Positions 1 to 64,000 of a DNA stretch of 64,000 nucleotides are shown here, piece by piece. The translations under genes were made by a program, and so were the position numbers. Under the pieces are notes generated by a model, which ran no database searches, had not been told where the DNA came from, and saw nothing but the letters and a program-made list of their open reading frames with translations. Source of the stretch: Apostichopus japonicus (Eukaryota; Echinodermata; Holothuroidea; Aspidochirotida; Stichopodidae); contig NC_092581.1 in NCBI RefSeq assembly GCF_037975245.1, forward strand, positions 11,120,803-11,184,802, in the 5' to 3' direction. Numbering within the stretch: the first letter of the stretch is position 1; each line of letters begins with the position of its first letter.

Positions 1-1165
1 ATGTGAACTGGCTGCAACCAATATCAAGGATGTAACGGATGTGGCACTCTCTTTTACGGTAGGTAAAGCACCTATCACTCATTTCGGTTTTTAAAATATA
101 CTTTTCAAAAGCGAAAGCCAACTTAAACTTGTAAGTAAATTCATGGATATTTAGAGTTGCTTTCTCTTGTTTACACAGAAAAATAACAAACTATTTGTGC
201 ATGGTAAAAGTAGAAGTCAAGAGTAACGATGCCTAATTAAGTGTTTTAAACCATAGGAAAATATCTTCTATGGAAAACACAAGTAATTTTTTTGTTCTTT
301 GTTTTTCTGTACTTGTCTAGTGTTTATTTTATTTTTCGTGGGGTGGGGGAGGGAGTGGGGCTGGGTATGCGGATGAGGATAAATTCAGGTAGAGATTTCT
401 ATGTGTGCGTAATTCCTTGTGTTGTCAAATTAGAGCAGTCATTGTTTGAACTCGTTCATTAAAACTGCATAATTGGTGATATATTAAACATTGACGCAAG
501 TCTACAAACGTTACACTGCAATCTGCTATATACATGGGTCCGTTGGCTCAACATCATTATAACAATTAAGCCTCTTTTGATGATATTACCAGGGAGTTGC
601 CATAACAACTCCCTGATAGTACAAAGGATGACGTCAGCGTCGTGGCGTATTAGTGTTGTTTACTCAATCAATCAGGATAGTCGGGGTTGCCGGGGAGCTG
701 GTGAAACTACCTCGAACCGATTGAGGGGGTGTCAGATAGTCTGAAAAGATGATGGAATTTAAACATTTAAATTTTACACATGCGCAATGATAATATCTGA
801 CATAAAGTGAACCGTCCATACACAACGTCTCGTGTTCCGTGCTCGGCATATGTGTGTGACCAATCATTTGTAACAACTCCCTATGGTGTGGTGTACCGTT
901 TTGAAATACATTCTTGGACATGACATTTTTTCCTGCATTTTTACCTAATTGGTAACTAAATGTTCATGGCTATTATAATACTGTGAGTCGTTCACATCAA
1001 TTCAACTGCACATGCGCATTGGAGTCACCAGACATTGGAAGTGGGGTTGGGGTTATAGCCTTAGCCCCCCCCCCCTCCCCGCACCTCATCACCCCCTCAG
1101 TCGTAAGCCCTGTTGCGACACTGGAATGATCTGTAAGGTAGAGATAAAGTGATAAGTTCACTCAC
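1..1165. other. Sequence below the last visible Popeye A exon
   Basis: Contains G/C-run repeats near 1045-1100 and an inverted pair near 590-615 (CAGGGAGTTGCCATAACAACTCCCTG). The last exon of Popeye gene A may be here, but I could not identify it. Confidence 0.4.
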
Positions 1166-4776
<3,611 letters not shown>

Positions 4777-6108
4777 CTCAAGGTGAAAGTACTAACTGAA
4801 TGGTGAGAAGAAGAATAAAAACAGAAAGCATTGTAGAGAACTTGAGAAGGATTCAATATGAACAAACATGCATGGAAAGGATGACTGTATATGAACAAAA
4901 TTAATTAGAATATATTGTAGAAATCATACCACTTCAGGTATTATTTCTGTTTCACTAATTTTTTATTTATTTTTTATTCTAGAAATTACACTAATAACAA
5001 CTGAGGATCTTAAATTAAAGTTGCTGGAATTTTAGACTAACACATAGACCATTAGTTCAATTTCCATAACATTGTAGCCTCAATATGCCTCATAATGCAC
5101 CATATCACTTCGAAAAGTGCATGTTTTCTAGAGGAGGGGGATGGGTGAACTCCAGTCCCCATTATATGGAAGTAAGTTTCAACGACCCCACTGTCATCCT
5201 CCCGCCAACACCCCCAGCCCCCCCCCCCCAACCTCCCCTTAAAATAACCTGGATCCGTTCGCTATTATTTTGACTCGTAATAAAAAAAACTCTCACAGAG
5301 AGTAGTTACTAAACCGAACATAGAAAGGATAATGCCTATGTGAAGGAAATATTTTCCCTTATACTTATATTTATACGTATTTTGCAGGTTGTATAACTAT
5401 ATTAATATACTACGTACGATAGCTTCATAAGCGTGTCGTCTTATTCTCTCACCATACTAATTTAATCTCAATGTACTTCCTTCCTTTATATTAATAACAT
5501 TCTCTTTATGATTATCTTTCGAGATCACATCCTCTCCTTCATAATCATCTTCTACTTTATTAGCAGCATACGACAATTATTATTCTTCTTTTTCTTTCTT
5601 TCTATCTACAACCAAATTTTACCGCAATCTTCATCAAATTAGATCTTCAATACACATGGGTGACATTAATGCAACAACGATAAATCCATCACTAACAAGC
5701 ATCGGTATACATATGCACACGAGCGAGATCATAATGTACAACTGCAGTGTATCTAATAAATCTTAAAAACGCCCACTCGGTGAATCAAGAAAAAATATAT
5801 TCATCCATAAGATGATAACGGCCTTGATTGACATTTTGATCAAGTATAACGAAACAAATCCATTACCGTGAAATGTAAATTAAAACACTTCTCGATAATA
5901 AAACAATAGTGATTTTTTCACCACATGGGATCATATGTATCTTACAGACAATGTGAATAATGTCGGTTATATTCGTAGGTTGAAAGCAGTGCAGTTGATC
6001 AATTTAATAAGGAAGATTCCTATCATATTAGATCATAATGATCAGAATACTTCGTTTATCAGCTGTCAAACCTCATATTGAGAGCCGTCCTCCACCAACG
6101 CACACGTG

Positions 6109-6109
6109 T

Positions 6110-6164
<55 letters not shown>

Positions 6165-6243
6165 AAATATATGTATAAATATATATATATAAATATAAAT
6201 ATACATATATATAAATATATATATATATATTATATATATGTAT
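6109..6243 (+). repeat. (AT)n microsatellite
   Basis: Alternating AT with ATAA and TGTA interruptions. Confidence 0.95.
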
Positions 6244-6393
6244 ATGGAGAAAAATCCTGTTAATTGCTTTCCGATACGTGAAGCAAGCTAATAATTGGAC
6301 ACAATGCATGAACGATTTAACGTACAGTTCGACTGACAATTCAGCTCACGTCTTCATAAGAAAGCATTGATCATTTAATTATTATTACTATTG

Positions 6394-6426
<33 letters not shown>

Positions 6427-8153
6427 TTACTACTACTTCTTAGTAGTATTAATCATTTTTATTAAAGTACACATACCTTGTTTCGAGTAGTCGCGTAAAA
6501 CGGATATTGCACAATTCGTCCAATACGCTTGTTCCTTAGATGATGAAAAACAAAATGACTCTCCACTATTTATTTCATAGTTATCAGAACACGAAGAGAA
6601 AACAAAAAAGGCTTCCATCAAGTTGTGCACGCATGTAAGAAATCCTTTCGCCAGAAAACTTAGTCAATGTTGAGCTGAAATCTTCCTTTGGTTTTTTTGT
6701 TTTATGAAGTATCTAAGAAGATTCCCTGCCTTGTTTCTCTGCTTGGCTTCCTCAAATACCAAAGTGCATCCATCAGCTGCGATTCATCAGCTTGCCTGGT
6801 TCGCTATGTGCCGATATGGAAGTCGAAGAGATACCAAACTAGAGAGAGAAGCTATAACAGACTGACTTGACTGACTGACTGACATTCGCGGTGCGGGATA
6901 AGTCTTCGGGCGGAATAATTAATTACCAGCTTGATAAGAAACGTCAAGGAAGAAGAAACCGATGAATTGAATCAACAACTTAGACGACAGCCGATCGACA
7001 TCTACAACGAGTTACCTATGGGATTCCTAACCAGACGAAGAAAACATTTAGGCAGGAGGATAACGTTGACAAAACGACAACACTACTTCTACAACGGACA
7101 GACGAACGAAAAACAATAACAGAGGTACGTTGGCCATTGTATTTTTATTTTATTTTTTTGTATTTCAATGAACCTTTAGTAATGTTGTCAGGACTAGGCA
7201 CAGAAGACAATTTTTATTAATTGATGTTTCGTAGAATATAGCAAATCCATGGAATAAAACATAAATAATGGTCATACTTGTTCAGACAGACAGACAAATA
7301 TACTGTTACTATCAAAATCGATTTATTAGATTTTACAACCAAAGACAATAAAGCAATAAGTTAATGTTTGCACTTGCGCAGAAGGTTAAGATGGATTTTT
7401 CATATGAAAGATCAAACTATAGACCATAGGCCTAATATTACGAACAAATATTATTCAGTTATATGTAGATATATATATAAGTATATAAACTTCTTACGTT
7501 ATATCATATTCAGCAAGTATTGGTTAGTGTTGGATCTTGTTAGCGAGTGTTAGAGACAATATTGTTAAAATTAACTAATCGGGGCTAATATAGGTTTCAT
7601 ATTTCTTAAAAGAGAAAGGCTTGCATGCAGGCATGTTTCATTGGTAATGTCAATGGCCAAGTTGTATACGTTAGTTCAGAACACTGACCACACCTAACAA
7701 TTGGAGCAGTCAAATGTCAGTGTAAAGGATAATAATGTTTTTTTTTTTTATTTATTGACAACGGACATGCAAAACAGGAAAGCACAAGCAGGTTAAAATG
7801 TCATCAGGCTGGGGTATTGGGGAAGGGGGGGGGGGGGGTGATTTATGTCAGTCCTGGAAAGGGGTGTAAAGGAGGGCCTATGGATGTATCTGTTTGGGTA
7901 AGGGGCTTTATAAGGCATACGGTGCTATAATTTCGATTACTTCTCTTGTTGTGCTTTACAAGTTGCCCTTTCTAGCGTGTTATTAAATGTAAGCTATCTA
8001 TCAAGAACGTAATAAATATCATATTTGTATTTATTACAGGCCTTACATAAATTCTCTCACAATGTAAAGCCTCGGAGACGAGCAACATTTTTAATAGTAA
8101 TAATCACTTTGGTTGTATACTCTAGAAGAAACGTTGAAGAACGTATATATATA

Positions 8154-8330
<177 letters not shown>

Positions 8331-10864
8331 TCAGAGATGTACTACATAAACAACAGAATAGCTGTTTTTTACCACTTAAACTTAATGATTATATTACATC
8401 GGAAAATAGTTCAACTATGTGTAACGGGTGTTATTTAAGGTTGCTGTCATGGTATGAAGGTATGTTAAAGTGACATCATCATAATAAAACAGTTGAGGTC
8501 AATGTTATTGTAGAGGGGCCTTGCATCAGGGACAAACAATGTTGATGAGTTGTCCATCGGAATGGCATCGCATAGTACACTGGAAAGTTTACTCCATGAC
8601 AAAACTAGACACTCTTGCTTCACCTTGTAGAAAGTGAAAAGTTGTCAGATGTTGCATTCATGTGATCAGCACTTTAGCTACAGTTCTGATACTTTTTACT
8701 ATCCGTAACAATTAACAACACAGATATCGTAGTCACAAATTGCAATTTTAAGGAACGTATTCTGTTCACATTTCATGTAAGCATGTATCCTATAATAAAG
8801 TTCAAATGGCTAAGTCAGTAAGTAAGTGCACAGAAAAGAATTCCGGAATTTTTTCTGTCTTTTTTGTCTCCCTTAAATAGTTGAATATTACTCACAAAAA
8901 ACAAAAACTACACCCATCAATTTAGTCCTATACTATTTTTAATAACTTCCACATTGTGAAATTTAGTCATGCAAACTTTGATATTTTCGAAGAATTTAGT
9001 AACATACTCGCATCAATCCGCTTGTTACCTCAAATAATATAAAGCAACTATAACGACCTCCCACCAAGTCTCAGGATTTTTTGGAAAAAAACAAAAGATG
9101 GGTCAATTAGCCCCCCCCCCCACACTTTGATGGTGTCATTTCTATAAGGATAATCGGTGACGTCATTAATGAACAACACCAACAACTGCTTTTCTTTTCT
9201 TTTCTTTTTTAATTTATTTTGTTTAATGATCACATAACATAGTAAGTTTATAGCTATGTGTATAACTGGGTTTTATGTTAGGTCATGCAGTATCATCATG
9301 TTACATTATCGAGATAAAACAATGTAATCAATTGTTTAAGGGTCCTAATTGCATCAGGGAAAAACACTGTTGATGAATTGTCCATGCAAGAATCACACAT
9401 TATTGCCTAGTGTATAGTTATCCTTAATGGAATGAATACATTTCTCTTCCACTTATCAATTTATCAAGATCAGAGTACTATCAATGAATATCCTCGAACT
9501 TGCTCTGTTATTATACCTGGAATCTTTCTTAAATATTAAAAAAACTTCGTTAAATCTTTACAATGGCCGTGTTCGTTAATTAAACTTTTACTGATTGCTT
9601 ACACTTATGACTCAATTGCCGCTCTAATATATTTCGCAATATTTGTCAGGTCTGGATAAGCTATGGTTTATAGTTGAGTCGCACGTATCACACGTATATA
9701 GATGTAAATATGACTGTACACAATATGATATATTTGATATGCCAAACTCCAACAACAAACCGATAAAGTGCAGTGTTTGTAATGCTTTTTCAGCTATTTC
9801 CGTTTTCCATGCTATTTTCCTTTAATATATGCTATCAGTATGGAAAGCTAACTTTTTCCAACCACAATGGTTGAAGGGTCGCGAATTTTTAAGAAATCAT
9901 CTCCCAACAACTATAAGTAGCAAGATATTACAATCTAGTCTAATAGTTTCTGTATTCGAGAATCTACAGGACACAAACCTCAACCATAACTAGAACTGCA
10001 TTTGCCTGCATATACTCAGTATAGTAGTGCGTGTGGAGTGATTGCAGTATAAGGAAGAACTTTTCGGTTGTTCATGCAGGTGTTATTTATTGGGGGCGCA
10101 AACCACACCAGGGAGTGTAGTCATTTAGGTACTTACATAGTGAGAGCGGCTTTGAGCGCCGTGACAGGCTCAGAATAAGTTGCCTACGCACTAGAATCTG
10201 AAACTGCAAATGTACAGAGACTAAATGCAACTGTAAGTTCAACGCCTAGTCATGTAGGTATATAGTGTTCACTTGCCAGTTATGTTAATATTGTAGCGCG
10301 CACTACAATAATCATTTGATCCAGGTGATAAGATATAACTGTGATGGACAACGTCACTTACAACAGTTAAGGAAAACACTTATTCCATTTGGGAGATAAG
10401 GATAGGTATAATTTGCCTGTACACAAAAGGCTGATGACTTGATCAAGTTTAAATAGGTCACCATCGTATCACTTCGGCTTTAATTTTTTAATGGATTTTT
10501 GTTTTATTGCAAAGAAAAAAACACTCTTGTGATGTAGATGTAGTTTGCAAATATTTAATCTCAACCATTGAAGTGTATATATATCCTTATGGTGACATCG
10601 GTGTCATTGTCAACACTGTTAACATTGTACGTTGCAAATGTCAGAAATTAAAGGTAGCTTTCAGATCATTGGCGCTATAATATCACATATTTGCTAAAAC
10701 GGCAGCCCTAGACGAGACATTTAAACTTAGCATAATCTCCCAAACGGAGCAGATTTTTTTCTTAACTATTTTGGGCTTGTTTTTCTTCAAAGATATCTCT
10801 ATCATATTTAGCAGCTAACGGTGGCAGTTGGGGTTGTCTGTCTCCTTTAAGTTTGTATACTTAC

Positions 10865-11410
10865 AAGCAACCTTCTATAACTTTCCCAACCGCTGTCATA
10901 TTTCTGTTCTCGAGTAAAAGTTCCGTAAGCAAGTAGCAGGTATACGTGCATGATACCACATGCTTGACACGAGAGGAATGTCAGTAACATCTGTTCATGC
11001 TTGGCACGATAACTATACCGACTGAAAACTGTTATTGAGTGATACAGTAAATACATAAAAAGCTTAACGACCCATAATTACCAGGAAGCTAAGCGAGTTA
11101 CTATACTGCCTATATTATAACCTTGCAACGTATCATAATTTAAATATGTCCTAATTTATTGTCGACGACGAAATCTATAAATGATATGGCCTCTAGCTCA
11201 GGTCATTTGAATTTCGTTTTGAAAGTTATATTTCTTACTTGCAGTCGGGACCCAAAATATATGTGTATTTCGATCGTTACAAGGGGTGCAGGAAGGAGCA
11301 GTCATGTCAGTAATTATCTTGTTCTGTGAATCGCATATGCAGGGGGTTGGCAGTGGACTTCCATCCCGATTTAAACAAATGCTATTGGAGAGACTGCTGC
11401 GTATTGTCAT
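10865..11410 (-). CDS. Candidate two-exon fragment, cysteine-rich, unidentified
   Basis: The upper block (about 11410 to 11239) is open and holds a Cys-rich stretch (SICLNRDGSPLPTPCICD, then APSCTPCNDR), ending at a good donor (GCAA|GTAAGA). The lower block (10962-10865) follows an AAG acceptor in the matching phase, reads TCGIMHVYLLLAYGTF, and ends in LL|GTAAGT. I recognise no family. The matching phase and two strong donors are the support; the upstream boundary and other exons are not seen. Confidence 0.28.
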
Positions 11411-11878
11411 TATTACTTTGGCTACCCTGGTGGTATTCCCTTAAAGATGACCAGGAAATCATAATGCTTCGATGGCCTTTAATAAAATGTATGAAATGTA
11501 ATGTATTTCAAGCTTGCCCTGGAAATAATTGTATTATGTTAGATGCCATCCACATTTGCAAAGTTGTATATATGAATTTAAAATAATATGATTAACTTAT
11601 TGTAAATATTGGATGTATTCGAATTTACGAAAAAACGGCTTAACAGTTTTAACAATAAGGTCCGGATGATATCCAGAAGAAACGTTGTATGATATTTCAT
11701 CACAGCTTGAAAGCCTATAAACACTATAATTATCCCAAATTATTCTTGGACTATGACATCTCATTCACTTCGATTATGTGTTATCTCAACTCCTACGGCC
11801 TTGATGGCGCACCTTGGAAGAGGACAAACTTGGCATGAGCCTCAATCCAGCCAGGAAGCTCGCTACAGTGGTGTAACT

Positions 11879-11941
<63 letters not shown>
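11879..11941 (+). repeat. (AT)n microsatellite
   Basis: Uninterrupted AT run of about 60 bases. Confidence 0.95.
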
Positions 11942-11944
<3 letters not shown>

Positions 11945-11979
11945 GCATTGAGCTATAATGAAGGGGCACAATGAGAGGT

Positions 11980-14900
11980 AGCCGCCATTTCCTCGGTATA
12001 TGCTCTTATAACATAATTACATTGATGAATGATGTCTTCATTGATTCCTGATACCTTTAGCGCCAGGACATCGCAACGTTTCAATAACAACTTCGCACTT
12101 TCGTGGTATGTTACCGGTATCTAGTAAACTAATAACTTAATATTTACAAAAGAAACTCACAAAGCAACCAGGTTAACACTATTGCTGGTGGTTTTCTTTA
12201 CAGTCAATAAACGATCAAAGCAGGGAGAGGTTAGTTAGAGTATAGAAGTCCTCTGAACAATAACAGTACTCGGTATTATTTATTTTCTCTGGCTCAGTAC
12301 CAATTTTCTCTCATCCAAATATACCAGTTAGGACATTGTTCCGTGGGAGCGGTGGGGCTGTCGTTAAGGGTTTGCGTTGTTATTCTTTCGTCGTCGCTAC
12401 ATACTTTTATTTTCCAAAATATAGTCTTGAGTATTATGTCTGACCGATTTCCAATCATCGGATGCTCAATTAAAACATGCCCTATCGAAAGGGGTAGTCA
12501 TGGGCTACATCCCCGGGGGCCGTGGTTTAATTAGGGGCCCGGGATATATGGAGGGGAGGGAATAAGATGGAAGGGAGCCGAGGTCATGTAGAATAAGGAA
12601 TAATGTATTGTGATGTTCATAATATACTTCAGACAAAATTAAGAATATGAATGGTGGGGGGGTGACATGCCTCTGATTAAGAAGTCGTACACTTTACGAT
12701 GGGGTTTCCAGTTAATGTGGCAAAAGGGAAAGTTAAGATTACAATACAAACTATATACAAATATAAGAAAAGGGGAAACACTATATAGGTTCATGTTCTC
12801 TGAGGTACAGGACACAGCTGTGACGTAGTTTAAATTTGTAAGTCATTTGTCACCATCGTGTGAATTACTATATGGTATGGGCGCCAAGACAAGTATAAAC
12901 ATCATGTCCAATACTATATGGTATGGGCGCCAAGACAAGTATAAACATCATGTCCAAAGTGAACATTTTGCAGAAGTGCCTCTTGTTGAATGAGACTGAT
13001 ATGGATGTTATAATCTAGTGAGCTCATATATGGAAACTGGCGCTTTCTGTGCGTTATCCGTTATGTCGTAAAAATTTATGACTACGTCTCAAACATTAGA
13101 ACACAAGAAAGTATTCACACTTAAGGAACGTCGTCTGCGTGCCCGTTAAGTATCTTTATTTATTTATTATTATTACTATTTTTGTTAAGGATATAACAGC
13201 TATACGCGTAGAACAAAGTTGTTACGACTAACCTCTTTCGATATGATGGCTAGTTGATTATCGTTACTGTTTTTGGTTTCTATTAAACGCGAGGCGGTGC
13301 CGTAATAGTCACTCATTAATGAGGATCGTGTTATATTATGGCAGCTGTCGATCTGTCATGCGAGACCAACAAATAAATCGTCTAAGATTTCTCGTAATTA
13401 AGCAACTTTGACTTTTAGACCAAAGCTTAATTGAAACTTACTTGCAGATGTAAATATATAAGACCTATACATATAGGAAGGACTACACGGAGACCGTTCC
13501 ATTGTAGCTTTTCCCTAATTACAAACTTGGACCGCCCTGCATGCACGCGTGCTCGTTGGTGGAGTATGCGCACTGGATTCTACTGAGACTGCGCAGTTTG
13601 GTCTATTGCGAGTTGTATGATCACCGTTAAAGTGACAGTGTAAAGAGGAGAGTTAAAGTGATAGTGTATATGCAATTATCACTCTGTGCTTTCGAGATAT
13701 TCAAGTATTCCTTGATATGATCTCAGTTTGTATCATATATAGTGAACTTGAAACAAACAGATAATATGTGATGTCACGTTTGCACACTGAGAGAAAAATG
13801 TCGTGGTTTTCCTTAGTTTATTAACAACAGAACTGCAACCCAAGTATAACTATATAACCGTCACGGCGGGTCGATTCGCAAGTGACATGATATTCCAAGC
13901 TATCAGCATTCATGTGGTGGGAAGGACATTTAATTTGGAAACCTCTATTTCAACTACAAGCTGCTTATAAATAAAAATGACGAATTGAGTGCGTAAGTCA
14001 ATGGAGCCATTAATTGTGGTGTAGACACATGATAGCCCTGGCAAGCCGCAAATCTATATCCAAGGGATAACTTTTTATTGTTCATTTTTTCAGAGGGGTA
14101 CAGTTGAGGTATAGTGAATGTGATGTTTCCATGTATATAATGACAGGAACTGGATTTGATCTTGGCAAGCGTTCTATGGTTGAATCAGCGTATATAGTAC
14201 CATATTGTGCCTATGAAGTAAATCATAAAGACGTGCCATTGGTAATGCATTAGGTGCATCTGGAGATAAATTTTATATACAAGCATTGGAACTGTTAAGG
14301 ATCTCGAGCGTTTGGACGGAAGAGCATACAGGAGAAGATCAGGAAAGTAAGCATCAGCTTTCCGTTTAAAAACAAGGGGTGAACCAAAGTATTATTATTA
14401 CCTATAGTTTTTTTATTGTCAATTACTTAATAACAAATATGAAAAGTGTCTAAATAGTTCCAGGACACACTGGCAGGTTTGAGATTTGGAGGGGGTCAGA
14501 TCAATATTCAATGGTGTTGTGGTTATTTGGGGATCATAGTCCCACCCCACCTCACCCACTCCTCTCGCCCCAACGCGATGTCAGGGTAATGAGTTAAGTG
14601 AAATCATGAAACTTTACATTGACCTTTTTTCAAAGTATACTTGTATACACCATACTCCGTTTGTCAACCCATATGTTATAGACGTGAATTGCCACGACTC
14701 CTACCCTGGGGGAAAGGATACGTTTAGGTCAAGGAGTAATCATATAATAGTGTCATTTTTTATAATATTCTACACCTAATCCACACCCTCGTCCACTATT
14801 ATTTTGTCTTGCTATTTCTTACTGGAGACTGTAGCATCTTCCACGAAAAAGCACATTGCTTTGTTTCCTGAATATGGTGAGCTCTGGAATAATATGAATT

Positions 14901-15500
14901 TCTCCGCTCTATCTGACTGTTCGTGCGAAGACGACGTTAACGTAATAAATTGTGACTAGCGAGGACACAGTATACCTAATTTAATCATTGACTGTGACTA
15001 GCCGGTAGCTAGAATTTGGATTGAATTAATTCATTTAACCTGACCAATTGTCACTGATTTGTGTGAGCAGTGCATAGACTGAAAATAAATCATGCCTGTT
15101 TAGAATAAATAATATCATCTTTTGTTGTTTAACATGTATATAGGCCTTATTCCTGTCTCGAAACACAACGTATACTTTATCTACTACTGTAGTATATATA
15201 CATACATATGACGTCGTGACGTAAGAAGCAACAAAAACATCGCAAGATACATCTCGTCAAAAACGTCAAAATATTGAATACATAATATTTACTTTAAGTG
15301 GTTATTTATTGAATGTTGGATACTTCCGTCGCTTAATTAGACAGGGTTCTTCTATAGAACCGACAAATTGAACCTTGAGGACTTATTAAAATACACGTCC
15401 AGAAATTCCTAAACCCCTTCATCAAAACCGTTCAGCTCTATCAAACAGGATTTTGCTTTATTCAAAAACGATCAGTCTGTAAGAGGATCGTTTAAGGTAG
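11980..15500. other. Intergenic, no gene seen
   Basis: Only the 46-bp duplication and short G/C runs were noted. Confidence 0.4.
12866..12957 (+). repeat. 46-bp exact tandem duplication
   Basis: TACTATATGGTATGGGCGCC and what follows occurs twice without change. Confidence 0.95.
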
Positions 15501-15559
15501 CCTCATGCTAGCTTTCGTCAACTCCTCCCCCCCCCCCCCCCCTCCTCACCTTCTACACA

Positions 15560-16020
15560 CTTCCTCCAGACTTCCTTGCCCAGTTAGCACCTCCGCAGGT
15601 AATTTCCGTTGTAGAAAACCTCGGTGTCAAGTATGTTACCCCTGGCACGTTCATCTTAAAATTCCCAATGTTGACTATCGGCTAAAACCCTTTCTTGTGA
15701 TTCTAACAAAGTAATTTACAGATTCTACTGTGTCATTTGTAAAGAGGGCAATTATGTATGTGAAACAAGTTCTAAGTTCCGTTGACGCTTAAATAATCAC
15801 AAAACTCAATTCGTGATAAATTTGCAGGATTCTTCTTTTCCGAACATTTTATTCTTGATAGACATTCTCTCCAAAATCTAAATGTGTTTTAATTGCTTCT
15901 AACTTCAAATCTGTAACTGAACGTAAACGGAAAGAAATCGATTGGGTCTTTCGTATTAAGTCTCACGTCACCGGCCTCCACAAAAACTTGGGACCCCTTA
16001 ACAGCTATCAGTTCTACAAA
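15560..16020 (+). pseudogene. Penelope-like element fragment, GIY-YIG endonuclease region
   Basis: Translating in shifting frames gives an ordered series of short matches to the C-terminal part of Penelope-like retroelements: CRKPRCQVCYP, IYCVICKEGNYVCETSSKFR, RLNNHKTQF, then [20 protein letters not shown]. Several stops and frame changes show it is dead. The usual YVGET is VCETS here. No reverse transcriptase part is visible upstream. Confidence 0.55.
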
Positions 16021-16049
16021 CATATTATATATATAGTTATATATAGTTA

Positions 16050-16104
<55 letters not shown>

Positions 16105-16166
16105 TTATATATACATATATATATATATATTTATAAATATAAATATATATATATATATATTTATAA

Positions 16167-16263
<97 letters not shown>

Positions 16264-16300
16264 TATAGTTATATATAGTTATATATAGTTATATAATAAT
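16020..16300 (+). repeat. (AT)n and ATATAGTT compound microsatellite
   Basis: Ends about 60 bp before the Popeye B start codon. It mixes AT, ATAA and TATAGT units. Confidence 0.95.
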
Positions 16301-16360
16301 GATAACTTAAAAGGCAAAACGGAAATATCGTTGTTTTCTATTTATTTTCAGAGACTAAAT

Positions 16361-19300
16361 ATGGATCCTACAAGGCATTACAAGCTATCAACTTGTCCTA
16401 TATGGTCCTTGGCAGACAACAGGATATTCTTTCAAGTCGGATGTGCGATGTTCGCAATTGGTTTCTTGATTCCCCACAAAAGTTATTTAACTTCCTTTCT
16501 ATCCCATGTCTTCATAAGTCTAGCTCACATTGTAATGACATTTTGGGGTCTTCTATACATATGTTCACCAGATGTTTTTGGATGGAATTTATTCTTCTTC
16601 ATTTTGAATATAATCCATGCTGGATATTATCTTTGGAAAGTATGGCCTGTTGCCTTACAAAGGGAACTTACCGATCTCTACACGACTGTTTTCAAACCGT
16701 TTGATGTAAAGAAGCAAGAATTTATTGACCTCTGTAACATTGGGAAGGTCTGCACATTAAAGAACGGAGAGTGTTATGCAGAGGAAGGGATCACGTCAAC
16801 AGGAAATTTGTCAGTTGTACTGTATGGAAAGTAAGACATATTTTTAAGCGGGAGGGTGCGGGAATGGTACAGGAGGGGTGCGGTGCGATCGGAAGAGGTG
16901 CATGAGGGGTGCGGGGAGCACGGGAGGGGTCAAGGGGTTGGGAGGGGAGGGGAGGGGAGGGTTTCAAGGTGAGGGTGAGGAAGGGTTGTGGAGGGGTTCA
17001 TCATGGGCTCGTGGAGTACGGGATGGCTGAGGAAAGTGTGGAGGTTAATGAGGGGTGCGGGAAAGAGAAGGGTGCGTAGAATTTTACCAGAAACAACCGT
17101 TTCAAGGCTCATCATTTCACCCAAATATGCTATGCAGTCAAATGTTATAGTCACTCGTTTTCAAATTTCAACAACCACCTCCCTGCCATCCTTAAACCAT
17201 TTATATCTCTCATAGTCTTTCTTGTACTCTTCTTCGGGACATCTAGGAAAGAACTCTTTGAAAATAAAGGGCCATAATTCAGGACATATTTTGGAGGATC
17301 TCTCGGATTTATATTAATCACGCCTCTCCTTCGTTGAAGTGTTGAATTTTCCAAAGCCTGTGATTTTCAAAAGTAGCCTTGAATTTGAGGATATGTTTCA
17401 TTTTGTTTCTTTAGGCCTATACACTTAATTAATACCTTTTCCTTTTATCCTCAGAGTGAAAGTCTATTGCGGTGGTGAGTTTCTTCACCATATTTTAGAC
17501 AAACAGTTTCTGGACTCACCAGAATGGGATGCTTATGACAACCACCACCAAGCCGATAAATTTCAGGTAAGGACAATTTGTTGGTGAAGCCGGTAGACTA
17601 TATGGAACCGAGGATATCTACATATTTCACTGTAGGGTCTCTTACTATCAACTCATATAGTAATTGACGAAGAGGTTGGAGGGAAAAAGGGGGGGTACGG
17701 TAAATAGTAAAATATGGCGCTCCTCTGCTTCAAAAAATTCCGAACTTACATGCCCCACCCAATTGACATAGCGTGATACCGAGTCCCAAAAGAATATCAT
17801 ACAACGTGCCATACATCAATGGAAAGGTACAAGTGTAAATATTCAATGTAACATAAACATTGACCTGATAAGAGGATGTCGAAAAACCACCAGCTATGCT
17901 TTTTAAGGTTTATCACGGTACTGGGAGGCAAGTGCCCCCCCCCCCATGACTCCCCCTCCCCTCCTTTTAGCATTGTAGTTGGGTCTGAGTGTCTGTGTCT
18001 TCAGTATTTTCTCTCCTGTTCAGGGTCCTTGATGGGGACTTGAGTGTCCCTCCTGATCATTTTTTCCTATTCAACTAAACTAAACTACTCCATATTTGTG
18101 GTTATTTGGATATAAACAACGCCCTCTAATTGGCATTCCTTTGTAGAGATGATCTAAGATTTCGTTGATAACTCCTTTAAATCACTTAAATTTTCCCACT
18201 TTTAAGAGTCCCATTTTCAGATACATGCGCTCTGTAATAATTTCCATTCATTGTTATGGATAGAACATTGAAATATTGCATCGTTTATCTGATTTGAATA
18301 CAAACACCATACAGTATTTCACTACGGGGCAAAGTACATCTTCAAACGATTGCTTCATATTTTTCGCCTATTGAATCTTTACTACTATACTTCCAAGGAT
18401 CATTTCTATAGTTCGTAAGTTATTACTAGTGATTCTCGGCCTTTTGGCTAAGATCATGTGTAGTATCTGTTCCCTTCGGGAATGGTGATACACACCTGAC
18501 GATGATCACACAGTCACAGTCCCGATGCAAGGGGACTGGGGCTGAGAGCGGATCAGTCGTTTGGTAGTTTGGTTTTCGTGCCCAGGTTCTTTCCTGGGTG
18601 ACTTTTTCTTAAAAAGTATTACTAGTGATTCTCGGCCTTTTGGCTAAGATCATGTGTAGTATCTGTTCCCTTCGGGAATGGTGATACACACCTGACGATG
18701 ATCACACAGTCACAGTCCCGATGCAAGGGGACTGGGGCTGAGAGCGGATCAGTCGTTTGGTAGTTTGGTTTTCGTGCCCAGGTTCTTTCCTGGGTGACTT
18801 TTTCTTAAAAAGTATTACTAGTGATTAGAATTGTTTGGAGTTGCAACCACGATGACGAGTAACAATGTCTCTCTCTGAGCGTGAAGCGGAACAGAAACAG
18901 CGTTAATTCGTAGTCTCTGATCATTGATGACCGTTCCTCTGCTCTTCGGAGTTCTGGAGGAGAGAGACATATTCAGAGTGGCTGCAAACATAGTAGTGTT
19001 ATTCTTATTAAACAATGTAAAGAAAGATCACCCAAAATACTAACAGCATGGCAAGTGTGTCGTACCGGCATGTAAATAATTGCAATAATTGACAAATTTG
19101 CCATTTCAATTTTGTTCATTTACGAGAGGACAAAATATACATTGATGAGTAGTACCGGTATGTTATCATATGTACAGGCATTGTTTTACTTTTATGTATC
19201 ATTGTACTCAATTGTTGTTATTCTTTCTTCATACAGTTTTGTGTTTGTATCCAAAACGTATTTTTATACTCTTTCTATAAGTTTTCAATACATATCGATA

Positions 19301-19966
19301 TCTTTATGTAACGAAATAAATATGAATATACGCAGGGGGAAGGAGCCGGGGGGTCACGTGGGGCATGTGCCACCCCTCCCCCAATTTTTTTCCAAAATAG
19401 CAGATGTGCCCTACTGGCAAATAAAATGTGCCCCTTTGATGAAGAACTGTCTTTTGGACATCGTAAGCCTTTGTTAATTTTAATGTTTTATTTTATTTAT
19501 TTCACGTGCACCATAATAGTATTGATAGCATACTAACACATCATATATATTTAAGTAATATGGCCGGTGGGTATCGGTTTATAGCATAACGATTGGTGGT
19601 TATGGAACGAGAAAGTGCCCCTCTGATGTTTTGCCCGCCCCCCCCCCCCAACATTTGGAAGCTTCCTAACCCCCTGAATAAACCAATACAATTATACGAA
19701 CAATATGACATAATTTCGTGAAACGCCTCTTCTCTTCCTTGTAGGTTACATTGAAGGCAACGTCCTATTGTAAGTACCTGATGTGGCAGAGGGAGACATT
19801 ACAGGATTACATAAGTACTAATCCCTTCATGAGACACGTCTTACTTCACTTAATCGGACACGACGTCGCAAAGAAATTGACTCTATTAACGGAAAGACAG
19901 TGGAATCGAGTTGGAATCAAACCAGACATAAGGCTTTCAGCATTCGAAGCTGAACAATTGCAATAA
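16361..19966 (+). CDS. Popeye domain-containing protein B, three coding exons, 267 aa
   Basis: Exons: 16361-16830, 17455-17566 and 19745-19966. Phases (2 and 0) match those of Popeye gene A at the same residues. The ATG at 16361 follows an acceptor (TTTTCAG ending at 16351), so an untranslated exon probably lies upstream. Three hydrophobic segments (about residues 24-40, 46-70 and 75-92) precede the Popeye domain. DSPEW is in exon 2, and FQVT spans the exon 2/3 junction. The protein stops at 19966, soon after the domain, with no Ser/Thr-rich tail, so it is about 80 residues shorter than protein A. The stop codon overlaps an AATAAA. Intron 1 opens with a G-rich minisatellite and intron 2 holds the duplicated U2-headed SINE. 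The two Popeye genes are divergent and probably arose by local duplication. Confidence 0.85.
16840..17075 (+). repeat. G-rich minisatellite at the start of Popeye B intron 1
   Basis: Variations on GAGGGGTGCGGGA and GGAGGGGAGGG begin about 10 bp after the exon 1 donor. Many runs of three or more G on the coding strand could form quadruplexes in DNA or in the pre-mRNA. Confidence 0.75.
18421..18826 (+). mobile_element. Tandem pair of U2 snRNA-headed SINEs
   Basis: Two identical 182-bp elements (18435-18616 and 18631-18812) are separated and flanked by the same 14-bp target duplication, TATTACTAGTGATT (18421, 18617, 18813). The first ~40 bases match the 5' end of U2 snRNA, including CTCGGCCTTTTGGCTAAGATCA and the branch-pairing GTAGTA. 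The rest is unrelated to U2 and ends with a CCCAGG/CCTGGG hairpin and an AAAAAG tail. They lie in intron 2 of Popeye gene B. The target duplications show retrotransposition; the head assignment rests on recall of the conserved U2 5' end. Confidence 0.8.
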
Positions 19967-20435
19967 ACAGCGATTTTATTTTTTATTTTAAACTTTATAT
20001 CAGTTCCGTCTTTGAATTTTATACTTGAATTTATACGATTACTATTTTATAAACTAACTATTCTTTCTTTTTTCCCCCTCCTTTATAAAAGCATGCAGTT
20101 TTTTTTTTCAATTTTAACCGTCTTAAATGATGAAAGCATGAACACAAATTCATATATTCATGTATAAAATTATAAGAGGGCGTAATATTACGCATTCTAA
20201 CTTTTATATATTTACCTATATACACAGGATAGACTATTTGCAGTAGATAAAAAGATTGTTAACAATTCCTTCAATGGCAAATGGATTTACTGTAATAGAA
20301 TGCCGACATATGATGAATGATAGATGTCAAACGCTCACTTGCTCAGTGGTGGTGTAAGTAAAATTTACCATCGAGGGGTGGAAGGGAGTATGATGGGGGC
20401 AGCATGCACGAAAGGCAGTACAAGCCTAATACCAA

Positions 20436-20796
20436 GGGCGTAGGAACCGGGGGGCTGGGGGGCGCCAGCCCCCCCCCAGTGAAAAATATGGGGGGCGGAA
20501 GTATCATTCCGCCCCCCGCTCCGCAAGTCAGAAAACCCCTTTTTCATTTCCAAATTGAGAAAAAAATCTCATTTGGAGCACCAAATTGCATTTAAGGCCA
20601 GGTGAAAATGCAAAATTCTTTACAAAATGGAGTGGGAGTTGAAGTGTGCTATATTGCACCAAATTGCATCTGAGGCCACTTGGAAATGCAAAAAAAATTC
20701 CAAAGGGGAGGGGGACACCCCCTCCCCTTAGACCCCTCCCCCAGGCCGGCCATCAGTCTTCAGCCCCCCACTCAAAAGTACCTTCCTACGCCACTG
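20436..20796 (+). repeat. Dispersed ~365-bp repeat with GGCGTAGGAA ends, copy 1
   Basis: Starts GGGCGTAGGAACCGG and ends CCTTCCTACGCCACTG, forming short inverted termini. It contains long G and C runs and the segment CACCAAATTGCATTTAAGGC. An inverted copy lies at 44784-45150. Confidence 0.7.
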
Positions 20797-21642
20797 CCTA
20801 ATACGCAACAGTATCGAGAGTATCAAGTAAGGGTGACAAACATTGGTCATATGTTTGTCGAATTGTACACCATGCATGCACCAGTATCTCATATTGAGTC
20901 ATATTTACTTTTCAAATGCATTGAAAAGGTAAAAGTCAGTAGGCACTGAACATAGCAAACCAAACCCTCCGAAAACTGTTTCTGTATCAGTACAATATAA
21001 TTATACCACATGGAGTCACCAGGTAACCCCTCCATCTCCCCAGACTCGCCATTCCCGTGACCTACAAAAACTTAGTTTTACACTTATATTACCAAATTAT
21101 TAAATGCACACTCCCTTCCAAAGATGCGCCTACCTCGTGTGCTCTTCCGGCGCTCCGACCCTCCCACACCCCTCCCCCACGCACTGGCTACGTCACACTG
21201 ACAAAGTATAATCAATGCCATGGAGAACAAAACTAGTTTTATGCAGGTATCATTTAAAAAATATGGTAGCCTATACATCGATTTACTATCGGTATTATAT
21301 GAACGCACTTTTTGGGACGCTTTTCGTAATAATTTTACACTGTAATTCATTCTAAAAATGTAAGACTGCAGTCTTTCTTGATCGGTAACAAATATCTCGA
21401 GCCTCGAGGGGAAAATACAAAAGTGGGAATAATTACGAGAACGCACTTTATATCGACGGTCACATAAACCGCGCAGCGCGACCCAAAAGTAGGTCGCCAA
21501 AAGATTTCGATGAGTCGCTGGACTTAACCAAACTGTTTTCGGAGGTTGTCGATGACTTTCGAATAAGTTTTTGTTTTAATTTCAAGTTCATAGTCCAAGC
21601 TTTCTTTGATCCATTCTGAGCATCTATTCTGATGGGTGGGGT

Positions 21643-22435
21643 CCATGGGCGTCAGCAGGTTTCAGAAAGTGAGGGGGACACTATACTATCTAAGCGGAGC
21701 GCCACCATTGGTTGGCGCGTAGCGTACCAGAAAATTTTGGGTACATAAGACCCCCTAGATCGCAGGAGACGGCCTTCCTGAGTCGTTTTTAGTTACATCA
21801 GAACCAGATCTGTGAGGAGAAATTTCGTCTCACAAAACTAAATTCCGACAGAAAGTACTGGTAGAAAGATGCCGTTCTGACACCAAGGGAGACGAATTAC
21901 ACAGCGTCCATCTCAAACGAAATATTTTCGGTAGTTTGGTATCATATAATATCCTGCATACAGGCAGAATACTGTCTGTAGGGCCTAAAATATATGATAT
22001 TACCTTCCTGGTGGGGTCTTCGACTTGTTTTCAAGTTGAAATACGTCGTTGTTTTCTCTGATTCACAGTGTAGGGCAAGGGGAATTCCATTTCTGGCGAG
22101 AAGGGGTGCTTCCACAAAACACTCTAAAACATCGTTCAAACATCGCACAGACTTTTATCAGAGGTCTCGGACGAAGCGGGGAGGGTGAATATCGGAGGAA
22201 GGGGGATAAAGGGCCAAGCACTGTTCTAATTTCCAGTGCAATTTATTGATAATGATTCTTAAGTTAGATTCTGCTTGAATCAGCTCAGCAATTGTGATAG
22301 AAAATCGAGCATATGCATGTGATTTTTTTAATAACTGCTCTGAAAAGTGGGGGGGACAAATGATATGATATCCCCTCCACTTTTGAAAGTGGGGGGGACA
22401 TGTCCCCCCCGTCCCCCACCTGTTGACGCCCATGG
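21643..22435. mobile_element. Nonautonomous element with 18-bp terminal inverted repeats
   Basis: CCATGGGCGTCAGCAGGT at the left and ACCTGTTGACGCCCATGG at the right match with one difference. TGGGGT flanks both ends and may be a target duplication. The interior has no intact protein. A degraded relative (GTTGTAGCCAGGATTTGC..., GGAGCGGAGCGTAAAA) lies near 30760-30900. Confidence 0.6.
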
Positions 22436-25091
22436 TGGGGTCTGATGGGGTCCTGGCTAAGTGACTTCATGGAAGAGGCTGGGTTGTGGTCCTATACTTT
22501 TCAGACCGCTCCTCCATGAATCATTCAATTTTAGTGCACGTGTTCTTCTTATTCTTTTTTTTCTGGAAATATATATATTGGTATTATAATTATTTTGTGA
22601 CTACATAAATATCTATATATTCATATAGCCCATGGTCTCATAACAGTTTGAGAATTAAATACACATGCTCTCTGTTGAGCGTTGCAAAGCAATTGAATAC
22701 TCTTAATTTTAATTGCTGAGGGGAAAACGTCTGAGTTTAATAATGGTTAGTAATGGTTGATCCATGGTTCATCTGTCTTGGCTTCTACAAATCGTGTAAC
22801 ATCTCAGGAAGATTGCTTACCATGCCATGAAGTTTCCAATATGCGCGGAGCTTCAGTTTAACTGCATGGTTATCAACGTGACTTTAATTGGTAGATCCAG
22901 GCTTACATTGGAATAACATGAATGAACTTTCAGGAGTACGTAACCCATATATCAAGAGGTAAGGGGCGTTGGGAAGAGGGGCTCCGGTCCAATGTATCTA
23001 AAGCATCAACAAAACTATAATGCTTCTGGTGAAGTCCCAGATCCCAATAGTTTTTGCTTTATCACTGTTTTTTGATAGCTTTCAACGCCACTGCTACATA
23101 TATATTGTATGCACTGTTATGTTTCAATTGTGACTTTAGCCTTCAATTTTTTTTTTTTTTTAAATAATTCTTCAACTTATTAAGTTTACATATGTTATTC
23201 ATATATTAGGGGATTTTCTTTTTTCTTAGTGACGTGAAGCTGCGACTCTGGACGTTCACATTTATGACATTTGGGTGGTGTACACAGACTGGGATACACC
23301 TATACGCATGTGCCTTACAATTAACCTGTCTAATATCACGGTAGTGTCTCTTGTTGGAACCAGACACATAGATGCTCATTGAAATGTTTGTCCATTGGTT
23401 TTATTTAACTCCATATTCAGTTTTAATAAATGATTAAACAGAGAAATGCTCATGCTTCGGGCTCTGTATACGCAGGACCGACAAGAGAAGGGTGGGAAAG
23501 GGTATGTGTGAGGACGTTGCATTCGCTGGGGGTTGGGGCGCCTGAGGAAGTATGGGCTAAAGGAAATGCTCTCTCATTTTGCAGAATTCTAAAATGAAGA
23601 CTTAAAAAAGGGGGCATGTTGACATAATATGCCATGGGCCCACCTGTCCCCACAGCATCCTTATGTATAGGTCAGTTGATGAAGAGCAGGACTTGTATAG
23701 TCTAAAGCATCCTTATGTATAGGTCAGTTGATGAAGAGCAGGACTTGTATAGTCTAAATGAGATCACTATTTTAAATTTACCAAAACTTTCTTTTTATCA
23801 CAAAGAATTATTTTAGAACTTCCATGCTTCAGTTTTATTTTAATCTCTTACTTTACATACTTTAAGAAAAAACTTAGTTCCTCTCAAAACTCATCTCTCT
23901 TTAGGTTTTCAATGTAACACTATGATTGCAATCAATAAAGGATGGAAAAATACCACCATGTTAAACTATCAGACTAAAGTTAGAGACAAATAAAAGAAAA
24001 TAATTACATGATCATTAAAATAGTGATTTTAAAGATTTGCGTAACATTTTATTTCATGCATGCCAGAAAATAAAAACGTATCTTGACACAGAACAAAGAA
24101 TCAGTGAAAAAGGAATGACGGATCATAGGTAAAACAACTCTCTCTCCAGATACAGCCCCCTCTTAATACCCTCTGCAGAACTTGTTAATTCCCCTTTCAT
24201 GTATTACCAATCTTATGATTGACAGACATGCCCATTACCCCCTTGAATCAAAGTATAATTACCATTCCCAAGGGATGGTTAGGCTTCACACTCTAGAGAA
24301 TCGTCAGAGAACGACACCAGCATATAAACATGACTTTGAAGTGATCTGCTCAGCAGACGACCTTTAGACGTACCTGGTCTTGGAGAATTAAGACGACTGA
24401 AATTCAAATCTACCATATGGTATGTCGAAGCCCTTTTAAGAGTGCAAGTCCAAGTTCATTAGCAAGAGCAATGAATAAGGCTATAGCATTTTACCTATTT
24501 CTGGACAAATTGACCTGCAAGCAGTGGCAAGAATTCTAGAAGAAAATGTATCAAAAGTCCATATGACACACCTCCCTGCACCATATTCAAAATTTAAAAG
24601 AATGTTATTTCAGCTGGCAGTACTAATTACATGGCATGTGCAGTGAGGGAGGGGGTGGGGGTGGGGGTGGAGGGAGGTAAGGGTATCAGACTCAATACAG
24701 CATCTAACTGTAACAGACTTCAGAAGAGTTCATAATTCACTAGCATCCATTAGATTACATTGCTATTGTATCAATGGGTCAAAACGATATAAAAGATTAC
24801 CGTTGGCAATGCACATAGCTTCAAAAGTCTCAATAGATTCTTGTTTTCTCCACCTGTAACACCTCTCTGTTCAGATTATCTGATACATGTTGTATTTTGT
24901 AGCTGCTGCAGATTTCCCTTGCAACACTGCGCATTATCTCATGTTTCCGCATATTAAACTATAACAGTTGAACATGATAGCCAAATATAGATAACACTTT
25001 CATAAACGCTGGCATACCTCCACTGATACAGTTTCGGATCAACCCCAAGAGCAATAAGTAGTATAAACGTATTTGAAAAAAATAAACAAGC
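22436..25091. other. Intergenic between Popeye B and the LANCL3-like gene
   Basis: Nothing coding recognised; the 52-bp duplication and a G-rich stretch near 24646-24680 are present. Confidence 0.4.
23654..23757 (+). repeat. 52-bp exact tandem duplication
   Basis: AGCATCCTTATGTATAGGTC and what follows occurs twice. Confidence 0.95.
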
Positions 25092-32908
<7,817 letters not shown>

Positions 32909-34311
32909 TTTGACGAACTACAGAACTGAAAGCTAGCTCGACAATACGGAGTATGGAACGCGAAATGGGTCACTAATTTCGTAACAAACCAAGGCGTGTA
33001 GAGAATATTTGCAAGAGGGATAATGCTTAACTCTGTCTGTTTTGCGCAATTGGGGTCAAGTAAGACCTACGGTGAGACTTTGCCGTTTTAAAGGTGCTGC
33101 TCCATACTTCTGAGAAAACGTCGCAACATGAATGGCAAATCGGGAAAGGGATCAACCACCACTGCGGAGCAAATGCACCCAGAGTAGCCTATTAGTGTAC
33201 GATCGAGACGGCAGTATGGAGACATCAAATAGTTATAACAATAATAGCAAAATAGTAAAACTTACACAATCAGACTCAAAAACTAAAGAAGGGGGCAAAT
33301 TTGGACAAGGCTTTAAGCAGGTCGCCAATGGAATGTAGATGTAAGTAATATAAGAGTTCATAAATCATAAATCATAAATACCATGAAAATATACCCTAGA
33401 TGTAATTGACAAGAATATCATGATAGATGGTGCCTCAATTGGACTTGCACCTAGATATGTAAAGAGAACTTAGGTAGGGTGCACACAGGGGTATTCGGTC
33501 CCTCATCTTAATTCGGCCATTTTAATTTATTTACCAAATGTATGCCATTTATCGGGAATTTAAAATGCTAATTGAAACCTGATATAATTATGTATTTCCT
33601 TACTTCTACGTCATGGCATTTTCACGTCACATTATTTTTTATTTCTTCACTAAATCAGATTTTCTACAATCTACCTGATTCCTAATGTCTTTCGATTTAA
33701 GCCAAATATAACTTTTTGGAATATTCTTCAACTGTTGTCGATATGCCATAGTAATATCCAATGCTTTTCAATAACACAAATATCTTATTTTTATTCTTAC
33801 ATCCATATTTTGTCACTTTCTTTTCGCTTATATGGTGCTTCATGTTATCCCATTGTGCGGTATGGTTGTATATGAGGCGGGTGGGGGAGTTTGGGGGAGC
33901 TAGTGGTAATGATGAATGTGCAAGGAGCGATTAAGAAAATGTGTATGATGTGGGGACTTATATTGATCTTATTAACGTTATTGTGTGTGTATACTCAATT
34001 TCCCTTTTTCTATTAGTGCCATGGCCGATTATACACTGAATTCTAACTAAAACGTTTTCATAGAGTGTTTGATTAAAAACCATGAATGATGTTTTCTGAT
34101 TGCTCAGTCATAATTATGTAATGGCAAAAATTCCCGTTGTCAGAATTTGCGCCGTACATCCCTGTTTACCTCCGATTACTAAATACAAGTTGCAAATAAT
34201 AAAAGATCGATACTTTCTCTTATGTTCCTCTGTGCAGTTCTGTGTTACTCTTTCCAACGCAAACGGAACCTTAACTTCATGAAAATGCAATTGAATCTTT
34301 GTACAGACAAT

Positions 34312-34513
34312 CAGTTGGGACGAGTTGTCTATACTGCAGGTTAATGCCCCGCTTTCAAAGCGCTCCGCGTAATGACAGTATCAGTCGAATGAATACCATT
34401 TGTCTTTCAGATCAAATTTTAGAACTGTTTGTACTATCAGTACGAGTGCTTTGATGCATAATTTGAAATAACAGTATAGAGTGGAATTAGCATTGAGAAC
34501 ATTGTCCCAACTG
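34312..34513. mobile_element. MITE-like element, CAGTTGGGAC family, copy 1
   Basis: Ends are CAGTTGGGAC and CATTGTCCCAACTG. The interior (CTATACTG..., GTACTATCAGTACGAGTGCTTTGATGC) is shared with the copies at 34651 and 38378. No coding sequence. Confidence 0.65.
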
Positions 34514-34650
34514 GCTGATGTATACAGAACGTTGTACCATGGCTGTACATGGATATTATATGGCAGATATGTTCTTCAAAATTTACTGTGGTTTTCAAAA
34601 TTAGAATAAATAACACGATGAATATTCATTACGCTTCTACGTTCTCCACC

Positions 34651-34850
34651 CAGTTGGGACAATTTTTTCTACACTGTATTTTTATCCCGCTTTTTTTTCA
34701 GAGCACTCGTATTGTCAGTTTGAGCAGTATGGGTATCATGTTTCTATCAAATCAAGGTAAGGAACTGTTTGTACTGTCAGTAATAGTGCTGGGAAGCATG
34801 ATATGGGATGACAGTATAGAGTGGTAATAGCATTCGGAAATTGTCCCACA
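34651..34850. mobile_element. MITE-like element, CAGTTGGGAC family, copy 2
   Basis: Begins CAGTTGGGACAATTTTTTCT and ends GGAAATTGTCCCACA, with the right terminus altered. The interior resembles copy 1, including ACTGTTTGTACTGTCAGTAATAG. Confidence 0.6.
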
Positions 34851-37289
34851 GCGTATATCGATTCAGTGTCGTAATACGATAACAAAGGGCAACGAATAAA
34901 TGAGGGGCTTTCCCCTTTATAATATTGGCAAATGGTACTGAGCTAACTGAACTTATGTTTCTCGTCTGTGATAAATGCAGCTGTTGACGAATAAATACTT
35001 CAGGATTTGACAACAAAATCAAAACAAATTGAGATGATTGTTAAATGTGTTGATCATTTGTAGAAACCTCACTGCATGTGATAACATTTTTTTTTCTATT
35101 TAACAGTTCTTCCGAAATATCACTGTTTAGTACGCAGACTGTTCTACTATGTAGAGTAAGACACGCATAATGAAATTAATATATTGGTAGAGTCGTGTGT
35201 TCATGTATCGAATGTGAAAATATAAAAACATCCTGGTCTCTGCTTCGTCTCAGCGAGTTTTCACCTCTCATTGGAACTAGGACATGCCATTGAAACCAGG
35301 ACATGTCATTAGATGTCAAACTTATCATTTTACTTACTGTTCCAGTTTTAACATTTTTGATACTTCTAACTATATAACTTGCGCAAGTTGGATCTAGGTT
35401 TGTTTTAACATAATTATAAACTTGCGTTAAAACTGTAATGATTTGTACGCTAACTCCATTGAGTTTAATTGTTTAATTAACTTATACTCTTCTGTTTTAG
35501 AAACCTATATTTTACTGTGCATGTCTGTTAATGAATGATTTCTTTCTCAATAAAGAATATCGCTTTCTTTCGTTTTAGTGCCTGTGTGATTGCAACTTGT
35601 CCTGTTCAATTAGTTTCACCTCACAGCGTATATTTCCGCGGACACAGGAATGACAAAATCAAAACAAAAAGCAGCGTTGCCCTTATATGTGTACAAAGTC
35701 TCTTTTACCTTATTAAATTGACTACCCATGTAGGAAAAGTGTTACACAACTTTTCATATAATTTTGTCTCAAACAGTTCATGTGATCAAAGCGTCGTTGA
35801 CATGTTCTACTAAACCTCTTCACTCCTCGCCGCCTCTCCTATCCCCGCCCCTACCCGGTCCTTCTTCGCAAAACAGTGCAATAAAATTCATATTGCCCTG
35901 TTTATTTTACGTTGTCAGTGAGGCGACCCAAGTATCTGTCAGAGTACTACCCTCCCCCCCCCCTCCCCAACGTCAAGAAGGAAAGTCGGATTTTTTTAGT
36001 TTTTTTTATAAAATATGTCATGCCAACCCCCTCACCCTTAGGAAACTATTCGGCCACCTATGCAAACTAAATTCTAGCTGCACCCCTGCTTCTACGACTT
36101 TCTATAATGATTTAATTCATGTTTATAACATTCCATGTAATACTCGAAGCATAAGTGTCATTTAATACACAACTAATCACATCCCCGCATGTGTGCGTCT
36201 TTTCTTGTAATCGGCGACACTAAAAATAAATTTCTTCGGTTTGTGCTGGTTTGGGTAAAATTATTAATAATTATAATCAATGGGGCGAAAATGGACGACA
36301 ATATCACCATAAGATTAAATAAACGGAAACCAAATAGGATTCATGAAATTATTTTGCCAGCCTACCAAAATAAAAATATGGACTTTCATACTTTAGCTGG
36401 AAAAAAAGTGAAGAGTTACAAGTTTCTTTGACAGAATTATGAAATATAGCCTAGGTCACCTATTCATAACAGGAGAAACCAACATTGTTTTCCTGGTGAA
36501 TAATTAACCAAGTCATCGTTAAACTTGATAGATAAGTGCTCTACATCCTTCACTTGAAAGTCCCTTACATCAGAATCATTCAAATCGAAACTGAAAACAC
36601 ATATCACTTCAACCAATTAAGTATCCCATGCATATTTTCAAAGAACGATATAGCTCTTACAATCGTATATACTTTTGTTCTAATCCAAACACAGTTAAAC
36701 CTGTTAACATTTCATTTAAATACATCATCACAAAAATCTATACTGCATCTTTGCAATACCTCGACAAAGTAAACAATATGTGAAGAAGCTATAAAATTTA
36801 TGTTCTTTTGACGAAACAAATCGTATTATTGAAAATTATTTCATGTTTGTTTTGGGGCATACACGATTCTTAGAGACAAACTGTACATAAGGGCTATATC
36901 ATATCATCAGTAAGTTAATAACAACATAATGTATTAAAGTGAGAATGCTATATATAGTAACATTAATATCTGAAATTTGTATTTCTAATAATCTACAATG
37001 ATTATAAGTTGGAAAGCTTACCTTTAATCATAAGCCATGCTAATTTATGACTAAATTATCCTTTTGTCTTCCATGATAATTATCACCTACATTAATAATT
37101 TGAAAATAAGTGCTCATTATATTATGCAAAATATTTAAGAATTATTTCAAATGTTTTATGCTAGGAGCGTGCAATTATTCCAATTCCCCTTATAAAATTA
37201 TTCCACCGCTTGTACTGTACACCGAGTGAAGAATAACTAAAAAATATTAATTGTTAATGAGTAAACATCATTCCAAACGAGAGATGAGG

Positions 37290-40200
37290 TCAGTTCACGT
37301 TTTCAATGTAGACATCGTTCGATGAATCTACTTCTAGGCTAAAATAATTTGGCCCCTCTTCAGCGTAACGTTCTATAATAGTCTACAAGGAGAGAGAACA
37401 TTAAAATGTTGAGTAATATTATAATATAATATTATATTATAAATGACTTTATATATATATATTTTTTTTTGCTGATTAACGCAACATTTTTGATGTTCGT
37501 TGCCCAGTTTCATCAGCTTAAACATAGCTACCAATCATCTTTCGAATAAGATTGACTCTATAACAGCGACTATTGAGCTTACTAAGGCTTACACTATCCT
37601 TTTTTTTAACAAATGAACGTACTCAAAGGAATCATAGATTATAATGTTCCCATTGGACGACCATACATTTCCGTTTCTTTACCCGCCCTCTCAATTACTC
37701 ACATTACTCATTAAGCTCTATAATTATTGTAATTTTGTATTAATCGTCGCCACTTTAAATTCCCAACCTTTCGACATTTAATGTTGCTATAGAAATACCC
37801 AATAGAGATTTATGGTTGAAAACCTCAAAACACATATTTCTCATCACGCAATAATTAAAATATTACAAGACCTAATTGTACTCAGATCGATACCATATCA
37901 TTATTTTCACAAATTTACGAAGTTATCTCACCTTGTTCATATCATTCAAGAACGCCTGCAGAGTCATATGAAGATTTGAAAATGAGGGTCGTTTATCTAC
38001 CGATGGATTCCACATTGAAAGCATGGCACCGAATCTAATAACGAAAAGAAAAACTCACAAGAGTTTCAATAACACAATAAACATTATGTTAAATTAACAT
38101 CACATCATGACATCAAATAACGTTCATGAATAATCTATTTGTTGTTTCAGCGAGAAGACACTACAATAAATTCCTCAACTTTTATCATAAATAAATATTA
38201 AACTTATGCAGGCAAACAGGTTACTGCAATCTCTTAAACCAAAGGGAATATAAAATCGTTTCAAATTTGAAGAAAGAACTGTAATGTCCAAATAAGTGCT
38301 AAACGACTTGATATACTATTATCCAAACTATATGCGTACTCGTGATTTTATCACACATTATGTATGAACTGATCACCCAGTTGGGACATTATTTTCTATA
38401 CTGTAGTGTCATTTCCCGCTTCATAGCACTCGTATTGTCAGTATACGTGCAGTATGAAGATCATGTTTCTATCATATAAAAGTTAGGAACTGTTAGAGAA
38501 GTTTTAGCATAAGGAAAGAGAAGTTTTAGCATAAGGAAATTGTCCAACTGGCTGAACTGATACGTACATTCCTCCCGCACACGACCTCGGTTGTTCCAAG
38601 TATTGTTTGCGCCTCAACTTGTCTTCTATCTCAGCACAAGTTAGACCTCCGAAAGGTGTTTCTCCTGTAAACCAAGTATATATTTCAAAACGACACTTGT
38701 TTTACTTGAATATATAGTAGGCTATATTATCTTTTTCATTAAACGAGGACCAAAATGTGCCTAATAAAGAAAGATAATTTACTATCTTGGCAAACGTAAC
38801 GTTTTCCAGTTTCCATACTAGTAAATTGTTATGTCCTTCCTTTCAAGTTGAATATAACGTTAAATATGTCTGTCTTAGATGAATTCATTTTATGAGACAA
38901 AGAATTCAAAGTAATTTCGCATACCTAGTGAAAAGATTTCCCAAACAACCACGCCGAAGCTCCAAATATCCGACTTCTCCGAATATTGGCCGATGAAAAC
39001 CGTCTCCGGGGGCAACCAAGCTATCGGTGGGATTTTCTTGCCAACGAAAAATATGTTTTGGTAATCAATTAATATCACAATAATATGATGAGATATTTCT
39101 TATTCTTTTAGTATTTGTTTATTCTTAACTTTCTTAATCAAATAAAACCTACATCAACTGATATTATACGATGTAGTAAACTTTGCTGGTTACTGAACAA
39201 GAGAGCCTCTTCATTTTGTATTCATTTATGATTCAGAAGTTAATTATTTCTTAATGTATTCCACGACTATAGGTTTCATTTTAATGCCGAAACTGTAAGA
39301 AATAAATCCATCCATTGTTGGAATATTTACCTGTTCTAATAACTGATTGACAGCATCATTGGCCAACTCAACTGGCCAGAAATCGTACAGTTTACATTGC
39401 CCTCTGGAATTGATGAGAGCTTTCCTTGCTGATAGTGCGGGATGTCGATACTAATTACAGAAAACGTTGGACATTACTCGAATAGGTCAAAGGTTAAAAT
39501 GTGTACTTTTAAGTAAAGATAATGATGTGAACGAAGACTTTTTGGGAGGGAAAGTGACATCGAAAATAAGCAAATAATGAGAAAATCAAACATGGACGAA
39601 GGCAAGACAATATCTCATGTAATTAACAGTGTACAAAATCAAACCGATGAAACATACAAGTGATATCGCCTATAGGGAAGCTGGTCACTTCGCCCAACAA
39701 CCATTTCGCCCAACTGCCATTTCGCCCAACCTTACCATTTCGTCCAACCAGCCTGGTCATTTCGTATTTTCATATTTAATCAAGGTTGGGCGAAATGACC
39801 AGGCTGGTTGGGCGAAATGACCAGGCTGGTTGGGCGAAATTACCAGGCTGGTTGGGCGAAATTACCAGGCTGGTTGGGCGAAATGGTAAGGTTGGGCGAA
39901 ATGGCAGTTGGGCGAAATGGTTGTTGGGCGAAGTGACCAGAAAGCGCCTATAGCAAGCCTCTTAAATAACAAAATGTAATATTAATAGCTAGTTTACTTA
40001 GTCTCACACACTCTACAGGAAATAACAAACTCGAATTCTAAATCGTAACGAAGAGACAATATAAACACTCAGTGGACTATAATTCAGCTTGAAAACAATA
40101 CTAATCTTAAATCTCAACCGACGTGTTGTTCCCTTTAACAACAAAACTCACAGTGATTCTATACGCACATCTCTGTAACAGTTGGCCAAACTTTTGATAA

Positions 40201-42568
40201 AGTTTTCCACAAAAAAAAAACAAGTAGGCCTAATATGCAGACCAGTTTTGCCCCAACTATACTAAATTTTAAGCAAAATTGGTTAAACTGTCTTCATATT
40301 TTCCTCTTTTGGGGGAAATGTTTACCCAAATTTTGTTAGATACAGGCGTACTGAGTAAGGGGGTAAAATACTTGGCCCAACTTTTTTGGCGTGTATACGC
40401 TTTTGCAATGCAGACGGTACATAATGTGTCTTTATTTCATTGGGTGGGGTAGGGGTGGGTGGAGTGGTGGTTCGCTTTAACGCGGTATTTATGTATTCGT
40501 AAAACGAAATAAAAGAATAACGTACGCTTTGTTTATCCAGAAAGAGCATTCCTTGACAAATATCAACGGCAAATATTGTTAGTTGTAATATTTTATCAGA
40601 ATCTGTTGAGTCATCCTGGTTTGAACTACCGGTGGATGATTGCTGATAATTTTTCATCAAGAAATCCTTCAATGTTCCGTACTCAATATACTCTAGATAA
40701 ATCAAGTATGGTACTGGAATAAAAGAAAATACATGATTTACTTAATTAGAAAGATATTCATAAAAATTAAAAATTAAGTGAGTTAAGTAGCAAGATGATA
40801 TGTCTGATCAAATGTTTACCTCAGAGTATAAACATATAACACACTGTGTTCTTCTGGGTTACATGAAATCACGGAGATAGCCAGAGAGATCAGATCGTTT
40901 CCTTGTTTTGTTTAACCTATTTGTACCTTTTAAGAATTGGCTTTGTAATAGGCATTCCTGGCTTTATAATGTGTATGTAGTCTCGAACAATTAACATGAT
41001 GACAATAGTTTTAGCAAAGGGGAAAAAAGGGATGATATAAAGCGTAGAATATCTTCATTTTATAGTATCAACCTTCAGTAATATGAAATGTTTATCTTGA
41101 TAGTATTAAACTTCAGTAATATGAAATGTTTCTAGACTATAAGGTACACATGAAATACATGTAAACTAATATCATACTAATTTATAAACAAAATCTTTGC
41201 ATGTATTTTATTCCTTTACTAGTTTGACCATTTCATTTGTGTTACCTATATCTATTTTTTTTTCTGTTTTCTAGTCAACTAGTTTTCTGGTTATCTAAAG
41301 TCATATAGTCTTCTAGTTTTCTAGTTATCTAACTCGCCTAACTTAATGTGGTCTTACAGGAAGTCATACTTTCCAAGTTGCAGTCATCTATAGTTATCTG
41401 TTTTCTAGTTTCTAGTTTTCTAGTTTTCTGGTTATCAATAGATATCTTGTTTTCCAGTGTTATAGCTATCTAGTTTTCCATGTAACTAGTTATCTAGGTT
41501 TCTTGTTTTCTATGTTTCTAGTTATCTACTTTTTTAGTTTTCTTGTTTTCTAGTTTTCTAGCTATTTAGCTTTCTAGTTTTCTTTTGATCTAGTTTTATT
41601 TTTATCTAGTTTTCAGGTTATCTATAGTTTTCAAGTTATCTGTTTCTGTTATCTGTGCTTAAAGTAATTTCACAATCCAATTAAAGTACGGTATTATGCT
41701 ATACTAAAACTGCAATGAATAAATTCCCGGCTAAAACTCACCATCTTCGAGAGAGACTCCTAAAACGTCTACAATGTTCGGATGTCTTGATAATGTGATG
41801 ACATTCTTAGCTAGGGCGCGGAAATTCATTGCTTCTTTCATTCGGGCGTTTTCTGTTAAAGAAAGGACATTCTAGTCCTTACATTTCCATACATCTTAAC
41901 TTCTCATAATGCATAAAATAAGTAAATACACATCATTTACTGACATTTTTTAGATTATCATGACGTGTGGAATAATTATATGTATATGTACTGCAGTCAT
42001 TGTATTCTATCAAAGTGGCAGCCACTTGTGTTACCTATCAAACTTCGCAACAAACTCGCGTAACTTGTGGTTATACACGAAGTCACCATTCCCAAGTTGC
42101 AATCCGCAATACTAAACGATTTTAACGTTTCAGCTTAAAACCTATCTATCCTAAGCAAATAGAGACAAAACATGTTATACAGTTACTCGATTATGAATAA
42201 TTGGTTTCGGTCTACGCTGATTGTTAATACAAAACAAAACAATAGTAGTTTCTATTGCTGATGACGAGAGCATTGTAGGCACAAATATAAGCAACCAGGC
42301 AAACGTATATTACTTTGCAATTCAAGCATTTCTATTCCAAAAATATCCATCTAGGAACTGTGTAGTTATTAAGTTATAAAAAATACAAAGGAACACAAAG
42401 TAAAAATACGAGGCATTTGAATACTTGCAGTTTTCGAGCTTTTTAAACTTTTCCATTGACTTTTCCAATTAAAAAAGAGTTTTTTATTGAAGTTGTCTTA
42501 ACTATTTTACCTGATATATTTCAAAACGATAACTTCCTCTCAACTTGGTATTTACATTTTCAAGAGGA

Positions 42569-42604
<36 letters not shown>

Positions 42605-45293
42605 CAAAACTGCCAAGAATTGACTCACCTGATACTGACTTAGCGATGACTTTATTCATGTTAAAATTGCTAGATGAGACAGTAGCCATCCAATATATCA
42701 CAGTTCCTTTCCCGGGAAGCTGGTAGCTCAATTGAACATCATCTGCACAAAGACGCCGTCTTTCGTTTGTGTTATTATGAAAAATTTCCCGTTGGGTATC
42801 TGGTCCTTTAATTAAATAGAACATTATATCATTATTATATATCATTATTATTACACTGTAAACATATAATTTGTTGGTCTTATTTCTTCATAACTTGTGA
42901 AATAAGCTTTCTAGTGAAAGAGATAAACATGACATTACTCGAATAATCCCTCATTTGCGAATCGAATTCAACATTCTTGTAAACACAGATCATCGAGTGT
43001 GGATTGGTCGACAATGTGATCAATTAAATATGACGTAACAAGAATTAACAATACCTGTTTCTACAATAGTTCTTCCAAAAACAAAACAAAACAAATTAAA
43101 GGTTTTTTCTTCTCATCTTTCATCATCGACTCTATTAAACGTTTGTTACTGTTTGTAAATAATCACTTAGCAACACAAAAGCGGTTGGTATAATAAGTAT
43201 AATTCTCCTAGATAGCTGTATTCTAAAGCAGGGAGGGCTAAGAGAAACTAGTTACCAATATTTGAAGCCGCAACGCTTTCGGTTTGAATTACTGCAGGTA
43301 ATTCTCTTGAACTCATTGCCAATTGTGTTGAGTACGACCCAACAGAGTTTCTTCCATTTCTAAGTGAGATCCGAGTCATTTTAATACCATAAAATAAAAT
43401 AGAAATGAAGTAGCGATATAATATAACATTCAGACAATATGTTTATTAAACGTATCAAAAAATCGTAACAAAATACATAAAAGAATATTCTAAGGTCTTT
43501 TTAAACAGTTGAAAGTACTTAAACATAACATTTATGTTTTGTGATTTAACTCACATGAAGACGTTGTAGTAAAAAGCTTATACGCAAAGTAAACTGAAGG
43601 TGTATTCAGTTTGTTCACTAATACACTGTACGAGAAAGTTAATATGAAAAATGTTTATATATGCGACCAGCTGTCTTTTCGTTTACAAGGCTATTCCATT
43701 TTTGCATAATACATATTACTCTTTATAGCAAGATTTCCATAACTTTATCCCGCCACGAACCCCATGTGGATGTCAGAGTTGTCCACGAACCCCCAACTTT
43801 TCGAGAAACGATCTGAGTCATTGTTATACTATAATATGCATAACAGTGCTTCGTAAAATATCAAGTTCATAGTGTATGATTGTACTGTCATGCGTACACC
43901 AACTTCACCAAAGTCATGCGGCCTGTGTCTGTTTCATAATTCAGTTTATCACATGCACGGTACGGTACTATACTATGGCAGCATATGCGTATGGAACGCG
44001 AAAAGAGTTTGTCGATAGGTACGACTTTTGTACATTACTAAATAATATGATATATCAGATTTTAGTTCAACAAAAAGTAGACTCTAGTTCTGACTTTCAG
44101 AAACGTCTCACGAACCCCCTGGGATGGACTCATCACGCACCCCCTGGGGGTTTCATGCACCCCAGTTATGGAACCCCTGCTGTATAGAATCAATGTTTAG
44201 AATTCACCAACTTTCTCAAAACAAAATAATTGTGTTAATAAATTTCACGTCCATTGTCAGTAAGTCAATGGAACACTACCGCAAGTAGCCTTGGTTTTCT
44301 AGATGCTGTAGATACTAGTATGCTTATACACTGCAATATAAATTAATCAAGTTAATAAAGGAGATCGGTTTTGCTTACTCATAAATGCTGCCCTTCCATT
44401 AACTAGTCATACCATTTGTTGTACTTCTACGTTATTGGAGCCATAGTGTCAAAACTAACCAATTATCTCGAAACAAAGTATAAGTGTTAATCAACTTTAC
44501 ATCAGGCACATTATCAGTGAGTAAACAAAACACTTACGCAAACAGTCTCCGCGTTCTAATTGCTGTTGGAAGAATAAAGGTAGAGTCACTCTACGTATCA
44601 AATCTCCATATTTACATGTTTTTCTGACGTCACATGGTAGTCTCTCCTTTACTACAAAATGGATGATAACGTCCAATTTACTCAAATTGAATTTTCATTT
44701 TGTATTTGTCATTCATTCTGTTAGTAAACGTTTAAGTTCTTTTTTTTTTTTTTTTTTTAAATATACGTATAAATGATATAAGTCAGTGGCGTAGGAAGGT
44801 ACTTTTGAGTGGGGGGGGCTGAAGACTGATGGCCGGCCTGGGGGAGGGGTCTAAGGGGAGGGGGTGCCCCCCTCCCCCTTTGGAATTTTTTGCATTTCCA
44901 GGTGGCCTCAGATGCAATTTGGTGCAATATAGCACACTTCAACACCCACTCCATTTTGTGAACTTAATTTTGTATTTTCACCTGGCCTTAGATGCAATTT
45001 GGTGTTCCAAATGAGATTTTTTTCTCATTTGGAAATGAAAAAGGGGTTTTCTGACTTGCGGAGCGGGGGGGGCGGAATGATACTTCCGCCCCTCCACATT
45101 TTTCACTGGGGGGCTGGCGCCCCCCCCCAGCCCCCCGGTTCCTACGCCCTTGATATAAGTCCATTGTTACGTGAGGATATATACTTACAAGAAATTATTT
45201 TCCCAACAATGGACAATAGAACAATAGAAACCACTAAAGTACTGACAGCAATCAAAATGGTAGAGGAATGGACCGGCCAGATAAATTTAGGCT
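37290..45293 (-). CDS. Receptor tyrosine kinase-like pseudokinase, transmembrane and cytoplasmic part
   Basis: Minus-strand exons with matching phases: 45293-45189 (transmembrane), 44562-44538, 43359-43256, 42805-42629, 41852-41742, 40713-40526, 39450-39331, 39036-38925, 38664-38568, 38034-37932 and 37382-37290 (stop). After the helix comes a basic stretch, then a kinase fold. It has a weak glycine loop (PGKGTV), beta-3 lysine (VIAKSV), alpha-C glutamate (MKEAMNF), [55 protein letters not shown] and DKRPSF. The catalytic loop reads HPALSARKAL where active enzymes have HRDLxxxN, so the Asp and Asn are gone, and DFG is DFW. The stretch between DFW and PPE lacks tyrosine. The family is a receptor tyrosine kinase; loss of catalysis is inferred. 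Extracellular exons above 45.9 kb were not securely found. Confidence 0.85.
38378..38550. mobile_element. MITE-like element, CAGTTGGGAC family, copy 3
   Basis: CAGTTGGGACATTATTTTCT to GGAAATTGTCCAACTG. It contains a short internal duplication (GAGAAGTTTTAGCATAAGGAAA). Its end lies only 17 bp from the donor-side edge of the pseudokinase exon at 38568. Confidence 0.6.
39331..39450 (-). CDS. Catalytic-loop exon of the pseudokinase (HPA, DFW)
   Basis: A 40-codon, phase 0-0 exon flanked by AATTAG and CAG|GTAAAT. It begins YRHPALSARKAL and continues to KLYDFWP. Aligned with the usual HRDLAARNVL...DFG of receptor tyrosine kinases, three essential positions (catalytic Asp, metal-binding Asn, DFG Gly) are replaced, while the surrounding hydrophobic pattern is kept. 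This is the pattern expected of a maintained pseudokinase rather than a decayed gene, because every exon stays open and in phase. Confidence 0.85.
39667..39953. mobile_element. Foldback element with TTGGGCGAAAT repeats and 9-bp flanking repeats
   Basis: Two arms (39681-39764 and about 39860-39940) are almost exact reverse complements. Between them is a tandem series of GGTTGGGCGAAATKACCAGGCT units. The direct repeats CGCCTATAG (39667-39675 and 39945-39953) look like a 9-bp target duplication. It sits in an intron of the pseudokinase gene. Confidence 0.75.
41235..41660 (+). repeat. Degenerate TCTAGTTTTC minisatellite
   Basis: About 30 diverged copies of TCTAGTTTTC or TTATCTAG in a pseudokinase intron. 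Confidence 0.85.
42569..42603 (+). repeat. (AT)n microsatellite next to a pseudokinase exon
   Basis: Short AT run 26 bp downstream of the donor of the exon at 42629. Confidence 0.9.
44280..44305 (-). pseudogene. Duplicate of the juxtamembrane microexon, out of frame
   Basis: The sequence CATCTAGAAAACC...TTGCG is preceded by CTACAG and followed by GTAGTG, and it resembles the 44562-44538 microexon. The flanking intron sequence is duplicated too, with an offset of about 257 bp. Its only GT donor lies one base later, so the exon would be 26 nt and would shift the frame if used. Confidence 0.5.
44538..44562 (-). CDS. 25-nt juxtamembrane microexon (basic)
   Basis: Bounded by TTCCAACAG and TTTGC|GTAAGTG. 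With its neighbours it reads SIRTRRLFA, placing basic residues just inside the membrane. The phases on both sides fit exactly, which is the main support for so short an exon. Confidence 0.6.
44784..45150 (-). repeat. Dispersed ~365-bp repeat with GGCGTAGGAA ends, copy 2
   Basis: Reverse-complement copy of the repeat at 20436-20796 with high identity. It sits between the transmembrane exon and the juxtamembrane microexon of the pseudokinase gene. Confidence 0.7.
45189..45293 (-). CDS. Transmembrane exon of the pseudokinase receptor
   Basis: A 105-nt exon between acceptor TTTTCAG and donor TTCTT|GTAAGTA. It encodes a polar start, then a run of about 23 hydrophobic residues (TILIAVSTLVV onward), then a Lys stop-transfer. 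Its phase joins the acidic stalk exon above and the basic microexon at 44562-44538 below. Confidence 0.75.
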
Positions 45294-45482
45294 CTGAAAA
45301 GCAGTACAAGAAATAACCACGATGAAAATATGAAGATATCTATGTAAGGAGACATTTAAGCAAATATAAATATTAATCCTTCTTTAACATTACCTTTATA
45401 TCGGAAGAAAACAAAGTTAATATGGCAGATGCATCTAAATATGAGAAAACTATATATATTTGAGAAAGGAATAAAAACTTGC

Positions 45483-45515
45483 CTTGATCGTCTTTATCAT
45501 TGTCCTTAGAAACAA
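45483..45515 (-). CDS. 33-nt acidic stalk exon, copy 1, GC donor
   Basis: Between ATACAG and CAAG|GCAAGT, reading VSKDNDKDDQ. It starts and ends in phase 1, so it can be included or skipped without changing frame, and it splices in phase onto the transmembrane exon. The donor is the known minor class GC, with an otherwise perfect consensus. Confidence 0.55.
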
Positions 45516-45546
45516 CTGTATGAAATAAGATAAAAAGTTAAAAGAG

Positions 45547-45634
45547 AATTACGTTCCAAACTTTCGAAACCACTAGAATACTGATGACAATCAAATTGAT
45601 ATAGAGAATTGGACCGAGTAGGTATGTTTGGACT
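45547..45634 (-). pseudogene. Decayed duplicate of the transmembrane exon
   Basis: This block matches the transmembrane exon 341 bp below it (shared pieces include ACTGATGACAATCAAA-type sequence on the plus strand), but it has an in-frame TGA and lacks the GTAAGT donor. It belongs to the same duplication as the two stalk exons. Confidence 0.65.
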
Positions 45635-45824
45635 CTTGAAAAACATTAGAAGTATCCATTATGAAAGTACATATGATATATGATATGCCATATGGCATAT
45701 GCCATATGGCATACGGCATGTGGCATATGGCATATGCCATATATCATATATCATATATTATATGTATTATTTATATATTATATCTATATATACGTATTCA
45801 TTTTAGTAAGGAATAAAAACTTGC

Positions 45825-45857
45825 CTTGCTCGTCTTTATCATTGTCCTGGGAAACAT
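45825..45857 (-). CDS. 33-nt acidic stalk exon, copy 2, GC donor
   Basis: Between TTACAG and CAAG|GCAAGT, reading VSQDNDKDEQ. Same length, phase and GC donor as the copy 342 bp below. The two differ at only a few bases, so they come from a recent tandem duplication. They could be used together, singly or as alternatives. Confidence 0.55.
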
Positions 45858-46035
45858 CTGTAAGAAATTTGATAAGTTAATTAAATTCCTAAAGCACAAA
45901 GAAACCTTTAGAATTTGATAAGTTGAGTCGTACATAATATAGTGTGAAGTAGTACTTATTTTATTCAATCCCTTCTAATATAACTGACGTTGTTTTTTTT
46001 TTTTTTTTTTTTCTACAAATAAATATTTTATGCAG

Positions 46036-46225
46036 TTTATGAGTTTGCATGGCAAATCACGTGACTATCATCTTGGTCTGGTAAATTCTTTATTTTTAAA
46101 TTTGTCGAAATACACGGATTATGATATGACATATTATCAGGGCATCGAGTTATCCTCCAAAGGAATTTGACTTTTTCAGAACTACCCACAAAATATTTAC
46201 AGATGGCTTTGCGTTTTAGGCGAAA
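46036..46225 (-). pseudogene. Possible immunoglobulin-like domain remnant of the receptor ectodomain
   Basis: An open stretch reads AICKYFVGSSEKVKFLWR and, further on, LKIKNLPDQDDSHVICHA. This is the Cys-Trp-(L/D)-Cys spacing of an Ig fold. A stop follows at once and no suitable donor is visible, so it may be a broken exon or the end of a short isoform. The link to the kinase gene is by position only. Confidence 0.3.
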
Positions 46226-47145
46226 CACTCAAGGTATTACATTTGTTCCGTTTGGAAGAAAGGAAGCCGGAAGCATGATCATTTACAGATTTCCCATGTT
46301 TATTTCACTTTCATTAGAGGTAGTACTATATGGAGGAAATGTGTTATAGTGTTATGTATATGCATGTCTTTGTTTTGAAACTTAAAGAGTTTTTCTAACG
46401 GAATTCCATGCTAGTTCGCACCAGACAACAAATACTTTTTCCGTTTTCTAAATTTTTTTATCGTCAAGTTTGTCTTCCTGTTAGAATTGTAACTATTAAC
46501 ATGAAGAAATATCACTATGAACCATTATTTCTTGTTCTGAACAGATATTAATATTTACCATAACTATTATTAGCCGTGTCCAAATGATCGAATACCACCT
46601 TAGTACGTCTCATTTCGACATCCACTATCACTCAAGCTTGTTATTTCTATCTTTAAAGTTTTTTTAACCTCCCAAGAAAATGGTTTTGCAAGGTCGAAAT
46701 GCTTAAGACAAAATATGTATTGAAGAATTTGCTAAACTCTCAACTTGTCAGTTATTTGACTAAAGTTGAGTAATATTTCACATGAAGCAATTGGAGATAT
46801 TTCTATAAGCATGTCAAGTGCTTCTAATAATTTAATATATTCCTATGATAAAACATACCGGATTTTTGTCAATATAACAGTTTTAACCCTATTACCGAAA
46901 CTAACTTTTCCGGAATATTTGCTTAAATAACCTTCCATTGATGGATAAAACTTACTTTCCTCGATACAAGTATTTGAAATTACTTACGTCGTCTTTATGA
47001 TTCTTAATACTGTCGGTCGAATTTTGTGTATAAATTAATCGATAACTGTGCAAGATGTTTTAAAAAAAACTTTAAAATAATACAAAGAAGACGTTTAACT
47101 TACAATTTTGAAGATGATCATATTCATTTAATATAATAAAAGGAT

Positions 47146-47273
47146 ATTTTGCTGAGTTGCCGAATACTGAAACTCAACTATGCCGAATAACGTCTCCACA
47201 ATGTCGACTATTTTGCTGAATTGCCGAATACTGAAACTAAACTATGCCGAATAACGTCTCCACAATGTCGACT
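47146..47273 (+). repeat. 64-bp tandem duplication
   Basis: ATTTTGCTGARTTGCCGAAT units differ at two positions. Confidence 0.9.
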
Positions 47274-48563
47274 TTTGACTTGTTTAGGATGTCGAACTTT
47301 ACTTCATTTGCCGAAAACCACCCGACGAAACATGTCACCTAGTTACACCCATTGGTCCACATGCGGACTTGCATTGCCCTCAAAAGGCACGTTTATTAGA
47401 AATTTCAGAATTTTACCTTGAGCATAGGAGGACGTTTAATCTGTGCATTAATACATACGAGAAAAGCAACCATTTTGTAGCCTAAACGTTCGTAAACAGC
47501 CAACGTGACCCTATAAACATATTAGTAGAAGCACCGTTGTTGTCGAACCCAAGGTTTTTAACATTAATTTATTCATGTAAAAAAACAAAAAACTGATGCA
47601 AAAATTGCATGATTTTAGGAGGCGAAATGTCAGTTTGTATGTCTTAGTCCAACAAAACCAGAATTGAATGTTGAGTGCTAGAAACATGTTTGAACAAATG
47701 ATTCCAGTTTTGAAGATTTTTTAATATGCCTATTGTCTGAAATGCTTCTTACTGCGGTGAGTCGATGAGGAAGCCGACTTCTCATCCCTGGGCCTATAGT
47801 GATTAAATTTTAAATACTTCAAATAAAATTAAAAGAAAAACCTAAAAACGTAATTCAATGAACAATTGTCATTCGCTCACGGAAATCTCACCAAGGATAA
47901 CTACCAGCTGAAAGTGCCGGGAATTTATCAAGACAAATAAATGCATCAGTTAGACAACATGTGTGATTCAAAGTAACTTATATTATACATTGTCATTGAC
48001 ATTCCTGATCCAGCAGTTTGAGGCAGCGAAAAGAACGATATTTCCATTCTTAAGTTACACGCTTGAAGTTTTCCGATACAGAATTCTTTGGCAATAATGA
48101 ACAATGCAGAGTTAGAAGGGTTGTATTACATGAGAGTTTGCTATATAAATGTCTCAAAACTATGCCATAAATCTCAAACATATGAAGAACATTAACTTGA
48201 CCAGTAATGGTTAAATTAAAATAATGTCGCACAAGGGGAATAGTATATGGAATCTGTCTCACTGTTATGTTTGCATATCACCAATGCTAATACGAATAGG
48301 TGCCTGGGCGAGGTAATCTTGATAAATTTAAGAATGATTAATTAACTGCAAAATTAACCTCCTGTATTTCATCATACAAATCCAAGAAGGTTTCTTATAT
48401 AAGAATTGGTCAGTTCCTTTTCAAACATAAAAATCCCTTTTTAAAGGTTTTGGCCTATGGTAGAGTGTTGTGACTATATTGCTGTTGTATTGAAATTTAT
48501 ATATTCTACACTGCTACATGAAAAGTATACAGTGTAAACAAGAGGGCAATCCACGGACTTGCA

Positions 48564-48756
48564 TATCTCATCGCCAGCATGTGTAGTATCTGTTCCCTTT
48601 CGAGGGGAATGGTGATGCACACCCGACGATAATCACACAGTCACAGTCATGCAAGGGGACAAGGGTTGAGAGCGGATCAGTCGTTCGGTAGTTTGGTTTT
48701 CGTGCCCAGGTTATTTCCTGGGCGACTTTTTCTTGAAAAGTATCTCATCGCCAGCA
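48564..48756 (+). mobile_element. Third copy of the U2-headed SINE, 5' truncated
   Basis: Element 48580-48740 lies between perfect 16-bp target duplications (TATCTCATCGCCAGCA at 48564 and 48741). It starts inside the U2-like head at TGTGTAGTATCTG, keeps the whole body and the 3' hairpin (CCCAGG...CCTGGG), and differs from the pair at 18.4 kb by scattered substitutions. 5' truncation with a constant 3' end is typical of LINE-driven copying. Confidence 0.85.
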
Positions 48757-49219
48757 AACACTGATTTCAAATGAACAAATTTGTTATTAGCTATGCAAAC
48801 TGGCAAAACCGTTTGTGAAGTTAAAATGACTACATTCTCTTGTGAACCCTACACTGAACAAAACTATAGACTTGGAGTCCTGACTCCAGAACCATACTTT
48901 AAACAGTGATAAAATTATAATGAAATTTTCCTCTCTTTTGGTCCATTTTATACTAACTTTTAGCACTAGGAAGATTAACACTCATTGCCAATCAGTGAAA
49001 TTATAATGTCGTATGAAGTTAATTCTACATAGACGAGGCCGACGTCTTCTTGCGCGCTTAGCCGCAGGGAATAGACTAAATAGGCTACACGCCTGTAGGC
49101 ACAACGTAGTACATATAACGCGCATACACACGCACTCGTTTACAAGTCATAAGCTAGATCCGGACGCGAAGGTGAACCGCGTCACAAAACTGCGACTTTC
49201 CCATTTACACTTTGAATAA

Positions 49220-49350
49220 GGGGTTAATCAACGGTCTAGCGCAGGATTAACGCACGATCGTGGGATAATGCAAGCGCATCCAGCGATAGCATTAACACCC
49301 GGAGTGCATTAATCATGTGAGTAACGCACGCTAGACCGTTGATTAACCCC
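49220..49350. mobile_element. Short element with perfect 22-bp terminal inverted repeats
   Basis: GGGGTTAATCAACGGTCTAG (plus CG) at 49220-49241 is matched exactly by its reverse complement at 49329-49350. The interior is 87 bp and noncoding. A second inverted pair (GTTCATTCATA at 49351, TATGAATGAAC at 49530) abuts it, so two elements may be nested or adjacent. Confidence 0.75.
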
Positions 49351-51914
49351 GTTCATTCATATACTACCATTTGTGTGGGGAAAAATCATAAAACAAAACA
49401 TTTTTGGTTACATATAACCAAAGATTTATTTAAGTGATGCCCCGTAATTTTACCGTGCGTTATACTCACAGGATTAACCACGGTCAGCTGACCTGAATGG
49501 ACCAATAGGATTTAGGAATCTTTACTAAGTATGAATGAACGCACCATCATCGCGTCGCACTTCACCACCGTTTTAACCCTATGCAATTCCAAACGTGCTG
49601 CGACAAAGAGTTTTAGAGCACATTATGTGGTGGCCATTACCTATGCTAATTGATATTCAACTAATGGTAGCTTTACATTGTTCATCACTGTTAGGCCATT
49701 GACTTGCAAAAGTCATACAATGGCAACCAGAATTCAGAAGTATTCGCTCAATACTTATACACTTATATACTTTTAAGAACCATTTTATTATTACCAAAAT
49801 GATGGCGCTAGTTGAAAACTCAAAGATAATTTTGTATAGAAAATACTATTATGTCTTTTACAGACATCCGTACTTGCAATATACGGAGAAAAGTGCCCCA
49901 TCAGGCTACGTATTCAGTTGACGATGGCTGCAAACATGCCGGTCGCAAAGAGTGTTTCGACCCTCTGGCCATAGGCAAGGATTCACGCACGCCACCTAGA
50001 ACGCAGAAAATACTTCGCATCTATTAGCGCAGATTGTAAAGAAAAGATTTCGCATCTATTAGCACAGATAGTAGGATCACCTGGACATGCTCAATCATCT
50101 ACCCATATACCTGTCTATATATATAATGCTGGCACATTCCTACTACATAACCACCACCACTGTACTAGATCCGAATAGTTCCCTAGATAAAAAGTTTGAG
50201 TACACAAAGGCATGTTTACTTACATAAAAGATGGTCCAGCTTACTATCACCATAGTAAAATACAATGGCCTAACAACTCTATTGTGACAACATCTCTGCT
50301 CCTCCTCCAATGGGCACACTAACACTACACTGAAAAATAAGAAAGTGCTTATTCAAACAATTATATATATCTGGAGTTGTCTTGAGAATATTATGTTCAC
50401 ACGCCCCTCGATGTCTTCAAGAAATGAATAAATTGATTCAAGCAATTTTACAAGTTCATGTGTAATGTTGGAACTGTCATTTGTTCTATCAGTAACTCAT
50501 TGCTCATCATTCATTCATTTTATCCTTTCTGTTCACCCTTCTTCTGCTACTCTCGTCATAACCTTGGTGTGCACAGTTTGCCAAGGGCACACCTGTGCAA
50601 GTTTTGCAAGTTTCAGAAATGCTTTAGTTCTATCTGTGAAAGTATAAAGAAAAGCAAATACAGATTAATATAAATTATTATGTAGCTTTTAAACTTTTTA
50701 AGCTGTTCTCTGTATTTGCCAAACTTCTTCTGAGAGAGAAGTCTTCGTTCCTTTGCAGATAATTAAAGAAGTATCTATAGTAGATATAATCTTGTGTGGG
50801 AAGCATTATGTATTCTTCTAATTGCAATATATATAATAACTCATTTACATGCTGGCAGCTTCTATTGGTTTGTTTAAGGCATTTATTCAAATATTACCAA
50901 GTATGAATCAAGTATCATAGAAATTTTTCATGACAGTCAGAGAGTTTTCAAGCAGTGATGAAGTTTCATATAGACCTATATTGTATATGAAGGACATACA
51001 TGAAGCAAATTCAACTATGCGTGACATTTAATTTAACTTTACAGTTCTTTTTAACACATCACCTAAAACTTACTGTAACACTTACTTGGAATACTCTTCG
51101 TTGTTTGGTCAGTTATCATACTGTCAATTTGTTTCTCCACTAATTCTTCGTCACTTTTTGCCCAATTAGTATATGTTCACACTCCCCCCCCCACCCTCTC
51201 AAAAAAGACAATATAAAAAACTTATCCAGCCTTTTTTATCTGTACTAAAAGCAATTGGTAGGAAACAATGATTAACTGAGAGCAGATAATGAACACTGCA
51301 AGCAGTTTGGCCAAGTGGACCTTATGAAGAACCAGGTAAAGCTAAGGTTGAAAGTGAATTAATATTTTTGTTTGTAACAATCCATTGATAAATACACTAA
51401 CTGGATAGGAAGGACATAGTAGTGGAATGTTTTAAGCCACAGAGATGCCATCTTGCTCTTCCCAAAGGTTTTTACTTTTCACCAAATTATAGTTTTCAAA
51501 TTAATAATTGTGTTTCATTGTGTTAAAAGTGTTTCATGATATCTGAGAGATGTCACTTGAAAATACATGATGCGTATCCCGTTTAGTTAATGAACGCGCC
51601 GAACGTAGTATGTATGGTGATGTGACGTAATTTTAGAAAATAAGCAATCATGAAACATGCATCGTTTTTAGTGAATTAAACATATTTTATGACGGATAAT
51701 CTGTGATTTGTTAATGTATGTCATCTAAGAAATCCAAAATTTCTACTACATGTAGTGAAGCAACCTTTGCAAATAGTAGGAGTGACCATGTTGATAAAGG
51801 GTTTAGTTAGGAAGCTACTTTTGTGGTACTACGAACGGTAATTTGTTACGAGACTATAGCTTAAAAGTACTGGTAGGTCACGGTGTGTATGCTAAGGGTG
51901 TATGGTCATGGATA

Positions 51915-52033
51915 TTGCGGAGACGACCCTCGGAGACGACCCTCATAGACGAACCTCGTAGACGACCCCCGGAGACGGGTGGACGGGTGGACGGGTGGAC
52001 GGGTGGACGGTGGACGGGTGGATGGATGGACCT
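51915..52033 (+). repeat. Two adjacent minisatellites
   Basis: GGAGACGACCCTC units change at about 51975 into GGACGGGT units. Confidence 0.85.
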
Positions 52034-55000
52034 TTCAGTGGTTTGACGGCGTGTGTGCTACAGCTGAAACTGAAGGGGTGCTCCACATCAAAACAATATG
52101 GACCACTGTTTTAGTGAGTGATAGTTCAGATAAACATATACTATAGGTGTTATCAACAGATTAATTGAATACAGTCAAAGCTTTCATCTGGCAAGTGTAT
52201 CTTGGAATGACGACGTTACACAAATTCGTCTCGCTTCTACGAATGGCTTTATCTTATGGACACAGGGAGTAATTCGAGTTCGTCTATAATATTCGGACAC
52301 ATCAAGCAATATATCGTGCTGAATACGTTGTTACATGCGAGTACATATCGTTAATTCACATAACCACAGTCTTGTTGTGGACCATGTTAACTATTCATGC
52401 ATTTCGTGGCTGTATCCGAACGCTAACTAATATACGTGGTATGCTTGTTTGATCACCAATGTGATGAGAAGTGTGCGATTTGACGAATCTTTCTTCCAGC
52501 TAACAGGCTACCTCATTGTACAGCGAAAGGAACTTACAGATAGGAATTAGCCCTTTGTAGTAACGCGGCAAAAGTAGGACAATGTCATGATCAATTTATT
52601 TAATGGAAACATTTCGCCGATTAGTAAAAAAAAACAACTTACCACCCTATCGTACAACCGTATCCTAGGATTTGTCACTCAGCTACATGGCACACTTCAG
52701 ATTCGCTTTATGGTAGTTTATGGCAAATATGAACCATAATGTATTCTCATTTAAGAGGATACATGATTAAATGTGACAATCATGTTGGAGAATATAGACG
52801 AAATTTTGAAATTATGGGGGGGGGGGGGTTGGACTGGGGTATGAAAAGAAATCAACGGGAAAGATCGACATCAGTCGAAAAAGTAGAAATGTTGAGATAA
52901 AAGGCAAATTAATGGTTGACATGGTTATTTATATTATTATTATTATTATACATATATGATGCCACGCAATGCTATACTGTCTATTACATAAACAGTATTT
53001 ATTTTGTTTTGCATAGACAATTGCACTGCTGTGTCACATGAACCGAGCAACATTGTTTTGTGAATTACAGATAAGCGGTATAGCGCCTCCACTTTGTGAA
53101 TATCATTTCAGGTTTTTGCTTTCATAGGCTTGTACATTTTCATAGTCAAATGTCTTTCAAAAAGAATGTCTATAAACAGGAAAAGTTGGGATATTTTCAG
53201 GTAGAAATTATTTGGGGGTAGAAATATACTATTAGCCGTACTCATTGAGTACAGAAAGAACTACAGGGACATCATTCATGAAGGAAATGTTTGCTGGTGA
53301 CTTCGCAAACCTATACATTTCTTGAAACTTTCCCGTCAAAGTCTGACCATTTCAAATCTCTTATGGATGCGCAAATGGTAGGGAATGAAATGATAGTTGA
53401 GTGGATGATAAGCTAACACATCACCCTTCCCATCCGATCTTACATTGACAAGCTTCACGAGCAACTATTGTTCAACGATGAAATCACGCGTCACCAAAAT
53501 TCTTACTATTTATCTTAATTGTAATAACGCTTATAATGCGTTTCCACAGACGGCGCTCTCAGGTCGGTCCTAACAGATCTGTAGATAGAGATCTAAGGCC
53601 TTGGGTCCTAACAGAGTGGCATCTCTTTATACGGGTCCGGGTCCTATTGACCGTGATCTATTACTGTTTACAGATCTCCAAAGAGTTTGTAGAGCGCTGT
53701 AACATATCTCAATTTATGTGCTAGTTGTGAAAAAGTGAATTCAAAAGATTTCGTTTTTTTTTTATTTCGAACTAAGCCACAGTATATTCCATTTCGGGAT
53801 TTAAGTGACGATTAAAGCTTCAATTCAGGTTAGCAGACGTGATTGAAAATTCGTCAAAGAAGCTTTCTGATTGGTTGCCGACCAGACGTGTGTAAAGTCG
53901 CAAAGCGAACGGTGGGAAACATTCAGTTGCTAACATGTGCTACTATTGAGTGATACTTTTGAGTGACAGAAACAATATATGTTAGCTCGAATATGTCACA
54001 CTATGTGTGAAAGGAATGTGCAGGTAGTTTGCCCAGAAGTTTCCGTCAGAGATTTCTCAAAGGCATTCTCGGTGATTTCAGAGACCGAACCTTGTCAAGT
54101 TTCGCGGAACTAGATAGTACTTCTATGACAGCACCCCTCTGTTGATTTAGGGTGTAGCTGAAGATTCCCATCAGATACTGACATTAGGGATATTAGGTTA
54201 TATATCATACTGTCGAATGACAAGTACAATCTGTTTAGTTCTTGGTAGCAAAGCGCACGGGTGTTTTCTAAAGTTAGATATCTAGTTTCTATCACAATTT
54301 GTATTCCTTCCATTCATTGTTCCTGTTGCAAAATGAAGGGCTCATATATGCATAACATGATCTCGGGAATTATTTGTGTTAAACACTTTATAATAAATTA
54401 TATATAGTGATATTATAATAAATTCATGTTTTGATCACAAAGTTTGAAAGAAATAAATTTCAACGAATTATTAGTACATCCTTTAGGCCGCTATATGTTG
54501 CCTATGACTATCTGTACATGTGTGTACAATAATGCAATAAACATATTTCAGTTATTACTGTTTTGTGAGTTTATTTATAAACTTATGTAATCAGCAGACA
54601 TTTGTAATAATTGATTTATGAATTAATATGTGTATAATTATTTAATTGGCACATATCAGTTAGGGTTGTTTATGAATATATATGTGCAGATATGCAATCA
54701 GCCCATGTCAGTTCTTCCTGTTGTGTGAATTACGAATATAAAGTGTTAGACTCTTCAATTTAACAGCTAATTAAATAATGTGAGACACCAAGGTCATATT
54801 GTCAATGAAGTTCAAATGGTGAAACTTGACCACAATATTTGGAACGTACAAAAATGAAAACTAGCCGGAAATGTGTGGTGCGTGGATTAAATTTGAAATG
54901 CATACTCTTTTGGATAAAGTTGATGAAGAATAAAAAAAACTTCTCTTTTTAGCTATTGAGCACTTTTCAAATGACAAACTTGCTGGAAGCGTCATACCGA

Positions 55001-55394
55001 AATATAAATTTTAATGACTGTTTGATGAATGCTAAAACAAATATTAACATACAATAAGGTCATGAGGTCATTAAATTTAACGGTTCATGTACTTTAAACT
55101 TTGAAATGTGATCTGCGACTGCAAGTATTAAATGCACTATAGTATAGCAACAGATAAAACATACAACATTAAACACATATTAGCGATATGGCAGTATTCA
55201 AAACATTATAGTTGTATCTTTCTATGTTATTGCGTAATCATGCAACGCATATGAGATGTAGTACGTAGTATCATGCAGTATGATATGGGTGATGTGACAG
55301 CTTCTAACATGTATAATGATGGAGATCAACGCCTTATAATGACAGGTTTATGATAAAACTTACTGTGCATGCGTAGTAGAATTCAACGCATGAA

Positions 55395-55395
<1 letters not shown>

Positions 55396-55456
<61 letters not shown>

Positions 55457-55469
55457 CTATAACTATATA

Positions 55470-55543
<74 letters not shown>

Positions 55544-55563
55544 ACTATAACTATAACTATATA

Positions 55564-55613
<50 letters not shown>

Positions 55614-55640
55614 TATATATATAGTTATATAAAGTTATAG

Positions 55641-55673
<33 letters not shown>

Positions 55674-55985
55674 TATATATATAGATAAATATATATATAT
55701 ATATATATATAGATATATATATATAGATAAAGATATATATATGTAGATATATATAGTTAAATATTTATATATATAGTTATAGTTATTTATTTATAGTTAT
55801 ATACAGTTATATACATATAGTTATATATATAGTTATAGTTATATATAGTAATATATATAGTTATAGATATATATAGTTATTTATATATAGTTATGTATAT
55901 ATACAGTTATATATATAAAGTTATACATATATACAGTTCTATTTATATAGTTATGCATTGACATATATATAGTTACATATATATA
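55396..55985 (+). repeat. Large (AT)n and ATATAGTT array
   Basis: Nearly 600 bp of AT with ACTATA and TATAGT interruptions in both orientations. The ACTAT-rich left part mirrors the AGTTAT-rich right part, giving a very long self-complementary region. Confidence 0.95.
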
Positions 55986-55989
55986 GCAT

Positions 55990-57505
55990 TTGTCAGTATA
56001 TTGACAACGTAATGAACTGAATGTGTGTGTGAATTAATGTGTGGGGCCTATTATTATTTACAACAAGACAACTGACACATTTACAACAACAAAATAAGAT
56101 GAAAGAACAACTCGAACACCTTCTAGTGCTGGAAACAATCAATTGCTATGTAACATGATAGTATATCGTTACACACTGGCTAACCAATCCAAGAAGACAA
56201 CTCGCGTCATTAAAGTACATGATTGGACTAAATTTCTATACCTGAAAGTTCTCATCCAACTGTTCGACCCGCGTGAGATTTGTAATAATGCCAAGCGCCT
56301 CGGGTTGAAAGTCATATATTTCGAACCGACATCGTCTGAAGCGGCAGATGTGTTCTACAATCCTAAGCGACTGAGGAGGATAGAGGAGGATTTTCTTTTT
56401 CTTCTTTTCTTGAGTGAATTGATGCGAATGCGTTTCTGAAATAAACATTATACGCACTAATACATACCAGACCGAAAAGAAATCTTATTTTGAGAGCAGC
56501 AGATTATGTTAGTGTTAGAAATTACGTCACATGTAGGTAAGTTTGTATATATATGTGCCATTCTTATAGAATTATTTTACTTAAGACAGGCTAGTATGTT
56601 TTTTTTAATTATATATAAGTTTGTTTTTATTTATTTATTTGTGTGTTTTTGTTTCACTAATTCCTTTAAGAAAAGACTATGCGAGGCTAAGAAATCCGTC
56701 TCTTTGTACCTTTCTTATGCTAAGCCGCAATGTCTTTTTCAGTCTAGCTTAAAGCCGCTTGTCATGTGCCATTTCCAAAATTGTCAGCTTGTTGCTGAAT
56801 CTTGTTTTCATTCGGGCAAAATACCACATTTTTCAGAATAAACTCTATGAAGCATTACTTGTTTGTCCATAATGTGGTGGGCGGCCGGCACTAGCATCTT
56901 CTGCCCGAAGTTGTGTATGCAAATTAGACTATACCTCATATTATTTGGCAACGGCAGTGTTGTATGAGCTATATATGCAGTTAATGCTGCGCGCGCGCTG
57001 ATATTTGTTGTGAAAAATGAGGAACTTGCACGAGCATATCTAAAAAAAAATATTAAACTTACATACCATGCCAATGGGAAAAATAACAATATTACACTCA
57101 TGCGTAAGCGATGGATATAGCATATCGTTTTATATCTTGAATACATATTTTTCTCACAATTGTCAAATGCTGTACATAAGCATATAGTTAAAGACATAGC
57201 AAGACCGTAAGTCTCATACATATTCTATATAAGTATAGCATATAGTTAAAGGCTTAATACTTTTGAGACACATGGAACAGCTTTGTTGTTTTTTGTTTGT
57301 TTTTTTTTTTACGAGTTATGTACTTTCACTAGATACTTAACATTTGTTACTAAACTATTAAAACTTTGTAACGATAAACATACTTAGCAATCATTTACTC
57401 ATTTATATGCTATGCACATATATGTATAGATATATATATAGCCTATATATAGCCTATATATATATAGCCTATATTTATATATATATATAGCCTATATATA
57501 GCCTA

Positions 57506-57549
<44 letters not shown>

Positions 57550-57595
57550 TATATATATATATACACACACATATATATATATATATATTTATATA

Positions 57596-57636
<41 letters not shown>

Positions 57637-59260
57637 AATGTCAAAGACATAGTTAGGATTTTATTCACACAGCCTATATGCAATATATAGCATAAAGATA
57701 AATACTAAATTGTTGTGAGACAAAGTATACAGCTTTGATGTTATGAAAAGTTGTGTACTTTGACTATAGATACTTAACATTTTGTTACTAAACTAATGCA
57801 AATTTGTAACGGCAAATATCTAACATGTACATGTAACATTAAATCATGCATATGTGATACACATAGACACATAGTTAGGCTCTAACTCACATACATGCTA
57901 ATTGCATATGCCTAGTAATAGTTAAAAACGTATCATTTCGATACACAGTGTATACTGCTTTAAGTGTCTCCCATATCTTCTAGTATTCTGCGTCCATATA
58001 TACAAGTACTTATGTTATCTTACATGTCACTATAGTATCTCACTAGAAGGCAGACCGCAGAGATTTGGCGATTGTCAAGTTTTAAGAGCAGGAATTGGTG
58101 TTCTTTACCAGCTCAAGAGCATTAAAAGAAGGTATGTTTCATCATTCCTTTATAATATTCATGACATACAGTATAGCAGCTATATATTATGACTACCCTG
58201 GACAAAAAAAAATCCCATTGCGAGTCTATTATTCGAAATGCAACTTTTTTTGTGTGGGAATGTTTCCAATGGTTTTGATGCAGTTTACAGAGAATTGTGT
58301 CTCCTGTTCTGTATGTGTATCTATTATCTATTGTATGTATTTATCTATTGTATATATATTATTGTATATCTATTTCATATATATTAATGAAGAGGAAGGA
58401 TACACCCGTCATGGTTACAGATATAGTTCATTACAATATTTTTTTATTTTTTTTTTTTGCAAACTTTTTCTCGTGTCATGTGATTATCTGCATGTGACCT
58501 TAATTTTGTATTAATATATTCATATAAGTTTTCTTTTTCAACTTATCTTTTAGGCATATATACATCTACATATATACTCCTGTGTGTGTATTGCATGCGT
58601 AAGTGTGTTCTATATCTTGTATGTACAAAGGCATACAAACAATTGCAAGTGTATAGTTGCCTTTTGCGTTGTTGTTGTAATTGTTTTTATTATTGTTGTT
58701 GTTGTTTATTTTGTCATTCTTATGTTGTCTTTGTCGTTTCTTATACTTTTGCAAGAAAAGAACAAATAAGCCAAAAATGTCGTCAGGCCTGTAGCCATGA
58801 ATTCTGAATTGGAATGGCACCAACAGTTTAAGGAGGGGTATCACTAATTTAAGGAGGGGCACAATACTCGTGTCGTGTTACAAATGAAGATTTTTGTATA
58901 CATGGTTGTGGCATAGATTGGGAGCACAGTTGTCTACAAGTGCATGGGAACAGCCAACCCCTTTGCACCTATCCTGCATGACCGGCGTAACGTACGGAGG
59001 CAATTATCTCATCAAAGCTGCTAAAATGTTGTATCACTTTCAATGATGACGGTTATGCCAACCAATATATTTAAGTAAAATTGTTTCATATTTGTGATTA
59101 ATATACTCTGGATATTTTTATATATCATTTTTTATCAAGCTACTCTCCTATAGTTATAAGACTTCTGTTTTGATGCATAAATCCGCTAGCCCGATCAGAA
59201 GTTCTAATAAACAGCCATATATATCGCAGTAAATCGTGACCATTTCCCCGACGTGTTGTT
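55990..59260. other. Intergenic, no gene seen
   Basis: AT arrays, TTG runs near 58660-58715, and a degraded repeat near 58780-58860. No exon recognised. Confidence 0.4.
57421..57635 (+). repeat. (AT)n array with TATAGCC and ACACAC units
   Basis: TATAGCCTATA units followed by AT and ACACACAT segments. Confidence 0.95.
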
Positions 59261-59503
59261 TATTTCAGAATGACGCAACGAACTCCACGTAGCTTACAAC
59301 AGTAATTAAGAGAATGCACCTGCTTTGACGCTTTGGAAAAAGAAAATTTATTTCGATCTGTCCGAACAGTGTGCGTGTATATATATATAGCTCGAATTCA
59401 AACAGGAGAAGTCAAGTATGGTACCAGTGCGAAGAAAGGTGAGGTAGCTTATACTGAATCCAGTTCCGATGTATTTCAACTGAGGATTACTTACATACTA
59501 ACA

Positions 59504-59972
59504 ATGTTCCTTACGCAGTGTTGGATTAGCTCTTTGTTTTTGATAGTCGTAAAAGGTGAAATCAATGAAAGCCGTTGGGCTACTGAAATACATACTGAGA
59601 TTGTGACGCAAACATTGTTCACTGGTTGTGATCCAATGCTCGACAAAGATTGTAGTGGCCCTATTAACAGGCCCTCCGAATACAGCAGTAGCAATGGAGC
59701 GGTGGAGTTTCTTGGGGTTGGAACCACCAGGGAGTCCTCTCAGGGGACTCTTGGTGAGGCAAGTTATACTACTAGCAGCGACTCGCCGACGATGGATCAC
59801 ATTACTACAAGAACATTGTACGAGGAAGAGGAAACACCAATTCTTGCCGCTGTAGTACGGGACGCCAACGAAAACCAAACAAGAGTAAAAGGAGGAATCA
59901 TTGAACCGAGAGTTGTCTACAAAGAATGCAAGACGGTGCCCGAGCAGTCACCGTGTCTCACGTGTTCAGGAG
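59504..59972 (+). CDS. First coding exon of an unidentified secreted or membrane protein
   Basis: The ATG at 59504 gives MFLTQCWISSLFLIVVKG, a typical signal peptide, followed by an open Ser/Thr/Glu-rich stretch with a few cysteines (FTGCDPMLDKDCSG and, near the end, YKECKTVPEQSPCLTC). The exon ends at CAGGAG|GTAAGAAC. The frame is open back to 59333, but the internal ATG fits a secreted product better. An acceptor-like TTTATTTCAG ends at 59268. The open length is unusual for this AT-rich sequence. Later exons were not found; the hammerhead repeat lies in the following intron. No family recognised. Confidence 0.5.
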
Positions 59973-60181
59973 GTAAGAACAAAATCAGACTTGTTTCTCA
60001 CAGTCATTTTCAGTGGAAAGTTTCCTTCATGGGTATATTAAGTTAGTTCCGATAAAGCCACATACTTGGGAAATACACAGTTATACGAAACCAGTTTATA
60101 CGCATTCACGCACCTGTAGAATCGCTGTGGTCGAGTGGTACGGACTTCGGTCTGTGACCAAAGGTCCGAGTTCGATTCCTA

Positions 60182-60225
60182 GCTTCGCCTGATGAGTCCC
60201 AAAAGGACGAAACCGGTCGTGAAGT
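60182..60225 (+). ncRNA. Type I hammerhead ribozyme, copy 1, cleavable GUC
   Basis: Core CTGATGA (60189-60195), stem II GTCC/GGAC with a five-base loop (60196-60208), GAAA (60209-60212), then CCGGTC with predicted cleavage after C60218. Stem I pairs 60219-60225 with 60188-60182 over seven pairs, two of them G-U. Stem III is the palindrome ACCGGT with no loop, so one molecule can form only a minimal stem and two molecules could pair through it. All core residues required for catalysis are present. Confidence 0.8.
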
Positions 60226-60275
60226 GAATGCGTATAAATTGGCTTTGTATACAAAGCCAATTTATACGCATTCAC
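60224..60275 (+). repeat. Perfect 52-bp palindrome inside the retrozyme dimer
   Basis: Starts GTGAATGCGTATAAATTGGC, with its exact reverse complement following without spacer; the centre lies between 60249 and 60250. In RNA it would fold as a long rod next to the ribozyme. Confidence 0.95.
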
Positions 60276-60348
60276 ACACCAGTAGAATCACTGTGGTCAA
60301 GTGGTTCGGACTTCGGTCTGTGACACAAGATCCGGGGTTCGATTCCTA

Positions 60349-60391
60349 CCTTCGCCTGATGAGTCCCAAAAGGACGAAACCGGTGGTGCAG
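60349..60391 (+). ncRNA. Type I hammerhead ribozyme, copy 2, cleavage site GUG
   Basis: Same core (CTGATGA at 60356-60362, stem II GTCC/GGAC, GAAA), but the base at the cleavage position, 60385, is G. Hammerheads cut after NUH, where H is not G, so this copy should not cleave. Stem I has also lost a pair (C60389 facing T60352). Confidence 0.75.
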
Positions 60392-60395
60392 TGGA

Positions 60396-63300
60396 ATTTT
60401 TCTGGTGTGTTGTTCTTTAATTATTTACTATATATCTGTCATACCACTGGTACACATATATATATAGTGACAGAGGTATATAGACATGTAATGCAAAACA
60501 GAATATGTTTTCTTGCACATGTTACGTCGTGCAGCGCATGTCGCCGGTATGTATAAGAAAGTTAATTCACACCCTAATCAGAACGTTCATTTTTAACTCA
60601 GTGTTCCTTTAATTTATTAAAATGAATGTCACGTGTGCAGAGGTTTCTTCTCGACATATGATTCAGTTTGTAATAGAAAGTTGTCGGGTCAATGCTCGGT
60701 ATTTACGGTAGAGATCTATACATGTAAACTTTAATTTCACGTGATGCAATATCATATGGTATAATTGCATACGGTTGGACAGTGATCTCTACTTTCATTG
60801 CTGAATCCAGGCTTTCACGTATACTCAGTCGCTGGACAGAATTATAAAGTACGGCTACAAAATTGGGTCAAGAACGTACATAAAATCCCTTGACGACCCA
60901 CTTAGTTTCAAGAAGAGCTCTCCAAGATTTGAAGTCTCCAGGGACCTATCTAGCCATCAAGTAATAAAACCATAACTGCACGAACGGCAGTCACCATAAG
61001 GCAGGTTAACGGTAAATGGTGCATAGGTTAAATTGAACGCAATAAGGCTCGTTAATATTATATTATTTGAGGTACGAGCGCAGAAAGCATAAGCGCGAGT
61101 ACAAAGGGACAATTCCCTTGGTATAAGTTTACGAGTACAATATGAATATGAACTGAATATGACTGAAAACAATTGAACAGGGCTCTAAGCGCGGTACCCA
61201 TGCACGATACTTCAATCGCGTACTGTAGTCTATAGTTTTATGATATTATAGATTTCAAAATTGCCACGAGTTCGGAAGTACGATTACAAATCCTGGGCGA
61301 GTCCGCTAGCACAGGTAACTTTACTAGCATACGATACGGGAACGAGTATGTACTCTTAACGGGAATATGGTTATAAGTAAGTAGGTATAGCCTATCTTTG
61401 CTAATGCACTGCAATTGATAATAATTATAAACCGAAAAAGCTCAAAGGAAGCTTTGGCTAGAACGTGGTTCGAACCTTTGATTTTAGGGTCAGCCAGCTT
61501 TCCGTTGCTTATTTACTTAAGTTTACCATCATAACAGATTTATATCTCACATAAATCTGTAAGTAAGCACAATATCGTAATTTCAACTGCACATGCGTAT
61601 AAAATAACATAGCTTATATAGCGATTCACTTTTTCCGTGTACATATATGAATTATGTGGTGCACTTTTTGCTGAATATATCAGCTAAAGATGTAAGAAGA
61701 ATCTACAATCACTGAAGGTAAGCTGAAAGTAGCTTTTTGACTTGACTTCGATATTTTTCGATAAGTTTGCTATTTTGATAATTTAGGCCTTTAGCTTGAA
61801 TTTAGACAGAATTCATATCAAATACGGTAACGAAGGAAAGAAGGTATAAGCCTTTTTGGGCAAATTGTTGGACCAAATTCAGACATTGACTACAAAAGCA
61901 ATGATTTAATGCGTTTGCTTTGTCATTTTTAAACAAAACAAATATATGATTGCCATATACCCACCGGGGATGACTCACTTGCCATGAGAATAAAACAATG
62001 AAAAGTAATTATCGCAGATGTTTCGTTTGAATGTTAATTACATGCGAAATGATGATCGTATTTTCAATATTCAATTTATAAATATTATACAATGAAAATG
62101 TATGACAGACTTATCCCAAGACACCAAACTCCATGAAAAACAGTAAGCAAGCTCCTAATGAAGTCCATGCATATTGTAGCTATTAATATTAATAAGCACG
62201 GTATTAATATTTATAGTCGGTACGCAAAACTCCAAAAAAAAGTGTATATCAAACATTGCCCAGCGGTATATGTGTGGTTTTAATCTAATTAAGTTCAATT
62301 GGAAAATATGTAAAATACCGCATAATTTTTAATGTATATGCATACTCGATTAAGGTATACTGCAAGTATAAAGCGCTTGGGTAAAAGTTTCAAAGTAAAA
62401 GTTGGAAACTGGCCTGATTGCTTTTGATTTTCTGATAGTTACAATTTTAAATTTCTTCCCCAATCATTAAACAATGTTAATTAACCTTATTTTACGAGTT
62501 ATGCTTACCAATGTTGTGTTGTTAACAGAGTTTGATAGAACTGTTTATAAAACTGGTATTTTTAGAATCGGATCATTGACCTCAAGTGTATACAATCACC
62601 AGCACATTTCTAGATCATTAATTTGTTTGGTGAACTGAATTGATTGTTATTTCTGATGAGTTAAAGTTCGGTCCTTAGTTCCACGGTACAGTAGAACTGT
62701 TTCTTGTTAATTTTCTTTTTTTCTCTTGAATAATGACGTCATGGGTTGTAAAGAAATTCAAATTTTCTCTCCAGCAGAGTATTTCAGATTCACATTTCGT
62801 TTTTTAAGTAATAGGGCCACAAATATAGCCTATATTTGTCTTCAGTACAGCACATTTCTAGGCCCAATTAATCTGATTCGTGAACTGAATTGATTGTTAT
62901 TTCTGATGAGTAAAGTGCGGTCCTTAGTTCCGTAAAATAGTAAAACTGTTTCTGTTACTATTATTATTATTTTTTTGCCTGAAATAATGACGTCATGTCT
63001 TGTAAAGAAAAAAATCAAATTTTCTCTCCGGCATGCAGAGTACTTCAGATTCACATTTCGTTTTTTGAAGTAAAAGAGCCACATACACTTGTCTTTCAGT
63101 AACGCGTATATATTTTTTTCTCTGTTCTCTCATGTGATGAAACGAGTTAAGGTGCTACGGTATGTTTCTATGCTGCCCGGTGATGCTTTAATTGTAGATC
63201 ACATGTCACGCTCGACTGAAATGAAGCGAGAGTTCTTTAATATCGAAGTAAAGGGCTCTCATTATGTAGTACAGGAACCTGTGACTAAAAGCTCAAGTAC

Positions 63301-63767
63301 CAGGTGTATAATTCCATAGCCGCTAGTTTTTAGCATGATATATAGACTAATCCTCTCGCTAAAGTATTTATAGAGTGCCCCTAGGACTGAGGTCAGGGAA
63401 TGTAGGGAACACCGACTGGCATTAGAAGCATCTTACATTAACAACGGATAAGTTCTCTCTCTCTCTCTGAAAAGGAAGAGACTCGGTATTAAGAGTTGTT
63501 CGAATGTATCTTCTTAAATGCATAAAGGAAGTGCTTCGATGTATACTGCAATAGACGAATATTTTTGAAATATTGAAAACGCAAGCATATACTTTGCATA
63601 TGAAGTTCTCGACACATTGCTTTTATATATTCGTCGGAAGACTGATTTTAAGATATTGAAAGGTGTGTTATGATAAGCCAATTTGAATCATATGATATTC
63701 ACTATGGCTCTTTAAGATCCATTAAATATACTTCTTTTCAAAACAAACAATTGCAGTGTCTGTGGGA
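60396..63767. other. Presumed intron or flank of the 59.5-kb secreted-protein gene
   Basis: Holds the 248-bp duplication and a tRNA-like remnant near 61455-61500 (GGTTCGAACC). No second exon of the upstream gene was identified. Confidence 0.35.
62601..63097 (+). repeat. 248-bp diverged tandem duplication
   Basis: Both units contain GTGAACTGAATTGATTGTTA, TCGGTCCTTAGTTCC-like sequence, AATAATGACGTCATG and TTCAGATTCACATTTCG. No coding frame is shared, so this is noncoding as far as I can see. TGACGTCA is a CRE-type palindrome present in both units. Confidence 0.85.

Positions 63768-64000
<233 letters not shown>

Follow-up and report, generated by a model that had tools for sequence, protein, structure and literature searches.

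The locus at 60080-60457 of the window (the whole 64,000-nucleotide stretch of Apostichopus japonicus DNA analysed here) is, judged from its sequence, a single scrambled copy of a repeated retroelement that carries Pol III-type boxes and a hammerhead ribozyme. We consider it probably to be a rearranged animal non-LTR retrozyme, in which a tRNA-like Pol III promoter is combined with a type I hammerhead and which would enter the genome through TA-primed integration of a probable circle.

Results

A rearranged copy of a multi-copy family

Two joined pieces of one repeat make up the locus, each with an A box, a B box and a type I hammerhead core (Table 1), and the repeat search of the window finds direct copies at a spacing of 166-167 bp (87 nt at 87% and 57 nt at 95% identity). 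An earlier note on this DNA had described a tandem pair of Pol III-type boxes and hammerhead cores with this spacing, and its letters are confirmed here; the element, which the note had ended at 60395, extends to the right as far as about 60457.

Table 1. Features of the rearranged retrozyme copy, in window coordinates; q positions refer to the 337-bp unit of locus L084
Feature	Position	Strand	Basis
Unit 1, partial retrozyme unit q1-147: left segment, A box, B box, hammerhead	60080..60226	+	blastn against L084 unit, 89.9% identity
A box, unit 1, TGGTCGAGTGG	60128..60138	+	pattern match
B box, unit 1, AGTTCGATTCC, one letter off; family form GGTTCGATTCC	60169..60179	+	sequence; family letters
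Hammerhead 1, type I; predicted cut after C60218; helix III A[CCGG]U	60183..60224	+	Rfam Hammerhead_1, 38.8 bits
Palindrome, perfect, 52 bp: inverted q29-q3, then direct q3-q29 of next unit	60224..60275	.	inverted repeat, 26-nt arms, 100%
Unit 2, retrozyme unit q3-212	60248..60457	+	blastn against L084 unit, 93.8% over 211 columns
A box, unit 2, TGGTCAAGTGG	60294..60304	+	pattern match
B box, unit 2, GGTTCGATTCC, exact consensus	60336..60346	+	pattern match
Hammerhead 2, core letters kept, triplet GTG at 60383-60385, predicted inactive	60350..60391	+	sequence; sub-threshold Rfam match
T5, possible Pol III terminator just past ribozyme	60397..60401	+	sole T4+ run in 60050-60500
Short TA tract at 3' join of insertion (join at q212, then ATATATATA)	60456..60466	.	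position from sequence

A search of the genome (671.6 Mb, 35 contigs) with the 301-bp element as first query, in which 40 places were scored among 1014 first-look candidates, returned at least 67 matches, bearing out the proposal of a repeated family, similar to an animal retrozyme, in which Pol III-type boxes stand together with a type I hammerhead; no family copy occurred in 20 arbitrarily chosen 10-kb stretches. Tandem copies of the 167-bp dimer had also been expected: the family is indeed multi-copy, but among the 67 scored matches only the 60080-60457 locus matched both halves of the query in one piece, the others being single units or pieces, and we rejected a 167-bp retrozyme on this ground. 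Locus L084 is a near-trimer of about three tandem units whose starts lie 337 and 340 bp apart, and joined or tandem units are also found at L098, L099, L119 and many further loci. The family's normal unit, as seen in L084, is 337-340 bp rather than the very short 167 bp put forward before. Tandem units abut head to tail without an internal region, and the GC content of the L084 unit is 41%, below the roughly 45-50% that bounds animal non-LTR retrozymes. With the 337-bp L084 unit as a ruler for q coordinates, we compared 40 loci drawn from the places found by the first query, the 60080-60457 locus included. The normal unit continues after the cleavage site with GTGAAGTGGAATTTTTCTGGTGTGT and then about 170 more bases, and in the 40 loci the last unit likewise continues with the usual post-ribozyme sequence, truncations and point changes aside.

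Aligned to the L084 unit with blastn, unit 1 breaks off about 8 nt past its cleavage site and an inverted copy of the start of the next unit (q29-q3) takes over, which creates the 52-bp palindrome. Since this inverted piece replaces the normal sequence after the cleavage site of unit 1, the 167-bp period and the rod are accidents of one copy. The rod-forming palindrome that the earlier note had offered as a family feature is thus real, but on this alignment it is a rearrangement junction local to the 60080-60457 locus and no family trait, and we rejected it as a family rod. The rearrangement junctions, read from the blastn alignment, have in common GTG and a self-complementary TATA, as would be expected of template switching. 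A clear target duplication was not seen at the locus, where TA targets would mask short ones.

Hammerhead ribozymes and their predicted dimer

The core CTGATGA-GTCC-CAAAA-GGAC-GAAAC is present twice, at 60189-60213 and 60356-60380, so that the claim of a complete hammerhead in each unit holds for the core letters; it fails for unit 2, whose triplet is GTG and which, unlike unit 1 (E 2.8e-6 for the window), does not pass the 34-bit cut-off of the Rfam Hammerhead_1 model. The best Rfam ribozyme match of unit 2 is HH9, at 32.6 bits under a cut-off of 52, in a sub-threshold alignment that puts an internal loop in helix I. Hammerhead cleavage triplets follow the NUH rule, under which GTG is non-cleavable; ribozyme 2 should therefore not cleave, and because it lacks a cleavable triplet the locus is unlikely to yield a 167-nt circle. 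Across 46 family unit copies the triplet is GTC in 42, GTG in two, GTT in one and GCC in one, and the catalytic letters are intact in 35.

The letters that follow GAA, A-CCGG-U-C, form a helix III of one pair with a palindromic tetraloop, and because helix III is reduced to one pair with a palindromic CCGG loop, we suggest that the family hammerhead probably cuts as a dimer held together through this loop. Energy prediction for the 42-nt core agrees with such a model, in that the double hammerhead is the predicted best fold of the dimer (-26.5 kcal/mol) whereas in the monomer the hammerhead (-3.1 kcal/mol) competes with a rival fold at -11.2 kcal/mol. The module of boxes and ribozyme in L084 is predicted to fold into an outer stem and two arms (z -2.87, with 3 of 200 shuffles scoring at least as well). 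Conservation of the ribozyme and promoter columns, at 0.94-0.99, is little better than the 0.948 found elsewhere, which is as expected of decaying copies and gives no sign of selection.

Possible repeated reading of one template

At least 40 unit columns were read twice in 12 loci, giving 15 pairs of passes. Taking as rare a variant present in at most 15% of the other loci, we find that overlapping passes of one insert have rare variants in common at 17 sites, against a null mean of 2.47 that in none of 400 permutations rose to this number; the figures are 11 against 1.59 without L084 and 8 against 1.39 without L084 and L098. The sharing implies that the two passes were made on one template, or on templates that were almost identical, for which a circle would be the simplest reading; identical linear units in a run could also yield shared variants. 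Against this, in several loci overall divergence within inserts is not below that between inserts, a comparison that is not decisive. Nor is the excess of inserts close to one unit in length more than weak: with L084 left out, 8 of 39 spans fall within 15 nt of 337, where 3.5 are expected (P 0.02), and four within 5 nt (P 0.03), but the excess is not significant within 10 or 20 nt (P 0.09 for both).

Insertion joins, TA repeats and inverted segments

The 3' joins cluster, with 20 of the 40 at q183-192 (CTATATAT) and 12 at q212-226; the ruler itself carries CTATATAT at q182-189 (TATATAT), so alignments can enter TA tracts and some q189 joins are upper limits, L081 and L085 being examples. The interval running from 8 nt before the 3' join to 30 nt past it holds a (TA)4+ tract in 31 of 40 loci, as compared with backgrounds of 3.9% in the window (358/9115), 3.2% in the flanks (117/3679) and 1.8% in 200 arbitrary kb (518/28400). 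TA is found near the 5' end in 15 loci and, by row count, on both sides in 14. Because TA lies on both sides and because joins at q212-226 also meet TA tracts, the sequences speak for insertion into TA repeats over growth of a tail.

Inverted segments of at least 26 nt are present in 12 of the 40 loci. Setting aside L080, which is the 60080-60457 locus with its fold-back, and L081, in which the inverted piece belongs to another copy, we find the remaining ten to have their outer ends at q189, 189, 193, 197, 216, 220, 226, 299, 333 and 334; five thus fall within the two stretches in which 3' joins cluster, and two more are no more than 5 nt away. One insert, L093, is complex, with several unit pieces in both orientations, and possibly records a multi-switch event.

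A second set of loci was drawn with the 3' part of the unit as query (L084:1690-1835), for which scoring 40 of 512 candidates gave at least 40 matches; 20 loci were fetched in listed order, skipping those already in the first set, and as L148/L149 and L153/L158 look like duplicate pairs the independent number is nearer 18. TA accompanies the 3' join in 10 of these 20, and nine joins fall in the two stretches defined above, or 12 with the first stretch widened to q182-197; the eight elsewhere are at q6 (GT repeats), q14, q56, q63, q97, q125, q139 and q159. The TA enrichment is therefore repeated but weaker, and amounts to a tendency rather than a strict requirement. Every one of the 20 extends to q1 of the next unit, although L143 and L145 do so by only 6 and 14 nt, the full core is found by pattern in 12, and the set gave no sign that the 3' part belongs to another element too. 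The q139 join, in L146, coincides exactly with the predicted cleavage site and is followed shortly after by a 22-nt piece (q214-235); this break may reflect a template that had been cleaved, or else a deletion.

Pol III boxes and alternative origins

ARAGORN finds no tRNA in the window, and the Rfam tRNA model has no match in 60050-60450 even at E up to 10; we accordingly rejected a tRNA gene, and the term tRNA-like, used in the earlier note, survives here for the A and B boxes only. Two A-box/B-box pairs were observed, against a mean of 0.05 and a maximum of 1 in 200 shuffles, with a pattern that was written post hoc. A T4+ run occupies q146-160 in 37 of 44 unit copies, on the ruler as a T5 12 nt past the cleavage site, and a T4+ run recurs within q161-337 in 6 of the 18 units with enough columns. 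A Pol III transcript of a family unit would thus in many cases be about 120 nt long. The T5 after the ribozyme therefore makes Pol III doubtful as the maker of the mobile RNA; it may be a source of short family RNAs.

These features raise the alternative of a tRNA-type SINE with a passenger hammerhead, in which a LINE copies linear, sometimes multimeric transcripts and no circle is needed. The boxes are well kept across 42 copies (A box intact in 35, B box in 38), the T4+ run does follow the ribozyme in most units, and the 5' truncations and inversions resemble LINE-type insertions; the family's inverted insertions are reminiscent of LINE twin priming. Against this, 34 of 40 inserts begin outside q1-36, in the preceding unit, and run from there into q1 of the next by our own count, and 39 of the 40 last matches end past q155, downstream of the T5. 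Two of the 40 inserts have their 5' end close to where Pol III should start (L093 at q31, L109 at q32), where by a rough estimate about one is expected, and the rare variants common to the passes of one insert also speak against this origin. Set beside the features of SINE2 elements, the family has A and B boxes, lacks a recognisable tRNA fold, and does not have its 5' ends at the Pol III start. We therefore regard a SINE with a passenger ribozyme as an unlikely account of the family.

A tandem repeat of satellite type, multiplied through unequal crossing-over or similar DNA processes and retaining the hammerhead as a relic, would explain the tandem units at L084, L098, L099 and L119; it is very improbable given that no array in the 40 loci is longer than about three units (L084, 1009 bp) and that copies are scattered over many contigs, with 3' joins clustered at TA tracts and with inverted segments. 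A working 167-nt dimeric retrozyme with a rod palindrome, the founder of a new and very short family, has its tandem copies, both cores, its palindrome and an intact ribozyme 1 in the sequence, yet we give it almost no weight, since both units are matched at this one locus among the scored matches, ribozyme 2 has GTG, and the last unit elsewhere continues normally after the ribozyme.

Searches beyond the family and other features of the window

A loose B-box/hammerhead pattern retrieved six stretches from IMG/VR, where a pattern for the family-like core retrieved none. Prokaryote genomes gave 73 stretches, which we take as chance. Among these 79 IMG/VR and prokaryote loci (L001-L079) the script pattern found the full core in L004 only, at 4738-4868 on the minus strand of the viral contig IMGVR_UViG_3300033182_000420. 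There a tRNA-like hairpin with GGGGTTCGATTCCCC is directly followed by a hammerhead that by eye is complete, with three helices of 4-5 pairs and a GTC cut site; for 4738-4868 ARAGORN and Rfam return nothing, and the minimum-energy fold is without the hammerhead.

Elsewhere in the window, 18421-18826 and 18794-18982 hold a perfect 196-bp tandem (2.1 copies, 100%) whose unit starts with the 5' end of U2 snRNA; a U3 snoRNA match follows it, and the leader TATTACTAGTGATT precedes each. The tandem is possibly a recent snRNA-derived duplication. A 250-bp repeat at 62600-63088 (1.9 copies, 82%) contains CTGATGAG and has no match to the hammerhead core pattern, and two ORFs, at 4291-4776 (minus strand) and 16331-16834 (plus strand), carry a POPDC1-3 (Popeye) domain. 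Like the U2 and U3 matches, these domains indicate animal DNA.

Discussion

Taken together, these observations let us outline how a retrozyme of this kind could work and how the rearranged copy could have arisen. The element would be transcribed by Pol III from its A and B boxes, by read-through, or by both, and the multimeric RNA would be cut at GUC by hammerheads that, in the predicted fold, pair as dimers through the ACCGGU of helix III. By analogy with published retrozymes, a host tRNA ligase might then circularise the monomer. Nicked genomic (TA)n ends could anneal to UAUAUAU-like sites in the RNA and prime reverse transcription, presumably by the borrowed enzyme of another retroelement; no obvious reverse transcriptase was seen by eye in 25 ORFs of at least 160 aa from the window, L080-L119 and the 200 arbitrary kb. 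The insertion anatomy suggests that the enzyme travels up to or past one turn of the template and that both target strands prime at times, leaving an inverted 5' segment. At the 60080-60457 locus, template switching would have led from unit 1 through the q29-q3 fold-back into unit 2, and so to an apparent 167-bp dimer.

We advance more tentatively, at somewhat less than even confidence, the specific proposal that a ribozyme-made circle, equipped with a Pol III promoter, serves directly as template and that the 3' ends of both strands of the self-complementary (TA)n repeats prime on it from both sides. If that were so, the ends of each insert would record its priming sites, and any circular RNA with a UAUAUAU site would be insertable likewise. 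The accessible text of PMC7229834 and PMC7761336 does not settle the route by which retrozyme circles re-enter the genome, nor the promoter and enzyme involved. With its TA-clustered joins, its inverted segments often primed at similar sites and its variant-sharing passes, the present family offers a readable record in which circle-templated, target-primed integration would become countable within one genome. It would also be a second example, after the schistosomes, of a tRNA-type promoter combined with a hammerhead.

Among repeats with tRNA-type Pol III boxes, Helenus, a group of tRNA-bearing miniature LTR elements of bivalves and others, likewise places them in a non-autonomous repeat, and is described in the available parts of PMC10886601 with two LTRs, a primer site, a polypurine tract and 4-5-bp target duplications. 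The units studied here differ in that they abut head to tail and carry a ribozyme; we rejected a Helenus-type LTR structure for the 60080-60457 locus, where the two copies are parted only by a 26-nt inverted segment, without an LTR-internal region-LTR layout. Penelope-like element and Terminon hammerheads are minimal ribozymes that sit inside protein-coding elements, whereas that of the family sits in a short non-coding unit. Penelope-like elements carry type I hammerheads and tandem copies and have been suggested as a source of retrozyme mobility (PMC7229834, PMC11722881), the accessible text of the second, a 2024 review, naming LINEs or Penelope-like elements as possible sources.

Closest in organization are the animal non-LTR retrozymes of coral, mussel and axolotl, which the consulted sections of PMC7229834 describe as short tandem type I hammerhead elements with linear and circular RNA, and with which the family has in common the type I hammerhead, dimeric or multimeric arrangement of 150-450-bp repeats, and low GC. 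Its A-CCGG-U helix III is the form of the axolotl HHR_Amex1, a ribozyme with a very weak helix III and a palindromic tetraloop, whose cleavage is poor in the monomer and much improved in the dimer (PMC7229834, as excerpted). In contrast, most invertebrate retrozyme ribozymes are described in the same text as cleaving efficiently, whereas that of the family is predicted to need a dimer. Retrozymes are said to seem promoterless, the animal ones being without a motif that betrays the mobilising retrotransposon (PMC7761336, in the part available); unlike the animal retrozymes described there, the family carries both boxes, A and B, and is often joined to TA repeats. In the accessible parts of the open-licence literature, we found neither retrozymes with joins to TA repeats nor twin-primed retrozyme insertions described.

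The schistosome repeats, with a full tRNA-Gln, are a stated exception among such elements (PMC4918200, PMC2770079), one that in the accessible text of PMC4918200 concerns the absence of primer-site and polypurine motifs. Like the high-copy SINE-like elements Sm-alpha and Sj-alpha, as described in the available portions of PMC2770079 and PMC4918200, the family is short and repeated and joins a tRNA-type sequence to a type I hammerhead; compared by description only, those elements hold a full tRNA-Gln and the family has boxes without a tRNA fold. On its sequence, we thus place the element as a new variant of animal retrozyme, in which the tRNA-like boxes are unusual and for which the schistosome repeats are a precedent.
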